DNA of 64,000 nucleotides, from the NCBI RefSeq assembly GCF_015207035.1, contig NZ_JADEXQ010000003.1, positions 1 through 64,000 of the forward strand, written 5' to 3'. A model generated the notes under the pieces. That model was not told the origin of the DNA and searched no databases. It was given only the letters and a program-made list of their open reading frames with translations. A program made the translations under genes and the position numbers. Below, piece after piece: positions 1 through 64,000 of the stretch. Origin of the DNA: Romeriopsis navalis LEGE 11480 (GTDB lineage: Bacteria; Cyanobacteriota; Cyanobacteriia; Leptolyngbyales; Leptolyngbyaceae). Each line of letters begins with the position of its first letter. The first letter of the stretch is position 1.

Positions 1-158
1 GGGTCGCAATTACCTCAAGGGCAAGAATGGTGACCGCATCAACGCCCTATTAGTCGCTTGTGGTTTCAACCTCAAAAAGCTCGGGCGATGGTTTGTTGAA
101 AACCCCCGCCCTGTCACACCGAATTTGCCCTAACCGCTGAGGTTTTTCAGGGACGACT
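1..158 (+). mobile_element. right end of an insertion sequence (approximate)
   Basis: The transposase tail is followed by a short non-coding stretch in which CTAA occurs twice in tandem (about 157-164). IS5-group elements often duplicate CTAA-like tetramers, so the element may end just before this point. The terminal inverted repeat cannot be confirmed because the other end is outside the window. The boundary is an inference. Confidence 0.35.
2..133 (+). pseudogene. C-terminal end of an IS5-family transposase (cut by window edge)
   Basis: The first 132 bases read as 43 codons plus a TAA stop and contain RNYLKGKNGDRINALL, a motif typical of the C-terminal end of IS5-type DDE transposases (the GRNYLKG...GD..NA stretch after the catalytic Glu). 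Only the tail is visible, because the rest lies outside the window. I therefore cannot say whether the element is intact. The stop lies about 37 bases before the stop of the convergent PRC-barrel gene. Recognition is by motif; the family is fairly sure, the subgroup is not. Confidence 0.7.
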
Positions 159-170
159 AACTAACCTGTT

Positions 171-1271
171 TTACTCTTCGAACTCGGGTTCGGGTTGCTT
201 TACGGTTTCCGGAATTGTGAATGCCTGAGGCTTATAGTCAGAAGGGGGATCGCTGGTTTCTGGTGCCCACGGATCGGCATCGCTACCAGTGGATTCGTCC
301 GATTCCGCTGCGGCTACGGATGCTTCGACGTCGACTTCTGCTGGCGGTTCGGCAACGGATGGTGCCGGTGCCGATGTTGGCGCTGGCGCTGATTCGATAA
401 CTTCGGCGTATTCAACGTCCTGAAAGTCACTTTGAGGCGGTGTTTGCTCAAATGGCTCCGGATAACGGTTATCGTCTTCGCGATAATCCTCGCTCCAGTT
501 CTCCGGTTCTTGGCGCATCTGTTGCCGCGCGCGTTGCTCCGGCGGCCGGAGTTCTACCCGCTCTGGTTCCCGTTCCCAATTATCTTCGTCCCAAGTTTCC
601 TCGATATCATCTGGCTCGGGTGTGCGTTGAGCCGGCGGTTGCATGGGCACTCGTGTGGCTGAAGGCAGCTGATTTTCTGGACGGACGATAGGGGGGGGTT
701 GGAACGCGTTGTCTTTTTCCCAGGGGGCGCTGCCAATGCCAACTTGTTCGAGTAGGCCAACTGAAAGCTGACTGAGGCGTTCCTCGGCTCCTTCATAAAC
801 GATCAATCGATCGGGACCGCTACTAACAATTTCTTCGATCGGCAGCTCATAGGTACTGAGGACACGATCGGGAATCAGGGGATAGCCAAACGTTGCGATC
901 GTGAGCGACGCTAGCTTGCCATTATCAACATCAAATTTAAATCCCCGGACTTTACCTAAGGCCTCGCCCGTTTCCGTAATGACTTCACAGTTAATCAAGC
1001 TGTTGTAGCGTTCGGTATCAACTTCTTCAATAACGTCTTCGTTTTCCACCAAGATGACATCGCCAATCTGCCGCACACTCGTTAGCAGCATCTCTTGCGT
1101 TGAGCCATAGAACAAACTGGGGCGCAGACTCATGGCCACAATTTCTTGGCTATCTACATCAACCCAAAGCTGACTGACCACCCCCAATCGGCGTCCATTG
1201 GAACGGGTGATGACCTGGGTGCCCAGAAGGTCGGCGCGCTGACGATACTCTGCAGTCATTCTCGTTGGCAA
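171..1271 (-). CDS. tandem PRC-barrel domain protein with acidic low-complexity tail
   Basis: A 366-residue protein. Two PRC-barrel-like beta domains fill about residues 11-85 and 90-165: LLGTQVITRSNGRRLG begins the first and INCEVITETGEALGKV the second. The C-terminal half is rich in Pro, Glu, Asp and Ala and is probably disordered. PRC-barrels are small beta barrels found in RNA-processing and photosynthetic-membrane proteins; tandem-PRC proteins with a variable tail are common in cyanobacteria and mostly uncharacterised. No signal peptide or membrane segment is visible. Met1 or Met5 could be the start. It lies downstream of lnt on the same strand with a 141-base gap. Its 3' end abuts the insertion-sequence remnant. 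Confidence 0.8.
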   Translation of the reverse strand: MPTRMTAEYRQRADLLGTQVITRSNGRRLGVVSQLWVDVDSQEIVAMSLRPSLFYGSTQEMLLTSVRQIGDVILVENEDVIEEVDTERYNSLINCEVITETGEALGKVRGFKFDVDNGKLASLTIATFGYPLIPDRVLSTYELPIEEIVSSGPDRLIVYEGAEERLSQLSVGLLEQVGIGSAPWEKDNAFQPPPIVRPENQLPSATRVPMQPPAQRTPEPDDIEETWDEDNWEREPERVELRPPEQRARQQMRQEPENWSEDYREDDNRYPEPFEQTPPQSDFQDVEYAEVIESAPAPTSAPAPSVAEPPAEVDVEASVAAAESDESTGSDADPWAPETSDPPSDYKPQAFTIPETVKQPEPEFEE

Positions 1272-1412
1272 TCCTAGATGGTTTAAGTCTGCTCCAGTGT
1301 ATCAAACTGTGTTCTGGGTGACGCGATTGAAGCAGGTGTGGGTTTCCGATTGTTACGGGTGGGTCATAATTGGCTGCTCGGATCCTGGAGAAAACCGCTT
1401 TGGGGGACGCCG

Positions 1413-3101
1413 TTAGGCGGAGCGTTTCACCCCTAATTTCACCCCTAAGCCAACGACTAATAAGGGCGTTAACCAGTTGCCAAGTTGGGTGTATGGCGTC
1501 AGGTGGTGGCGCCGATATACGCGATCGCTGTGGCTGACCAACTGGTGTGGTGTGGAGCGCCAAACGACTTTCCCGTGGGGGGTGATGATGCTGGAATACC
1601 CTGTATTTGTGGCTCGTACTGCCCAGCGATCGAGTTCGATCGATCGCATAATATCGTGGGCTTGATGTTGGGCCATTAACACCTCGCTGTATGGGTCAAG
1701 ATTCGATGCCGTGATGATCAGATTGGCGCCTTGTTTGACTTGATTGCGAAACAGATGGGGGAAGGCGGACTCATAACAGATGCCGATGGCGGCGCGGCCA
1801 AACTCCGTCTCAAAAATTTGATGGCTGTGGCCCGGCAGCAAAAAACTTCGGAGGGGGGAAAGCCGTCCGATGACTTTCCCCAGGATTGGTTCGAGCGGCA
1901 TCGATTCCCCCAGCGGGACGAGTTTCACCTTGTCATAATGGCTGATGGTTTGGCCGGTCGCGTCGAGGGAAAATAACCGCTGTGTTGGTCGCAGTTTGCC
2001 ATCGTTGCCTCTGGCGCGGCCAAAGCTACCGAGCCAGAGGGGAATGTTGGTCTGGGCGATGGCTTGTTCGAGAATCGCCGGTTTTTCCTGCTCCCAGTTG
2101 AATGGGAGTGCACCTTCGGGTGTGAGCACCGCATCGACGCCCTGTTGGGCCAGCTCGCGATAACCGTTGGTATAGTTGCGAATTGCCTGTTTAATTCCGG
2201 CACCGGAAAGTTTGATCCGGGTCGGTATGTTGCCCTGAATAATCCCGATATTCAGGGCTTGGTTGGTGGCGTTGTTGAGCGGTTGAAAGTACAAGGCCGC
2301 GCCGATACTATGGCTGACGATTAAGGTGGTAAAGGCTGCAGTGAGCATTGTGCTGCGAGGGACTTGCCAGCGCCACCCCCCGGGATAAAGACCTTTGGGG
2401 GGGAGCTTCAAGTTGGCCGGTCGGAGTGCTTCGGCCACTAGTCCATTGACGGCGACGATTAAGGCGCTAATGGTCAAATTCCCCGATAGTTGACCTAAAT
2501 GCAATAGCCAGAGATTGCCCGGACTTTGGGTATAGCTGAGGGCGGTCCAATCGAGGGGTGTGAGCGATCGGCCAGCTTCGATCGTGCACCAGAGTGCGAC
2601 GCCTGCCAGTACCCGCTCGCCGGCATTCAGGGTAAATTGCCGTTCTAGCCAACGTAAACCACTGCCCCATAGCAGCACAGAGGCAATGCCCCAACCGGTA
2701 ATAAAGGTCCAGGCAAAGGCGACGATCGCCACACTCCCAGCCCAGGGAATGCCCATCCAAGTTAGGGGATGCAGGCCGGTAATCCAACTCAGGGAAATTC
2801 CGTGATAGGCCAGGCTCCAGCAAATCAGTGGCCACTTGATGCCTCGACGTTGTGCCCCCGCTGTTTGCCCTGGGGCTTGGGGAAACACAATCCACCATAG
2901 GGGAATTAAGCTGACCCAGGCAAATCCCCACCAATTGAGTGGGGCCGGAGCCAGGCTCATTGTGAGACCACTGAGCAGCGCCAGCAGCGATCGCCATTTC
3001 AACCGTTGTTGCCACGATCGTTGAGGTGGGTGCTGTTGCTCCGGCGTTGGTGTTGGCTGGGGTGGTGCGGTCATCGCGGTGCGTTGTTGGGACTTAGGCA
3101 T
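1413..3101 (-). CDS. lnt: apolipoprotein N-acyltransferase
   Basis: This integral membrane enzyme transfers the third acyl chain onto the N-terminal Cys of lipoproteins. Several membrane segments lie in the N-terminal 250 residues, followed by a nitrilase-type domain. The catalytic triad is visible as Glu in TPEGALPF, Lys in YDKVKLVPLGE and Cys in GICYESAFP. I prefer the start at 3101 (MPKSQQRT, 562 aa). It overlaps the upstream GNAT stop by 8 bases, which suggests translational coupling; the longer frame from 3140 would run 47 bases into the GNAT gene. Length and motifs fit the family. Confidence 0.92.
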   Translation of the reverse strand: MPKSQQRTAMTAPPQPTPTPEQQHPPQRSWQQRLKWRSLLALLSGLTMSLAPAPLNWWGFAWVSLIPLWWIVFPQAPGQTAGAQRRGIKWPLICWSLAYHGISLSWITGLHPLTWMGIPWAGSVAIVAFAWTFITGWGIASVLLWGSGLRWLERQFTLNAGERVLAGVALWCTIEAGRSLTPLDWTALSYTQSPGNLWLLHLGQLSGNLTISALIVAVNGLVAEALRPANLKLPPKGLYPGGWRWQVPRSTMLTAAFTTLIVSHSIGAALYFQPLNNATNQALNIGIIQGNIPTRIKLSGAGIKQAIRNYTNGYRELAQQGVDAVLTPEGALPFNWEQEKPAILEQAIAQTNIPLWLGSFGRARGNDGKLRPTQRLFSLDATGQTISHYDKVKLVPLGESMPLEPILGKVIGRLSPLRSFLLPGHSHQIFETEFGRAAIGICYESAFPHLFRNQVKQGANLIITASNLDPYSEVLMAQHQAHDIMRSIELDRWAVRATNTGYSSIITPHGKVVWRSTPHQLVSHSDRVYRRHHLTPYTQLGNWLTPLLVVGLGVKLGVKRSA

Positions 3102-3741
3102 GACAGAGCGATCGCTCCATCCGGTGCAATCCACCGGCATCGGTCATTTGTTCAAACCGGTGGCTGGTTTTACTACAGCTAATGTGGTAGCCCAATTGGC
3201 TCAGCCAACGTTTGCCTTGGAGATTGTTATAGGTGACATCCAAGCTGACATTGCGGCAATTCTGTTCCTGTGCCAGCGCTTCGGTGTCATTTAAGAGTGC
3301 TGTGCCTAAGCCTTTGTGACGGAGTTCTGGGGTAATGCTGAGGCTCAAAATATAGTAAGAGTCCGCTGCCACATCCTGTTTAATTCGTGTCATATCAGCG
3401 AGATTAACCAAGATGCGCGGCACCCGCTTGAGCGGCAAGATATTCGCCATGACCGCTTGCATGCGTGCCTCGGCTTGTTTTTTGACGCTGCCAGGATAGC
3501 CCAGGACCAGTCCCGCTGGTTGTTCATCGACTTCAATGATTTGGGTGTATTCATAGCTTAGGGCATGACTCGGGACCACAAACGCTTGATGTAGTGCAGC
3601 TTTTGCCTTTTCGGGTTTCAACGCAAAAATATAGCTAAAGAGTCCCGGCCCCGCCGCAAAAATCAGCTCCGTGGCCCAGTCGACATCAGTCGATTCGGCC
3701 TCTCGAATACTTAAGCGCTCAACTGGAAACTGCAAACTCAT
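3094..3741 (-). CDS. GNAT-family N-acetyltransferase
   Basis: A 215-residue protein with the acetyl-CoA-binding motif A of the GNAT fold, LSITPELRHKGLGTALL (R-H-K-G-L-G pyrophosphate loop). It is followed by a typical motif B end, ALAQEQNCRNVSLDV...GYH. The substrate cannot be inferred. Its stop overlaps the lnt start, so the two are probably co-transcribed. An N-terminal extension (FAAGPGLFSYIF) is seen in other cyanobacterial members of this group as I recall. Start at 3741 is the only good in-frame Met near the N-terminus. Confidence 0.85.
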   Translation of the reverse strand: MSLQFPVERLSIREAESTDVDWATELIFAAGPGLFSYIFALKPEKAKAALHQAFVVPSHALSYEYTQIIEVDEQPAGLVLGYPGSVKKQAEARMQAVMANILPLKRVPRILVNLADMTRIKQDVAADSYYILSLSITPELRHKGLGTALLNDTEALAQEQNCRNVSLDVTYNNLQGKRWLSQLGYHISCSKTSHRFEQMTDAGGLHRMERSLCHA

Positions 3742-3834
3742 ATTGTGCCCGATCGCACACAGTCGTCGTGGTTCAGGAATATTCCAGTCTAGAAACTGGC
3801 TCTAGGGACTGGATAATGATGCTGGCACAGATAG

Positions 3835-3873
3835 AAAAGTGGGGGCAGCACTGCGTTTAACAGTAACACCCCC
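3835..3873 (-). terminator. probable terminator of the rpsB-tsf operon
   Basis: On the minus strand, GGGGG pairs with CCCCC, and inside that ACTG pairs with CAGT through a few wobble pairs and one mismatch, followed by ACTTTTC. It lies about 90 bases past the tsf stop. Confidence 0.5.
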
Positions 3874-3962
3874 AATCCATTAAAACGAATTTTGCCTTAG
3901 CTGGATTCAGTCATAAGTATGACCATTCACACCTAGCGGCGCAGTCAACGGGTTTGGCTGCG

Positions 3963-4622
3963 TTATTTCCCAGCGGCCTGAGCGGCAACTTCGGCGGCGA
4001 AGTCTTCTTGCTTGACTTCGATACCTTCGCCCAAGACGAAGCGCGTGAAGCGACGGACCTGAATATTCTCGCCTAATGCGGCGACTTGCTCAGTTACGAG
4101 GTCGCCCACCGTCTTATCTTGGTCTTTGATGTAAGGCTGGTCCAGCAGACACATTTCCTTCAGGCGCTTGCTGATGCGACCAGCAACGATCTTTTCCTTG
4201 ATCTCAGCTTTCTTGCCGCCCAGATCATCTTTGCCCATTTCGACGGCTTTTTCGCTTTCGACAACCGATGCTGGAATGTCTTCTTGCTTAACGTACTCGA
4301 CGTTCGGGCAAGCGGCAATTTGCATCGCGACGTTATTGACCAATTCCTTAAAGGCATCGTTGCGTGCAACGAAGTCAGTCTGACAGTTGACTTCGACCAA
4401 AACGCCGATCCGACCGCCAGTGTGGATATATTGACCGACCATGCCTTCAGCGGCGACTTTACCAGCTTTTTTGCCAGCGGAAGCGATCCCCTTCTGACGC
4501 AGCCATTCGACGGACTTATCCATGTCGCCGCCGTTCTCTTTCAACGCCTTTTTGCAGTCCATCATGCCTGCGCCGGTTTTATCGCGCAGTTCCTTTACTG
4601 CCTTTGCGGAAATATCTGCCAT
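3963..4622 (-). CDS. tsf: translation elongation factor Ts
   Basis: EF-Ts is the guanine nucleotide exchange factor for EF-Tu. The protein is 219 aa, the short cyanobacterial form. The N-terminal UBA-like domain carries [18 protein letters not shown], and the core carries the second family signature [11 protein letters not shown] (variant of the TDFVA motif). It follows rpsB on the same strand, the near-universal rpsB-tsf order. The 263-base gap between the genes contains a small hairpin (4739-4768). Confidence 0.97.
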
Positions 4623-4738
4623 GGTGCTGTTCCTGAATTCTCTAATATTTTGATGTGTTTCAATACCGGCGATCGGCTTGCGGGTCCCCGAACTTGTCTT
4701 AGGTGTTCACCCGAGCTTGGTCCCCATACAACAATATT

Positions 4739-4768
4739 CAAGGCATCCCATATTGCATGAATGCCTTG
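4739..4768 (-). other. intercistronic hairpin between rpsB and tsf
   Basis: The arms CAAGGCAT and ATGCCTTG pair perfectly (8 bp) around a 14-base loop. No U-tract follows on the minus strand. It could modulate read-through or RNA processing between rpsB and tsf, but nothing in the sequence proves this. Confidence 0.4.
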
Positions 4769-4885
4769 AACCATTGTTTCAAATCCTACCAGCTAAGCCC
4801 GAGTAGTCCGTCGAACAAATTTAACTCGACTGGCAAACCATTGGATCATCGTGCCATCGCTTACCGGGCTGAGCTCAGATGGGAT

Positions 4886-5749
4886 TTATTCCGCTGCCGG
4901 TGCGGCTTCGCCTTCGGTTTCAGCGGCGGGTGCAGCTTCGGGTGCAGCCTCGGGAACGGCGGCGACAGCTGCTTCACTTTCTTCGGCTGCTTCTTCGGCA
5001 GCAGCAGCTGGGATATCCTCAACTGCGGCGGCAAATTCGGCGGCATCGCCTTCAACCGGCGCAATCTCACCGTGGCGACCTTCATAAATCGCATCAGCGA
5101 GGCGACCGACCAATAGCTTGATCGAGCGAATTGCATCATCGTTGGCCGGGATGGGCACATCGACGACATCCGGGTCGCAGTTCGTATCCAAGAGTGCCAC
5201 GATGGGAATCCCCAACTTTTGGCATTCCGCGACGGCGTTGTATTCACGGCGTTGGTCCACCATGATCACGACGTCAGGAATCTTGCGCATGTTTTTGATG
5301 CCGCCCAGATACTTCTGGAGCTTATCCATTTCCCGGCGGAGCATGGAGGCTTCTTTCTTCGGCAATAGATCAAGTGCACCGGTAGCTTCACGGCGCTCGA
5401 GATCCTTGAGCCGCTCGGCACGTGTTTTGATTGTGGCCCAGTTGGTCAACATGCCACCCAGCCAGCGCTGGTTGATGTAGTAGCTACCGCAGCGCGCTGC
5501 TTCCTCGGCAATGATGCCTGCAGCTTGACGCTTGGTCCCAACGAACAAGAATTTTTTGCCGGATTCGGCTTGACCCCGCACAAAGTTGAAGGCGGAATCC
5601 ATTAACTGGGCCGTTTGAACCAAGTCAATGATGTGGACGCCATTGCGGGAGGTGAAGATGTACTGATCCATCTTCGGATTCCAACGGCGGGTTTGGTGTC
5701 CGAAGTGGACACCAGATTCCAGCATTTGTGCCAAAGAGACTACTGGCAT
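4886..5749 (-). CDS. rpsB: 30S ribosomal protein S2
   Basis: Ribosomal protein S2, 287 aa. Family signatures are seen: [11 protein letters not shown]-like start ([21 protein letters not shown]), [11 protein letters not shown], and [19 protein letters not shown]. Residues from about 230 on form an Ala/Glu-rich acidic tail longer than in most S2 proteins. Such tails are frequent in cyanobacteria and are probably disordered. First gene of the rpsB-tsf operon. Confidence 0.97.
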
Positions 5750-5951
5750 AATTTTGTGTTTCTCCTTTCGGGTTTAATCCTCCATCCAGGTGTACCTGTC
5801 GGATGAACTGATTCGTTACGCGATCGAAGGAAGACATAGAGGCGTTCATTCCCGTCCGTTCCGGCACAATTCACTGATTCCGCTCAAGCACCCGAAATCC
5901 CGGATGTGTGAATTTTTGACAGCTTGACTAGGGTAGCATAAATGACTACCA

Positions 5952-6323
5952 CTACAGCATACAAGCACTTAAGATTTGGGCGATTTTCCGGACATCGGTG
6001 CCTTTGAGGAATTCAAATTCAAGTTCCCCCATCCCCGATACCCAGAGTTTGAATTCAGCGTCCAGATCAAAGGTCCCGGCGGTTTCGATGCTGAAGCCAG
6101 AGATTTTTGTGTACGGAATGACGAGGTAGTCAGATTTTTTACCCCGAATTCCTTGGATGTCAATATTGATGATGCGACGATCGGTTAGCACCAGTCGATC
6201 GCGCACAGATTTGTATTCTGCGAGGACTTCTTCGCCCTGGACCAGCAGAAATTCGTAGCGTTTGAGCCCAGTTCCAGGGCGTTCTTCCGTCAGGTTGGCA
6301 ATTTTTTTGAGTGAATTGATCAT
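5952..6323 (-). CDS. bacterial PH-domain protein
   Basis: A 123-residue soluble protein. The pattern GEEVLAEYKSVRDRLVLTDRRIINIDIQG...SDYLVIPYTKISGFSIET matches bacterial pleckstrin-homology (bPH, YokE-like) domains, where a beta strand ends in LTDRRI. The whole protein is one domain. Function is unknown for most members. Stand-alone gene between rpsB and the signalling pair. Confidence 0.75.
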   Translation of the reverse strand: MINSLKKIANLTEERPGTGLKRYEFLLVQGEEVLAEYKSVRDRLVLTDRRIINIDIQGIRGKKSDYLVIPYTKISGFSIETAGTFDLDAEFKLWVSGMGELEFEFLKGTDVRKIAQILSACML

Positions 6324-6405
6324 CGGCCGCTATTGGGAAATATGCCTTAATTTTGCCGCAGGGCCGATTGTCTGACCGGTGTGGAATGCCGTCATTTCAT
6401 CGGTT

Positions 6406-7770
6406 TTATGCTGTGGTCGTGGCGATTGCGGTTGAATGCAGCGGCGGTTGTGGGGCATGAATTGGGAGCAATATGGTGATGCTTGTGCCGGATTCGGGGC
6501 TTGATTCGACTTCTAACTGACCATTGTGGCGCTCGGTGATGATCTGATGGCTCATGGTCAGTCCCATGCCTTTATTGATCCCTACGGGTTTAGTGGTAAA
6601 GAAGGGATCGAAGATTTGGGGTTGAATGGCTGCTGGTATGCCCGGCCCATTGTCGGAAATTCGAATAGTGATATTGTTGCCTGTCTGAAATGTTTCCACC
6701 GTGATTTCGGGGTCGGCAATCGTCGCTAGTTCGGCGTTATTGTCGCTGTTTGCGTTGGTTTTACTCGCCTCGATTGATTCGATCGCATTGGTGAGAATAT
6801 TCAAGCAGACTTGATTCAGTTGACTGGGATAACAACTGAGCCGTGGGATGTCACCATACCGCTTGGTGACTTTGATAATCGGTGGGTGCGATTTTTGGAG
6901 TCGGTTTTCCAGTAATAGCAAGGTGCTATCTAACGCCTCATGTAGATGGTAAGTGCGATATTCCGAGTGGTTTAAGTTCGCAAATGTCCCGAGACTTGCG
7001 ACAATTGCCTGGAGACGTTCCGTGCCTGTACTCATGGACCGTAACATTTTGGGTAAGTCTGACAAGATGAAGGGTAAATCAGTCTGGCTGACGCGACTTT
7101 TTAAGGCCGGACTAGGCTCGGGATATTCTTGCTGGTATAGGCTCAAAATTTCCGTGATTTCGTGCATATCCTTGGCCAGATACTTGAGATTGCCCTGGAT
7201 GAAATTAATTGGATTGTTGAATTCGTGGGCAATCCCTGCAACCATTGTGCCGAGACTCGATAGTTTTTCTGTCTGGATGAGTTGATGTTGCAGTTGTTTG
7301 AGATTCTGGAGCGTTTTGGCCAGATCGGCTTCTGATGCTTGGCGATCGCAGACTTCTTGGGCTAAGCGTTGATTGCTCTCAATCAAACTTTGGTTGAGCT
7401 GGTGCAGTCGCAGGTGGTGGCGGACTCGGACGATAATCTCGCGGCGTTCGAAGGGCTTGGTGATGTAGTCCACCGCACCGAGCTTGAGCCCTTTTACTTT
7501 ATTGGCGGTATCGGCGAGCGCTGTCAGAAAGATGACCGGGATATCGCATGTGTGGACTTGGCGTTTGAGGCGGAGGCAGGTTTCAAAACCGTCCATCTCC
7601 GGCATCATCACATCGAGCAAAATTAGGTTGGGTGGGGCATGTTCGACTTTTTGCAGCGCACTGGCGCCACTTTGAGCCACCACGACTTCCCAGCCTTCAG
7701 CGTCTAAACAAGCGAATAAGACTTCGAGATTGGTGGGATTATCATCAACGATTAAGACGCGGTTGTTCAT
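6406..7770 (-). CDS. response-regulator / histidine kinase fusion (REC-HisKA-HATPase)
   Basis: An inverted hybrid: an N-terminal receiver domain (phospho-acceptor Asp53 in LILLDVMMPEMDG) is joined through a short coiled coil to a histidine kinase. The kinase has its H box at His182 (GIAHEFNNPINF), an N box (ILTNAIESIE), a G1 box (ISDNGPGIP) and a G2 box (NKGMGLTMS). It has no membrane segments. I chose the start at 7770 because its ATG overlaps the TGA of the upstream kinase in the classic ATGA arrangement. A start at 7788 is also open and adds six residues. It is probably translated coupled to the upstream sensor and receives or relays phosphate from it. The input is unknown. Confidence 0.88.
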   Translation of the reverse strand: MNNRVLIVDDNPTNLEVLFACLDAEGWEVVVAQSGASALQKVEHAPPNLILLDVMMPEMDGFETCLRLKRQVHTCDIPVIFLTALADTANKVKGLKLGAVDYITKPFERREIIVRVRHHLRLHQLNQSLIESNQRLAQEVCDRQASEADLAKTLQNLKQLQHQLIQTEKLSSLGTMVAGIAHEFNNPINFIQGNLKYLAKDMHEITEILSLYQQEYPEPSPALKSRVSQTDLPFILSDLPKMLRSMSTGTERLQAIVASLGTFANLNHSEYRTYHLHEALDSTLLLLENRLQKSHPPIIKVTKRYGDIPRLSCYPSQLNQVCLNILTNAIESIEASKTNANSDNNAELATIADPEITVETFQTGNNITIRISDNGPGIPAAIQPQIFDPFFTTKPVGINKGMGLTMSHQIITERHNGQLEVESSPESGTSITILLPIHAPQPPLHSTAIATTTA

Positions 7771-10277
7771 TGGGCTGGCGGTTGGCATAGGGCATTTTCA
7801 CGGTGCTGCTGCAAGAACAGCATGAGATGCTGTTCTTGGAATGTGGCCGCAAATTCCTGAATAGTTTGAAAAAAGATGACTTGTTCGGGATGGTTCTGGC
7901 CGTATTGCTGGGCTTGCTGTTTGATTTGTTTGAGGTTGCCTTGGAGGGCGAGTTCATAGAAGTGGTTAATCACATCGATCGCTGGAGCCCTATTGCTTGC
8001 CTGTGGTTCGGGTCGATGGCTACCGCCTGTGACCGACCCCAATGGTTGACGATAGTCCCATGTCAAGTGCAAGTGGGTTTTGAGTTGTTGGAAGAGCTGT
8101 TCGGCCTGAATCGGCTTGGGCAAAAAATCTTGCCCCCCAGCCGTAAGACTTGCTTCATAATCAGCGGCGGTAATATTGGCGGATGATGCAATGATTGCTA
8201 CTTTTTTATAAGTTTCAATCGTGCGGATTTGGTGAATCAATTCAATCCCGTCCATGCCAGGCATCACGAGATCAGTAATCACTAGATCCGGACAAGACTG
8301 GGCCATTTGCGCTAAAGCGGCTTGGCCATGCGCTGCTTCTTGCACGATGAAGCCGATGCTAGTGAGTAAGTGATTGAGTACCGAGCGATTTTCCCAGCGA
8401 TCGTCCACCACCAGAATGGTTCGAGCTCGACCTCGAAAGCCCATAATTTTTTCCGCGGCTTGCTTGCGTTGTTGTTGCCAATTGTGGGCCACGGGTAATG
8501 TCAGATCAAACCAAAAGTGACTGCCGGTCTGGGGCTGACTTTCGACCTGTAATTCGCCCCCCATCATTGTGACAATTTGATGGCTAATGGCGAGGCCGAG
8601 GCCGGTGCCAGCCGATCGCTGCTGTTGATCACCTAATTGTTCAAACGGTTGGAAGATCTTTTGAATTTGGTTGTGGTTCATCCCCACCCCGGTATCTCGA
8701 ACGGAGAACCGTAGCCGATGCAGGCTGGGATCGTCTACGGTCGGGGGTATCGCTGGAGCGTCGGTGGAAATTGGTTTAACGGTGAGAGTAATTGAGCCGG
8801 TTGGTGTGAATTTAATGGCATTGCTTAAGAGATTAAACAGTACCTGTCGCAGCCGGCGGCTATCGCTGCGGATGCCTGTGGGGATATTGCGATCGATGTT
8901 GCAGTGGAGTTGTAGATTTTTCTGGCTGGCCTGCGGGTAGAACATTTCCTCTATTTCTTTGAGGAAGGTTGGTAAATTAAAGTCCGTGGCTTCTAGCGTA
9001 AATTTGCGGGCTTCAATTTTTGCGAGATCGAGAATGTCATTAATTAGGTCCAATAAGTGCGAGCCACATTGCTGCATGACGTGGAGACCATGTTTTTGCT
9101 GATGGTTGAAATTTTCGGAACGGAGCAAAATCTGGGCGTAGCCTAAAATGCCGTTTAATGGTGTCCGCAATTCGTGGCTCATTTTGGCCAGGAAATCGCT
9201 TTTGGCCGCATTGGCAATCTCTGCGAGTTGCTTTGAACGTTGTAAATAGGTATGTTCTTGTTCGTGTAAGCGCCAGAGGCCGACTAGTAATGCCGCACTG
9301 AAGGCGGCTAAAAGCAGGGCCATAAAATCTAAGATGCGCAATTGTGACTCAATATTGTTAGCCGGAATGACCAAGCCAACGGACCAATTCGCCTGTTGCA
9401 GTGGCAGCGAAGCGACATAAACGGACTGACCATCGAGCTCTGTCTTAATCATGCGTGATTGACGATTCACCATGCTGACGGCAATTTTGCTGAGAGCGGG
9501 GTCTTGATTTCTGATGAGGGATGGCGCGGGTTCATTCAGATTACCCATGAGTTGGGGGTTGGGATGGACGATCGGCATCCCCGTCGAATTAAGCGCAAAG
9601 GCATAGCTCCCATGACCATATTCTAAGTTTTCAATCACCTGTTCTAATTGCTTAATGTCAATTAATCCGGCCAGTACACCGATCGGTTGACGCTGCTGCG
9701 GCGATCGAATGGGGGCAGTAATGGCCACAATTGTGGTTTGATTGACGGTTCTGGATCGGACGGGATCGGAGATGTCACTTTTGCCCGCCAAAGCGTTGCG
9801 TACATGTTTCCGGTCTCGCAGGTTTTTGCCAACGGCTCTACCGCTCTTACTGCTGTAGTAAGAGCCATCCGGCGCAATCATTGAGAAATAATAGAAACCG
9901 GATAGGCGTTTAACTTCTGGTTTGATATACGGGCCAAATGTTGGCCATGCCATGGATCGGGCAGCGGGCGTATTGGCTAAGGTTTCGACGTTCGACCGTT
10001 TGAGTGCGAGCCATTGGTCGATTTTGGCTGTACCGCTTTCGACGCGGAGTTTGGCATTGGTTTGAATATTTTGCAGAATCGCCCGGCGCACGACTTGATG
10101 ACTGATGATGCCGGTGACGCTGACGAGTAAGATAATGCTGACGATGAGGGGGCGGGAGAAATAATTCCGTGGTTGAGCCCGGGCAATAATCCTTGCCGAT
10201 GACTGGGTTAACCATGACTGGGCGAACCGGTCAATTATCCGGTTCGGTGTGGCGCTATGGCGACGATCGTTGTCCAT
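7767..10277 (-). CDS. membrane hybrid histidine kinase with extracytoplasmic Cache-like sensor
   Basis: 836 aa. Order: a short cytoplasmic start, a membrane segment near residues 45-65, an extracytoplasmic region of about 260 residues resembling a double Cache sensor (YYFSMIAPDGSYYSS, GVLAGLIDIKQLE), and a second membrane segment near 340 (FMALLLAAFSAALLVGLW). Then come HisKA with phospho-His368 (MSHELRTPLNG), the ATPase boxes (NLLSNAIKFT, VRDTGVGM, GTGLGL), and a receiver with Asp669 (LVITDLVMPGMDG). The last 100 residues contain a helical region that might be a degenerate phosphotransfer module, but I see no clear Hpt His. It overlaps the next gene by four bases. The ligand is unknown; Cache domains bind small molecules. 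Confidence 0.9.
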   Translation of the reverse strand: MDNDRRHSATPNRIIDRFAQSWLTQSSARIIARAQPRNYFSRPLIVSIILLVSVTGIISHQVVRRAILQNIQTNAKLRVESGTAKIDQWLALKRSNVETLANTPAARSMAWPTFGPYIKPEVKRLSGFYYFSMIAPDGSYYSSKSGRAVGKNLRDRKHVRNALAGKSDISDPVRSRTVNQTTIVAITAPIRSPQQRQPIGVLAGLIDIKQLEQVIENLEYGHGSYAFALNSTGMPIVHPNPQLMGNLNEPAPSLIRNQDPALSKIAVSMVNRQSRMIKTELDGQSVYVASLPLQQANWSVGLVIPANNIESQLRILDFMALLLAAFSAALLVGLWRLHEQEHTYLQRSKQLAEIANAAKSDFLAKMSHELRTPLNGILGYAQILLRSENFNHQQKHGLHVMQQCGSHLLDLINDILDLAKIEARKFTLEATDFNLPTFLKEIEEMFYPQASQKNLQLHCNIDRNIPTGIRSDSRRLRQVLFNLLSNAIKFTPTGSITLTVKPISTDAPAIPPTVDDPSLHRLRFSVRDTGVGMNHNQIQKIFQPFEQLGDQQQRSAGTGLGLAISHQIVTMMGGELQVESQPQTGSHFWFDLTLPVAHNWQQQRKQAAEKIMGFRGRARTILVVDDRWENRSVLNHLLTSIGFIVQEAAHGQAALAQMAQSCPDLVITDLVMPGMDGIELIHQIRTIETYKKVAIIASSANITAADYEASLTAGGQDFLPKPIQAEQLFQQLKTHLHLTWDYRQPLGSVTGGSHRPEPQASNRAPAIDVINHFYELALQGNLKQIKQQAQQYGQNHPEQVIFFQTIQEFAATFQEQHLMLFLQQHRENALCQPPAQ

Positions 10278-10424
10278 GAACTTTTCAGCGCCAGTGTTGA
10301 ACTGGATGATGCAGACTCTGGGTTTAACGTACCCAAGTCACCGTGGGAACATGGTCACGGCTTCTCCGCTTCTTCTCGATTTAATTGTGGGGTGTTCACG
10401 GATCGCATGTTTTGTCAGGCATGC

Positions 10425-10922
10425 CTAGCCAGTCAAGGTTTGGAGTAATCCGGCAAGCAGACTAGCAACGGCGATCGTTAAGCCAATTGCCACGATAAAT
10501 AGGATGACTAAGGCAACAAAGACGAGGATGACAAATCCTTTATCCGCTGCTGTTTGGGGTTGAGGATTGTCGAGGTGGGCTTCCAAGAGCTTCAGGTTTT
10601 TGGTGTTGGATTGCCAGAAAAAGTCGAAGACATCACCCAGAAATGGTACCGCCCCGACGATCGCATCCGTGGCGACATTGCCTAACATTTTGATCAGCGT
10701 CGCCTTGGGCAGCTTAAAGCGCAGACTTTCCAGCAGAATATAGGCGGACATGATAAACCCGATCGAGTCACCGCCCCCGGTGAACAAGCCAATAATCGGA
10801 TCAACGCCGACTTTTTTTCCAGTCCCCGGCACGGGAATGACGCCTTCTAGGAGCTTAGTCGCCAGCCGAATTCGCCGGAGCGCAGCGATATGCTTTTGGG
10901 GTGTGCGGGACTGCGTTTCCAT
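10425..10922 (-). CDS. DUF4112 membrane protein
   Basis: 165 aa. It contains PGTGKKVGVDPIIGL, GGGDSIGFIMSAYIL and AVPFLGDVFDFFWQSN, the diagnostic stretches of DUF4112 (Gly-rich turns, then GD.FD..W). A membrane segment sits at the C-terminus (VILVFVALVILFIVAIGL). Function unknown. Stand-alone, followed by about 150 bases before the kinase start. Confidence 0.82.
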   Translation of the reverse strand: METQSRTPQKHIAALRRIRLATKLLEGVIPVPGTGKKVGVDPIIGLFTGGGDSIGFIMSAYILLESLRFKLPKATLIKMLGNVATDAIVGAVPFLGDVFDFFWQSNTKNLKLLEAHLDNPQPQTAADKGFVILVFVALVILFIVAIGLTIAVASLLAGLLQTLTG

Positions 10923-11066
10923 AGGGCAACTTGGTGGGGACTAACACAACGACTTACACCAGCAGCATAGATGAGGCCGTGGACTTTTGAAAGTTTTCGC
11001 CAGGGATACCTGCCAGGGATATCTGACTGAATTGGCGATTTTCGGGTTGGTGGCGGCGTGCGTACG

Positions 11067-13151
11067 TCAGTTGAGGGAGGATTCGCTGGTCGTGGCTAAG
11101 CTATGGGGCACAGCCGCGTTCACCAGCGATAGGAGGGCACCATTTTGCTCTTGGCCATTGGTGGCCAAATCGCTATAGCAGAGGAACACGCGTTCTGTGG
11201 TGCGACCCAGTAAGTCTTGCAAAATGCGATCGAGCCGGGCTTGGTTCATATCTGCCTGATCATCGACGGTCCAGGGTTGGCCGGAATAACTTTGGAGAAA
11301 GAACGGGGCGCCGAATAGCGAATCGATGCCGTTGAGCCACCGACTGGCCCCGGCGTCAAACCAAAACTGCCAGCGGTGATGGCGGCGGCTGGAGCGATAT
11401 TGAAACACGGTCGCCAGGGTAACTGCGGCGGGGGGGCTGATCGTTTTGAAGGGGAGCGGATTAGCGGTCACGGTGCCATTGCGCAGCAGTTGGATAAATT
11501 GTTGGACGGTTTGGCTGGGGTTAACGTGGCGATTATCCAATTTGTCGAGGCGCGCATTTAGTTCCCAATAATGTTGCGCTGTTTCCATCAATTCCCGCAG
11601 GACGCAAAGTTGTTCAAAATTAAGCTGTTGATTGGGTCTTGTGCCCTGTGTCTGGGCCAGGAAGAACTGCTGAATTGCCTCGTCGATCACGATAATTGGC
11701 GTCGTATTTTCCCGCGATCGTGCCTGTTCGATCCATTGACTTAGCTGTGCATAGGACTCTGTGACTTCGAAGCCCAGACGATCCCAGCGGGAAAAGGTAT
11801 TAGCCGCTAGCAGTTTGGGATGCTCGACATCGGGTTCAAAGCAGTTGTCAGCGATCAGGCCGGCGCGGACTGGATCGATCGTCTCATGGGACAGAATAAC
11901 TAGCATTTCCGCCACACTGTCACGGTTCACTAAACGCCCGAGGTGGGGATACACCAACGCCATCAGGGTGAGAATTGAGCGGGTAATTGCCGAACTGGAT
12001 AGGGGCCGCTGGTCGTTGAGGAGGGCAATTTTGATGCCTTTTTGACTCAAAATTTGATTAAACGCATAGCGTGAAATGGGATCTAAACCAGGCCCAATAA
12101 TCGCGATTTCTTCGGGTTTGATCCTTCCAGCTCGGATCGCCGCAATAATCATTTCCGCCGTTTGACGAATCAATTGGGCGCGGCTGGTGGTTTGGATTGT
12201 TTGGATTGTCTGGGGCAGGCTCGAAAGGTGCATGGGATTGTTGACCAGTTCGAGGACCGGCTGGTTCAAATCATGGGCTAATGACCGTTCAGCGAGTGGC
12301 TCAAGTGTGACAATGTCACATTCATGGCTGAGATCGCTCATATAGATCGGGTCGGCCCCGAGCCCTAAACGCACTGCTCCAGCGGAGTTAAATGTGAACA
12401 CACCTTGGCCGTCACGATCGAGAAATGTTTCAAACAGCGATCGGGTAATGGCGGGATATTCATCCACGTTATCGGCCAAAATCACCTGAAATCGCTGATT
12501 TAGTAGATTGAGATATGTTGGGTCGGCGAGCAGATATTGACCATACAAATCGACAATCAGCGAATACGTGAGCAAACTGCGATCCAGACACCACTGTCGC
12601 CACTGCAGCAGCATATCGGCGATGGTGTCGTAGGGGAGGGGCAATTCGGGATTTGTTTCACCGACGGCTTGCAGTAGCAGTTCGGGTAGGTATTTAATCG
12701 GTTGATGGCTAAGCGTGATCAATTGCATCAGATCGAGGATTTGGCGCACAAACCGGGCCATGCTTGGTTCGGACCAACCCTCAATTTTTGCCAGTTCTGG
12801 GGCCCAGAGCCGCTGCGCTAATTCCAGTTCGGTTTCGGGGCGGAGCCGCAGGGGAAACTGGGCTTTCAGGTCGAGTTGCTCAACCAATAAGGCCCAGAAT
12901 AATTTCACTTCGTCTTCCAGAAATCCCAGTGGCGTGGTGTGGCGGAAGGGGAATTTCGCCTGCGAAACGAGGGTTAAGTGGTCTTGAAGGGCGGCGCGGT
13001 TGCCACTGACCGCTGAGAGGACGAGGACTCCCGGTGGTGCTTGACGCTCATCGGATACGCTCGCCTGGGTGTTTGTCCATTCCTCAAACCACTGCACCAG
13101 CCGAGTCGTGCGACCGCTGCGTGTGGGCCCCTGAATCCAAATTCCTGTCAT
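11067..13151 (-). CDS. AddB/RecB-like (UvrD-superfamily-related) protein, often called recombinase
   Basis: 694 aa. A P-loop lies at the very N-terminus (IQGPTRSGRTTRLV). A Walker B-like VILADNVDEYPA follows near 250. An IAIIGPGLDPISRYAF stretch looks like a UvrD-type 2A/2B region, and a C-terminal VFLCYSDLATNGQEQNG resembles helicase motif VI of AddB-like proteins. The order fits an exonuclease-subunit B-like helicase relic. I see no PD-(D/E)XK nuclease or iron-sulfur cysteine cluster at the C-terminus, so it is shorter than AddB (above 1100 aa). Role in DNA repair or recombination is inferred. Cyanobacteria carry similar proteins, as I recall. Confidence 0.6.
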   Translation of the reverse strand: MTGIWIQGPTRSGRTTRLVQWFEEWTNTQASVSDERQAPPGVLVLSAVSGNRAALQDHLTLVSQAKFPFRHTTPLGFLEDEVKLFWALLVEQLDLKAQFPLRLRPETELELAQRLWAPELAKIEGWSEPSMARFVRQILDLMQLITLSHQPIKYLPELLLQAVGETNPELPLPYDTIADMLLQWRQWCLDRSLLTYSLIVDLYGQYLLADPTYLNLLNQRFQVILADNVDEYPAITRSLFETFLDRDGQGVFTFNSAGAVRLGLGADPIYMSDLSHECDIVTLEPLAERSLAHDLNQPVLELVNNPMHLSSLPQTIQTIQTTSRAQLIRQTAEMIIAAIRAGRIKPEEIAIIGPGLDPISRYAFNQILSQKGIKIALLNDQRPLSSSAITRSILTLMALVYPHLGRLVNRDSVAEMLVILSHETIDPVRAGLIADNCFEPDVEHPKLLAANTFSRWDRLGFEVTESYAQLSQWIEQARSRENTTPIIVIDEAIQQFFLAQTQGTRPNQQLNFEQLCVLRELMETAQHYWELNARLDKLDNRHVNPSQTVQQFIQLLRNGTVTANPLPFKTISPPAAVTLATVFQYRSSRRHHRWQFWFDAGASRWLNGIDSLFGAPFFLQSYSGQPWTVDDQADMNQARLDRILQDLLGRTTERVFLCYSDLATNGQEQNGALLSLVNAAVPHSLATTSESSLN

Positions 13152-13592
13152 ACGCTTTACCCCAGTGCATCGCCATTGTGATGCGATCGAGAGAATTCTG
13201 TTAACTGCCTACCACCGGAGAAACCCTGATATAAAGTCTTATAGGACTGAAAATCGTACATTGGTTCTATTGTGGCTCGAATAGGCACTAGGGTAGCGCA
13301 GCCTGGCCGGGATGGCACATATTTACGGGATGAGATTTGTGCTTGTTTGAGCCTGTGGGTGTGACCGAAGCGGGGCAAAGCGCCCTGTACGGGCAATTGA
13401 TCCCGAGGGAAGTGCGTGCAATTCTCCAGTTCTCGGATAGTATTTCAAGTAGCCCTGCTTATACAATTGAGTTACATCCGTCTTTATGCCCTAAATTGAC
13501 CGGCTGTTGTGCGATCGCTCAGCGCGGTTTCGCCCAATGACGTTGAACAACACGTTTACATATTTCTTTGACTGGTTGGCTGATTTTGTCCT
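13152..13592. other. divergent intergenic region between helicase-like gene and pxcA
   Basis: 440 bases holding the promoters of two divergent genes. No credible gene is seen. The part 13285-13440 is unusually GC-rich for an intergenic stretch and contains short self-complementary pieces (for example GCCC-TGTAC-GGGC near 13381). It could be a structured leader or RNA, but I recognise no known family. Confidence 0.4.
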
Positions 13593-15026
13593 ATGGGTAT
13601 CTTTTCTCGCTTGCGTAACTTCATCCAGCGATCAGAGCGGTGGTATTTGACGACCCCGGATCGTGCTTTAGATGAAGCCTATGATGCCGCATTGGCGATT
13701 CGCGCGATCGAAGAGCAACATTTTAAAGGCCAAAAGATTGAAGTGAGAGCCGGTGGTTATAGTGCTAGCTCGGTGGCCTACTTTGAAACGGAATTGCGTA
13801 AAAACCTCAAACTGATGCGGGTGCGACTGACGGAATTTCGGACCAGTCGGACGACGATTGATATCACGAATCCCACGGCTTCGCTGTACCAAAATCTGGA
13901 ACTCGATGAGAGTAGTTATACCTCGGTGAATGGTCGTTATGTGCCACCGGCGGCCGATCGTATGGCGATTACCCTTGAAAAGCTTAAATATATTGACGAT
14001 GTGCGGCTGCGTTATGAACCGCAACGAGTGCGCCCCCCGAAAACGGCGCTTGTACCCTTAGACCCACCGCCAAGTAATGAATTAGCGAAACCGCGGCTGC
14101 CCCGGCAAAGCGATCTGCCGATGCGTGATCTGGTCGAACGGCAAGCGCAGATTGCCGCCCAAGCGCCGGGTAAGAAAACGTCTGATCTTGAATCGATCAC
14201 GGATAAGACGGGCGTTCTGCCACGATCGATTTTGAGTACGATTGGTCGGCTCAAGCGCGATCTTGATCCAAGTTCCGCTGAGGAAGCAGCGCAAACGCAG
14301 CGGCTGAACTATGCCAAGACATTTATCTCCGTCCGATTTCTGTTGCTGTTGATCAGTTTGACGCTGTTGGCCCAATTGAGTACCCGCTATCTCCTGTTGA
14401 GTGACCAGTTGACTCCAGGCCGCTTGATTTCTGCGCAGTTTGGGCCAGCGCAATCGGGCAAGCTATTTATTAACGAAGAATTAGAAGAGCGTGCATTCCA
14501 GGATATGACCCGTTATGAGGAGCGACTGCGCTTTCGTAACCTGTTGAATGAATCCCTCGGCAAAGAAACGCTGTCAAAGGAAATGGTGGAAGAACAAGTC
14601 AAACGCCATGTGTCCGAACTCGCAGTTAATTTCAGTACGCAAAGTTCGGATGCGGTGAAGAATTGGATTGCCGATCTGATGGGGCTGATTGTGTTTTGTG
14701 TGATTTTGCTGAATAGTCGGCGCGAAATTGAGATTCTCAAGTCCTTTATTGATGAATTAGTTTATGGTTTGAGTGATAGTGCGAAGGCATTCATTATCAT
14801 TCTATTGACTGATATTTTTGTGGGTTTCCACTCTCCTCATGGTTGGGAGGTCTTACTTGAAGCCGTGTCAAATCATTTGGGATTGCCTGCCAGCCGCAAT
14901 TTTATTTTCTTGTTTATTGCGACTTTCCCAGTAATTCTCGATACGATTTTTAAGTATTGGATTTTCCGTTATCTAAATCGTGTATCGCCTTCAGCCGTGG
15001 CAACCTATAAAGAAATGAATGAATAA
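13593..15026 (+). CDS. pxcA: proton extrusion protein PcxA/PxcA (CemA homologue)
   Basis: 477 aa. The N-terminus (RSERWYLTTPDRALDEAYDAA, AIRAIEEQHFKG) and the C-terminal membrane part are typical of cyanobacterial PxcA. This is the homologue of the chloroplast envelope protein CemA, needed for light-induced Na+-dependent proton extrusion and pH homeostasis. About four membrane segments occupy residues 245-470 (FISVRFLLLLISLTLLAQL, LMGLIVFCVILL, AFIIILLTDIFVGFHSPHGW, FIFLFIATFPVILDTIFKYW). FHSPHGWE and KYWIFRYLNRVSPSAVATYKEMNE are the conserved end. The last 20 bases, including the stop, are duplicated in tandem just downstream. Confidence 0.93.
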   Translation: MGIFSRLRNFIQRSERWYLTTPDRALDEAYDAALAIRAIEEQHFKGQKIEVRAGGYSASSVAYFETELRKNLKLMRVRLTEFRTSRTTIDITNPTASLYQNLELDESSYTSVNGRYVPPAADRMAITLEKLKYIDDVRLRYEPQRVRPPKTALVPLDPPPSNELAKPRLPRQSDLPMRDLVERQAQIAAQAPGKKTSDLESITDKTGVLPRSILSTIGRLKRDLDPSSAEEAAQTQRLNYAKTFISVRFLLLLISLTLLAQLSTRYLLLSDQLTPGRLISAQFGPAQSGKLFINEELEERAFQDMTRYEERLRFRNLLNESLGKETLSKEMVEEQVKRHVSELAVNFSTQSSDAVKNWIADLMGLIVFCVILLNSRREIEILKSFIDELVYGLSDSAKAFIIILLTDIFVGFHSPHGWEVLLEAVSNHLGLPASRNFIFLFIATFPVILDTIFKYWIFRYLNRVSPSAVATYKEMNE

Positions 15027-15046
15027 ATAAAGAAATGAATGAATAG
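15007..15046 (+). repeat. 20-bp tandem duplication over the pxcA stop codon
   Basis: ATAAAGAAATGAATGAATA plus one base occurs twice head to tail (15007-15026 and 15027-15046; the only difference is the final A/G). The first copy encodes the last residues and stop of pxcA. Confidence 0.9.
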
Positions 15047-15080
15047 TCGTGATCTGGCAGTTGCGGCGGCAACTTTGAGC

Positions 15081-15120
15081 TGTATGCCAAGCGTTAGAAT
15101 TGTGTGCCAAGCGTTAGAAT
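15081..15120 (+). repeat. second 20-bp tandem duplication downstream of pxcA
   Basis: TGTATGCCAAGCGTTAGAAT (15081-15100) is followed directly by TGTGTGCCAAGCGTTAGAAT (15101-15120), one mismatch. The unit length is the same as the repeat 35 bases upstream, but the sequence is unrelated. Confidence 0.9.
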
Positions 15121-15180
15121 AATTTGACCTGGGTTGAATATAGTTGAGCGATCGAATTATTTCATGATGGATTTCGCCTG

Positions 15181-15876
15181 ATGTGTGGACGCTTTACTCA
15201 AACTCATACGGCCGAAGCGATTGCCCAAGTCTTTGGGCTGAAGCATGTGCGGCCAGTGCCAGTCAGTTACAATATTGCCCCATCACAACCGGTGCCGATC
15301 ATTCTGGACGATCGTGATACCGGCGTACGTGACATGCAACCGATGTCGTGGGGGCTAATTCCACGTTGGGCAAAAGATCCGGCTTCCGTGCGACCGATGA
15401 TTAATGCCCGTGCCGAAACCCTAATGGAGAAGCCTTCATTTCGGCAGGCATACCGTTACCGTCGTTGCGTGATTCCCGCCGATGGATTTTACGAATGGCA
15501 GGGGCGTGGGAAAGCGAAGCAACCCTACTATTTCCAAGTTTTAGACCAGCCCATGGGACAGCCTGGACTATTTGCGCTGGCGGGCTTATGGGAGCAGTGG
15601 CATGGGGCTAATGGTGAAATAATTCAATCCTGTGCAATTGTCACGACAGCGCCAAATGCACTGGTTCAGCCGATTCACGATCGGATGCCGGTGATTATTC
15701 CCTTTGCTGATTGCGATCGCTGGCTTGATCCGCAGGAGTCGAACCCGCTGGATTTGTTTCAATCTTTACCAGTGGAATTAATGCATGCCTACCCAGTGAG
15801 TCCATTGGTGAATCGCCCAAGCTATGATTCCGCCGAATGTATACAGCCATTGCGGGATGGAATTGCTTATCCGTGA
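15181..15876 (+). CDS. SOS-response-associated protein, HMCES/YedK family
   Basis: 231 aa, starting MCGRFTQ so that processing exposes the catalytic Cys2. The enzyme crosslinks to abasic sites in single-stranded DNA and shields them. Visible family signatures are YNIAPSQPVPII, MSWGLIPRWAKDP, INARAETLMEKPSFR (Asn and Arg of the AP-site pocket), RRCVIPADGFYEWQ (Glu) and HDRMPVII (catalytic His). Length and all motifs are intact. Stand-alone gene between pxcA and the LCP gene. Confidence 0.93.
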   Translation: MCGRFTQTHTAEAIAQVFGLKHVRPVPVSYNIAPSQPVPIILDDRDTGVRDMQPMSWGLIPRWAKDPASVRPMINARAETLMEKPSFRQAYRYRRCVIPADGFYEWQGRGKAKQPYYFQVLDQPMGQPGLFALAGLWEQWHGANGEIIQSCAIVTTAPNALVQPIHDRMPVIIPFADCDRWLDPQESNPLDLFQSLPVELMHAYPVSPLVNRPSYDSAECIQPLRDGIAYP

Positions 15877-15972
15877 TTCTCCCTGTGCTTGAGATATGTA
15901 CAGTATAAATGCGGGTTCCTTGTGCGTGGCAGACTGGCATAATGCGGCATCACTTTTCTTGGCCTATTAGGA

Positions 15973-16998
15973 ATGCAGTTGAGACAGCAGCGTCGTCTGA
16001 AGCAACGTCGGTCCAAACCGCAACCGCGTAAATCGTTGGTGACTAAAAAAGTCTCGCGGTCACCTGTGGGGGGGCGTCCACCCAAGCGTTATCGGTTCCG
16101 GTTGAGTTTTGTTTTGTTCTGTGCCGCGATTTTGGGCTTTAGTACCGGTTCCGTGGCTTCGGTGGGATTATCGATGATGCCTTTGCATAAAGGTGATCGA
16201 CCAGCAATGCCGGCGACGAGCAAGATTCCCATGCAGCTGATTCGGCCTGTGAATATTTTGGTGATGGGTGTTGATCGGACCGGGATCGATCAGTTGGGTC
16301 TTCAGGGGAATACGGACACCATGATGTTGGTGCAGTTTTTGCCGAAAGCGCAGCGGGTCCAGGCCTTATCGTTGCCCCGCGATACGCTCGTCGATATTCC
16401 GGGCTATGGCCGCGATAAACTGAATGCAGCGAATGTTTATGGTGGTCCAGCCCTTGCGGCACGGAGTGTTTCACAGTTACTTCCAGGCGTGAAACTCGAT
16501 CGTTATATTCGGATTGATACGCAGGGTTTAATCAAACTCGTTGATGCACTGGGCGGCGTTGAAGTGAATGTGCCGAAGCGGATGTATTATCGCGATAATA
16601 CCCAAGGTCTGACAATCGACTTTCAGCCAGGCAAGCAGCATTTATCCGGGCAAAAGTTGCAGGAATATTTGCGGTTTCGGAACGATGAACTCGGTGATAT
16701 TGGCCGGGTGCAACGCCAGCAAGCGGTACTGAAAGAAGTAAAGCAACAGTTTTTACATCCCACCACAATTTTGCGGATGCCGCAGATTTTGCATGTGGCT
16801 TATCAGAGTATTGATACCAATTTGTCGATGGGCGAATTGTTGGCATTACTGGGCTTTGTCCAGAAAAATCAGGGGTTGAATTTGAAGACGGCAACGCTGC
16901 CGGGACGCTTTAGTCGTCCTGGCGAATATTCTCGCAGCTATTGGATACCCGACTTGGCTCAAATTCACCAGATGTTGTCATCCCGCCAGCGTCCATAA
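15973..16998 (+). CDS. LytR-CpsA-Psr (LCP) family protein
   Basis: 341 aa. A basic cytoplasmic N-terminus of about 45 residues precedes one membrane anchor (LSFVLFCAAILGFSTGSVASV). The extracytoplasmic LCP domain follows: NILVMGVDRTG, NTDTMMLVQ, LSLPRDTLVDIPGYG, KLNAANVYGG, RYIRIDTQGLIKLVDALGGV, and YLRFRNDELGDIGRVQRQQ (the Arg residues that bind the polyprenyl pyrophosphate). LCP enzymes attach polymers to the cell wall; the polymer here is unknown. The stop sits in the A-tract that forms the U-tract of the opposite terminator. Confidence 0.92.
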   Translation: MQLRQQRRLKQRRSKPQPRKSLVTKKVSRSPVGGRPPKRYRFRLSFVLFCAAILGFSTGSVASVGLSMMPLHKGDRPAMPATSKIPMQLIRPVNILVMGVDRTGIDQLGLQGNTDTMMLVQFLPKAQRVQALSLPRDTLVDIPGYGRDKLNAANVYGGPALAARSVSQLLPGVKLDRYIRIDTQGLIKLVDALGGVEVNVPKRMYYRDNTQGLTIDFQPGKQHLSGQKLQEYLRFRNDELGDIGRVQRQQAVLKEVKQQFLHPTTILRMPQILHVAYQSIDTNLSMGELLALLGFVQKNQGLNLKTATLPGRFSRPGEYSRSYWIPDLAQIHQMLSSRQRP

Positions 16999-17048
16999 AA
17001 ACTCCCAGTGAGCGGTTGTGTTAAATGACAAACCGCAGCCACTGGGAG
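16997..17048 (-). terminator. terminator of the GT87-like gene (between convergent genes)
   Basis: CTCCCAGTG pairs with CACTGGGAG and the inner CGGTT with AACCG. On the minus strand the stem is followed by TTTTTATGG. It serves the minus gene ending at 17103 and may also slow plus-strand transcription from the LCP gene. Confidence 0.75.
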
Positions 17049-17102
17049 GCAGATGATGTGAAGATTCGATAGTTCTAAGCATAGGCATGGTTTATGTCGG
17101 TC

Positions 17103-18329
17103 CTATGTCAGGGAAATGTCGATTTCGGTTTGTGGTGATGCGGCTTCTTGTCCAGTTAGTAAATACCGATCGCGCACCTGCGGCATCGCAAATCCCAGCG
17201 CTATTGCGTAGGCGAGCATGCCATTTGCATTACTCGAAGGGACGCAGAATAATGGTAGGACAAGGATAAATTTACCGAAATTATTTGCCCGATCGAACCA
17301 GTAAAGAAACATCGGAATATACCAGACTAAGCCCATAATCCAAGTTTTCGGATTGATCAGATGAATTCCATTGAGTGCAGAGAAAAACTGGCGTTCGATC
17401 GGTTGCCGCCGCAGGTAAAAAAGCAACACGGCTAGAGCTGTGAGTCCAATTGGTAAAGATAGTGAGGGACTGCGCAGTAACGGATTCATGTAGCCATTGA
17501 CAAAATCGTGGTCGAGCCGGAGTCCTTGTCCATCAATCGCGTTGACAACGCCGTTGATGACAGATTGGCTGTGGAGGTTGATCGGTTTGGATGCGACTAA
17601 GGGACCAAAGACATTGGGTAGCAAAACTTTGCCATAGTTCTGATAAACCGCAGGGCCAAAATAGAGAATTGGCGCGAGGAGTAAGCCGAAAATCAACCCG
17701 ATCGTTTTTACTACGAGTCGATATTGGCGTTTAACCAGCCAGTAAATCAGCGTCACAAACGGAAAAATCTTGATGCTACAGGCAAGGGCAACGAGAGTGG
17801 CGGCGTATGTCGATCGCCAGGATGCTGGCCGCGATGAATTATGCCAAACGTTAAATGCCATCACCGTTAAATAACACACCCATAGATCAATCTGGCCGCG
17901 CTCAAAATGTGCCAGTACAGGAAAACTACACATCACGAGGGCGATCGCCCCGCCTGAAACGGTCACCCGGACTTGTCGCATGATGCACAGTAAGAGGCCC
18001 CAGAGTCCCAGCAAACTCAAGCCGCTATAAACTAACTTGGCGGTGGCATAGGGCAACATTGCCAGCGGCACAAACAAAAACGTGGCAAAAGGTGGGTAGA
18101 CAAACCCGGAATAAGGCATCTTGTCAGCATTCATCGGTGAATATAAGGTGGGAAAATCCGTCACCGCATTTAAGTAGGGATCAAGTCCTAGCAGTAGTAA
18201 CTTGCCGCCGACATAAAATGATCGAAAATCCATTTGATAGGATTCCAACACAATGTAGACAATTAGTACCGAAGGCAATAGATAAGTAAAATAGCGCTGA
18301 AAAAATTGCGATAGTGTCAGGCGGGGCAT
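17103..18329 (-). CDS. GT87-like (DUF2029) polytopic glycosyltransferase
   Basis: 408 aa from the preferred start MPRLTLSQ; an upstream extension to 18452 is open but looks non-coding in character. About nine to ten membrane segments are visible. The loop after the first segment has DFRSFYVGGKLLLLGLDPY, with the acidic residue typical of polyprenyl-phosphate-sugar (GT-C fold) enzymes. YSGFVYPPFATFLFVPL is the other recurring GT87 motif. It would use a lipid-linked sugar donor on the outer face of the plasma membrane; the acceptor is unknown. Convergent with the LCP gene, which may hint at envelope polymer work. Confidence 0.78.
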   Translation of the reverse strand: MPRLTLSQFFQRYFTYLLPSVLIVYIVLESYQMDFRSFYVGGKLLLLGLDPYLNAVTDFPTLYSPMNADKMPYSGFVYPPFATFLFVPLAMLPYATAKLVYSGLSLLGLWGLLLCIMRQVRVTVSGGAIALVMCSFPVLAHFERGQIDLWVCYLTVMAFNVWHNSSRPASWRSTYAATLVALACSIKIFPFVTLIYWLVKRQYRLVVKTIGLIFGLLLAPILYFGPAVYQNYGKVLLPNVFGPLVASKPINLHSQSVINGVVNAIDGQGLRLDHDFVNGYMNPLLRSPSLSLPIGLTALAVLLFYLRRQPIERQFFSALNGIHLINPKTWIMGLVWYIPMFLYWFDRANNFGKFILVLPLFCVPSSNANGMLAYAIALGFAMPQVRDRYLLTGQEAASPQTEIDISLT

Positions 18330-18496
18330 TAAGCTTTGGGGAAAAATAACGGAGTTCAGCTTGAAGTTATCAGGTTTTTGCTCGTAGTTTGGCGTTTTTG
18401 GTGGAATAGTTTGGCGTTTTTGGCATAACGGTGATGTGCCCCATTGCCGCATCGCGTTCGAGGCCCGCTGCTAAAACCGTCCCCTATCTCTGATAA

Positions 18497-19582
<1,086 letters not shown>

Positions 19583-19621
19583 TTTCGGCTTTTGACCAAT
19601 TTTTTTGACCCGATGAGATTC

Positions 19622-19657
19622 ACAGGTTGCGGCAAATTGGCTTGCAGCCTGTTTTTA
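19622..19657 (+). terminator. ilvC terminator
   Basis: ACAGGTTGC pairs with GCAGCCTGT (9 bp, one G-U) and is followed by TTTTATTT, 40 bases after the ilvC stop. The stop codon of the convergent 77-aa gene lies inside the T-tract. Confidence 0.75.
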
Positions 19658-19888
19658 TTTGCCGTTTTCTTCTTGTTCGATCGCTTTTTCGGTGCGTTGG
19701 TAGGGATTCGTTTTGGATTGCCAGGATGGAAACATATTGACCAACATGTTATTCATTGTGGCCCGACTATAGGTGCTGTAGTATCCGGCTTTGCCGGGTA
19801 GGAAAGCATCACCGAAGGCAACATAGGCGACCGCTAACATGACGAACATGCCAATTGGTAATCGTTTTTTGCCGGATATTCTGGCCAT
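19655..19888 (-). CDS. small conserved cyanobacterial membrane protein, unknown function
   Basis: 77 aa. The start MARISGKKRLPIG is basic, followed by one hydrophobic segment (MFVMLAVAYVAFGDAFL). A polar tail with FPSWQSKTNPYQRTE follows. It looks like a single-pass or signal-anchored protein. I recall similar small proteins in other cyanobacteria but cannot name a function. It is convergent with ilvC and its stop overlaps the ilvC terminator. Confidence 0.7.
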   Translation of the reverse strand: MARISGKKRLPIGMFVMLAVAYVAFGDAFLPGKAGYYSTYSRATMNNMLVNMFPSWQSKTNPYQRTEKAIEQEENGK

Positions 19889-20037
19889 TTTTCTTCCCCT
19901 GAGGTGACGTTTACATTGTTTGGCTTATCACAAATGTGCTAACTGATTAGCCCGTACTATGTCATTCCATATTTCCTAGGGTAGCTCAGGAATAAACAAC
20001 GGATCCCTATACGTAACTTTAAAAACCGATCGTTTGG

Positions 20038-20481
20038 TTAACTGATCGAATTGAGGGGCTGATCGATCAGCTGAATGGCTGGCAAGTCGCCGATACCAAA
20101 CCATGTTCTAGCGGCATATAGTCCCGCTAGGATGATCAGGCTAATCAGCAAATTAAATCCTGCTAGCAAAGTCAAGGCGGCAATCATATTCCCCAGTCGG
20201 GTGATGCCTTGGGGTAAATAGCGCCGTTTTTGCTGTCGTCGATCCTGACCAACGAAGAGGACAAGATAAAATCGCTGCCAAATTAAATTAATATCCAAGC
20301 GGAGATCAACTAATTTTGGGGCCGGTTTTGGGTGTGCGATGACCAAAATTTGGCCAATTTTTTCCCGTTGTGCCGGTGTGAATTCGGTGAGCATTTCCGC
20401 CGGAATACGCTGTAGATAGGTTTCTGGCGTGGGTAACGGGGCGGGACGATGTCGCTGAATCGGCAACTGAATTTTGAACAT
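20038..20481 (-). CDS. hypothetical protein with one C-terminal membrane region
   Basis: 147 aa, not recognised. A Pro-rich N-terminus precedes an amphipathic helix (LTEFTPAQREKIGQIL). An Arg/Gln-rich linker (GQDRRQQKRRYLPQG) is followed by a long hydrophobic region (LGNMIAALTLLAGFNLLISLIILAGLYAA, given here only as a span near residues 97-125) that may form one or two membrane helices. It precedes the 77-aa gene on the same strand with a 149-base gap. Confidence 0.6.
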   Translation of the reverse strand: MFKIQLPIQRHRPAPLPTPETYLQRIPAEMLTEFTPAQREKIGQILVIAHPKPAPKLVDLRLDINLIWQRFYLVLFVGQDRRQQKRRYLPQGITRLGNMIAALTLLAGFNLLISLIILAGLYAARTWFGIGDLPAIQLIDQPLNSIS

Positions 20482-20552
20482 GCGTCAGGCTAGGTTGGGG
20501 CTGGTGTGAATGAATTAGTTGATTAATGTGGTTTTAATTAATGACTGACTTG

Positions 20553-20581
20553 AATCAATCGCTGGATTGGAGCGATTGATT
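20553..20581. other. perfect 11-bp hairpin
   Basis: AATCAATCGCT and AGCGATTGATT flank GGATTGG. No T-tract follows on either strand. It lies downstream of the possible 56-aa gene on the minus strand and could stop or stabilise its transcript. Confidence 0.5.
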
Positions 20582-20635
20582 GGATTGAACTATGTTTGGG
20601 CGTGTGACTGCCGTGGGTGTGAGTGAAGTTGCGGC

Positions 20636-20681
20636 GTTGACTGGCATTAAGGTTAACTGACATGAAGTTGACTGGCATTAA
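20636..20681. repeat. 15-bp direct repeat, period 31
   Basis: GTTGACTGGCATTAA occurs at 20636-20650 and again at 20667-20681. The intervening bases include a degenerate third piece, GTTAACTGACAT. Confidence 0.8.
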
Positions 20682-20756
20682 ATGGCCGCCTCGCGTTGTC
20701 CGCTTGGCTAAAAGCTTTTTGACTGGATCATGCTGCCGCCACTCCAAGCGATTTCA

Positions 20757-20927
20757 TTATTCGCCTTGCACGGTGTAACACCGATTGTCACTGGCTCGAA
20801 ATACTTTGTTGGACTCACAACCATTCGCTTGAGCGGTCAAATACGGCGCTTTGAAGCTGGATAGTAAAACAATGAATGCGGGAATTGTGACTGAAAAGCA
20901 GCAGGCACAAATCAAAATAGGTTTCAT
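20757..20927 (-). CDS. possible small secreted or membrane peptide (56 aa)
   Basis: An open frame of 56 codons plus TAA starting at the ATG at 20927. It begins MKPILICACCFSVTIPAF, with a hydrophobic stretch reaching to about residue 25, and the later part has an ALA-like TAQA site. The mature part would hold two Cys (NGCESNK, DNRCYTV) that could form a disulfide. No clear ribosome site is seen. I do not recognise it. The signal-peptide shape and position in a long gap are the only support. Confidence 0.35.
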   Translation of the reverse strand: MKPILICACCFSVTIPAFIVLLSSFKAPYLTAQANGCESNKVFRASDNRCYTVQGE

Positions 20928-21120
20928 AGGTTGATCACTAACTTGGCTCAGATGAATCAGAGTGGATAGACCCGCTGGAATTTGTGCTGGCGCTCGGTAG
21001 GTTGCTAGTCTGGCTCAGACTCTCTGACAAGCTTGAAAGGGTAGTGCATCACGGTTCATACATTGTTAACACTGACATGGATTCTGTGCCTTCCGTAAAT
21101 GTAATTAAAGTGGGTTTAAA

Positions 21121-21168
21121 TCACTGCACCTCCAATGATTGGGCGCTTAATCATTAGAGGTGCAGTGA
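21121..21168 (-). terminator. leuS terminator hairpin
   Basis: Arms of 20 bases (21121-21140 and 21149-21168) with one mismatch around an 8-base loop. It lies 50 bases past the leuS stop. On the minus strand it is followed by only TTT, so it is a strong stem with a weak U-tract. Confidence 0.6.
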
Positions 21169-21203
21169 TAAATCGGCAGTGATAAATCGGCAGTGATGAA
21201 TCG
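21162..21203. repeat. three tandem copies of a 14-bp unit next to the leuS terminator
   Basis: GCAGTGATAAATCG is repeated as GCAGTGATAAATCG and GCAGTGATGAATCG. The first copy overlaps the right arm of the hairpin, so the array appears to have grown from the terminator stem. Confidence 0.8.
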
Positions 21204-21217
21204 ATCGTGATTGAGGG

Positions 21218-23791
21218 TTACACGGCGACGAAGTTCACCAGTTTGCCCGGGACAACGATCGTCTTTTTGATTGTCTTACCGGCGATATGCTTCTGGGCAA
21301 TGTCCGAATTTTTCGCCAGATCTTCAATCTCCGCTTTGCTGGATGTGGCTGGAACTTCGATCGTCCCGCGGGTTTTACCCATGACTTGAATGACGATTGT
21401 GATTTCATCGGCGACGAGCGCATCTGCTTCGGCGATCGGGAAACGTTGCAGGTGAATTGATTCGCGATTGCCTAAGTTGTGCCAGAGTTCATCGGCGATA
21501 TGCGGTGCGAACGGTGCCAGCAGTAGCAGCAGGGTGTGAATCCCTTCGCTATAGACCAGCGAATCCTTTGTCTTAAAGTCAGACAGCGCATTGCTCAACT
21601 TCATCAACTCCGAAACCGCCGTGTTGAACTGGAAATCATCCGTCAAGTCATCGGTGATCTCTTGGGTCGCCGTATGGATGGCACGGCGCAGTTCCTTTTC
21701 GGCTTTGGTCGGTGCCTTGGGCAACTTGAACTGCCCATTGGTGCCTTTGACGCCGGATTCACTCACCAAGCGCCAAACGCGGCTTAAGAACCGGGCTTGA
21801 CCTTCAACATCGGCATCATCCCATTCCAAATCCTTCTCGGGCGGGGCTTTGAATAGGATAAACATGCGGGCCGTATCCGCGCCATATTTGTCCACGACAT
21901 CACTCGGGGCAATGCCGTTGTGTTTGGACTTGGACATCTTTTCGTAGACGGTGATCAGCGCTTCCCCGGTTTTTGGGTCCGTCGGATTATCAAAGTCGGT
22001 GATGTCCTGGGGAATCACATACTGGCCATTGTTGGGATTTTTATAGGTCTTGCCCTGGACCATGCCTTGGGTCAGCAGGCGTTTGAATGGCTCGTCGCAG
22101 ATCAGCAGGCCGCGATCGCGCACCACTTTCGTAAAGAACCGCGAGTACAGCAGATGCAGAATCGCATGCTCGATGCCGCCAACGTATTGATCAACCGGCA
22201 TCCAGTCGTTACCCACCTCGGGCTTAAACACCTGATCCGGATTCTGGGCATCGGGATAGCGCATGAAATACCAGGACGAACACATAAAGGTGTCCATCGT
22301 ATCGGTTTCCCGCTTGGCCGGTTTACCACAGCTGGGGCAGCTGGTATTCACCCAGGAATCGAGTTTGGCCAAAGGTGAACCCTTGCCCGAAAACTCCACA
22401 TCTTCCGGCAGTTCCACCGGCAGTTGGTCATCGGGTACCGGCACCGCCCCACAATCCGGGCAATGGATAATCGGAATCGGACAGCCCCAGTAGCGCTGGC
22501 GCGAAATCAACCAATCCCGCAGGCGATAGTTCACTGTACCGTTGCCACGACCCTGGTCTTCAAGCCACTGAATCGCCGCATTTACACTCTGGCCGACCTC
22601 TTTCCCGGCGGTAATCCCATCGAGGGGGCCGGAATTGGTCATTGTGCCGCCGCCGGACCAGGCAGCGGTCATCGTCTTGCCATCCAGGGTTTCGCCCTCC
22701 GGCTGGACGACGGCTTTGATCGCCAAATCGAATTTCTTCGCAAACTCAAAGTCACGCTGGTCGTGAGCCGGTACGGCCATGATTGCGCCGGTACCGTAGT
22801 CCATCATCACGTAATCGGCGATCCAGATCGGAATTTTAGCCTCATCAACCGGATTAATTGCGTAGGCTCCGGTCCAGACGCCGGTTTTTTCTTTGCCTTC
22901 TGCTGTGCGATCGACTTCGCTCTTGGCGGCCGCTGCTGCTTGATATGCCTTTACCGCCTCAGCTTGGGCCGCAGTCGTCAGCTTCTCGACCAGGGGATGC
23001 TCCGGCGAAATCACCATAAAGCTGGCTCCCCACAGGGTATCCGGGCGGGTGGTGTAAACGACTAAATCGTCCCCGGCCTCGGTTTTGAATGTCACCTGTG
23101 CGCCAGTGGATTTGCCAATCCAGTTGGCTTGCATCAGCCGCACGCGCTCCGGCCAACCATCCAACTGGTCAAGATCTTGCAGTAATTGCTCGGCATAATC
23201 GGTGATTTTTAGGAACCACTGGCGCAGCAGTTTCCGCTCGACTTTTGCGCCCGATCGCCAGGATTTGCCCTCACCATCAACTTGCTCGTTGGCCAGGACC
23301 GTTTGGTCGATCGGGTCCCAGTTGACTACGGCTTCTTTTTGGTAGGCCAACCCGGCTTGGACGAATTGCAGAAACATCCATTGGGTCCACTTGTAATAGT
23401 CCGGCGAACAAGTAGTGACTTGCTTATCCCAATCAAAGGAAATGCCCAACTGATCAAGCTGCTGCTGCATTTGCTTGATATTTGCATAGGTCCACTTTGC
23501 CGGGTGGATATTCCGCTCGATCGCCGCATTCTCCGCTGGCAGACCAAACGCGTCCCAGCCCATCGGATTGAGCACCCGGAAGCCCTGCATCCGCTTCAGT
23601 CGCGCAATCACATCGACGATCGTGTAGACCCGCACATGTCCCATGTGGAGATTTCCCGAGGGGTAGGGAAACATCGATAGCGCATAGAACTTTGGCTTAT
23701 CACTATCAGTCGGGGTTTTCGCTAACTGCTGTTCAGCCCAGGCCTGTTGCCATTTTGACTCAATTGCGCTGGGGGTATAACGGGACTCCAC
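21218..23791 (-). CDS. leuS: leucyl-tRNA synthetase
   Basis: 857 aa class I synthetase. The HIGH motif appears as [11 protein letters not shown] near residue 50 and the KMSKS loop as [11 protein letters not shown] near 630. An editing domain lies between them ([35 protein letters not shown]). The leucine-specific zinc-knuckle-like [10 protein letters not shown] and [10 protein letters not shown] are present, as is the C-terminal tRNA-binding domain ending VPGKLVNFV. Complete and of normal length. Confidence 0.98.
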
Positions 23792-24217
23792 GGGGGACTG
23801 GCTCCTAATCTAGTTCTGGCTAATCGCATTTTTGCACCAACTCATTGTAGGGGCTGTTTTACCCCTGAGCATGGCGGAGTTGCAAAGCCGTTTACTACAA
23901 TTGTAACCTCATGCTACAAAAATGGGCGTTTTAGCGATGTGGTCTATCGCAGGATGGATGCATCGTCGTTCGGTTGTCCTGTTGATTGCGTCCTCGAGCA
24001 CCATCAGCAATTTGCTGATGGTATGAGGCTTGGGCAAGCTGACGTGGATTCGGGCATGACTTCCGTGAATGGTTGCTTGCCAGCCAATCAATTTACGCAC
24101 TGCGGCTTTTCATCCTATTGAGCCCTGGTGACGGTGTTCCACACATGGGCGGAAAGGCGCAATATGCAGGCGATCAGCACTCGTAAATCGTAACAAATCG
24201 GCCTGCCTGAACCGATT
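23792..24217. other. intergenic region upstream of leuS
   Basis: About 425 bases. It contains a hairpin at 24000-24022 (ACCATCAGCAA and TTGCTGATGGT around one base). Open frames of about 60 codons exist on both strands around it, but neither looks coding. Nothing else is seen. Confidence 0.4.
24000..24022. other. 23-base near-perfect palindrome
   Basis: ACCATCAGCAA-T-TTGCTGATGGT: 11-base arms with a single central base. It could be an operator or a small hairpin. No T-tract follows. Confidence 0.5.
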
Positions 24218-24595
24218 TTACGGCTCTAGGCTTTCGCCCAAAGCCATTTGACAGTAGCGTTGCAGCAGCGTGAGGCGATCGCTGATTTGCTGCAACCGTT
24301 GACTGCGCTTTGTGCTCTGTTGGGCAGATTGTAGAAATAGGCAATCCGTTTTGAGTAGCCGCAATTGTTTATTGATTTCAACTTGAATGCCGTACAGATT
24401 TGGCGGTGATGTCGGATGGTTCAAACTGTCTTCGCCATCGCTGGGTGTTAGTTGAATAATATTGTGGCGAAAGTACTGTTCGATCGCTTGTACTGATGTT
24501 CTAATTGTTGAACTATTGTTGGGTGTGGTTGAGAGTGTCTGCTGACATTGCGCGATGGTTGTTTGGAATTGCTGATATGTTTCGAGATATCCCAT
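24218..24595 (-). CDS. PatD-like protein (heterocyst-frequency control family)
   Basis: 125 aa, soluble and helical. The second half, QVEINKQLRLLKTDCLFLQS plus LQQISDRLTLLQRYCQMAL, matches what I recall of the PatD family. In Anabaena that protein limits heterocyst number by acting with sigma factors or FtsZ (reported roles differ). Homologues also occur in cyanobacteria without heterocysts, so no nitrogen-fixing cell type can be inferred. The first half has Ser/Thr/Asn-rich insertions. Identification is by remembered pattern and is moderate. Confidence 0.55.
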   Translation of the reverse strand: MGYLETYQQFQTTIAQCQQTLSTTPNNSSTIRTSVQAIEQYFRHNIIQLTPSDGEDSLNHPTSPPNLYGIQVEINKQLRLLKTDCLFLQSAQQSTKRSQRLQQISDRLTLLQRYCQMALGESLEP

Positions 24596-25069
24596 GCTAT
24601 GTCAGTGCCGTAGTGGATTGATTGGCGATATATTATGTTGAATCGACGCTACTCTTTGAATGTGTCGCTTGATACAAGGGGCTTTCAAATGCGATTTCTT
24701 TGGTAAGAGTTATGTCATCAGTTCGGAGTTCCGGTTAAGATTAAGGCAGAACAAAGCAATCTCAAACACATTTTCAAAATCCATAATTTGATACCTATTT
24801 CGTCAAACCTGACTGATGCTTTGGTTGGTTGTTATGACTTTGAGTCGAACGGCATTTACCTAGTACATCAATTCTGTTTTATGCGTTCTGTTTGCTTGCA
24901 GGGTTATGTTTTGTTATCCGAAGCTACTGATCGATGGCGATTTCAAACTGAGCATTGGGTATTTTTGACCTAAGCGACTTTACTTTCTGAACTGGCTGTG
25001 GCTTATTTGCAATAAGCATTGCGCCTAATTCGTCATTTTTTGTTCAGCGTTATCCTACCGTTCGATAGC
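24596..25069. other. intergenic region upstream of rel
   Basis: About 470 AT-rich bases between the divergent PatD-like gene and rel. It must hold both promoters. No clear -35/-10 pair, RNA or convincing gene was found. Confidence 0.4.
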
Positions 25070-27430
25070 ATGAATCTTACCGCGACCTCGACTGCTCAAG
25101 TTTCGTCAGACGTTGCCATGGAAATGCCTGTATCAGCTGATGCGACGTCAGATGATATTGCGGTGGCGGCAGCGCCGAGTGAGAAAGCCCCAGTCCAGCG
25201 TAAACAGCTGGAGTTGCCGGATTGGCTGGAAACTTGTCTGGTGAATCCCGATAGTCCGGCCACGGATGAGGACGCGGATCGTCAGCTTGTCTGTAAAGCC
25301 TTCAACTTTGCCTATCAACTACATGAAGGACAATATCGCGCCTCCGGTGATCCTTACATTGCGCATCCCGTGGCGGTAGCCGGGATACTGCGCGATTTAG
25401 GGGGCAGTAGCGCGATGATTGCGGCGGGCTTTTTACACGATGTGGTCGAGGACACGGCCGTCACGCCGGATGAGATTGAGGCGCACTTCGGTCCAGAGGT
25501 GCGCCTTTTAGTTGATGGGGTGACGAAGCTCGGAAAAATTGAATTTTCGAGCAAGAAGGAGCGGCAAGCGGAGAATTTCCGCCGCATGTTCTTGGCTATG
25601 GCGAAGGATATTCGGGTGATTGTGGTGAAGCTGGCCGATCGCCTGCATAACATGCGAACGTTGGAGCATCTGAAGAGTGAAAAGCAGCATCGCATCTCCC
25701 TGGAAACCCGTGAGATTTTTGCACCTTTAGCTAATCGCTTGGGGATCGGTAATATCAAGTGGGAATTGGAGGATTTGGCCTTCAAGTACATTGAAACCGA
25801 GGCCTTTAATGAAATTCGGCAGCGGGTGGCGGGTCGCCGGGCCGATCGCGAAGCGCATATTGAACAGTCCGTGCAAATGATTGCTGATCGTTTGGCGGCG
25901 GTTGGTATTACGGATGTGGAAATTAGCGGTCGTCCGAAGCATCTATATGGCATCTATAGCAAGATGCAGCGGCAGCAGAAAGAATATGAGCAAATCTTTG
26001 ACGTATCGGCCTTGCGTGTGATCGTGAACCGCAACGATGAATGTTATCGCGCCTTAGCCGTTGTGCATGATTTATTCCGGCCTATTCCGGGTCGGTTTAA
26101 AGACTATATTGGCTTGCCCAAGCCGAATCGTTATCAGTCGTTGCATACCGGCGTGATTGGGTTAGGTGGACGCCCGGTGGAAGTCCAAATTCGGACGGTT
26201 GAAATGCATCATATTGCGGAATATGGCATTGCGGCCCACTGGAAATATAAAGAGTCGGGCGGCTCAAGCGATGTGCAGATGACGCCCGAAGAGGAGCGGT
26301 TTACCTGGTTGCGTCAGTTGCTGGAATGGCAGCATGATCTAAACGATGCGCAGGAATATTTGGAAACCGTTAAGGGCAACCTATTCGAGGATGATGTCTT
26401 TGTCTTTACCCCGAATGGGGAAGTGATTTCGCTACATGCGAATGCGAGTACGGTTGATTTTGCCTATCGGATTCACTCGGAGGTCGGTACGCATTGCTGC
26501 GGGGCCAAAGTGAATGGTCGGATCGTTACCCTGGATACCCGGTTGCACAATGGCGACATTGTGGAAATTCTGACCCAGAAAAATGCTCATCCGAGCTTAG
26601 ACTGGCTCAACTTTGTGGTGACTCCGAGTGCCCGGAACCGCATTCGGCAATGGTATAAGCGATCGCACCGCGATGAAAATATCCAGCGCGGTCGAGACAT
26701 GCTGGAGAAGTCCCTCGGGAAGAGTGGTTTTGAAGCACTCTTGAAATCGGCCCCCATGCTGTCCGCTGCAGAACGTTGTAATTATCATTCGGTTGAAGAC
26801 TTTCTGTCGGCGATTGGTTACGGCGAAGCCACACTCAACCATGCAATTAATCGGATTCGGGATGCGGTCAAAGCGGAGCAGGCGACTGAAGTTGAGGATC
26901 CAACGACAGAGGAAGAAATTCAACTGTTGTCGAATGCGCCGCGTCCAACCCCGGCAAATTTAGATACTAATGCCCCGATCGCTGGTGTTGAAGGGTTGCT
27001 GCATCAAGTGGCGAAATGCTGTAACCCGTTGCCTGGTGAATCCATTATTGGTGCGGTGAGTCGTGGTGGGCGGGGCATCATCATTCATCGTCAAGGTTGT
27101 CCAAATCTTGATCAAGTCGATGGTAATCGCCTGATTCCAGTGACTTGGAATAGTACCGATGGGGTCAGCCGACCGCATACCTACCCGGTGGAAATGCAAA
27201 TTGAGGTGATCGATCGAGTCGGGATTCTCAAAGATATTTTGTCCCGCTTGATGGATCAGAACGTCAATGTACGCAATGCTCAAGTACGTACCTTCCCGGA
27301 TCAGACAGCAATAATTGATCTAGGTATAGATGTGTGTGACCATTGTCAACTTGAGAAGGTATTTGTCCAGGTCCGTAAATTATCGGACGTATTGAACCTA
27401 AAACGTCTAAGTCAGCTTGACGAAACCTAG
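25070..27430 (+). CDS. bifunctional (p)ppGpp synthetase/hydrolase (Rel/SpoT)
   Basis: 786 aa from the ATG at 25070 (a longer TTG frame from 25019 is unlikely). An N-terminal variable region of about 60 residues precedes the HD hydrolase domain, with metal ligands in YIAHPVAVAGIL and FLHDVVEDT (His near 123) and KLADRLHNMRTL. The synthetase domain has GRPKHLYGIYSKM, FKDYIGLPKPNRYQSLHTGV and EVQIRT. Then follow TGS (VFVFTPNGEVISL), a helical/zinc-finger region with KCCNPLPGE, and a C-terminal ACT domain (IEVIDRVGILKDIL). Both hydrolase and synthetase residues look intact, so it should make and degrade the alarmone. Confidence 0.96.
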   Translation: MNLTATSTAQVSSDVAMEMPVSADATSDDIAVAAAPSEKAPVQRKQLELPDWLETCLVNPDSPATDEDADRQLVCKAFNFAYQLHEGQYRASGDPYIAHPVAVAGILRDLGGSSAMIAAGFLHDVVEDTAVTPDEIEAHFGPEVRLLVDGVTKLGKIEFSSKKERQAENFRRMFLAMAKDIRVIVVKLADRLHNMRTLEHLKSEKQHRISLETREIFAPLANRLGIGNIKWELEDLAFKYIETEAFNEIRQRVAGRRADREAHIEQSVQMIADRLAAVGITDVEISGRPKHLYGIYSKMQRQQKEYEQIFDVSALRVIVNRNDECYRALAVVHDLFRPIPGRFKDYIGLPKPNRYQSLHTGVIGLGGRPVEVQIRTVEMHHIAEYGIAAHWKYKESGGSSDVQMTPEEERFTWLRQLLEWQHDLNDAQEYLETVKGNLFEDDVFVFTPNGEVISLHANASTVDFAYRIHSEVGTHCCGAKVNGRIVTLDTRLHNGDIVEILTQKNAHPSLDWLNFVVTPSARNRIRQWYKRSHRDENIQRGRDMLEKSLGKSGFEALLKSAPMLSAAERCNYHSVEDFLSAIGYGEATLNHAINRIRDAVKAEQATEVEDPTTEEEIQLLSNAPRPTPANLDTNAPIAGVEGLLHQVAKCCNPLPGESIIGAVSRGGRGIIIHRQGCPNLDQVDGNRLIPVTWNSTDGVSRPHTYPVEMQIEVIDRVGILKDILSRLMDQNVNVRNAQVRTFPDQTAIIDLGIDVCDHCQLEKVFVQVRKLSDVLNLKRLSQLDET

Positions 27431-27488
27431 GTGTCTCTGTGATAATTGTTACCAGCTTCCGAAAAGATACCCAAATTCAATACTGAGC

Positions 27489-27518
27489 AAGCAGCTGAGT
27501 TTATCTGGCTGCTTTTTT
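27489..27518 (+). terminator. rel terminator
   Basis: AAGCAGC and GCTGCTT form a 7-bp stem around a 12-base loop, followed by a run of T. It lies about 60 bases after the rel stop. Confidence 0.75.
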
Positions 27519-28028
27519 ATTATTTGATTTTTGGCCTCACTCTTTCTCCGGATATGTCGTTCTGTCTAGAGGAAGAGAGAAATGATGGATCGTCAGCCTC
27601 CAAACGGTCTCTATCATCTATAATTCTTCACAACAATAAAATTTGCCCATTGAGCGGCGTTCAAACCGTTTAGTTTCCGTGAAGACCCATATATCATGCG
27701 GTTCTTCAGAGTGGTTCAAGTAATATTAGTTAGGTGTAATTTGTCGCCAAGCGATAACTGCATTTGGCGGAACTGCTCAATTTTACTGAATTGGTTTGGC
27801 GTTAGGGGTTAGGTTTGGCACAGCGAGCTGATTATTCTGTGAATTGGCGATTGCGCTGGGATTGGACGTAAAGATTGAACGCTATTTGCTTGAGTGTGTT
27901 TGGGTGAGCGCTAACTGGGTGTCGATGCTGGATTGAGTTTTCGTGCCTGTTTTGTCGCGTTTGAATCAATGCACTGGGCAAATCTTTTGAAGAATTTGTC
28001 TGGGTGCAGGAGTTACTGATTAACCTTT
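27519..28028. other. intergenic region, no feature found
   Basis: About 510 bases between the rel terminator and the next gene. I see no RNA gene, repeat or convincing small gene; it presumably holds the promoter of the 422-aa gene. Confidence 0.4.
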
Positions 28029-29297
28029 ATGACCTTTAATAATCGTCTTATTGTTGCTGAAGAACAGCGACTTTATAACCACGTCCTGGAGTTCGCTCAG
28101 GTCGAGATGCCGGATCAGCTGTTAGAGCGATTACGTCAGTTGTTTGTTGAAGGCGTTTCGTATCGTGATGCGTCTGTCCTCGCCGATCTCGATGCGATTG
28201 TCTTAAGTGATTACGCGGCCGCGGAGTTTCGGTTTATCTTAAACCGCTGTATTCACATTTTGACGAATCGCTGGCAAGGGCGGCCCCAGATGCATTATGC
28301 GGTGCCGCGGTTGTTGGATGTCTTAGATGCTTCACCGCAACAACCGATTTCAAAGCATCCACGTCAGCGATCGCTCAAGCGACTGCGGGAGTTGATGAGT
28401 CAATTCCGTCAAACGGAACAGTACTTAGCGATTAAGCGGCTCGCGACGTTAATTAGTCAAGAGGGGGAGGCGATTCAGACGCAACCCTTGGGCTACTTAA
28501 TTCGGCGTTATCCCTATTTGTATCCCCACTGTTTGATTAGTGAGGGCTGCTCGAATGAAGATCAGCAGTCAGTGCGGCAGCTACAGGAAAAAGCCCAGTA
28601 TAAGTTTGAAGTCGATCTCTCGCGCTACGTGACCTATCAAGTGCGCCGTTTAGATTTACTCCAAACCTCATCTGAGGATAGCGTGGGGCGGATTTTGACC
28701 CCGGTTAAAAACCCCACATTGCTGACGGATCTCGAAGCCTGTGAGTCACTACGCCATTTCGTTGGCAAGATTGATGGTGAATCAACGCATCGTGATCTGG
28801 CCTATCGATTCTTGAACTATACGCAGGATACGCAGTCCTTTGGCCGCTTTAAGGGTGACCTTTACGAGTATTTGGAGACGGCGATCGATCCGGAATATGG
28901 CCATCGTCAATTCAATAAGCTGTTATATCGTCAGTTGCGCATGATCTTACCGGATCAAGATGATCAGCCAGTAAATGAGTTTCTGGTCACGCGGTTGTGC
29001 AGTCAGCTAATGAATTTTTTGATTGTGCAAAGCCCGCAGCAACCGCGACATTTTGTATTTGTTGACCTCATCTCGAATATTGGTCCGATGTGGACCACTA
29101 GTTTGTTGCTGCGTATTTTGTTGATTTGTAGTAAGGTCAAGCCTTATCTCGAAAAGCGACTGTCAATCTTGTTTAATCACTATGAATCATGTGCTCAAGG
29201 TTCCGTCGAGTGGTTGGTAATGGTGATGGAACACCTGAATTTGGCACTTAGTACAAACTTTGGTCAGATGAGTCTGCCCTTCGTGAGCCGAATTTAA
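28029..29297 (+). CDS. conserved cyanobacterial protein of unknown function
   Basis: 422 aa, soluble, predominantly helical, no signal peptide or membrane segment. No catalytic motif is recognised. Notable stretches are FVEGVSYRDASVLADLDAIV, RFILNRCIHILTNRWQG, and LETAIDPEYGHRQFNKLLYR. I recall full-length homologues across cyanobacteria with no assigned role. The gene stands alone and is followed by a perfect 15-bp hairpin. Confidence 0.75.
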   Translation: MTFNNRLIVAEEQRLYNHVLEFAQVEMPDQLLERLRQLFVEGVSYRDASVLADLDAIVLSDYAAAEFRFILNRCIHILTNRWQGRPQMHYAVPRLLDVLDASPQQPISKHPRQRSLKRLRELMSQFRQTEQYLAIKRLATLISQEGEAIQTQPLGYLIRRYPYLYPHCLISEGCSNEDQQSVRQLQEKAQYKFEVDLSRYVTYQVRRLDLLQTSSEDSVGRILTPVKNPTLLTDLEACESLRHFVGKIDGESTHRDLAYRFLNYTQDTQSFGRFKGDLYEYLETAIDPEYGHRQFNKLLYRQLRMILPDQDDQPVNEFLVTRLCSQLMNFLIVQSPQQPRHFVFVDLISNIGPMWTTSLLLRILLICSKVKPYLEKRLSILFNHYESCAQGSVEWLVMVMEHLNLALSTNFGQMSLPFVSRI

Positions 29298-29328
29298 GGT
29301 TAATCCTGAATTTTGCAACCAGCTCTAA

Positions 29329-29371
29329 CAAAACACTTCTAACTAGGGTTGACGCTGTTAGAAGTGTTTTG
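29329..29371. terminator. perfect 15-bp hairpin between convergent genes
   Basis: CAAAACACTTCTAAC and GTTAGAAGTGTTTTG flank a 13-base loop, 30 bases after the stop of the 422-aa gene. The stem begins with CAAAA and ends with TTTTG, so it can act in both directions. Confidence 0.65.
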
Positions 29372-29420
29372 CTTTGGTCCTGGTGCCCATGGGAATTATT
29401 GGTTGGCCGCGGACGCGCTG

Positions 29421-29584
29421 GTTTTACATAAACGATCGGGCAAGTCCGCCAGTTCTTGTTTTAGGTTGGGTGACAGATTTGCAGCTTTTACATGAGTTAT
29501 TCAGTTTTACATAAGCGATCGGGCAAGTCCGCCAGTTCTTGTTTGAGGTCGGGTGACGGGTTTTCGGCTTTAAATAATTCGGTC
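29421..29584 (-). repeat. imperfect tandem duplication of about 82 bp over a gene end
   Basis: The block 29503-29584, the 3' end of the secreted CHAT partner gene, is repeated at 29421-29502. The core CGATCGGGCAAGTCCGCCAG is identical. Read on the minus strand, the outer copy would encode LKQELADLPDRLCKTSAS and a separate stop, matching the LKQELADLPDRLCKTE end of the live gene. Confidence 0.85.
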
Positions 29585-30204
29585 AGACCATCCGCACCAA
29601 GACCGGCTTGTTGATAAATTTCGGCCCGCTGCTTTAGGGTTGCCTCATCTTTACCGGGTAGTGCCTTGAGTTGCTGATTAATCGCGGCGCGTTCCTCGCT
29701 CGGTAGGACGCTAAAGGTGGCGGCCGCAATGTCGAGGGGGCCACGATACATCACCCATTCATAGGATCCGCCAGGCATAAGTGGGATGCCGTTGTAGCGT
29801 GTTCGCTGAATCATGCTGGCTTGGACAAGTTTCCAACGTTTGGTTTGGGCCGGCATTGTGCGCCGCCAAAATGGCCGGGTTTCGCCGAGGCGCCGTAACC
29901 CGATTGCACTTGCGTTACCGCGCCAAATTAAAGTTGGGTATAAACTTGCCACCCGGTTGCGGACAGACGGTAACGGTGATGGATTCATGGAAATAATGCA
30001 GGCATTCCCACTGCGTGACCCCCCGGATCGGCGCTTGGGCCCGAAAATTTTCATAATGTCGCCCCATGATAGGCCGCGACTTATTTGAAAAGACTGGCGT
30101 TGTGGGGGGTGGGCTGTGGCGACTGTGGGTAAACCCGTCAGACTGAGGCCCAGGCTGGTGATGAGTACTGAACGGGTGAGCCAAGTTGAGTGATCGCGCT
30201 TCAT
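29497..30204 (-). CDS. secreted protein of a CHAT locus (DUF928-like)
   Basis: 235 aa. A signal peptide is clear (basic start, SVLITSLGLSLTGLPTVATA, cleavage after about residue 31). The mature part has a Cys after a Gly/Ser-rich stretch (GGSRSGNACII), then LYPTLIWRGNAS, LMPGGSYEWVMYRG, and FSVLPSEERAAINQQL. These resemble the secreted proteins of the DUF928 type that accompany CHAT/CHASE2 genes in cyanobacteria, although the match is partial. The gene lies 127 bases downstream of the CHAT-CHASE2 receptor on the same strand. The C-terminus has been altered by a tandem duplication. Confidence 0.7.
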   Translation of the reverse strand: MKRDHSTWLTRSVLITSLGLSLTGLPTVATAHPPQRQSFQISRGLSWGDIMKIFGPKRRSGGSRSGNACIISMNPSPLPSVRNRVASLYPTLIWRGNASAIGLRRLGETRPFWRRTMPAQTKRWKLVQASMIQRTRYNGIPLMPGGSYEWVMYRGPLDIAAATFSVLPSEERAAINQQLKALPGKDEATLKQRAEIYQQAGLGADGLTELFKAENPSPDLKQELADLPDRLCKTE

Positions 30205-30331
30205 GGGACATGCTCCTTACAAGCCAGACAAATAGATCGAATAATGTAAACAACGAATCTGAAATCCAGAATAGTCGTTATGTTGTGGATTTAACTAAGT
30301 GAACCCCCAACGTGATTGCAGTCAGGTAACT

Positions 30332-32737
30332 TTATTTCACAAGATAAAGCCAAAATACTGCTGAGGGTAGCAAGATTGGGAGTAGCAGTCCTGATGAGAT
30401 ATACAACTGTAATGCGGCAATTCCGTACAAACCGTTTGCACTACTGCTACCTAAGACCCAATGTCGTCGTCGAATGTTGCGGCGTTTAAGATATTGGGCT
30501 GTACCTTGCCCGACGATCGCCGCCAGTCCCATCATCCACAAATCCGGCACGGGTATCACCTGTCGTTGATGCAGAAAGTGATGAATCATATAGGCATGGG
30601 CCTCGGCGCCGGTAAAAATCGGATTGGCCTTAGCCCCCCCCCAATACCGCAGCGCGAGGGGCAAACTAAAATTATCCTCACCCAGTTGGCTAATGCCTGC
30701 TTGTTTATAACCGCCGGGGGCAATTAAGACGATTGGCGGCACGGGTTGGCGATCGGGGCGTTTGCCATCGAGCAGTGCCCCGGCGCTAATTTTTTGGTAT
30801 GCCTGAGAGGGGGGAATCGAATAGTCGAGAATCGGCCGCAGCCATAATTGGCCGAAATTTTCGACGATCGCGCTAAGCGGGGTGAGTCTTGTCTTGAGCA
30901 ATGGTTGGAGATTTTCCAAGGGGGGATCGGCCTGTTCAATATGGCGCAGAATTTGGTCACGGGCGTTCGTTTTGCTGTTGAGGTTCGGGTGAAACGGTTG
31001 GGGACTGCGCTGCAATTGGCCGGTGAGGGCCAGCAGATAACCAAATGGACAAGTTTCGTAGCATGATTGGCTCGGCGCTAATAGCTCGGTATAGTTCACA
31101 TAAATTCCGATATGCCCTTGGATTGTCCAATTCGGATTAGCGATGCTGGGGACGGCCCCGATTTCACGGCCATTTGATTTACTGTTGGCGGCAAAGAGTA
31201 ACCATTGGCCTTGCTGCGTTGCGGCTTTGACGGATTGACTGAGTGTGGCATCTTCGTTTGTGGGCCGATCGAGTAAGAAGTCAATGCCAATGACTTTTGG
31301 CTTTAAAGTTTGCGCTTTGTCGATGACTTGGGCGAGATAGGTCCGATCGATCGGGTTGATCTTCCGGGCATCCAGGCCGCGAATAGAGTCTTCGTCCACC
31401 TGTACCAATAGAACATCCGGTGACTGACTGGGAATTTGCCGGGTGAGATGACGATAGATCGCTTGGGCGGCAATCCGCGGTTCTAAAATCAGGTTTTGTA
31501 GCGGTGGTAATAAGCTGACGGCTGCGAGACCCGCTAAGATCCAGGCTTGGCGACGATTTGGCAGCCAGGGCTTGATCCAATGCCCGAAGCCCTGTGGTTG
31601 TAATTGAAACGGTTCCGCTTCGGGGTGACGAAATAGTGAAGGAATTAGGTAAGCGGATGGATAAGTTAGATTGCGATCGACTTTGAGAAATTTACAAGCC
31701 CGAAGCATTGCGGTGTGGACATCGCAATATTCACTTAAATGCTGTAGGAATCGCAGTAAAAATTCCTGAGCGACACGATTGTGAATCGGTTCGCGCATGA
31801 TTGCGACTTGACTTAAGCCTAAGTCAACCAAAGAATTGGCAATACTTAGACCACTACAGGAATTGAAAATTGCAAATTGTAAGCCATGATCACGGGCTTT
31901 AATCAGGTGTGGTGCAATTTCTTGGACCAGAATCGAGACGCCCGGCGCAATGGTCAGTTCGCCGCCGGTAATCGATGTTTCGTTGCTATGTCCGGCAAAG
32001 AACAGAATGTCCCAGCCGCGTTCATCCGCAATGGCTTGGGCGATTTCTTCTTTGAGGTTTTGGGTATCTTTACCGGCTTGCCAGCCGACAAATTCGATCG
32101 TCGCCACATTCGAGAGTGACTGTACGGCTTGTTTATCCGTCTGGAAGTCAAGGCCCGTATCATCACCCAGGATCGCAAGAATCCGCAGCTTACTGCCTGT
32201 GCGCCGTTGGTTCGCCTTTTTGCGCAAATTCGCCGGTGTACGGGCAATCCGAATAATCCGGTTGCTACCAAATTCGGTGCCGATTTCCCAGGCTTCCCAG
32301 GGGAAACGGGCTAGCTCCATCGGTTCGCAAGTGAGGCAAACTTCGATCGCGCGTGAACGATCAGTGGCTTCAAAGTTGGGGTCTTCAATCGCGGATGGGA
32401 CGATCGCGGCCTTGGCGATTTGAGAGCGAATACCCAGCAATTCTGCGCTATTGAGCCAAAAGTAAAACTCGGAGAGAAATCGGGCTTCGGCTTGAACTAG
32501 CTGTGCCCGCCAATCGATCGATGGTGAAGTAATGCCACCGCTACCCTGAACTCTGGCCCGCAGTGCATAGCTGTAGAAATTGATATAGGCATTTTGCCAA
32601 GCATGATACAGCGTTGTGAGACTTTCTGGATAAGCAAGCTGTGCCGTGATCTGGAGTCCGGCTTCCCAGGAAAGTTCAAAGATGCAAGTCTGCTCGACGC
32701 GCCAGATTTTGAGCCGGAAATCAGTCATGGACCGCAA
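30332..32737 (-). CDS. CHAT-CHASE2 membrane receptor with caspase-like domain
   Basis: 801 aa. The cytoplasmic N-terminal CHAT domain (to about residue 370) has a caspase/separase-type dyad: His250 in LFFAGHSNE and Cys294 in FNSCSGLS. A membrane segment follows (AWILAGLAAVSLLPPL), then an extracytoplasmic CHASE2 sensor (VLLVQVDEDSIRGLD, KVIGIDFLLDRP, PPIVLIAPGG). Three membrane segments close the C-terminus. This is a receptor layout in which an external signal could control a protease-like domain. The usual kinase or cyclase output of CHASE2 is absent. The substrate is unknown. Its likely partner is the secreted protein just downstream. Start at 32737 or 32728. Confidence 0.88.
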   Translation of the reverse strand: MRSMTDFRLKIWRVEQTCIFELSWEAGLQITAQLAYPESLTTLYHAWQNAYINFYSYALRARVQGSGGITSPSIDWRAQLVQAEARFLSEFYFWLNSAELLGIRSQIAKAAIVPSAIEDPNFEATDRSRAIEVCLTCEPMELARFPWEAWEIGTEFGSNRIIRIARTPANLRKKANQRRTGSKLRILAILGDDTGLDFQTDKQAVQSLSNVATIEFVGWQAGKDTQNLKEEIAQAIADERGWDILFFAGHSNETSITGGELTIAPGVSILVQEIAPHLIKARDHGLQFAIFNSCSGLSIANSLVDLGLSQVAIMREPIHNRVAQEFLLRFLQHLSEYCDVHTAMLRACKFLKVDRNLTYPSAYLIPSLFRHPEAEPFQLQPQGFGHWIKPWLPNRRQAWILAGLAAVSLLPPLQNLILEPRIAAQAIYRHLTRQIPSQSPDVLLVQVDEDSIRGLDARKINPIDRTYLAQVIDKAQTLKPKVIGIDFLLDRPTNEDATLSQSVKAATQQGQWLLFAANSKSNGREIGAVPSIANPNWTIQGHIGIYVNYTELLAPSQSCYETCPFGYLLALTGQLQRSPQPFHPNLNSKTNARDQILRHIEQADPPLENLQPLLKTRLTPLSAIVENFGQLWLRPILDYSIPPSQAYQKISAGALLDGKRPDRQPVPPIVLIAPGGYKQAGISQLGEDNFSLPLALRYWGGAKANPIFTGAEAHAYMIHHFLHQRQVIPVPDLWMMGLAAIVGQGTAQYLKRRNIRRRHWVLGSSSANGLYGIAALQLYISSGLLLPILLPSAVFWLYLVK

Positions 32738-32865
32738 AGCAAAAGATGAGCGTAACCGTACATAACTTCCTTAACCACTTGAGGCAAGAGCTTATGCAGC
32801 TCCTCTTAGCATACCCAGCTTTGCGATATGTGGATGGAAAATTGGCATGAACCGCCCATCGCTGA

Positions 32866-32907
32866 TCAAAAATAGCAGCTACCCTATGATCTGAAGGCAG
32901 CTGCTAT
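32866..32907 (-). terminator. lrtA terminator
   Basis: ATAGCAGCT and AGCTGCTAT form a perfect 9-bp stem; on the minus strand it is followed by TTTTT. It lies about 55 bases past the lrtA stop. Confidence 0.75.
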
Positions 32908-32959
32908 GGCTTCTGGATGACTAACCCGCAGGGTTAGCTAAAAATGATTGGGTAATGCT

Positions 32960-33607
32960 CTAAACCATCGCCCCAATGTATTCTTGTTCCGTTAACTCAC
33001 GCTTGAGGTGAGCGGCGTTCGGTGCATTTTGGTCCACTTTGCGGGGTTGAATCACACCGTAGCCACCGTGATTGCGTTCATAGATCACGTTAATTTGACC
33101 CGTGGCGGCATTTTGGAACATGTAAAAGTCATGGTCAATGATTTCGAGCTGACTCATGGCTTCTTCAACGCTCATGGGCGGCATCGCAAAATGCTTGGCC
33201 CGTAAAACGTTTTTGGGTAGTTCGGGCTCACGCTGGGCGGTGATTTCACTGACTAGCGGCTGATCGGCCAGTGCTTCCGATGTTTTGACTGGTTCACGGG
33301 TCCGTCCGCGCCGCTTCTCTTTGTACTTCCGCAGTTGACGCGCAATCTTATCGGCGACTAAATCAATGCTTGCATATAAGTTCTCGTTACTCTCCTGGGC
33401 CCGGACAACGGAACCATTGACATACAGTGTCACCTCCGCTGACTGCTTCATCGGGTTAATCCGGGGGTTCCGTGCAACGGATAAGTTAACGTCTACCTCA
33501 GTTAGTAAGTAATCGAAATGTGCAACGGCTTTCTCAATCTTCTGGTGGACGTACTCACGGATAGCATCAGTGATATCAATATTCTTACCCTGGATAACCA
33601 GCTTCAT
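32960..33607 (-). CDS. lrtA: long-form ribosome hibernation factor (LrtA/HPF)
   Basis: 215 aa. The N-terminal S30AE/YfiA domain (residues 1-100) reads [19 protein letters not shown]...ARNPRIN...[23 protein letters not shown] basic linker follows, then the C-terminal dimerisation domain ([27 protein letters not shown]...[12 protein letters not shown]). It inactivates ribosomes as 100S dimers in the dark or in stationary phase. In Synechococcus and Synechocystis the gene is lrtA, a light-repressed transcript with a long leader that controls stability; the 500-base gap upstream here would allow one. Confidence 0.93.
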
Positions 33608-34139
33608 AGAGAAACCTCCAAATTAGTAGTTGAGGTTGGCATACGAGAACTCTTTCAAGCAGCGAATGACTTGTAAATTTAGGCTATTAAGAGACTAGCG
33701 AACGAGATGGATTGAATCGAAACATCTAACGGAATTCGTTCGTGATCTAAGGCTCTTATTTTGATGTGGCTGAATTTACAGTATTCCTAACTCTAGCAAA
33801 TCTTGAAGAAACAGGGGCTTATAGTGCAAAACCGCCCGCTCTCGCAGCTTTCACCCAAGGGGAATGAAAGGGGAGAGATGGACGATCATGGGGATGTTGA
33901 ATCTTCAAGATGTGGAGCCTGCTGATACAAGTTCTGTATTCAACGTAGCACTTCATTTTGGCCAGGCGAATTCTTTTAACAGGCTGTTGCATACTGTCAT
34001 ATTTCTTGATTTTTCACCTTGGGCAATTGTGCGTAAAACTACAGATTTTCCTAACTATCATGGGGGATACAGCCCCTAACGATCGCGAAATCTGCTACGA
34101 TCGATTGCATCGAAGTTCCACTACGGAGTTGCCAATCCG
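33608..34139. other. divergent region between lrtA and hisH, probable long lrtA leader
   Basis: 530 bases. On the minus strand the first part (33608-33800) is likely the lrtA 5' leader; it contains complementary heptamers CGAACGA and TCGTTCG about 40 bases apart. A 71-codon plus-strand frame (33864-34079) does not look like a gene. The promoter of hisH must lie before 34140. Confidence 0.4.
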
Positions 34140-34778
34140 ATGCCAACGATTGCTGTAATTGATTACGACATGGGCAATTTGCATTCCGTCTGCAAAGGCT
34201 TGGAGAAAGTTGGTGGGATGCCTCAGGTAACCGATGTAGCGGCAGATATTGAAAATGCGGATGCGGTGTTATTGCCGGGTGTGGGTTCGTTTGACCCAGC
34301 GATGGAGCATTTGCGATCGCGCCAGTTGGAAGCGCCGATTCGGGCGGCGATCGATAGCGGTAAGCCATTCCTGGGAATTTGCTTAGGATTGCAGATTTTG
34401 TTTGAAGGCAGCGCTGAAGGTGAAGCGGCTGGACTCGGTATTTTCCCCGGTCGGGTGGAGCGGTTTCAGGTGGAGCCGCAGTTGACAATTCCCCATATGG
34501 GCTGGAATCAGTTGCAGTTGACACAGCCGCAATGTTCACTGTGGCAGGATTTGCCCAGCGATTGGATGTATTTTGTGCATTCCTATTATGTGGCGCCAGC
34601 CGATAGTGGCTTGAATGCGGCAACGATTACCCATGGCAGTCAAACGGTGACGGCCGCGATTGCGCAAGATAATGTGATGGCGGCGCAGTTTCATCCCGAG
34701 AAGTCATCTACGAGTGGTTTGAAAGTGTTGTCAAATTTCGTTGAATTAGTTAATCGTTCAGTGTTGACGCCAGCGTAG
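34140..34778 (+). CDS. hisH: imidazole glycerol phosphate synthase glutaminase subunit
   Basis: 212 aa class I glutamine amidotransferase. It supplies ammonia to HisF for making IGP and AICAR in histidine synthesis. The nucleophile Cys is in PFLGICLGLQILFEGS, and the His and Glu of the triad in AAQFHPEKSS. The N-terminus AVIDYDMGNLHSV and the oxyanion strand VLLPGVGSFDPAM are standard. No other his gene is adjacent, as is common in cyanobacteria. Followed by rsmD after 34 bases. Confidence 0.97.
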   Translation: MPTIAVIDYDMGNLHSVCKGLEKVGGMPQVTDVAADIENADAVLLPGVGSFDPAMEHLRSRQLEAPIRAAIDSGKPFLGICLGLQILFEGSAEGEAAGLGIFPGRVERFQVEPQLTIPHMGWNQLQLTQPQCSLWQDLPSDWMYFVHSYYVAPADSGLNAATITHGSQTVTAAIAQDNVMAAQFHPEKSSTSGLKVLSNFVELVNRSVLTPA

Positions 34779-34812
34779 TGAGTTTGATTGTAGATTTTGT
34801 GATTGGTGCGAC

Positions 34813-35352
34813 ATGGCATTGCGGATTTATGGTAATCGTCAGCTAAAAACCTTGCCGGGTGATGTAACGCGTCCGACTTTGGCAAAGGTGCGCGAAGCTG
34901 TGTTTAATATTTGGCAGGGCACGATCGAAGATTGTCGCTGGTTAGATTTATGTGCTGGTAGTGGGGCGATGGGGGCAGAAGCGCTATGTCGAGGAGCGGC
35001 TTCGGCGACGGCGATTGAGCAGTTAGCGCCAGCTTGTGCAGTGATTCAGGCGAATTGGAATCAGGTGGCGAAGCCGAAGCAGCAACATGGCATATTACGG
35101 GGTGATGTGCTGAAGCAGTTGAATCGTTTGCGGGGACAGCAGTTCGATCGGATCTATTTTGATCCGCCCTATGCCAGTGATTTGTATGAGCCGGTTTTGC
35201 GGTCGATTTTGCACTATAACTTATTGGCCGAGAATGGGGAAATTGCGGTAGAACATAGTCCTCATCGTTGGGATTTGCAGCCCCAAGGTTTGGAGGTCTG
35301 TCGTGAGAAACGTTATGGAATTGCGGCCTTGACTTTCTATCGATTGGCTTGA
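34813..35352 (+). CDS. rsmD: 16S rRNA (guanine966-N2)-methyltransferase
   Basis: 179 aa Rossmann methyltransferase. Signatures are LRIYGNRQLKTLPGD, PTLAKVREAVFNIW, the SAM loop WLDLCAGSGAMGAEALCRG, and the catalytic motif IYFDPPYASDLY (DPPY acting on N2 of guanine). It probably forms an operon with hisH (34-base gap). Confidence 0.94.
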   Translation: MALRIYGNRQLKTLPGDVTRPTLAKVREAVFNIWQGTIEDCRWLDLCAGSGAMGAEALCRGAASATAIEQLAPACAVIQANWNQVAKPKQQHGILRGDVLKQLNRLRGQQFDRIYFDPPYASDLYEPVLRSILHYNLLAENGEIAVEHSPHRWDLQPQGLEVCREKRYGIAALTFYRLA

Positions 35353-35634
35353 GGGGGCAAATCAAGGTCATGGATTTTCCTGTGACACATCGATGTTTTG
35401 TCGTTGGATGAGTTTGTCGGATGCCCGATCGTTAATTTGGCGGTTTGAGGGCTGTTGTGATGATCCGCGCAGGTCAAATGAATGGGTTTGATCCGTGATT
35501 AATAATTGCTGTGATGCCTGGGATCATTACCCCTTGTGATTTCGCTGGGGGTAAGCATAAATTTCTATGGGGCACACGATCGATTTTCATGGTCCTCTGC
35601 TAGAGTATGTGACATTCTGTTCGGAGCATGGATT

Positions 35635-36654
35635 GTGCAAACTCAAGAAAAGCCGGCATCAACCGATGCCCCAACTGCTGTAGTCGCGTCTGAATCATCG
35701 GGATCAAAGCCAGCGGTGGCGGTGGATGCATCAGCGAATGTGGTGGGAATGAAACGTCGTATCCCATTTTGGGCTTCGCTATCGGTCGCGCTGAATGGCT
35801 TTTTGTTGTTGGCGATTTCCTTGGGATATTGGAAACCCCAATTAGTGGGTTTGAATCCCCCGACGGCTCCCGCGGTTGAGTTGTCGGAGTCAGCGCCGGT
35901 GGATGCGTTTGATGATCGGCCGACACGTTCCTATGAGCAGTGGCTGGGCATTTTGAGCACTGAGGCAAAAGCGGTGGCTCAGAAAAACCCTGAGAGTTTG
36001 ACGGTGTTGTTAGGCGACTCGCTAACACTGTGGTTCCCGCCGGAGCTGTTAGCGGCGAATCGTAATTGGTTGAATCAGGGGATTTCGGGGGAGAATGCCT
36101 CGGGTCTGTTGAAGCGGTTGAACTTGTTGGATGAGCTCAAGCCGCAAACTGTCTTGGTGATGATCGGTGTGAATGATCTGATTAAAGGTGCATCGGATGA
36201 GACATTGGTGACGAACTACCAAAAAATTATTGATGATCTGAAGTCGAAGCATCCCGATACGGAAGTTGTGGTGCAGTCGATTTTGCCCCATGGTGGCGAT
36301 CGCTTGACGGTGGACGATCGGACGCAGGTTTTGCAGGTGTCGAATGAGCGGATTGTGCAGCTAAACCGCCAGTTAAAGCAGTTGGCACAGCAGCAGAATG
36401 TGAAGTTTCTGGATCTGCATTCGGTGTTTGTCGATCGTGATGGGTTATTGCGTGAGGAGCTGTCGACGGATGGTTTGCACTTGAGTGCCCAGGGCTATGG
36501 GGTATGGCAGTCGGCGATGCAGATGTTCTCACAGTTGGAGCTGAAGCCGCCGATTATTCCTGCGGATGTGAAAGTGGGTGAGCCGAAGCCGGAAGTGCAG
36601 GAGGCTTTACCGGCGGCACCGGGTAGCGATGCGACAACTGAGTCCGATCAGTAG
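35635..36654 (+). CDS. SGNH/GDSL hydrolase with N-terminal membrane anchor
   Basis: 339 aa from a GTG at 35635, chosen because GGAG lies 10 bases before it; a longer GTG frame from 35536 reads as unlikely protein. A membrane segment sits near residue 40 (IPFWASLSVALNGFLLLAIS). The hydrolase domain has block I LLGDSLTLWFP (Ser), block II Gly (NQGISGENA), block III MIGVNDLIKG (Asn) and block V TDGLHLSAQGYG (Asp, His). It is probably a membrane-tethered esterase of the periplasm or cell wall; substrate unknown. Followed by a terminator. Confidence 0.85.
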   Translation: MQTQEKPASTDAPTAVVASESSGSKPAVAVDASANVVGMKRRIPFWASLSVALNGFLLLAISLGYWKPQLVGLNPPTAPAVELSESAPVDAFDDRPTRSYEQWLGILSTEAKAVAQKNPESLTVLLGDSLTLWFPPELLAANRNWLNQGISGENASGLLKRLNLLDELKPQTVLVMIGVNDLIKGASDETLVTNYQKIIDDLKSKHPDTEVVVQSILPHGGDRLTVDDRTQVLQVSNERIVQLNRQLKQLAQQQNVKFLDLHSVFVDRDGLLREELSTDGLHLSAQGYGVWQSAMQMFSQLELKPPIIPADVKVGEPKPEVQEALPAAPGSDATTESDQ

Positions 36655-36696
36655 GTCAAATATCGATCAGTCAAATTGAGATTTCTGAGCAGTTGA

Positions 36697-36729
36697 GTCG
36701 CATTGGGCATTGGCCTGATGCGACTTTTT
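36697..36729 (+). terminator. terminator of the SGNH hydrolase gene
   Basis: GTCGCAT and ATGCGAC form a perfect 7-bp stem around 14 bases, followed by TTTTT, about 40 bases after the stop. Confidence 0.75.
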
Positions 36730-36875
36730 CATGGGAAGATTATTGCATTAGATTACGGAATTTTCGCTGACTGACTGGCTTGGATGTGGTTGCGATAGAT
36801 TGATCTAATGTAGCGATGCTACTGGATAGTTTGTGGTTACCCGTTGTTATTTGTGCTCGGTGCTCATGGTGCAAG

Positions 36876-39800
36876 ATGAGTGATGTTTTTATTTCTTATT
36901 CACGGCAAGATCGGGATTTTGCGCGGCGGTTACATGGGGCGATCGAAGCGGATGGGCGTGAAGTCTGGATTGATTGGCAGAATATTGAACCGACGCTAAA
37001 TTGGTGGCAGGAAATTAAGCAGGGGATTGAAGAGGCCGATACCTTTGTGTTTGTGCTGTCACCGGACTCGGTGGCGTCGAAGGTTTGTCGGGATGAGATT
37101 GAGCACTCGCTACGACATAATAAGCGCCTGGTGCCGATCGTTTATCGTGAAGGGTTTGAGCTGGATCAAACGACGAATGATGCGCATCGCGCGTTGGGTT
37201 CACATAATTGGCTGCTGTTTCGGGCGGCGGATGATTTTGAGCGATCGTTTGCGGAGTTGGTGCGGGCGATCGAGACAGATTTTATGCATGTGAAGGTGCA
37301 TACCCGGTTGCTAAATCGAGCGCTAGAGTGGGAGCGGCAGGGGCGGCGGGATAGTTTCCTGCTGCGGGGGGAGGATCTGAGTGCGGCGGAGCAGTGGTTA
37401 GCTGATGCAGTATCGAAGCAGCCCCAGGCGACGGATGAACACCATAACTATATTGAGACGAGTCGGGAAGAAGAAACGGCACAGTCAACACGCGATCGAT
37501 TGCTAGTGGAAGCGCGGGAGGTAGCGGAGCAACAGCTGGTGGTGGCGCAGGAGGAGGCCGATGCGAAGCTGGATGCTGCTACGCGGCAGGCGAATCGGCG
37601 GAATCGGCGCAGTTTGATCGGGGCGGGTTTGGCGATTGTTGGTTTGGCAGTGGCGGTACCCAGTTCGATTTATGCCAAAAATGAGGCAAGTGATGCCAAA
37701 AATGAGGCAAGAGAAGCAGCGGCAGACAAACAGAAAGCAGACAAACAGAAAGCTGAATTAGCAAAGGAAAGTGAAAAATTAAACCAGAATTTACAGAAAA
37801 CTAAAGCAAAAGAGGATGAAGCACAGAAGAAAGCGTTACTTGCCCAGCAGCAGTACCGTCAGGCTCAGAAACAGCAACAAGCCGCAGCGAGTCAGGCTAA
37901 GCACGCCCTACGACAATCGCAAGCGGCACAGCAGCAGGCGCAGTTATCGCGACAGCGCTCTCAAGCAGCATCACGAGAGTTAGCCCAGGTCAATCAGGAA
38001 AAACAAGTGGCGATCGTCGCAAAGCGATCGGCAGAGCAAGCGCAAGCGCAAGCCGCGAAACAGTTGAAATCATCTCAACAACAGCGGCAGCAGGCACAAG
38101 CACAAGCGAACGAGGCGAAGTTAGCCCAGGCTGAAGCTCAGACCGCAAGGGATATTGCGCGTCAGGTCACGACTCTAGAACAGCGAGGTAATCGTTTATT
38201 ACGCGCTGATAACCATGGCACGAGCGATAAATTAGTTAGCGCTCTAGAGTTAGCTCATGAGGTTAAAGGCTTGCTGCATAAGGGGGCAGCCTGGGGTAAA
38301 ACGATGGCGACTCCTATGCTTGCATTAAGATTTCTCGTTAATTCAACGGTTCAAAAGGCCGAATTTCAGGGGGACTTAGATGGATTTCGTTCCGCTACTG
38401 ATCGGCGTTGGTTTAGTCCCGACAGTCAGTATATAGTCACATATGATTCAAAGAATAAGCTGAGTCGTCTGTATGATCTCAATGGTGATCAAAAGGCTCA
38501 ATTTGAAGGGACCTTCAAGTTCTTTAGTCCCAGTAGTCAGTATATATTTATATATGATTCAGAGAATGATTTGATCCGTTGGTATGATCTCAATGGCAAT
38601 CAAGAGTCTCAACTTCCGCGAGACTACTATGTTTTGTTCAGCCCTGATAATCAGCATATAGTTTCATATGGTTCCGATCAACGCCTGAGTCATTTGTCTG
38701 ACTTAAATGGCAATCGGAAAACTGCATTTGAGGGAGTCATTGAGTCATTCAGTCCCAATGGTAAGTACGTGATTACACGTGTCTACCGTAGAAGTTCGGG
38801 GAGTATACTTCGGTTATATGACCTAAACGGCAATAAACTGAATGAATTCGAGGGAAAATTCGGTGATTTCAGCCCCGATAGCCAGCATGTATTGACTATC
38901 ACTGATAAAACTGATGAGACAATTCGGGTCTATAACCTCAGTAATAATTCCCCCATTGCACAATTTCCAGGTGCGACTGCTGGTTTTAGTGCTAGTGGAC
39001 AGTATGTGGTGACGGGCTATAACAGAATGATTCAGCTTTATAACCTACGTGGTGTTCTATCGGCTGAGTTTCCAGGGCGTTATGCTCAGTTTAGCGCTGA
39101 TGGTAAGCATTTGCTGATTAATGATGACCTCAGTGCTTACGGTGATCGAGTCAAGAGTAAAGACGAGTTAGAGCGTGATGTTCCAGTACAATCAAATGAT
39201 AGGCGTACGGCTCGGCTTTACGATATTAGTCGTGAGGTACTAGCCCAATCTCGTGGTAGAAAACTGGCCGAATTCCAGGGCGATCAGGCTCGCTATACCC
39301 AAGATAGTAAGCGCGTTTTAACTGTAAATAATAGTTTAGTACGCTCGTATGATTTCAATGGTGATATCCTATCGGAATACCAAGGTAAATTCAGGGCGTT
39401 TAGTCCTGATAATCAGTATGTGGTTACCAATTTTGGTGATGTAAACCTGTTATATGATTCTGATGGAAACAAATTAGCAGAGTATCGAGGACAATTTGTC
39501 GGTTTTAGTCCTGATAGTAGTCATTTGTTAATTAAAGATGGTCTGATTCGTCTGCATTATTTAAATGCTCATAAATTAGAGATTTCATTCCGAAACCGGA
39601 CAGCCTTCAGTGCTAAACCGAAGTATGTGTTTGCGCAGAATAGTTATTTATTTGCACAGAATAGCTCCACAAGTTGGCTATACAATCTGAACGGCAAGAA
39701 ACTATTCAAAGTCAAAGGTATTAATGCGTCGATAAGTCCTAATGGTAAGCATATTATGACTTATGGCGATAAAAAAATGCGTTTTTATGATGCTAGCGGC

Positions 39801-40829
39801 CAGTCAGTGGTGAGATTTAGAGAACGCTTGAGTTCTAATATTCCAAACAATAATCCTATATGGCTAAGATCCCAAATTAATCATCAATATAGCTGGCAAA
39901 TTATCAAGCCTGTAGGGACAAGATCGCGTTTTACCAGAGATGGTAATCACTTGCTCATTTTTGGGGACAGGATAAGTCGTGTATATAAGGTTTATCCCGA
40001 AAAAATTAGCCCTATGTTTGATGCGTACGGTGATTTAGTGGATTTCAGTCCTGATGGTAATTTATTTCTGACATATACTGATCACCTAACGCGTTCTTCC
40101 CTATATAGTTTTTCGGGAAATAAGCTAGGAATTCTGCCAGGCTCATTCCCGCAATTCAGTCCTGACAGTAATCACGTTCTGACAGAGGTTAGTACGCTTG
40201 AGGGGCAAATGAGCTGGTTGTATGATCGGGCAGGACGTTATCTAGTTGGCTTTGAAGGTTCATCTGCACAATTCAGCCCTGACGGAAAATATCTGTTGAC
40301 GTCTAAGGAGGAAAAAAGTTGGCTATATAATATATCAGGAGAACGGTTGGTTGAATTTACAGGCAAATCTCCCCAATTTAGTGCCGACGGAAAGTATGTT
40401 TTGACATCTAAGGGCAAGAAACATTGGCTGCATAATTTGTCAGGAAAGCGGTTGGCTGAATTTACAGGCACGTCACCTCAATTCAGTCCTTCTCATAAAC
40501 TAATGCTAATTACTGTTCCTGATGAAAATCGTACTCGTCTCTATAATTTTGAAGGTAAATTGTTGGCTGAGTATTTGGGATTTACAGACGTGGAAAATAA
40601 AAATATTTTATTTTTAGGCACTACAAAATTTGACATGCGCAGCCTTGGATTCTCCCAAGATGGTACCAAAATTATCACTCTAACTGGTGATGAAAAACTT
40701 TTAATCTGGCCTGTTGATGATGGCTTAACTGATGATTATGGAATCACGGATTTGATTAATCGAGGTTGTGCAAAGTTGAAAAACTTCCGGCATCGGCAGG
40801 ATGTCTTGAAAGTGTGCCCGGAGAAGTGA
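36876..40829 (+). CDS. TIR - membrane - coiled-coil - degenerate beta-propeller protein
   Basis: 1317 aa from the ATG at 36876 (MSDVFISYSRQDRDFARRL); 20 earlier codons are open but unlikely. Residues 1-150 are a TIR domain with VFISYSRQD, WIDWQNIEP and Glu74 in KVCRDEIEHS, which aligns with the catalytic Glu of NAD-cleaving TIRs such as SARM1. A linker (TRLLNRALEWERQGRRD) known from cyanobacterial TIR/WD40 proteins follows. One membrane helix lies near 246-267 and a Gln/Ala/Lys coiled coil at 268-430. From about 490 to 1285 come roughly 19 repeats of the type LYDLNGNKLAEFxGxFxxFSPDSQYVLT-like (35-38 residues). These are WD40-related but lack the usual His and Trp-Asp. The C-terminal INRGCAKLKNF...VLKVCP is a common WD40-protein end. 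The propeller DNA is more AT-rich than its surroundings. Stand-alone. Confidence 0.88.
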   Translation: MSDVFISYSRQDRDFARRLHGAIEADGREVWIDWQNIEPTLNWWQEIKQGIEEADTFVFVLSPDSVASKVCRDEIEHSLRHNKRLVPIVYREGFELDQTTNDAHRALGSHNWLLFRAADDFERSFAELVRAIETDFMHVKVHTRLLNRALEWERQGRRDSFLLRGEDLSAAEQWLADAVSKQPQATDEHHNYIETSREEETAQSTRDRLLVEAREVAEQQLVVAQEEADAKLDAATRQANRRNRRSLIGAGLAIVGLAVAVPSSIYAKNEASDAKNEAREAAADKQKADKQKAELAKESEKLNQNLQKTKAKEDEAQKKALLAQQQYRQAQKQQQAAASQAKHALRQSQAAQQQAQLSRQRSQAASRELAQVNQEKQVAIVAKRSAEQAQAQAAKQLKSSQQQRQQAQAQANEAKLAQAEAQTARDIARQVTTLEQRGNRLLRADNHGTSDKLVSALELAHEVKGLLHKGAAWGKTMATPMLALRFLVNSTVQKAEFQGDLDGFRSATDRRWFSPDSQYIVTYDSKNKLSRLYDLNGDQKAQFEGTFKFFSPSSQYIFIYDSENDLIRWYDLNGNQESQLPRDYYVLFSPDNQHIVSYGSDQRLSHLSDLNGNRKTAFEGVIESFSPNGKYVITRVYRRSSGSILRLYDLNGNKLNEFEGKFGDFSPDSQHVLTITDKTDETIRVYNLSNNSPIAQFPGATAGFSASGQYVVTGYNRMIQLYNLRGVLSAEFPGRYAQFSADGKHLLINDDLSAYGDRVKSKDELERDVPVQSNDRRTARLYDISREVLAQSRGRKLAEFQGDQARYTQDSKRVLTVNNSLVRSYDFNGDILSEYQGKFRAFSPDNQYVVTNFGDVNLLYDSDGNKLAEYRGQFVGFSPDSSHLLIKDGLIRLHYLNAHKLEISFRNRTAFSAKPKYVFAQNSYLFAQNSSTSWLYNLNGKKLFKVKGINASISPNGKHIMTYGDKKMRFYDASGQSVVRFRERLSSNIPNNNPIWLRSQINHQYSWQIIKPVGTRSRFTRDGNHLLIFGDRISRVYKVYPEKISPMFDAYGDLVDFSPDGNLFLTYTDHLTRSSLYSFSGNKLGILPGSFPQFSPDSNHVLTEVSTLEGQMSWLYDRAGRYLVGFEGSSAQFSPDGKYLLTSKEEKSWLYNISGERLVEFTGKSPQFSADGKYVLTSKGKKHWLHNLSGKRLAEFTGTSPQFSPSHKLMLITVPDENRTRLYNFEGKLLAEYLGFTDVENKNILFLGTTKFDMRSLGFSQDGTKIITLTGDEKLLIWPVDDGLTDDYGITDLINRGCAKLKNFRHRQDVLKVCPEK
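38412..38640 (+). repeat. near-identical tandem units inside the propeller gene (N-terminal blades)
   Basis: Units starting at 38412, 38523 and about 38637 are spaced 111 and 114 bases and share stretches such as AGTCAGTATATA and TATGATCTCAATGG. They encode FSPDSQYI, FSPSSQYI and FSPDNQHI blades. Confidence 0.7.
40272..40590 (+). repeat. 105-bp in-frame tandem units inside the propeller gene (C-terminal blades)
   Basis: Starts at 40272, 40377 and 40482 are exactly 105 bases (35 codons) apart and share GTTGG(T/C)TGAATTTACAGGC. They encode QFSPDGKYLLTSK, QFSADGKYVLTSK and QFSPSHKLM. Confidence 0.75.
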
Positions 40830-40945
40830 GAATAATTTTATCGATGCTGTTTGGAAAAGTTGAAGTGTCAGCATAGTGAAAGGCTCGGTGATGGCTGGTC
40901 GCTTGCTATATTGGGGACTGTTGTTGATCGCTGGCGGATACGGTA

Positions 40946-42199
40946 ATGGCAATTCTGAGTCTTGGGCTACTGCTACTGCTACTACTGGTGCTGGTTGGAC
41001 TATTGCTCAGTCTCTGGATCGTCATTCCCGCACCCATATTCTCCCTTATGCCTCTCAGCGTCGGTGCTCCGGAAATTAGTTTAGGACTCATCCTACTAAA
41101 CACATTCGCATTGTTCCTAGCATTAGCCACATTCAAACTTCATCCCTGGCGACTTGCTCATTCAAAGTGGTTTCTCCTACCGATCGCCTTCAGCAGCTTT
41201 GCCTTACTCCTCAGTTGCTTACCCCTCAGCCAATTTTCCTCAGTACAACGCCAGACCGATCAGCAGCTCACCCAAGCTCTCGGCCAAAACTATCTTGCCA
41301 AGATTCCGGTAGACGTAGAAAGCCAATTCCGCCCATCCCCCCTCTCCATTCCCGATTTTTTTCGCGGCATTGCTCACCCACCCATTCGCGAAACGATTGA
41401 TATTCCCTTCGCCAATCCCGACAACGTTCCCCTAAAACTCAATGTTTATCGTCCCGAGAAAGTCGGCCAATATCCCGCGATTATCAATATCTACGGTGGC
41501 GCATGGCAACGCGGCGACCCCGGTCAAGATGCCGCCTTCAGTCGTTACATCGCCGCCCAAGGCTACGTCGTCTGGTCCATCTCCTATCGCCACGCACCCC
41601 AATACCAATTTCCCACCCAGATCGAAGACTGCCAGTCAGCGCTGAAGTTCATCCAGCAACATGCAGATGAGTACGAAACGGATCTCGATCGCCTAGCCGT
41701 CATGGGCCGATCTGCCGGTGCCCAACTTGCTTCTCTCTTAGCCTATAAACACAGCCCGATACCGATCAGCGCGATCGTCAACTACTACGGCCCCGTCAAC
41801 CTCACCGCCGGTTATCGCAATATTCCAACGCCTGACCCGATCGGTTCACGCGATACCTTACGCAAATTCCTGGGTGGCACACCGGATGAATTTCCCGATC
41901 GCTATCATCAGGCCTCCCCGATTAATGCCGTAGCGGCAAACCTTCCTCCCTCATTACTAATTTATGGCGGCAAAGATCACATTATCCGGCCGAAATACGG
42001 GAAGTCATTGACTGAAGCCCTAAGTGCCAAGCATAACCCAGTCGCCTTTATCGAAATCCCTTGGGCGGACCATGCGTTTGATGCGGTATTTTCCGGTGTC
42101 AGCAATCAGCTAGCGCTATATTACACCGAGCGTTTTTTAGCCGCTAACTTGTACGGGAAATCATCTGAACCTACTCGATTGATTGATCCTGGGCTTTGA
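40946..42199 (+). CDS. membrane-anchored alpha/beta hydrolase (esterase/lipase)
   Basis: 417 aa. Three hydrophobic segments fill the first 110 residues, beginning with a Leu-only run (LSLGLLLLLLLVLVGLLLSL). The hydrolase domain has the oxyanion motif INIYGGAWQRGD (HGGG-like), the nucleophile elbow VMGRSAGAQLASLL (Ser), Asp in IYGGKDHIIRP and His in WADHAFDAV. This is a carboxylesterase/hormone-sensitive-lipase-like enzyme, probably acting at the membrane. The sense strand is C-rich, unlike neighbouring genes. Its end overlaps the convergent SRPBCC gene by 29 bases. The cell target is unknown. Confidence 0.85.
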   Translation: MAILSLGLLLLLLLVLVGLLLSLWIVIPAPIFSLMPLSVGAPEISLGLILLNTFALFLALATFKLHPWRLAHSKWFLLPIAFSSFALLLSCLPLSQFSSVQRQTDQQLTQALGQNYLAKIPVDVESQFRPSPLSIPDFFRGIAHPPIRETIDIPFANPDNVPLKLNVYRPEKVGQYPAIINIYGGAWQRGDPGQDAAFSRYIAAQGYVVWSISYRHAPQYQFPTQIEDCQSALKFIQQHADEYETDLDRLAVMGRSAGAQLASLLAYKHSPIPISAIVNYYGPVNLTAGYRNIPTPDPIGSRDTLRKFLGGTPDEFPDRYHQASPINAVAANLPPSLLIYGGKDHIIRPKYGKSLTEALSAKHNPVAFIEIPWADHAFDAVFSGVSNQLALYYTERFLAANLYGKSSEPTRLIDPGL

Positions 42200-42626
42200 T
42201 TGCGTAATCCCGAAAGCGCTCTAGGTCAGCATATAGCGTTGACTCAACCACTTTCCCCAGCGATAGCCCATTCATAATCTGACTGACAATCTGAGGAATC
42301 GCGTAAGCAATCGTCATTTTGACAATACTACCGGCCTCACCCCGATCGTAAAACCGAATTGCCCCACGATTGGGCAAACCATCGATCGATTCCCACTGGA
42401 TAATTTGCTTCGGGGTTTGCTTGACGATCCTGGCTTTCCAGTTAAAGACCAAACCGTTCGAGCCGAGCTTCCAAATCGAAACACTCGGGTCATCCGGCTC
42501 AATTACCACCCCTTCAATCCACTTCATCCAGCGCGGCATTTGCGTCAGGTCCGACCAGAGACTCCACACCAGCTCGATCGGTGCATCAACCTCAATTTGC
42601 ACAGTATGTTCTAGCCATTCAGCCAT
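42171..42626 (-). CDS. SRPBCC-family (polyketide cyclase/START-like) protein
   Basis: 151 aa. The start WLEHTVQIEVDAPIELVWSLWSD is typical, followed by MPRWMKWIEGV and a C-terminal long helix (SLGKVVESTLYADLERFRDYA). Such proteins bind hydrophobic ligands. It follows zds on the same strand with a 101-base gap. The same pair occurs in Synechocystis (slr0940-slr0941, as I recall), so a role near carotenoid metabolism is plausible but not shown. Confidence 0.88.
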   Translation of the reverse strand: MAEWLEHTVQIEVDAPIELVWSLWSDLTQMPRWMKWIEGVVIEPDDPSVSIWKLGSNGLVFNWKARIVKQTPKQIIQWESIDGLPNRGAIRFYDRGEAGSIVKMTIAYAIPQIVSQIMNGLSLGKVVESTLYADLERFRDYAIKAQDQSIE

Positions 42627-42727
42627 AACGAAATCCCCAGAGGATGCGTGGAAGTTATCAGTCTAACGTAGCCCGTCGCCGATTGTTGAGTGCTGAGAAC
42701 CGTCAACAACCGATTTTCAGTTGGTGA

Positions 42728-44206
42728 TTAGGCATAGGAGTACTTAAATAATCCCTCCCCCTTCACCCGATAACCCGTCGGCTCCAAAATCACCTGTGCT
42801 GCTTGCTTGCCAGAGATTGTCGCCCCTTCCATACTGTCGATATAGTCTTGCTGCGTATAGCTCCCCGCCAAGAAGAAATTCGATACGGGGGTTTTTTGAT
42901 TCGGGCGATAGGGGTCTTTACCCGGTTCCTCGCGATACAGCGACTGCGCCAGCTTCACCACATTTGACCAAGTCATATTCATCTCACGGGAAGAAGGGAA
43001 CAGCTCATGGACCTGATTTAGCGTGTATTCCACGATCGCCTCAGTCTTCATCGGAATAAACTTATCCCCCGGCGTCAAAACGCATTGCAAGAGTGAACCC
43101 TGCCCCTCGCGGTAGTAATCCTTCGGGCTAGCCAAAGCCAAATCCGCAAAACAAGAGAAATCGGCATCCGCGCTATAGAGCAGATTATCAATGCCCGCTG
43201 GCTGCTCCACCTGCTTCGCCTTGGCCACATCCTGCAATTCCGTCACCCAACCATCAAACCGCAGTTGCACTGTTGCCACCGGCACCGCTTCCAGGCTGTA
43301 AATATTGTCAAACTCGGTAATCGATCGCCATTCCTTGGGCAACAAGCGTTGAATGCCAGGCACATCACAGGCGGCTAAATACCGATCGGCCGTTATGACC
43401 TCATCGCCATCACCATTGGCAATTCGCAGGCCCGTCACCTGGATCGCATCACCGGCGCCTTCAAATAGGATTTCCCGCGTTTGGCGGCGGGTATGAATCT
43501 TGGCCCCCTTAGCTTTGATATAATCGACGATCGGCCCGGTCAAATAGTTATGGGGTGAACCGGCCAACAGATTCAACTTCGATGCCTCAGTCTTCGCCGC
43601 AAACATCATAAAGATGGTCAGCATACAGCGAGCCGAGATATTCTCCGTATCGATAAAGCCCAAGGCCAAGGCGATCGGGTCCCACATTCGCCGCAAGCTG
43701 TGGTCATTCCCGCCGTGTCGTCGAAACCAATCAGCGAAGCTCACGTTATCGAGCGATCGAATCCACTTCATCCCGGCGTCGTAGTTCACCAGACCAGCCA
43801 CCACGGGACTTGTCCCCAGGGCCATCGCATTGCGGAACTTATCAAAGGCGGTTAGCTGATCCGTGGTGAAAAAGGCTTTCATCCCGTGGAACGGGGCACC
43901 CAGCAGAAACTGAAAATTCAGTTGGCCGACTTCGCCGCCTTTATTTACAAAATTGTGGACATGCTCTTTGGGCCGCAGGTTCTCAAACCCGCCGACTTTT
44001 TTCAGCAGGGCAAATAGATTCGCGTAATTGTTGAAAAAGACATGCAGACCCATTTCGATGTGGTTGCCATCGTCATCTTCCCAGCTACCGACCTTACCGC
44101 CGATAAACGGGCGCGACTCAAAGATTTCGACTTCGTGACCGGCATCGACTAGCTCAACCGCCGCCGCTAAACCTGCCAAACCTGCACCAACGATCGCAAC
44201 GCGCAT
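42728..44206 (-). CDS. zds: 9,9'-di-cis-zeta-carotene desaturase
   Basis: 492 aa (also called crtQ). It converts zeta-carotene to lycopene isomers in the plant/cyanobacterial carotenoid pathway, using FAD and plastoquinone. The FAD loop [17 protein letters not shown] is at residues 7-23. [20 protein letters not shown] and the C-terminal [19 protein letters not shown] (FAD-binding, conserved in PDS/ZDS) are present. The length is normal. Divergent from the lipoprotein gene. Confidence 0.95.
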
Positions 44207-44458
44207 CTGCTTTCCGTTCCAAATTCAACAATGAACTGCTCTAAAACCGTACCGTTTTATAAGCGCTGTCTTTACAAATTGTAATAGCAACCGGGATCGG
44301 CGGCAAAGCGTCCTGTCTGATTCCGGCTGACAATCTTGGTTTAGTGAGGGTTCTTTTGCACATAACCGCTGATCATCGGCTACAACAGAAGCAGGCCGAG
44401 TTTGTTGATCGGTGCTGTGCCGAATGCTGTTGTTTGTTGCGAAGTTTGCTAAAAGCCT

Positions 44459-45220
44459 ATGTCTGCGCTTAAGTTGCGATTAATCTGCCTAGCCGTCATT
44501 ACCTGTAGTGTGACGCTAATGTCGGGCTGTCAACCAGTGCCATTGTCGAGCAACCCGATTAGCAAAAAAGATCAGCGCCCGGTTGAGCCCTTGTACAAAA
44601 AACCGCTCGATGGCAAGACAGTGCATGATGGCCGGAAGCCGAAAAGCGGCTTTAAGATTGCTGATCCGAGTGCGAAGTCTAAGCCAAAATCGCAATCGAA
44701 ACAGCCCAAAAAAGGTGAGCCAGTTGATGTTTCACAGCAGTTGGCCGATGCTTCGGATAAAGCTGCAAGTGCCCAAAGTCTCGCCCAATCGGCTCAGACA
44801 AAAGATGATTGGAATTTAGTCTTCGATCGTTGGAAGCGAGCACTCAAAATCCTCAAAACTGCTCCACAGCAGACAAAAGCCGTTAAGCAAAAGATTGCTG
44901 AATACAATCGTGGCCTCGTGCAGGCGACCCGTGATGCCGAAGTGAGTTTGAACCCGAGTCTGGCGCCGGTTGATCCGACGGGGAGCCGTGCGATCAAAAC
45001 GCTGATTGGGATTCAAGATAATCCTGACAAGCCTAATCCCAAAACCAAAGCCCCGGCTGATAAGTCGGCTGCACCAGCGGACAAGGCGGCTCAAGACAAA
45101 GCGCCCCAAAATGAGGATGCGGCGGGTTCAGCCGCTTCGACGAATTCCCCAACCGTTCCATCAGCGGCGCCAAAACCCGAAGCAGCGCCATCAACCCCGG
45201 AATCGAATCCTGAAAACTAA
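44459..45220 (+). CDS. lipoprotein with Pro/Ala/Lys-rich ends, unknown function
   Basis: 253 aa. A lipoprotein signal peptide ends in LMSGC (Cys24), so the protein should be lipid-anchored, likely acylated by Lnt of this window. The middle region, ASDKAASAQSLAQSAQTKDDW-like to YNRGLVQATRDAE (about residues 97-165), resembles the helical repeats found in many cyanobacterial membrane-associated proteins. The flanks are low-complexity. No enzymatic motif. Confidence 0.7.
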   Translation: MSALKLRLICLAVITCSVTLMSGCQPVPLSSNPISKKDQRPVEPLYKKPLDGKTVHDGRKPKSGFKIADPSAKSKPKSQSKQPKKGEPVDVSQQLADASDKAASAQSLAQSAQTKDDWNLVFDRWKRALKILKTAPQQTKAVKQKIAEYNRGLVQATRDAEVSLNPSLAPVDPTGSRAIKTLIGIQDNPDKPNPKTKAPADKSAAPADKAAQDKAPQNEDAAGSAASTNSPTVPSAAPKPEAAPSTPESNPEN

Positions 45221-45476
45221 CGCGCTGAGCCAGTCGTAATTGACCGCCTGTTGTGACGGTATGCAATCAGGGGTGAGCGATCTCGTGATTGTGCTGCGCC
45301 TGGAGGCATCAACTAGTTGTCGAAATATTTTTATATTCAAAAGGAAAAATAAAGTTAGAAGCGGTAAAATGCAGTTTATGGGTGCAATATGTCATTTGCG
45401 GCATTTACTGTGGATGCCGATCGAAAATTTGTGTGTTGCATCTGCCGCTTGAAGCATTATTTACTAAAGGCGGATT

Positions 45477-46154
45477 ATGAGCTTTTTACCTCGATATCAG
45501 CAATTTTATATCGGAATTTCGCTAGCATTATTGGCTGGCTTGAATTGGTCGCTGCCCGCCCAAGCGGCCTTGATTCGTAAAACGAGCGGTGGTTTAACCG
45601 TTGTGGCGGATGATCTGACGAATCAAGAGTGGCTAACGTTAGATCAAACGAATGATCAATCACCCAATCAGGCCTTAGCGGTCTATGGGAGCCAAGGATT
45701 TGCTTGGGCGACGGCGACTCAGGTCAATCAGCTACTTGCAGCGGCTTTTGACCCGCCGTTAGCGATCACGGGCGCACGTTCCGGGAACCAAAATGCGTCA
45801 TATCAATCGGTACCAGCGGGTACATTTGACACTTGGTCGAATCTGATGGGCGTATCATCATTCGTTGATAATACTTGGCGCTATAGTTCCGGTACTTATG
45901 ATGATGGTTCACTGACTGATGGTCAGCAACGGCTCTTTTACTTTAGAGAGCAAATTGCTGCGCCTGATGTGGAGGCCTTCAATGATTTTCCGAATACCTT
46001 TAGCGACTTGAGCCAGGATGGCAATCGTCGGAATGGATTTGCCGGTGTTTTCTTAGTCAGAGATACGCCGGCCGCAATTCCGACGCCAGCAATGTTGCCA
46101 GGATTAGTTGGTTTAGGTATGAGTGTCTGGCGGCGTCAGCGGAAATTTAGTTGA
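45477..46154 (+). CDS. secreted protein with PTPA-CTERM-type sorting signal
   Basis: 225 aa. The signal peptide ends near AQAA (residue 32). The body has TNQEWLTLDQTNDQSPNQAL and GFAWATATQVNQLLAAAF, seen in other surface PEP-CTERM-like proteins, and NGFAGVFLVRD near the end. The C-terminus is IPTPAMLPGLVGLGMSVWRRQRK: a Pro-Thr-Pro-Ala motif, a hydrophobic helix and a basic end. That is the PTPA variant of PEP-CTERM signals cut and anchored or released by an exosortase. Function of the body is unknown. A ribosome site AAAGGCGG precedes the start. Confidence 0.78.
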   Translation: MSFLPRYQQFYIGISLALLAGLNWSLPAQAALIRKTSGGLTVVADDLTNQEWLTLDQTNDQSPNQALAVYGSQGFAWATATQVNQLLAAAFDPPLAITGARSGNQNASYQSVPAGTFDTWSNLMGVSSFVDNTWRYSSGTYDDGSLTDGQQRLFYFREQIAAPDVEAFNDFPNTFSDLSQDGNRRNGFAGVFLVRDTPAAIPTPAMLPGLVGLGMSVWRRQRKFS

Positions 46155-46201
46155 CCATAGCCAATGATACGCAACGCGACGCAACCTTACTGCGGAGTTG
46201 G

Positions 46202-46984
46202 CTACTCCAGTAGTGAGGTTTGTCTGCCTTGGGTTTCCCAAAAAACGCGTTCAACCTCAGCGCGCTGATACATCAATGTTTTACTGCGGCCGGATATCCG
46301 GGGTTCGAGTCCGGCCAGGTGTAGTTTGCGTTGGGCGATCGCTTGTTTGCAGCCAAATATTTTGGTGACTTCTTGCATCGGCAACCACTGCTTCCCAAAG
46401 CGCTGCAAAAGTTCGGCGTCATTGGTTTCGCAGACTTCCGTTAGCAGCATTTTTGCAAGTAACCAGCAGGCCATGGTGTCCGCGCCTGCGCGGTGCGATC
46501 GCCCCACTTCAAACCCAAAATGTTCAACTAAATTCGGTAAACTACGTGATGGCAAATCTGGCAACATCAGCCGCGAGAAAATCACCGTGCAAAATTGTTC
46601 ATGACTGGGTTTATGAAATGTTTGCCCCTGAAGTTTCAACTCAGCCTTGACGAACGGATAGTCAAACGCCGCATTATGAGCTGTAAAAATGCCAGTTTCT
46701 AATAATGGTAAGCATGCTGGCCAAATTTCAGTGGATTGATCGGCGGATGCGACCATAGCTTGGGAGATGCCTGTAATCCGCGTAATGTGTTCCGGTACAC
46801 GTACACCGGGATTAATCAGGTGTGTGACTTGCTGCTGGATGCCATCTTCCAGATTTGCTTTGATGATTGAGATTTCGATCGCCCGTGCCACAGGTGGTTT
46901 AAATCCCGTGGTTTCTAGGTCAACGATCGTCAAATCGCGTTGAGCCATCTGACGATAAAACGTTAATAGTTCAGTGGATAGCAT
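46202..46984 (-). CDS. DnaQ/PolC-like 3'-5' exonuclease
   Basis: 260 aa from the start MLSTELLTFYRQ at 46984; 14 more codons upstream are open. The DEDD exonuclease fold has Exo I IVDLETTGFKP (Asp, Glu), Exo II TAHNAAFDYPFVKAEL (Asp) and Exo III HRAGADTMACWLL (His, Asp). The C-terminal 70 residues (IFGCKQAIAQRKLHLAGLEP) are not part of the nuclease domain. It resembles the proofreading epsilon-type family but may be a general exonuclease. Stand-alone. Confidence 0.88.
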   Translation of the reverse strand: MLSTELLTFYRQMAQRDLTIVDLETTGFKPPVARAIEISIIKANLEDGIQQQVTHLINPGVRVPEHITRITGISQAMVASADQSTEIWPACLPLLETGIFTAHNAAFDYPFVKAELKLQGQTFHKPSHEQFCTVIFSRLMLPDLPSRSLPNLVEHFGFEVGRSHRAGADTMACWLLAKMLLTEVCETNDAELLQRFGKQWLPMQEVTKIFGCKQAIAQRKLHLAGLEPRISGRSKTLMYQRAEVERVFWETQGRQTSLLE

Positions 46985-47035
46985 TGCACTCAATGAAACT
47001 TTGCACCGGATTAACTTTGGCCGCATTTAACCCAT

Positions 47036-47065
47036 AAAAATGGGATGCTGTTTCCCAGCATCCCA
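47036..47065 (-). terminator. terminator of the RNA helicase gene
   Basis: TGGGATGCTG and CAGCATCCCA form a perfect 10-bp stem around 5 bases, followed on the minus strand by TTTTTATGG. It is the cleanest terminator in the window, about 60 bases past the helicase stop. Confidence 0.9.
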
Positions 47066-47125
47066 TTCAAGTGTTCAGACGATTACACAATCAAGCCGCA
47101 CTGTGCGGTCATCGTGTTCAGCAAT

Positions 47126-48673
47126 TTACTTGCGCTTTACCGGACGGGGTGTTGGGCCAGAGCGACGCGGGCGATCAGAGCCGCCACCGCGATAACCGCC
47201 GCCACCGCCACGGTAGCCGCCACCGCCACCGCCACGACCGCGATAACCATCGCGGCGTCCACGATAACCATCACGACGATAACCGCCACGATCGTTCAGT
47301 TCATCTTCCGTTGGCTCGACGTATTCGTTTGTCCAGCTCGGACGAGTTTTGTCGTAGAAGACTTGCAGCGCGGCGGCGGCAACGGCATGGGACTCATAGC
47401 CTTCTTCTTCGAGCTGCGCCACGATCGGCAAGAATGAAGCCATGCGCTCACCGGCTAAGGCCGCAGTGAGTTGGGTCTTCAGCTTGCTGATTTGCTGTGC
47501 CTCAAGTTCAGCCCGTGTTGGCATCTTGAGTACTTCAAGTTTTTGATTGATGTGGTTTTCCACATCGCGTAGCTTGCGGCGATCGAGGGGATGGACGATC
47601 GAGATCGCGGTACCTTCTTTACCAGCACGGCCGGTTCGACCGACGCGGTGAACGTAGCTGTCGGGGCTATCCGGTAGCTCGAAGTTGATCACATGGCTGA
47701 GGTCATCCACGTGGATACCCCGAGCGGCAATATCCGTGGCCACAATCCATTTCACTTGGTGATTCTTAAACCGTTGGAGCAAGCGTTCTCGCTGACCTTG
47801 GCTCAAGTCGCCGTGGTACTCATCAACGCTATAGCCCGCGCCTTGGAGTTCGCTGGTCAGTTCAGCGGCACTGCGACGTGTTCGGACAAAGATAATAGCC
47901 GAATCCGGTTCTTCGAGTTCCAAGATCGGCTGCAAGCAACGCATCTTGTTCCAACCACGCGGCACCATATAAGCCAATTGGCGAATCCGTGACGGGGATG
48001 CCTTTTGCTGCTTGATCGCGACGTTAACGGGATCGTTCAAGAAACGCGAGATCAACTTGCGAATCGAAGGGTCCATGGTCGCGGAGAAGAAGGCTGTTTG
48101 GCGCTCTTCCGGTGCGCGGCTGAGGATTTTTTCAACGTCTTGGATAAAGCCCATATTGAGCATTTCGTCCGCTTCGTCGAGGACGAACCAGTCAATCTGA
48201 TCAATTTTCAACTCGCCGCGGTTGAGTAAGTCAATCACTCGACCTGGTGTACCGACAGCGATGTGAACGCCCCGGCGCAGACGGCTGATTTGCAAATCGA
48301 TCGACTGACCGCCGTAAATCGGCAAGATCCGCAGGCGACGATCGGTATTGAAGTTCTTCATGGCAGAGCAGACTTGCACGGCCAATTCACGGGTCGGCGT
48401 CAGAATCATCGCTTGCACGTGATTTTGACTGGAGTCAATTTTTTCGAGCATCGGCAGCGAGAACGCTGCGGTTTTACCCGTACCAGTTTGAGCCAAGCCG
48501 ACGACATCGCGACCGGAGAGTAACTGGGGAATTGCCTGTGCCTGAATTGGTGTGGGATTAATGAAGCCCTGGGATTCCAGGTGCTGTAACCGCGCTTCAG
48601 ACAACCCTAAGTCAGCAAATTTGATTTCTTCCTGTTCGGTTGCAGTGTTGTCGGTTTTGGTTTCAACGGTCAT
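47126..48673 (-). CDS. crhR: DEAD-box RNA helicase, CrhR-like
   Basis: 515 aa. All helicase motifs are visible: Q motif PTPIQAQAIP, I AQTGTGKTA, Ia PTRELA, II VLDEADEM, III SAT, and VI HRVGRTGRAG. The tail from about 445 is rich in Arg, Gly and Tyr (DGYRGRGGGGGGYRGG), probably binding RNA. It lies downstream of rimO on the same strand. In Synechocystis rimO-crhR is an operon encoding the redox- and cold-regulated helicase CrhR, so the symbol rests on synteny as well as motifs. The Gly-rich end is longer than I recall for CrhR. Confidence 0.88.
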   Translation of the reverse strand: MTVETKTDNTATEQEEIKFADLGLSEARLQHLESQGFINPTPIQAQAIPQLLSGRDVVGLAQTGTGKTAAFSLPMLEKIDSSQNHVQAMILTPTRELAVQVCSAMKNFNTDRRLRILPIYGGQSIDLQISRLRRGVHIAVGTPGRVIDLLNRGELKIDQIDWFVLDEADEMLNMGFIQDVEKILSRAPEERQTAFFSATMDPSIRKLISRFLNDPVNVAIKQQKASPSRIRQLAYMVPRGWNKMRCLQPILELEEPDSAIIFVRTRRSAAELTSELQGAGYSVDEYHGDLSQGQRERLLQRFKNHQVKWIVATDIAARGIHVDDLSHVINFELPDSPDSYVHRVGRTGRAGKEGTAISIVHPLDRRKLRDVENHINQKLEVLKMPTRAELEAQQISKLKTQLTAALAGERMASFLPIVAQLEEEGYESHAVAAAALQVFYDKTRPSWTNEYVEPTEDELNDRGGYRRDGYRGRRDGYRGRGGGGGGYRGGGGGYRGGGSDRPRRSGPTPRPVKRK

Positions 48674-48881
48674 GGATAACTTACTCGTTAGAAAAGGATA
48701 GGTGAAACATGATTGAGCGATCGGCCCTAGCCTAAGGTGGGACTAATATATATGAGCTGATGAAAATTGCAAGAACAAAAGTTGTATGACCAAAGTTGTT
48801 ATGACAATTGACGTAGCTAAAACGAATTCGCTCTTTTTTATCAGTGGACGCGCTGCCTAGGACGCGTCAACGGCTATCGGC

Positions 48882-50243
48882 TTAAGTTGTAGCGACAGCC
48901 AGCGGTTGATGCGCCATGAGATCAGCTGCCGTCGCTACTTTCCCGTAAAGGTCGTAAACATCAGCATCTTCAATCAGCACCGGCACCAGTGCGCCAAGGG
49001 AGGCGGCTCCTTCGACATACACTAGGCCGTCAACATCCGGCGCAAAACGTGTCGATCGCCCAATCAATTGACCCGTTGCCGGGTTTTCCTGTTCGATTAA
49101 CACATCAACGACTCGGCCAATCTGCGCCCGATTTTTCTTCAGAGAAATCGGCTGTTGCACTTGCATCAGAGCATCTCGGCGGGCCTCCATCACTTCCTGG
49201 CGAAGTTGGTTAGGCAAGTCGAAGGCGGGGGTACCCTCCTCCGGGGAGAAGGTGAACACACCCACATGATCAAATTCATGCCGACGCACAAACTCGATCA
49301 AATGTTGAAAGTGATCGTTCGTTTCGCCTGGGAAACCAACGATAAAGGTCGTCCGCATTACAGCATTCGGAAGCGCCGCTTTGAGCTTCTCCATGATGTT
49401 GTCGTTGACCTGTCCCTGCCAGGGGCGATTCATCGATCGCAAAACCTCTGGATGGGAGTGCTGTAGCGGCAAATCCAAGTACGGAATGAAGTTCGAGGTT
49501 TCTTGGATGGCCTGAATAACTTTGGGGGTAAGACCCGTGGGATAAGCGTAATGCATTCGCACCCAGGGAATATCCACTTGGCCCAGTGCGCGAATCAACT
49601 CATCTAACTTGGGTTGACCGTAAATGTCAACACCATAATTTGTGGTGATTTGAGAAATCAAGATGACTTCTTGCACACCTTCGCTGGCCAGCTGTGTGAC
49701 TTCCGCCACGATCGATTCGATCGTCCGGGATCGCTGGTTGCCACGCAGGTGGGGGATGATGCAGAAGGCGCAACGATAGTCACAGCCTTCAGCCACCCGC
49801 ACATAGGCCACACCCTCACTGGTGGTGCGATAGCGCGGGATCGTTTCATCAGCAATGTAGGTTGGTTCAGCGGAAACTTCTTTGACCCGTTCCCCTGATT
49901 CTGCCCGCTCGACGACATCAACAATCTTGTGATAGTCACCAGTGCCAACTAACGCGACAGCTTCCGGCAACTCTTCCAAAAGCTCATCCTGGAAGTGCTG
50001 GGCCATGCAGCCGGTAATTACAATTTTCTTATCCGCTTCCGCTAACTCCACTAACGTGCGGACTGATTCTTCCCGTGCATCCTGAATAAAGCTACAAGTG
50101 TTGACAATAACGTAGTCTGCTAACTCTTCATTGCCATCAACTTCGTAACCCGCTTGCACCAGCAAGCCCAACATATGTTCAGTATCAATTCGATTTTTTT
50201 CACATCCCAAGTGGGATACGGCGATCGTCGGGCGATTCCCCAT
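48882..50243 (-). CDS. rimO: ribosomal protein S12 methylthiotransferase
   Basis: 453 aa radical-SAM enzyme that methylthiolates Asp88 of ribosomal protein S12. The N-terminal UPF0004 domain has [16 protein letters not shown] and [14 protein letters not shown] with Cys ligands of one cluster. The radical SAM motif [11 protein letters not shown] binds the second cluster. A C-terminal TRAM domain follows ([14 protein letters not shown]...). KNRIDTE at the start separates RimO from MiaB. Followed by the helicase gene after 208 bases. Confidence 0.96.
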
Positions 50244-50578
50244 GTATTACTAACCCTAAGGTAAACTTGTCGTTGAACTTCGGTTGTCGAACCAATTAAC
50301 TAATCTATCAAGCTGATAAACCAATTAATCAGCAGTCAAGCCAATGCAGCGATCGTTCCAACAGACTGTTTAACCTTTCGGATCACGCGGAGGCGAGCGT
50401 AACACCCATCCACCGCAGCCAATTGCAACCGCTTGTTTTTCTAACTCGATAGTCTCTATCTTAACGTAATTTTACGTTTTTACAATCCGTAACAGAAAGT
50501 AATTTTGGCAAAAGTCAGGATTCCATTAAATTCCTGCTGTTCAATTCAGTGCCGTTTAACACTTTAGCGCGTTTTACC
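50244..50578. other. divergent region between rimO and the GTPase gene
   Basis: About 335 bases, AT-rich. It contains a perfect palindrome at 50463-50478 and the repeated word ACCAATTAA near 50290 and 50320. It must carry both promoters. No gene is seen. Confidence 0.4.
50463..50478. promoter_or_regulatory. perfect 7-bp-arm palindrome (operator candidate)
   Basis: AACGTAA-TT-TTACGTT, followed by a T-rich stretch, about 100 bases upstream of the GTPase gene. It has the shape of a dimeric regulator site; the regulator is unknown. Confidence 0.35.
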
Positions 50579-52576
50579 ATGATTAGGCTGGCAACTTGGC
50601 AATGGGCCGTTTTGGGTACCCCGATCGTCACCGTTGGGTTATTTTTGCTGGTGGCCGCTGGGGTACAAATTCATACTTGGCATCTGAGTTGGATCTGGGC
50701 ATTGTTCGGCGTGAGCTTTGTGGGTTGGCGTTTGCTGCTAGTCAAATGGACCCAGCCAGCCATGGCGGAGCTGGATGATTTGGTGGCGGAGATTGCCGCC
50801 GATCTGCCGGCTGCGCCGCAGGCGTCGGCGCAGCCAGGGGATACACAAGCGGCCCAAGCGGAAGCGATGCTCCAGGAAATCCTGCGGGAGTCACGGCTTG
50901 ATCCCCCGGTTTGGGCCGATTGGAATGCCTTTTGGCGGCGATGTTTGAGCTTGATTAGCGCGATCGCCCAGATCTACAAGCCGGAAGCGAAGCAGCCGTT
51001 GCTGAATATTTATGTTCCCCAGGCTTATACGTTATTGCGGGGGACGATCGATGACATGGATGAATGGCTAGAGCGGATGTCGCCGGTGCTCAACCAAGTG
51101 ACGATCGAGCAAGCCCTGCAAGCCTATGAAATTTACCAAAAGCTCCAACCGACTGCCCGCAAAATGCTCCAGGCTTGGGGCTGGGCCCGGTGGTTGCTCA
51201 ATCCGATTGCGGCGGCGGCAAATGTGGCAACTAAGGGCGCTCGCACCAAGGCGACGCAGGAATTGCTAGGGAATTTTAACCAGCTAGCGCGGGAAACTGT
51301 TTTGCGTAATTTAGCGCAGCAGGCCATTTTGCTCTATAGCGGTCAGACCGATCGGTTCACCCCGGATTCTTCAGAGTCCTCCCCAGCCTTAACGGTTTTG
51401 CCCCAGCGGCGGTCAGCTCCAGCGGCTCAATTGCCTTCGAGCCAGTTGCCGCAAACGCCATCGCGGTCTACGGTTGCGCCATCGCCGTCACCGATGCCGC
51501 AAACGGTTCAGATGCAGTCGATTCAAGATCTACTGCTACAAGCAAGCCCGCCGGAAAAGCTGGCGCAGGCACCGGTGAATCTGCTGCTGATTGGGCGGAC
51601 GGGGGCGGGCAAAAGTAGTTTGATCAATACCCTGTTTGTCGAACCGGTGGCCCAGGTTGATGTGTTACCGAGCACCGATCGGTTGCAAGATTATCAGTGG
51701 CAGGCGAAGACCGGTGAGTCTTTAGTGCTTTGGGATACGCCGGGTTATGAGCAAGTGGGTCAGCCCGAATTTCGGGATCTGGTGTTGCAACAAGCGGCGC
51801 AAGCCGATGTCCTACTGCTGGTTACGCCAGCTTTGGATCCCGCGCTACAAATGGATGTGGATTGTTTACAAGCGCTCAAAGCAGTAGCCCCAAATTTGCC
51901 GACGATTGCGGTTGTGACCCAAGTTGATCGATTGCGTCCGCTGCGGGAATGGCAGCCTCCCTATGACTGGCGCATCGGCGATCGGCCGAAGGAGCGTAGC
52001 ATCCGTGATGCGATCGATTATCGCTTGCAGACGTTGGCCCAGATTGAGTTGATTTTGCCTGTGGTAAATGGTTCGGAGCAAATTTTGGCTTGGGGGTTTG
52101 ATGAATTATCCGCTGCGATTCTGCAATTGCTTGATCCCGCTAAACAACAGCGGCTGGCCCGGTTTTTCCAAAGTCTGGAAGCCCGAACCGTGGCAGCAGC
52201 GAATTTAATCGATCGCTATACCTTCCAGATGACGACGCAACAGGGCCTCGCAACCTTTCTGAAAAGCCCTGTGCTGCAATTGATCGCCACCCTTTCGACG
52301 GGCAATCCTTCCCTGGCCGTAGTGCTGGCGGAACAAATCCCGATTGAACAATTGCCACTCGTGATTGGCAAGGCGCAGTTGGCCTACGATCTCTATAACC
52401 TGATCCAACCCCCTAGCCGGTTTGAATTACCCGTGATCTGGCCGCTGTTAATTGATCAGCGCGATCGCCCAGATCGCAATGCGAAAGCCTTTGGCTACGT
52501 CCTAATTGAGTATTGGGCAAAATCGCTGACGGCGGCGCAACTCGCCGATAACTTCAAACAATCACTTGATCGCTAA
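50579..52576 (+). CDS. membrane-anchored Era-like GTPase
   Basis: 665 aa from the ATG at 50579 (a GTG frame from 50549 adds 10 codons). Two membrane segments lie in the first 65 residues. A helical region of about 190 residues comes next, then a Pro/Ser/Gln linker. The G domain follows: G1 IGRTGAGKSSLINTLF near 338, a G2 Thr, G3 WDTPGYEQVG and G4 VVTQVDRLRP. A final helical part continues for 200 residues. The TRAFAC/Era type is clear. I recall similar proteins in cyanobacteria with no assigned role; membrane remodelling or stress is possible. Divergent from rimO. Confidence 0.8.
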   Translation: MIRLATWQWAVLGTPIVTVGLFLLVAAGVQIHTWHLSWIWALFGVSFVGWRLLLVKWTQPAMAELDDLVAEIAADLPAAPQASAQPGDTQAAQAEAMLQEILRESRLDPPVWADWNAFWRRCLSLISAIAQIYKPEAKQPLLNIYVPQAYTLLRGTIDDMDEWLERMSPVLNQVTIEQALQAYEIYQKLQPTARKMLQAWGWARWLLNPIAAAANVATKGARTKATQELLGNFNQLARETVLRNLAQQAILLYSGQTDRFTPDSSESSPALTVLPQRRSAPAAQLPSSQLPQTPSRSTVAPSPSPMPQTVQMQSIQDLLLQASPPEKLAQAPVNLLLIGRTGAGKSSLINTLFVEPVAQVDVLPSTDRLQDYQWQAKTGESLVLWDTPGYEQVGQPEFRDLVLQQAAQADVLLLVTPALDPALQMDVDCLQALKAVAPNLPTIAVVTQVDRLRPLREWQPPYDWRIGDRPKERSIRDAIDYRLQTLAQIELILPVVNGSEQILAWGFDELSAAILQLLDPAKQQRLARFFQSLEARTVAAANLIDRYTFQMTTQQGLATFLKSPVLQLIATLSTGNPSLAVVLAEQIPIEQLPLVIGKAQLAYDLYNLIQPPSRFELPVIWPLLIDQRDRPDRNAKAFGYVLIEYWAKSLTAAQLADNFKQSLDR

Positions 52577-52741
52577 ATCCTTGGTCTCTGTGCGGATTGC
52601 GACAGATGGCTGGTGTTATCGGTGTGCTGCAATTCCCAATCCTGGCCAGAAAATCCATGCTATAAGGGTGCATGCTGCCCTCTGCGTGGGCACAATACTA
52701 AGCAAAGTCATTGTTTTATAAGTACTCCAACAGAGCGAATC

Positions 52742-53119
52742 ATGTCTCTCGATCAACTTAAGCCGGCTGCCGCTCCACAATGTGGTGTCTACGTGCCCTA
52801 CTACCCTCAGGCCCAGAAAAAGCAAATTCTCCCCTTCGCAATTAGTTTGTTTCAGCAGGGGTCGCTTGAAGGTATTCGGACGATCGAGGGAGGCGAGAGT
52901 ATTCCATTTATCGCCACCTGGAATATTTCGACGTTACCAGCAGATTTATGCCGTTGTCGGATCCAGTTTGATGGAAATGCCGAATTAGGCTACGAAGTGA
53001 TGCTGGCGAACTTTGAGTTTGTGGATTTCTTGATTGAGATGATCATGAACTTCAAACGTACACGTGCGGCGGATTTTTCCCAGAATTTCTATCGTAAGCT
53101 GTTGCGTTTGGACGATTAG
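52742..53119 (+). CDS. ebsA: EbsA-family protein (type IV pilus / biofilm)
   Basis: 125 aa from the ATG at 52742 (MSLDQLKP); the longer open frame from 52613 is Cys-rich nonsense. The sequence LPFAISLFQQGSLEGIRTIE, GESIPFIATWNI, CRIQFDGNAELGYEVMLA and the end QNFYRKLLRLDD match what I remember of EbsA. In Synechococcus elongatus that protein is needed for type IV pilus assembly and biofilm self-suppression, and it binds the pilus motor. Soluble, no signal peptide. Followed by the DRTGG gene after 83 bases on the same strand. Confidence 0.78.
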   Translation: MSLDQLKPAAAPQCGVYVPYYPQAQKKQILPFAISLFQQGSLEGIRTIEGGESIPFIATWNISTLPADLCRCRIQFDGNAELGYEVMLANFEFVDFLIEMIMNFKRTRAADFSQNFYRKLLRLDD

Positions 53120-53202
53120 TTTTTGCGGCATCGCCCACCCCTCGTTCTAAAATTAATTCCAGTGTCGATTGTTGGCACCTCAACCTCAATTGGAGCGATC
53201 GT

Positions 53203-54270
53203 GTGATGGGCTTGGCGAAGTATTTGGTGATTGGTTCATTTGAGGCATACAGCGGTAAGTCGGCCATCACTTTAGGTATTGCCCATCAGCTGAAGCAGAA
53301 AGGTTTAGATATTGCTTACGGTAAGCCGTTGGGTGGTGATTCGCTTGATCCAAAGCGGGATGCGCGGGATGCCGATGTAGAATTTATCGCGCAAACCTTG
53401 GAGCTCGACCAATCGCGGATTCAACCCGCATTGCTCAAGTTAGATAATGCGACTTTGGATCGATATTTAGCGAATCCTGATACGACTGATTACCAGGCTC
53501 AACTCAAACAAAATGTTCAAAGTCAGGCGGGCGATCGGGTGATTTTGGAAGGCCCGGGGGGAATGAACCAGGGCCGTTTATTTGGCTTGTCCTTGCCCCA
53601 GATCGCGGAAGCCGTTGATGGCGCGGTTTTGCTGGTGGCCAAGCACCGCTCGACGTTGCTTGATCGTTTGTTGGCGGCCAAGCAACAGCTTGGGGATCGC
53701 TTGGTTGGGGTGGTGATTAATGATGTACCCCAGGATCGATTTGCCGCGATCAATACAGAACTGCGCGAATTTCTGGAGCAGCGCGGGATTGCGGTCCTGG
53801 GGGTGTTACCCCATAGCTCTCTACTGCAGAGTGTCAGCGTCGATGAAATTGTCCGATTGCTGAATGCGGAAGTGTTGTGTCAGAGTGCCCGGACTGATGC
53901 GATGGTTGAAAGTTTGGTAATTGGCGCAATGAACGTTAATTCGGCGCTGAAGTATTTCCGACAGCGGCACAATATGGCCGTGGTCACGGGTGGCGATCGC
54001 ACGGATTTACAGCTAGCCGCCCTTGAAACCTCGACGCAATGCTTGATTTTGACGGGGCATTTGGCCCCCAGCAAAGAGATTTTGGCGCGGGCGGAAGAGA
54101 TGGAAATTGCTCTGCTGTCCGTTGATCTCGATACCTTGACCACGGTGGAAATTGTCGATCGAGCCTTTGGCCGGGTGCGGCTAAATGAGCCGATTAAGGT
54201 TGAATGTATCTGCCAGATGGCGGCGGAGCATTTGGACAGCGATCGGCTGCTGGAACTCTGGCAGGCATAG
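53203..54270 (+). CDS. DRTGG-domain, BioD-like P-loop protein (phosphotransacetylase-family)
   Basis: 355 aa. The N-terminal half is a dethiobiotin-synthetase-like P-loop domain (IGSFEAYSGKSAITLGIAH; KPLGGD; ILEGPGGMNQG). The C-terminal half is a DRTGG domain (IGAMNVNSALKYF, VTGGDRTDLQLAALET). This layout equals the N-terminal part of the long Pta proteins without the catalytic phosphotransacetylase domain, so the enzyme activity is absent and a regulatory role is likely. Start may be GTG 53203 or ATG 53206 (GGAG at 53192). Confidence 0.85.
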   Translation: MMGLAKYLVIGSFEAYSGKSAITLGIAHQLKQKGLDIAYGKPLGGDSLDPKRDARDADVEFIAQTLELDQSRIQPALLKLDNATLDRYLANPDTTDYQAQLKQNVQSQAGDRVILEGPGGMNQGRLFGLSLPQIAEAVDGAVLLVAKHRSTLLDRLLAAKQQLGDRLVGVVINDVPQDRFAAINTELREFLEQRGIAVLGVLPHSSLLQSVSVDEIVRLLNAEVLCQSARTDAMVESLVIGAMNVNSALKYFRQRHNMAVVTGGDRTDLQLAALETSTQCLILTGHLAPSKEILARAEEMEIALLSVDLDTLTTVEIVDRAFGRVRLNEPIKVECICQMAAEHLDSDRLLELWQA

Positions 54271-54335
54271 CCAGCGAGTGGTGATGACTGAACAAAGCGC
54301 TTGGTGCAACAACACCAATTTGCTGGATGCTATGG

Positions 54336-56162
54336 CTAATACTTTAATGTGAATTCCAGGGGCTCTGGCCGATGGAGTCCATAGCCTTGGGCATAGTCAA
54401 TATCCAGGCCGCGTAGCGTGTGGAGAATTTCGTCGTTTTCCACCCACTCAGCCACCGTTTTGACTCCGAGTACATGGGCAATGCGGTTCATGCAGGAGAC
54501 GAGCTCTTGGTCGATTTTTTCAGTGGTGATGTTTTTAATGAAACTGCCATCGATTTTGAGGTAGTCAATTTTGAGTTGCTTTAAATAGGCAAAGCAATTC
54601 ATCCCACTGCCGAAATCATCGAGGGCAAAGTGACAGCCCATTTGTTTCAATTCCTGGATGAACTGGCTGGCTTGATCAACATTGGAAATGGCCGCGGTCT
54701 CCGTGATTTCAAAGCAAATGACATGTGGAGGCAGACGATATTTCTGAAACTGCTCTTTGACGAAATCAATAAATTGCGCGTCATTTAAGCTACGGGCGGA
54801 GAGATTAATCGCATAGAGACAGCTATCGAGTGGACGACCACTGTTGCTCAAGCAGGCTTGGGCATAGGATTTGAAAAAAGTGTCGATCACCACGCGATCG
54901 AGATCCGTCATGAGTCCATAACGCTCAGCCGCTGGGATAAAGCAACCCGGTGGGACAATTTTGCCGTCACGATCGATCATTCGTAGCAGGATTTCGACAT
55001 GGCGCTCAAAGGGCAAATGGTCGTGCTCAATTGATTCGATCACGTCGGAATTGCGGCTGATTGGCACAATATCTTGGGCGTAAAGTTGAAACCGTTGTTC
55101 TTCGATCGCCTGATGGATTTGGGAAATCCACATTCGTTCGCTACGCTGACGGGTTAATTCATCATCATCACTGTAATAGAGGTGAATCCGATTCCGACCG
55201 GCTTCTTTGGCTGCATAGCAAGCCGCATCGGCGGCACTGAGCACAGTGGTTAACCCTTCGCTTTGGGTATCAATTTGGACTAAGCCAAAGCTGGCACTGA
55301 TGTTGAAGCTTTGCTCTTCCCACAGAAAGCGGAATTGCTCAACTTGCTGATGAATCCGTTCAACAATTTGGCGGGCTTGGTCGAGTGAACATTGATGGAA
55401 CAAAATGCTGAATTCATCGCCGCCAACCCGTGATAATGTGTCGCTTTGCCGAATTTCTCGCTGGAAAATTTGGGCTAATCGCCGTAGCAGTTCATCGCCA
55501 GCATTGTGGCCACAGGTATCATTGACAATTTTGAATTGGTCAAGATCGATATAGCAAAGGGTATGCGTGTGATCCGATTGTTTGGCCTCGGCGATCGCCT
55601 GAGTTAGTTGGGCCTCGAATTCACCGCGATTGACTAAACCCGTTAGCGCATCATGGTGGGCCTGCCAGAGTAATGCATGGTTGGCCTGGCGCGCTTGGGT
55701 AACATCCCGCAGCATAAATACAGTGCCAGTGATCACCGCAGTGGTTTCGTAGATCGGTGCAACGGTTAGATCCAATGCGATCTCTTGGCCTCGATCCGTG
55801 ACAAATGCCGCCTGATTCACAATTTCAAAGGCGTTTGGTTCGACTTGCTGGAGTTGCTGAATCAGTGAATTGAGTGGCTGCCGGGTTTGCTCATCGACGA
55901 GAGGTAAAACATGATCAAGCTTCTGCCCGACTAAATTTGATTCAGTCTGACAAAAAACATTACTCGTCAATAGGTCAATGGCGGGAGGATTGCAGTATTG
56001 AATTTGACCTTCAAGGTTGGTTGTAATCACCGCATGGGAAATTGCTTCCAATGTTGCATGGGTCACATCGGAATGGCGACAAGCATCGACTGCCTGTGCT
56101 GCCTGCGGGTTGATCGAGGTTGGTGCGATCGTACTCATTTGGGTGAGATGAACCTTAGACAT
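54336..56162 (-). CDS. PAS-GGDEF-EAL cyclic-di-GMP protein
   Basis: 608 aa, no membrane segment. A PAS domain lies at about 35-155 (AVITTNLEGQIQYCNPPA...). GGDEF follows, with HDALTGLVNRGEFE and the intact signature RVGGDEFSILF. The EAL domain has EILLR in place of EALLR and keeps INLS (Asn), CFEITETAA (Glu), ALDDFGSGMN (Asp-Asp), KIDGSFIKN (Lys), VAEWVEND (Glu) and DYAQGYGLHRP (Gln). Both synthase and phosphodiesterase residues look intact, so it may switch by PAS input. It neighbours the ebsA/DRTGG genes (convergent), and pilus control in cyanobacteria often uses c-di-GMP. Confidence 0.92.
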   Translation of the reverse strand: MSKVHLTQMSTIAPTSINPQAAQAVDACRHSDVTHATLEAISHAVITTNLEGQIQYCNPPAIDLLTSNVFCQTESNLVGQKLDHVLPLVDEQTRQPLNSLIQQLQQVEPNAFEIVNQAAFVTDRGQEIALDLTVAPIYETTAVITGTVFMLRDVTQARQANHALLWQAHHDALTGLVNRGEFEAQLTQAIAEAKQSDHTHTLCYIDLDQFKIVNDTCGHNAGDELLRRLAQIFQREIRQSDTLSRVGGDEFSILFHQCSLDQARQIVERIHQQVEQFRFLWEEQSFNISASFGLVQIDTQSEGLTTVLSAADAACYAAKEAGRNRIHLYYSDDDELTRQRSERMWISQIHQAIEEQRFQLYAQDIVPISRNSDVIESIEHDHLPFERHVEILLRMIDRDGKIVPPGCFIPAAERYGLMTDLDRVVIDTFFKSYAQACLSNSGRPLDSCLYAINLSARSLNDAQFIDFVKEQFQKYRLPPHVICFEITETAAISNVDQASQFIQELKQMGCHFALDDFGSGMNCFAYLKQLKIDYLKIDGSFIKNITTEKIDQELVSCMNRIAHVLGVKTVAEWVENDEILHTLRGLDIDYAQGYGLHRPEPLEFTLKY

Positions 56163-56625
56163 AGCATCAATTTACGGGAAGAAGCCTAGAGCAATTCAGC
56201 TGGGTGAGGTGATATCAAACAAATGAACGATTCAACTGGCCTCAGGATACGGCCTGGAGCCAACGATGTCCTGGGTAATTGGCGCGTGATTGATTTTGAA
56301 TATTGTGAGTTAGGAAGAATAAAAAATGTTTGTCAAGATATTCAGGTTCTCAAAAATCCTTGGCAAGCCTAGATCACAGAAAAAACCTTAACTTGAGCAC
56401 CAAAAGAATTAAAGTATCCACCAAGCCGATGAGATGATCGAAAACGATCAATCTACAGCAATCTTAGATAGTGATGCGCTTCGGCAACCTCGTGAGGAAT
56501 ACGGTCTTTCCACAATTCCGATGAAAAATAATTATTGCTGACCAAAAAATGTAATTTAGACTACAAATTGCCTGATGCTGATTGGCTTTAGTGAAGTTTG
56601 CCCAACTGTTTGGGTGCGTTGACGT
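56163..56625. other. intergenic region between GGDEF/EAL and ribokinase genes
   Basis: About 460 bases. It holds one possible small gene (56223-56372, see entry) and a weaker 35-codon frame (56434-56541). The ribokinase transcript ends here on the minus strand, but I see no clear terminator. Confidence 0.4.
56223..56372 (+). CDS. possible 49-aa protein with strong ribosome-binding site
   Basis: An ATG frame of 49 codons plus TAG. GAGGTGA, a perfect 7-base complement to the 16S rRNA end, lies at 56206-56212, 10 bases before the ATG. The peptide starts MNDSTGLRIRPGANDVLG and ends VLKNPWQA; it has balanced composition and no membrane segment. I do not recognise it. It is divergent from the GGDEF/EAL gene, whose start is 60 bases away. 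Confidence 0.3.
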   Translation: MNDSTGLRIRPGANDVLGNWRVIDFEYCELGRIKNVCQDIQVLKNPWQA

Positions 56626-57549
56626 TTAGTTGCAATGCTGGTGCAGGAACTGCTCCAAGCTGGCTTTATCGGGCATGGCAACTTGGGCTCCGGCTTGGGT
56701 GGCAGCAAGTGCCCCCGCCGCATTGCCCCACTGAATCGCGTTGGCTAATGGTAATCCGGCCAGTAATCCGGCGGTAAGGCCCCCGGCAAACGCATCGCCA
56801 CAAGCAACTGTATCGACTGCGGCCACGGTGAAGGCCGGGACAAAGCCTGAGGCTGAGGGAGTTTGGTAAAATGCGCCCTTGGCGCCAAGTTTGATAATGA
56901 CTGTGGGGGCACCTTGACGCTGGAGTTGAGTGGCAGCGGTTTTGGCCGTTTCTAGATCATGGACGTCAAAGCCTACGAGTTGACTGGCTTCGACTTCATT
57001 GGGTAGTAAGAAATCGATATGGGGATAGAGGGCGGTCAAATCGGGTGTTTGGACCGGTGCGGGATCAAGTATGACAGTCACGCCTGCGGCTTTGCCCGCT
57101 TGGGCAGCGAGTTGGACGGCGGCGATCGGAATCTCAAGTTGCAGTAATAGGTATTGGGCATCGGCAAGGGCGGGTTGAAGCCGAGCAATATCGGTGGCAT
57201 CGACGCAGCCATTTGCCCCAAAAATGCCGATAATTTGGTTTTCACCCGTCTCTGCGACCGTAATGAGCGCGACGCCTGAGTGGGTGCTGGGATCGATGAA
57301 GATATTATCGGTTTGGATGGGGACGGATTGTAGACCGGCGATTAATGTGCGACCAAAATCATCCCCCCCGACGCGCCCAATCATTTGGGTTGCTACCCCG
57401 AGTTTGGCGAGTGCCACGGCTTGGTTTGCGCCTTTGCCCCCAGCTGTGGTGACAAATTCTGATCCCAGGATGGTTTCGCCGGGAGTGGGGATACGGGGGA
57501 CGCGGCTCGCTAAATCCATATTCAGACTGCCGAAGACGATCGCGCTCAT
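56626..57549 (-). CDS. rbsK: ribokinase
   Basis: 307 aa PfkB-family sugar kinase that phosphorylates ribose. The start VFGSLNMDLASRVPRIPTPG, the substrate loop GGKGANQAVALAKLG and the catalytic signature DTVACGDAFAGGLTAGL (base Asp, anion hole GDAFAGG) are typical of RbsK. No ribose transporter is adjacent, so the substrate could be another pentose or a nucleoside. It follows mnmA on the same strand after 61 bases. Confidence 0.88.
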   Translation of the reverse strand: MSAIVFGSLNMDLASRVPRIPTPGETILGSEFVTTAGGKGANQAVALAKLGVATQMIGRVGGDDFGRTLIAGLQSVPIQTDNIFIDPSTHSGVALITVAETGENQIIGIFGANGCVDATDIARLQPALADAQYLLLQLEIPIAAVQLAAQAGKAAGVTVILDPAPVQTPDLTALYPHIDFLLPNEVEASQLVGFDVHDLETAKTAATQLQRQGAPTVIIKLGAKGAFYQTPSASGFVPAFTVAAVDTVACGDAFAGGLTAGLLAGLPLANAIQWGNAAGALAATQAGAQVAMPDKASLEQFLHQHCN

Positions 57550-57610
57550 GCCGCTTTGCCTCTTATGCTGCTTTGCTGCCGATGACTTTATCGCTCAAGA
57601 TTCAGATCGC

Positions 57611-58675
57611 TCAGGATTCAGGCACTTGTCGTTCGATGATCCCACCGCCCAATAGGATGTCGCCGTTATACCAGACCGCTGCTTGACCCGGCGTAATGCT
57701 CGGTTGGGCTTCATCGAAGATAATCCGCACGCGATCATCATCGATTGGCGTAATGGTGGCGGGTACCGCCGTTGAACGATAGCGAATCTGCACCTCCGCT
57801 TTAATCGGCGTTGTGGGTTTGGCGATCGACACCCAGTTAATCCGGCTGACGTAGCATTCCGGCTGTAGCAGGGCGTCACGGGTCCCGACAATCACCCGGT
57901 TCATCGCGACATCTAAGCCAATTACATAGAGTGGCTCACTGTAGGCGACGCCCAACCCTTTACGTTGACCGATTGTATAGTGGTGCGTGCCTTCATGCTG
58001 GCCCAGGACTTTGCCGGCTTGATCGACGATCTCGCCCTGTTTAGGTGTGATGTATTTGTCAAGAAATGCTTGCATTGAACCGTTGGCTTCCACCAGACAG
58101 AGATCCATGCTTTCCGGTTTCTGGGCGGTGTGTAGCCCGAATTCCTCGGCCATTTGGCGGGTTTCGGTTTTTTGGGTTTCACCCAAGGGAAACAAGACAT
58201 GCCCTAAGACATGTTGATTGAGATCGTAGAGGAAATACGTTTGGTCTTTGCGTCGATCGAAGGCCCGTAGCAGTTGGTAGCGATCGTTGGCCGCATCGTA
58301 TTGAATGCGCGCGTAGTGACCCGTTGCAATGTAGTCAATCCCCAGCTCGGTCTGGGCAAACTCGAGCATTGGCCCGAATTTCACGGCGGTGTTGCAGTTC
58401 GAGCAGGGCAGGGGGGTAATGCCAGCCTCGTAGCCATCGACTAAATAATTGACAATATTGCGCTCGAAGGATTCACGGCTATCGACGATATGGTGATCGA
58501 CGCCCAGTTCTTCGCATAATTGTGCCGCATCGACCATGCCTTCGGAACAGCATTGGCCTTTACCTTTCATCAGCCACAGGGTCACGCCGACCACGTCATG
58601 GCCTTGGTCACGCAACATGGCAATGGCAGTAGAACTATCGACTCCTCCAGAGAGTCCGACGGCAACCTTGTTCAT
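57611..58675 (-). CDS. mnmA: tRNA-specific 2-thiouridylase
   Basis: 354 aa. It thiolates U34 of tRNA Lys, Glu and Gln. The PP-loop is [20 protein letters not shown]. The catalytic Cys lies in [13 protein letters not shown] and the second in ESMDLCLVE. The tRNA contact motif [17 protein letters not shown] is present, as is the family tail ([19 protein letters not shown]). Complete length. Possibly co-transcribed with rbsK. Confidence 0.97.
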
Positions 58676-58900
58676 GGTTGATTATGAGCCTGATACAGAT
58701 CGTCCGGAATTCGCGATTTGTTGTGTCATCCCGCTGATTCCTCCATCTAGGCTAGCTCAAAAACTGATGCAACAGTACGCCACATCGAAATCCCTATGCT
58801 ACACTGGCGGGCAAATCACCTGCTGTCTTGGCTTCAGCGTGATCGACCGTAATTTCAATGATTTTTTTAGGCGATGGATATTAGGGGAGGCACGAATACA

Positions 58901-59593
58901 GTGTGGATTAAATCAAAGTGTGTTTCTGTGACAATCGGTTTGGCGATCGCGTTAGTAGGTCATGCGGTAATCGCCCCTGTTTCGACCCGAGCTCAAGTGC
59001 CTCCCGCACCGCAGTTTGGCGCTCCAGCAGTCCGCTATCGCGTGGTGGTGCCGAGTGCTGACTTTGAGACGTTGCAGCAAGTGCGGCAAGTGGCCAAGGG
59101 TGCCTTTATTCAAACCTTTGCCGATAATGTTGATCGGATACAAGCCGGGGCCTTTGCCGGTGAAATCAGCGCGCGTGCCCGGGTCGATGCTTTAGCCCGT
59201 CAGGGTATCCGGGCGGTGGCTTACAATACCCAAGGTCAGGCGGTGTATCAAGCATTGGCGGCCGGGACAGCGACGAGCAGCTTTAATTCCGTTAATAGTT
59301 TCCAGAATAATCAGCAGGCGCAGCCCGCGACACCTGCTGGGGCGGCGCAGGCCGTGACCAAGATGCCGAAGGGCTATTATGCGATCGTGCCAGTGGACCG
59401 CGATCAAATGGGGATCACATTTGAAGCATTCCGTAAACTGGGTATTGCTGAGGAATTCATTACCATTGGTCAGCAGCGGCGGGGATGGCATGTCGCCGTT
59501 GGGGTTTATCCGAGTCGATCGGGCGCGGAGACCATGAGCCAGTATTTACGCCGGAAAGGTGGGTTCGATGCGCGAGCTTATTACGAGCGTTAG
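58901..59593 (+). CDS. secreted SPOR-like repeat protein
   Basis: 230 aa from a GTG at 58901, chosen because AGGGGAGG lies 10 bases before it; an ATG at 58874 adds nine residues but has no ribosome site. The signal peptide (KSKCVSVTIGLAIALVGHAV, cleavage near TRAQ) is clear. Two similar modules follow: YRVVVPSADFETLQQVRQVA...FIQTFADNVDRIQAGAFAGE... and YYAIVPVDRDQMGITFEAFRKLG...RRGWHVAVGVYPSRSGAETM. They resemble SPOR/peptidoglycan-binding folds (QAGAF.....A). Likely periplasmic. Followed by a perfect terminator. Confidence 0.75.
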   Translation: MWIKSKCVSVTIGLAIALVGHAVIAPVSTRAQVPPAPQFGAPAVRYRVVVPSADFETLQQVRQVAKGAFIQTFADNVDRIQAGAFAGEISARARVDALARQGIRAVAYNTQGQAVYQALAAGTATSSFNSVNSFQNNQQAQPATPAGAAQAVTKMPKGYYAIVPVDRDQMGITFEAFRKLGIAEEFITIGQQRRGWHVAVGVYPSRSGAETMSQYLRRKGGFDARAYYER

Positions 59594-59623
59594 GGTAGTC
59601 AATTGCTAGAAGATTGAGTTTTA

Positions 59624-59661
59624 CTGTGCCCAGACCGCGTTAGCGGTCTGGGCACAGTTTT
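59624..59661 (+). terminator. perfect 15-bp terminator between convergent genes
   Basis: CTGTGCCCAGACCGC, loop GTTA, GCGGTCTGGGCACAG, then TTTT. It lies 30 bases after the SPOR-like stop and 60 bases before the end of the convergent 148-aa gene; it may serve both. Confidence 0.88.
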
Positions 59662-59720
59662 GTGTTTGTACGTTATCGGCGGCTGTGGCGCGGTAGCGAA
59701 TTCGGTAATATGTTCAGCTC

Positions 59721-60152
59721 CTACGCTAATTTGCCCAACCACCAACCGCAACCCAGGCCCAACCCGGTGATTAAAACTAGCAGGCAGAAGGTTTGCCGCT
59801 CGCTGTACTGGTTTGCCTGCAAGTCGAGTCGGGCCAAGCCTTCTGTGGTCAGAATCAGCACCACTGGTAGGAATAGCTTTAACCAATTGAGCAAAAATGA
59901 AATGGCAGCGGCCGTAATGACGAAGGCAGAAAAGGCCACACTGTCTGACGAAAACCAGCGTTTTACGAGTTTGTTGAGATCGGTGAGCGGATGCAGATAA
60001 ATCAAAGCGACGGCAAAGCTTCCGAGCACTAAAAACCAAGTTGCTTCACTGGAATAAGTGCCGGTGGAGAGTAATCGTCCAATGAATACGTAGCTCCCGA
60101 AGAGCAAGAGCAGCGATAGCCAAGGTAGTCGTTTTTGAAAAAAAGATAACAT
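59721..60152 (-). CDS. four-helix membrane protein, unknown function
   Basis: 143 aa from the ATG at 60152 (a TTG at 60167 adds five residues). Four hydrophobic segments are visible: LPWLSLLLLFGSYVFIG, WFLVLGSFAVALIYL, FSAFVITAAAISFLL and FCLLVLITGLGLGCGWW. A loop holds ANQYSERQ. I recall no family. It follows the GH1 gene with a gap of about 20 bases, so it is probably co-transcribed. Confidence 0.65.
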   Translation of the reverse strand: MLSFFQKRLPWLSLLLLFGSYVFIGRLLSTGTYSSEATWFLVLGSFAVALIYLHPLTDLNKLVKRWFSSDSVAFSAFVITAAAISFLLNWLKLFLPVVLILTTEGLARLDLQANQYSERQTFCLLVLITGLGLGCGWWLGKLA

Positions 60153-60173
60153 CGCAAGATTGATCAAGCGCTT

Positions 60174-61571
60174 TTAGAGTAGCTTGCCGGCTTGAATACA
60201 GTCGCGATACCAATAATAGCTAGCTTTGGGAATCCGCTGTTGGGTTTGATAGTTGATATAGACAATGCCAAAGCGTTTGGCGTAAGCCCAAGACCACTCA
60301 AAGTTGTCAAGCAAGCTCCATAAATAATAGCCGTGAATGGGATAATCCTCGGTGATTGCCCGGGCAACGCCTTGCAAATGTTGTTTCAAGTAAAGTATGC
60401 GATCGAGATCAAGGACTTCGCCTTGGGCATTCACTTCATCCTGGGCGGCACAGCCATTTTCGGTAATAATCAACGATAAGTCAGGTCGGTTGAGGGTTTC
60501 ACTCACGTGGCGGATGCCCCAATACAGGCTGTCGGGGAAGAAATTTAGCCAGGGCATATCGAGGCGGGGATAGCCGGAGGGCAAATCAAGATATTCATAA
60601 CCCCTCACATTATCGGCGGCGCGAATATGGCTGCCAGTGTAGATGTTCAGACCGAGAAAGTCGATCGGTTGATGAATTGTGGTTAAGTCACCATCCTGGA
60701 CTTGTGGGGCTTCTGCCCCTAGCGTTTTCCAGAAGCCAGCGTGATACTGCCCTGTGATGGCGGGATAGATTAAACCGCCATTATTGCAGTGGTAGGGAAA
60801 TGCGGCTTGAGCGGCGGTAATATTTGCCGGTGTTTCGGAGAGCGGAACGGTGATACCGAAGTTGTCGACTAAGCCCACGCGGCAAGGCTGTGGGGATGCG
60901 GCGCGAATCGCTTGTACGCCTAACCCGTGAGCCAGTAAGGCATGGTGCGAAGTTTGCCAGACGTCCCGCCAACGGGGCACTATCGTCCCAGGGGCATGTT
61001 CCGGTGGGACGCGATCGTTATAACCCAGATGGGTAAAGCAGGTAATTTCATTGAGGGTAATCCAATGGCGAATGCGATCGCCCAAACGGGTGACGACGGC
61101 GGTGACGTAATCCGCAAAATCGTCCGCCATCTCTCGACTGCGCCACGACCCATACTGATTTTCTAAGGCGAGGGGACTATCCCAATGAAATAGCGTGACA
61201 ACGGGTTCAATTCCATGGGCTTCGAGGCAATCCAATAACCGTTCATAAAATTCAAATCCTGCCACGTTCACGCTGCCGCGACCATTGGGAATAATTCGAC
61301 ACCAGGAAATACTGAAACGGTATTGGGTGACGCCCAGCGCCGCCATCAGCTTGACATCTTCTTGGTAGCGATGGAAATGATCGCAGGCGTCGAGGTGAGG
61401 CGGTTTGGCAAACCCCATCGGCACCATGTGACCGCGCGACGATCGGCGCCATTGTTGACTAAAGGTATCCCAAACGCTGGGTTTTCGTCCTGCTAAACTA
61501 GCCCCCCCTTCAATCTGGAAGGCGGCGGTGGCGACGCCCCATTGGAAATTAGTTGGGAAAGTGATGCTCAT
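60174..61571 (-). CDS. GH1 beta-glucosidase
   Basis: 465 aa from MSITFPTNFQWGVATAAFQI at 61571; 18 more codons upstream are open. It hydrolyses beta-glucosides or related beta-glycosides. The acid/base Glu is in WITLNEITCFTHLG (NEI instead of the usual NEP) and the nucleophile Glu in LIITENGCA. The sugar-binding residues FQWG..TAAFQIEGG and FEWSWAYAKRFG are present. No secretion signal, so cytoplasmic. It lies between the AI-2E-type permease and the small membrane protein, all on one strand. Confidence 0.93.
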   Translation of the reverse strand: MSITFPTNFQWGVATAAFQIEGGASLAGRKPSVWDTFSQQWRRSSRGHMVPMGFAKPPHLDACDHFHRYQEDVKLMAALGVTQYRFSISWCRIIPNGRGSVNVAGFEFYERLLDCLEAHGIEPVVTLFHWDSPLALENQYGSWRSREMADDFADYVTAVVTRLGDRIRHWITLNEITCFTHLGYNDRVPPEHAPGTIVPRWRDVWQTSHHALLAHGLGVQAIRAASPQPCRVGLVDNFGITVPLSETPANITAAQAAFPYHCNNGGLIYPAITGQYHAGFWKTLGAEAPQVQDGDLTTIHQPIDFLGLNIYTGSHIRAADNVRGYEYLDLPSGYPRLDMPWLNFFPDSLYWGIRHVSETLNRPDLSLIITENGCAAQDEVNAQGEVLDLDRILYLKQHLQGVARAITEDYPIHGYYLWSLLDNFEWSWAYAKRFGIVYINYQTQQRIPKASYYWYRDCIQAGKLL

Positions 61572-61675
61572 CGGCTGAAGTTGTGATAGTTCGCGATGCT
61601 TGATGGTGCGAGATTTCCCCCTCAATCCTGGAATTGAGCGAGATTGCGCGGGCGCGATTAAAACGTTAGCGGTGA

Positions 61676-62923
61676 TTAACTGGTGGGTGTGTCATCGTCC
61701 AATTTGGGGGGGGTGATGGTCGGGGGACTTGCCGTGGTGCCATCGGTGACGTTGTCCGAGTCCACATCCGTCTCGGGTGCGGTGGGTGATTTAACAATCA
61801 TGACCGAGCCAATATTAATGGTGGTGTCATCTTCCTCCTCACTTTCTGAGGTTTCTGCTTGTAGGTTAGCGGCGGCGCTGAGGTAAGGCGGATGCTCTTC
61901 TTCCTGCCAGCGATCGAGAATATCTTTCACCACCACCTCTTGCAGCCATACTTGACCGACAACCGTTAAAGGTAAGGCCAGTAATAAGCCTAAGAAGCCA
62001 AAGAATGTGGCAAAGAAGACTTGGGAAAGTAAGGTGACTGCTGGTAGCAAAGCAACTTGCTGGGCCATGACCATGGGGGTCAGCACATTTGTTTCAAGCT
62101 GTTGCACTACAAAGTAAATGCCGAGGACGACTAAGGATTTCCAGGGGGCATCGAGTAGGGCGATTGCCATCGGTGGCACGACACTGAGCGCCGGACCAAT
62201 GGTGGGAATAAAGGTGAGGAGACCGGCAAAAATTCCGTTTGCTAAGGGCAAGCGGATACCGGCAATCAGCAGACCTAATCCACTCAATCCACCGATGACT
62301 AACATGTTGAACAAAATGCCTAGGAGCCAGCCCTGCAAGGATTCACCACATTTATCGAGAATTTCCTGGACCCGCCGCCGGTAAAACGATGGAAAGACCC
62401 GAATAAATGCCCGCCGATAGGGCGCTGGGTCAAATAGCAGCATCAGGGTCAAGATCACAACTAGCAGCACATCCAAGATGCCGCCCAAGGTACCGGAGAC
62501 AAATGTGACGGAGCTGCCCAGTAAACGGTTCGCTAAGGGTTGAAGTTGCTGGACGACATCTTCAACTGTGGGGAGATAAGGCTCCAGAAATGGCGGAGCG
62601 ACGTTGCTAAAATCTTTGACCAGTTGATCGAGTCGATCAACCCCTTGTGGCACCAGTTGGGTTAATTCCTGAAACTGATCAACGAAGGGCGGTACGACGA
62701 GCCACAGCGCTAGTGCTAAGAGACCCACAATGCCGCAAATTGCCATCATCAGCGAAATTGCCCGATCAAGCTTTAGACGCTGCTGTATTTGCTGACCCAG
62801 CGTATTTAACGCCGTTGCCAAAACCACAGCGGCAAAGATGAGCATCAATACACTGCGGATTTGCCACAGAATATATAGCGCTAACGTGAGGGCTAAGATC
62901 CCAACCCATTGACCCAGTTTCAC
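61676..62923 (-). CDS. AI-2E/PerM-family membrane transporter
   Basis: 415 aa. Eight hydrophobic segments fit the UPF0118/PerM family, and LTFIPTIGPALSVVPPMAIAL plus VVQQLETNVLTPMVMAQQ are the conserved pair of motifs. An acidic tail of about 75 residues follows the last helix. Members export or exchange small molecules or ions; the annotated AI-2 role is rarely proven. It may be read together with the GH1 gene (about 100-base gap). Confidence 0.9.
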   Translation of the reverse strand: MKLGQWVGILALTLALYILWQIRSVLMLIFAAVVLATALNTLGQQIQQRLKLDRAISLMMAICGIVGLLALALWLVVPPFVDQFQELTQLVPQGVDRLDQLVKDFSNVAPPFLEPYLPTVEDVVQQLQPLANRLLGSSVTFVSGTLGGILDVLLVVILTLMLLFDPAPYRRAFIRVFPSFYRRRVQEILDKCGESLQGWLLGILFNMLVIGGLSGLGLLIAGIRLPLANGIFAGLLTFIPTIGPALSVVPPMAIALLDAPWKSLVVLGIYFVVQQLETNVLTPMVMAQQVALLPAVTLLSQVFFATFFGFLGLLLALPLTVVGQVWLQEVVVKDILDRWQEEEHPPYLSAAANLQAETSESEEEDDTTINIGSVMIVKSPTAPETDVDSDNVTDGTTASPPTITPPKLDDDTPTS

Positions 62924-63015
62924 ATTCAGACCTCAACTAGCAGGAAATTGGAAGTATTGCTTGGCAAGCCATCATAGCCTTCCTTGGATTTATATAGTTT
63001 GCCCCTTCTTAATTC

Positions 63016-63198
63016 TCAATTCGGCATGCGTAATTTGTAACCCAACCAGACAGCCACAATAATCGTCGGTAGAATCACCAAAAATAATGCAAATGTATTA
63101 TCGTTCGGTATCGTCAACCGTGATAACCCATATTTAATTAGCAGCGAAATGCCGAGGGAAAGTCCGAAAACTTTGGCGATCGTTTGAATTATGTCCAT
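63016..63198 (-). CDS. small two-helix membrane protein
   Basis: 60 aa from MDIIQTIAKVFGLSLGISLL at 63198; the frame continues upstream to an ATG at 63294 (92 aa), whose extension is also hydrophobic, so the start is uncertain. Two hydrophobic helices (FGLSLGISLLIKYG and FALFLVILPTIIVAVWLG) flank a polar loop with IPNDNTF. I recall similar short proteins in cyanobacteria, without function. It lies upstream of the transporter gene. Confidence 0.6.
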   Translation of the reverse strand: MDIIQTIAKVFGLSLGISLLIKYGLSRLTIPNDNTFALFLVILPTIIVAVWLGYKLRMPN

Positions 63199-63310
63199 AT
63201 CGTTGAGATTGGAAACACCAGTGGAAATACGGATGAGAATCAGGGTCAATGCTGACACAATTTCACCCAAGCCATTTATTGGTGAGAGTATCAATTTCTA
63301 CAGTTTTCAG

Positions 63311-63338
63311 CCCGCCAGCGTCAGCTGGGGGGTTTTTT
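63311..63338 (+). terminator. orphan plus-strand terminator
   Basis: CCCGCCAGC pairs with GCTGGGGGG through one mismatch around GTCA, followed by TTTTTT. No plus-strand gene precedes it within this region. Confidence 0.6.
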
Positions 63339-63347
63339 CATGGCGAC

Positions 63348-63399
63348 TTGCCGCAACGCATTTTGCTCCTGGAGTTTGGTGCGGAATGCGTTGCGGCAA
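63348..63399. repeat. perfect 15-bp inverted repeat
   Basis: TTGCCGCAACGCATT (63348-63362) and AATGCGTTGCGGCAA (63385-63399) around 22 bases. It lies just past the end of the N-acetylmuramidase gene on the minus strand and could be its transcription end; no clear U-tract follows. Confidence 0.7.
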
Positions 63400-63415
63400 T
63401 AACTGGGCTGCGCGA

Positions 63416-64000
63416 TCAAGCGACATTGCGCCAGTAATTGTAAGCCTGGGCGAGCCGCACATCATATTGATTGACCCGGTAGCCTTCCCCGTTATAGCGC
63501 AGTGCAAAGCCCGCCCAGTCGCGCCGGACTAAATAGGGTGCAAGGCCGTTGTAGTTGATGAAATTGAACATGGCCATCAACTGTTTACCTTCGCTGGTGT
63601 GCATGTCTTTAACGAAGTCTTCGACGTTGCTGTAGCCGGCCGCCACATGATTGAAGCCCATGACTTGGCCGAGGCCCCAAGAGGCGGATTTGAGTGCACC
63701 GGCGCGATCGAGACGCACCGCTTTGTAGAGTCGATCCCATTCCCCGACGCCGCCGATATAAAGGCTGCGGTTCCAAACCGGGCTAGAGATGCTGGGATAG
63801 CTGTAGTCGTAGCGGCTATTGGTGAAGGCGGAGAACCAATGTGCCTCAAACAAGATCTTGGGTCGACCATCGGAGAAGTAGCCAGAACCCGCAGCTTCAA
63901 CCTCAACCACGGCACGAATGGTGGCGGTATTGGTGCCGATCATCCGGGCCACTTCAACATAGTCACTGTTATTCAGTTTCTTGGGCGGAGTGATTACTTT
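63416..64000 (-). CDS. N-acetylmuramidase (DUF3380-like) domain, 5' end outside the window
   Basis: 195 codons are visible and the frame runs open to the window edge, so the start is missing. KLNNSDYVEVARMIGTN-like start, IRAVVEVEAAGSGYFSDGRP (the catalytic-Glu region), ILFEAHWFSAFT, SASWGLGQVMGFNHVAAGY and NGEGYRVNQYDVRLAQAY match the lysozyme-like N-acetylmuramidase domain used by phage endolysins and bacterial wall enzymes. It would cut glycan strands of peptidoglycan. Whether a peptidoglycan-binding domain precedes it cannot be seen. Confidence 0.88.
   Translation of the reverse strand, partial: KVITPPKKLNNSDYVEVARMIGTNTATIRAVVEVEAAGSGYFSDGRPKILFEAHWFSAFTNSRYDYSYPSISSPVWNRSLYIGGVGEWDRLYKAVRLDRAGALKSASWGLGQVMGFNHVAAGYSNVEDFVKDMHTSEGKQLMAMFNFINYNGLAPYLVRRDWAGFALRYNGEGYRVNQYDVRLAQAYNYWRNVA

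Follow-up and report, generated by a model that had tools for sequence, protein, structure and literature searches.

A cyanobacterial CHAT-CHASE2 membrane protein as a candidate sensor-protease linked to a divergent sigma-like factor

Introduction

Filamentous cyanobacteria are rich in caspase-like proteins, for which cell death has mostly been guessed to be the natural output. What could such a domain control when it is joined, in a single polypeptide, to an extracytoplasmic sensor? This question is raised by a gene of Romeriopsis navalis LEGE 11480 located in the first 64,000 nucleotides of contig NZ_JADEXQ010000003.1, the whole stretch of DNA analysed here and hereafter called the window. 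An earlier note on this DNA had proposed that an external signal may switch a protease, as a possible cell-death or stress switch. Here we examine the architecture of the protein, its relatives, its conserved genetic partners and a promoter-like motif associated with one of them.

Gene, domains and topology

The open reading frame at 30332-32737 on the minus strand is genuine and conserved, as judged from sequence checks and homologue searches. Translation almost certainly starts at the ATG at 32728 and not at the TTG at 32737 proposed earlier, because the N-terminus then aligns with those of the orthologues (MTDFRLKIW/MSTFRLKIW). The dyad reported in the earlier note as His250/Cys294 was correctly recognised but counted from the TTG, and becomes His247/Cys291. 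The features of the gene are as follows.

30332..32728, minus strand: CHAT-CHASE2 gene (predicted sensor-protease), 798 amino acids, ATG at 32728; TTG start of the earlier reader at 32737
32399..32728, minus strand: N-terminal alpha+beta domain, residues 1-110, three strands then three helices (AlphaFold)
31613..32362, minus strand: CHAT caspase-like domain, residues 123-372 (Pfam and fold search)
31988..31990, minus strand: codon of the predicted catalytic His247 (FFAGHSNE)
31856..31858, minus strand: codon of the predicted catalytic Cys291 (FNSCSGL)
31481..31546, minus strand: first transmembrane segment, residues about 395-416 (hydropathy and charge pattern)
30515..31459, minus strand: CHASE2 extracytoplasmic sensor domain, residues 424-738 (PF05226)
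30338..30544, minus strand: C-terminal transmembrane helices, residues about 729-797, with a basic cytoplasmic loop at 746-757

The Pfam scan of the protein matched only CHAT and CHASE2; there was no match to PF00656 (Peptidase_C14) or to TPR. CHASE2 scored 64.8 bits against a cut-off of 26.3 and covers profile positions 21-249 of 257 (residues 427-741 if numbered from the TTG). CHAT (PF12770) reached 19.9 bits in this protein alone, under the Pfam cut-off of 24. Both domains were matched in 58 of 58 scanned family members, with a best CHAT E-value of 7e-13, so that the fusion of a CHASE2 sensor to a preceding CHAT domain is confirmed. By position and description, residues 1-110 are a candidate counterpart of the EACC2 domain of Kaur et al. 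2021 (PMC8195603). CHAT is placed inside the cell and CHASE2 outside because of hydropathy and the positive-inside charge pattern over 58 homologues: lysines plus arginines average 3.2 before the first transmembrane segment versus 0.7 after it, and 3.3 in the loop between the second and third segments.

The genome encodes 19 CHASE2 proteins: four CHAT-CHASE2, one TIR-CHASE2, two AAA_35-CHASE2, and the remainder with a kinase, cyclase or GGDEF output or with CHASE2 alone. The statement that CHASE2 is mostly paired with kinase or cyclase outputs thus holds only roughly, since 7 of the 19 join CHAT, TIR or AAA_35. The TIR and AAA_35 fusions, on contigs C77, C10 and C50 (loci L079, L083 and L076), illustrate other N-terminal effectors.

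Catalytic dyad and predicted fold

His247 and Cys291 are invariant in the 20 close homologues, in 81 of 81 sequences that include 80 GTDB loci, and in 18 of 18 distant CHAT-CHASE2 paralogues from relatives. When the PDB was searched by sequence, neither the single protein nor the 58-member profile gave a convincing relative, and a comparison of folds was therefore required. The matches of residues 29-100 to the alpha-hemoglobin stabilizing protein were weak, look like chance and were discarded. The AlphaFold model of the sensor, built with 58 sequences, has a mean pLDDT of 90. Its best Foldseek matches in the PDB were Csx29/TPR-CHAT (E 7e-9), human separase and the SAVED-CHAT filament, followed lower down by gingipain and then caspases. 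The transmembrane anti-sigma factor DdvA (PDB 8rot) also matches, at E 1.4e-5, a match not localised to a given domain. A viral fold library yielded two significant matches, the best being a phage protein named transmembrane sensor domain. Two observations that the earlier note had set as contrary to its reading, loss of the dyad in close homologues and lack of a caspase fold, were not seen; the predicted fold is that of CHAT, separase and caspases. Topology, dyad and fold agree on an extracytoplasmic sensor fused to a caspase-fold domain that lies in the cytoplasm and retains its dyad.

From the dyad and the fold we infer that the CHAT domain is proteolytic. It could also serve as a signalling scaffold, binding one of the partner proteins described below (DUF1822 or a sigma-like protein) without cutting it, with a non-proteolytic dyad. 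The divergent CHAT sequence, below the Pfam cut-off when taken alone, and a CHAT substrate represented by candidates only, namely these same two proteins, would both fit such a role. However, the histidine, the cysteine and the flanking GHS and SCxG are near-invariant in all the homologues checked, a degree of conservation not usually seen when an enzyme is dead, and we regard a scaffold as very improbable.

A conserved operon, split in R. navalis

About 20 close homologues were found in relatives, with 35-61% identity, and GTDB genomes contain at least 567 relatives of the sensor. All 80 GTDB loci kept for analysis bear cyanobacterial names. A search for conserved neighbours of CHAT-CHASE2 genes, as had been suggested, was productive. 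The conserved order in relatives is a sigma-like gene (family c3), a DUF1822 gene, CHAT-CHASE2 and an exported DUF928-family gene. DUF1822 lies immediately upstream of CHAT-CHASE2 in 60 of the 80 loci, c3 precedes that DUF1822 gene in 51, and the DUF928-like gene follows CHAT-CHASE2 in about 60; the strict four-gene order is found at 39 loci. Over these 39 operons, divergence of CHAT-CHASE2 correlates with that of c3 (rho 0.72), DUF1822 (rho 0.68) and the DUF928-like protein (rho 0.58), each with a Mantel p of 0.001 that ignores phylogeny, and part of this correlation must be due to shared ancestry. The c3 family is present in 14 of 14 relatives with this CHAT-CHASE2 subfamily versus 2 of 25 without it (Fisher p 8e-9, phylogeny likewise ignored). 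It is also found elsewhere in the genome in all 14 genomes whose retrieved CHAT-CHASE2 locus has no c3 alongside.

The c3 proteins, of about 460 residues, have nothing convincing in Pfam for sigma regions 2 and 4 (1 of 37 members, E 0.015). Canonical CHAT-CHASE2 operons of the same and related genomes have a similar composition, i.e. a gene with Sigma70 regions 2 and 4, DUF1822, CHAT-CHASE2 and DUF928. The canonical sigma-like family bearing Sigma70_r2/r4 aligns with c3 by hhalign at 98.7% (E 4e-16, 314 columns). The c3 family escapes Pfam through its divergence and is picked up by comparing profiles. In a fold search with c3, the two best matches were sigma subunits, at non-significant E-values of 0.12 and 0.52. 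The downstream partner is likewise a divergent member of its family: by hhalign, the family of the gene at 29497-30204 aligns with canonical DUF928 at 97.2% (E 4.6e-11), and PF06051 is matched by 18 of its 27 members.

The surroundings of the sensor gene in the window contain the following elements.

29497..30204, minus strand: divergent DUF928-family exported protein, the conserved downstream partner (signal peptide by eye)
32868..32907, minus strand: terminator-like hairpin and T-run after the HPF gene (read from sequence, unscored)
32772..32798, minus strand: weak copy of the motif described below, CTGCATAAGCT, with a poor -10 half, 70 nt before the sensor ATG

The upstream neighbour is the HPF gene, and because a terminator-like hairpin and T-run follow it, transcription of the sensor gene probably starts from a separate promoter. 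A DUF1822 remnant was looked for upstream of the sensor gene and none was seen. The matching c3/DUF1822 pair of this genome is located on another contig (C23:55796-58263), and its closest relatives belong to operons whose CHAT-CHASE2 ranks among the nearest to that of the window. Since the operon is split in this strain, the sensor and its partners would act in trans. An intact paralogous operon is found on contig C136.

Other elements of the window deserve mention. A 12-codon open reading frame, MYGYAHLLLCGP, at 32727-32765 on the minus strand, has a stop that overlaps the sensor ATG (ATGA); it is possibly a leader peptide, or a chance occurrence. Just past the stop of the DUF928-like gene, the 3' end of that gene recurs, at about 29425-29560 on the minus strand (NPSPDLKQELADLPDRLCKT, with small changes). 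Further away, at 36816-40829 on the plus strand, lies a gene for a 1337-residue TIR protein with WD40-like repeats, which PADLOC matched weakly to defence proteins of the TIR type.

The conserved neighbourhood also brings to mind the conflict systems described by Kaur et al. 2021, in which an invader would be sensed, the constant caspase domain would process itself and effectors would follow, the sigma factor being one output among others. The excerpts of that paper show the same anatomy and neighbours. The same genome also has DUF1822-linked CHAT proteins carrying NACHT or periplasmic-binding domains, and some family members are on plasmids (L170 and L184). On the other hand, a TRADD-N gene was not seen at the window locus and the sensor protein had no PADLOC match. 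As the principal function, immunity seems unlikely to us; it overlaps with the explanation preferred below rather than excluding it. In several Nostocales loci (L116-L119, L124, L126 and L184), CHAT-CHASE2 is preceded by a gene for a large exported protein, which in the two loci scanned (L116 and L119) proved to be a TPR-CHAT.

A promoter-like motif and its gene set

The upstream regions of c3 genes have a common motif, AAAAcTGCATAAGtT-spacer-AGAAaTAtA. In half-split tests it was present in 49% of held-out c3 upstream regions, at a score that only 1% of shuffles attained. No enrichment was seen before DUF1822 (5 of 95) or DUF928-like genes (0 of 81). A search allowing one mismatch gave about background in most genomes, and exact matches alone were therefore taken as evidence of specificity. 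Among 39 relatives, exact matches to TGCATARG-N12-AGAANTA were present in 6 of 16 with c3 versus 0 of 23 without, and 45 sites versus 0 for a reversed control pattern were counted in 11 c3-bearing genomes. All 52 distinct exact sites are outside long open reading frames, although such sequence makes up only 28.8% of the total (p 7e-29), and in 49 of 52 a start on the same strand lies within 350 nt, at a median of 52 nt.

The genes behind the motif include c3 itself, exported TPR-CHAT proteins, TPS adhesins, HisKA_3 kinases, one Peptidase_C14 caspase, a subtilase, a trypsin-like protease and a CAP protein, among others. The proteins encoded behind the motif more often begin with a signal- or membrane-type N-terminus (19 of 43 versus 20 of 104, p 0.004), as judged by a crude criterion based on hydropathy. 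At three loci (L217, L205 and L260) the motif was seen by eye just upstream of small proteins with a leader-like start, ELSxEELDxxSGG, resembling peptide precursors.

Because the motif is weak in the organism of the window, the evidence for this gene set comes mainly from Calothrix and other Nostocales. The genome of R. navalis has two exact sites, one upstream of an exported DUF5991 protein (contig C146) and one with no gene nearby (contig C11), and a single one-mismatch site upstream of an exported protein (contig C25). The copy before the sensor gene scores 8.3 bits (p=0.014 versus shuffles) and is only suggestive as a sigma-linked promoter of that gene. Detached CHAT-CHASE2 genes at two other loci, L111 and L115, have clear sites of 12.4 and 22.0 bits.

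Which factor would read this motif? It could belong to another regulator, e.g. a HisKA_3 two-component system, with the sigma-like gene as merely one of its targets. The HisKA_3 kinase genes behind the motif and the lack of a clear Pfam sigma match in c3 are in line with this possibility. However, the motif consists of -35/-10-like halves at fixed spacing and at a short distance from starts, and no relative lacking the sigma-like gene had an exact site. It is moreover not enriched before canonical sigma (c5) genes (1 of 10). A regulator other than c3 is thus, in our opinion, improbable.

The same gene list bears on cell death, in which a signal would cause CHAT to cut many cell proteins and kill the cell. 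The intact dyad and the caspase/separase/CHAT fold are compatible with it, TPR-CHAT proteins and a caspase figure among the motif-linked genes, and comparable models have been published for membrane-bound orthocaspases (PMC7475262). However, the conserved partners are sigma-like and exported DUF928-family genes, not toxins, and the nearest solved relatives, Csx29 and separase, cleave specific substrates. Direct killing consequently appears quite unlikely. A transcriptional output is favoured since the neighbours are sigma-like, DUF1822 and DUF928-family genes and the motif precedes many exported proteins. The idea of a protease switched by an external signal is therefore kept as far as sensor, dyad and fold are concerned, without cell death as the first choice; of the two switches proposed in the earlier note, neighbours and motif indicate a transcriptional (stress or conflict) output instead of death.

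Proposed mechanism

We can propose the following sequence of events. The N-terminal alpha+beta domain and CHAT would be cytoplasmic and linked by a single crossing to CHASE2 outside, with membrane helices at the C-terminus. An extracytoplasmic signal, which the exported partner of the DUF928 family may present, would alter CHASE2 and thereby activate the CHAT protease. By analogy with Csx29/Csx30 and CalpL/CalpT, the protease would probably act on DUF1822 or on c3 itself and set free a dedicated sigma-like factor. From TGCATAAG-N12-AGAAATA promoters, this factor could then transcribe the operon that encodes it as well as a regulon in which exported proteins are prominent. The regulon would comprise TPR-CHAT proteins, TPS adhesins, trypsin, subtilase and caspase proteases, CAP and small peptide precursors.

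This reading, with a transmembrane receptor and protease in one chain that frees a sigma-like factor for such a regulon, is in our view somewhat better than an even bet. The wider proposal, in which a large non-CRISPR family of cyanobacterial transmembrane CHAT proteases relays an outside signal by freeing a dedicated, hitherto unrecognised sigma-like factor that has a promoter sequence of its own, and so induces exported proteins, proteases and additional CHAT proteins, is more tentative, with chances slightly short of even. If true, it would constitute a one-protein receptor-protease counterpart of regulated anti-sigma proteolysis. Operon, co-occurrence, co-divergence and promoter-like motif tie one CHAT family to a transcriptional output, and the analysis yields candidate partners by name, a putative promoter sequence and a list of genes open to testing in cultured Calothrix strains.

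Comparison with known systems

Direct literature searches for CHAT joined to CHASE2 gave nothing useful. The protein is nevertheless a member of an already described architecture, given the EACC2-caspase proteins of Kaur et al. 2021 (eLife) and the papers on Peptidase_C14-CHASE2 fusions. The excerpts of the former describe, as in the window protein, an N-terminal alpha+beta domain, a caspase-like domain and a variable C-terminus that may be CHASE2, with activation proposed to be by autopeptidase. They also report ECF sigma and DUF1822 neighbours, which are matched in relatives and, in the genome of the window, in trans only, on contig C23. Fusions of Peptidase_C14 to CHASE2 were reported in 2010 and 2012 (PMC2853523, PMC3501461). 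The metacaspase-CHASE2 protein of Trichodesmium likewise has a cytoplasmic caspase-fold domain before CHASE2, with flanking transmembrane helices, but its catalytic domain is classed as a metacaspase (Peptidase_C14) whereas that of the window protein matches CHAT.

Other relevant systems are proteases that control sigma factors. Csx29, the TPR-CHAT protease of Craspase, which works with Csx30 and CASP-sigma, cleaves Csx30, an inhibitor of an ECF-like sigma factor (PMC10028731). It shares the His/Cys dyad and is the best structural match to the sensor. In contrast to the transmembrane sensor, which has CHASE2 and no TPR match, Csx29 is soluble, contains TPR and is switched on by RNA-bound Cas7-11. 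In the CalpL/CalpT/CalpS system, the Lon-type protease CalpL cuts the anti-sigma factor CalpT (PMC11417357). Together with SAVED-CHAT, it provides a signal-activated protease comparable to the proposed sensor, but these systems sense nucleotide second messengers and are CRISPR-linked. DdvA, whose structure also matched the sensor model, is a membrane protein controlling an ECF sigma factor (PMC4374960).

Relative to these systems, the divergent sigma-like branch, the DUF928-family partner, the motif-linked gene set and the split operon are new: they are absent from the EACC2 account as excerpted, which likewise has no promoter motif, and were not found in the literature searched, which included few subscription journals. 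The control of sigma factors by CHAT proteases, described for the CRISPR-linked Craspase, would thus be widened to envelope sensing.
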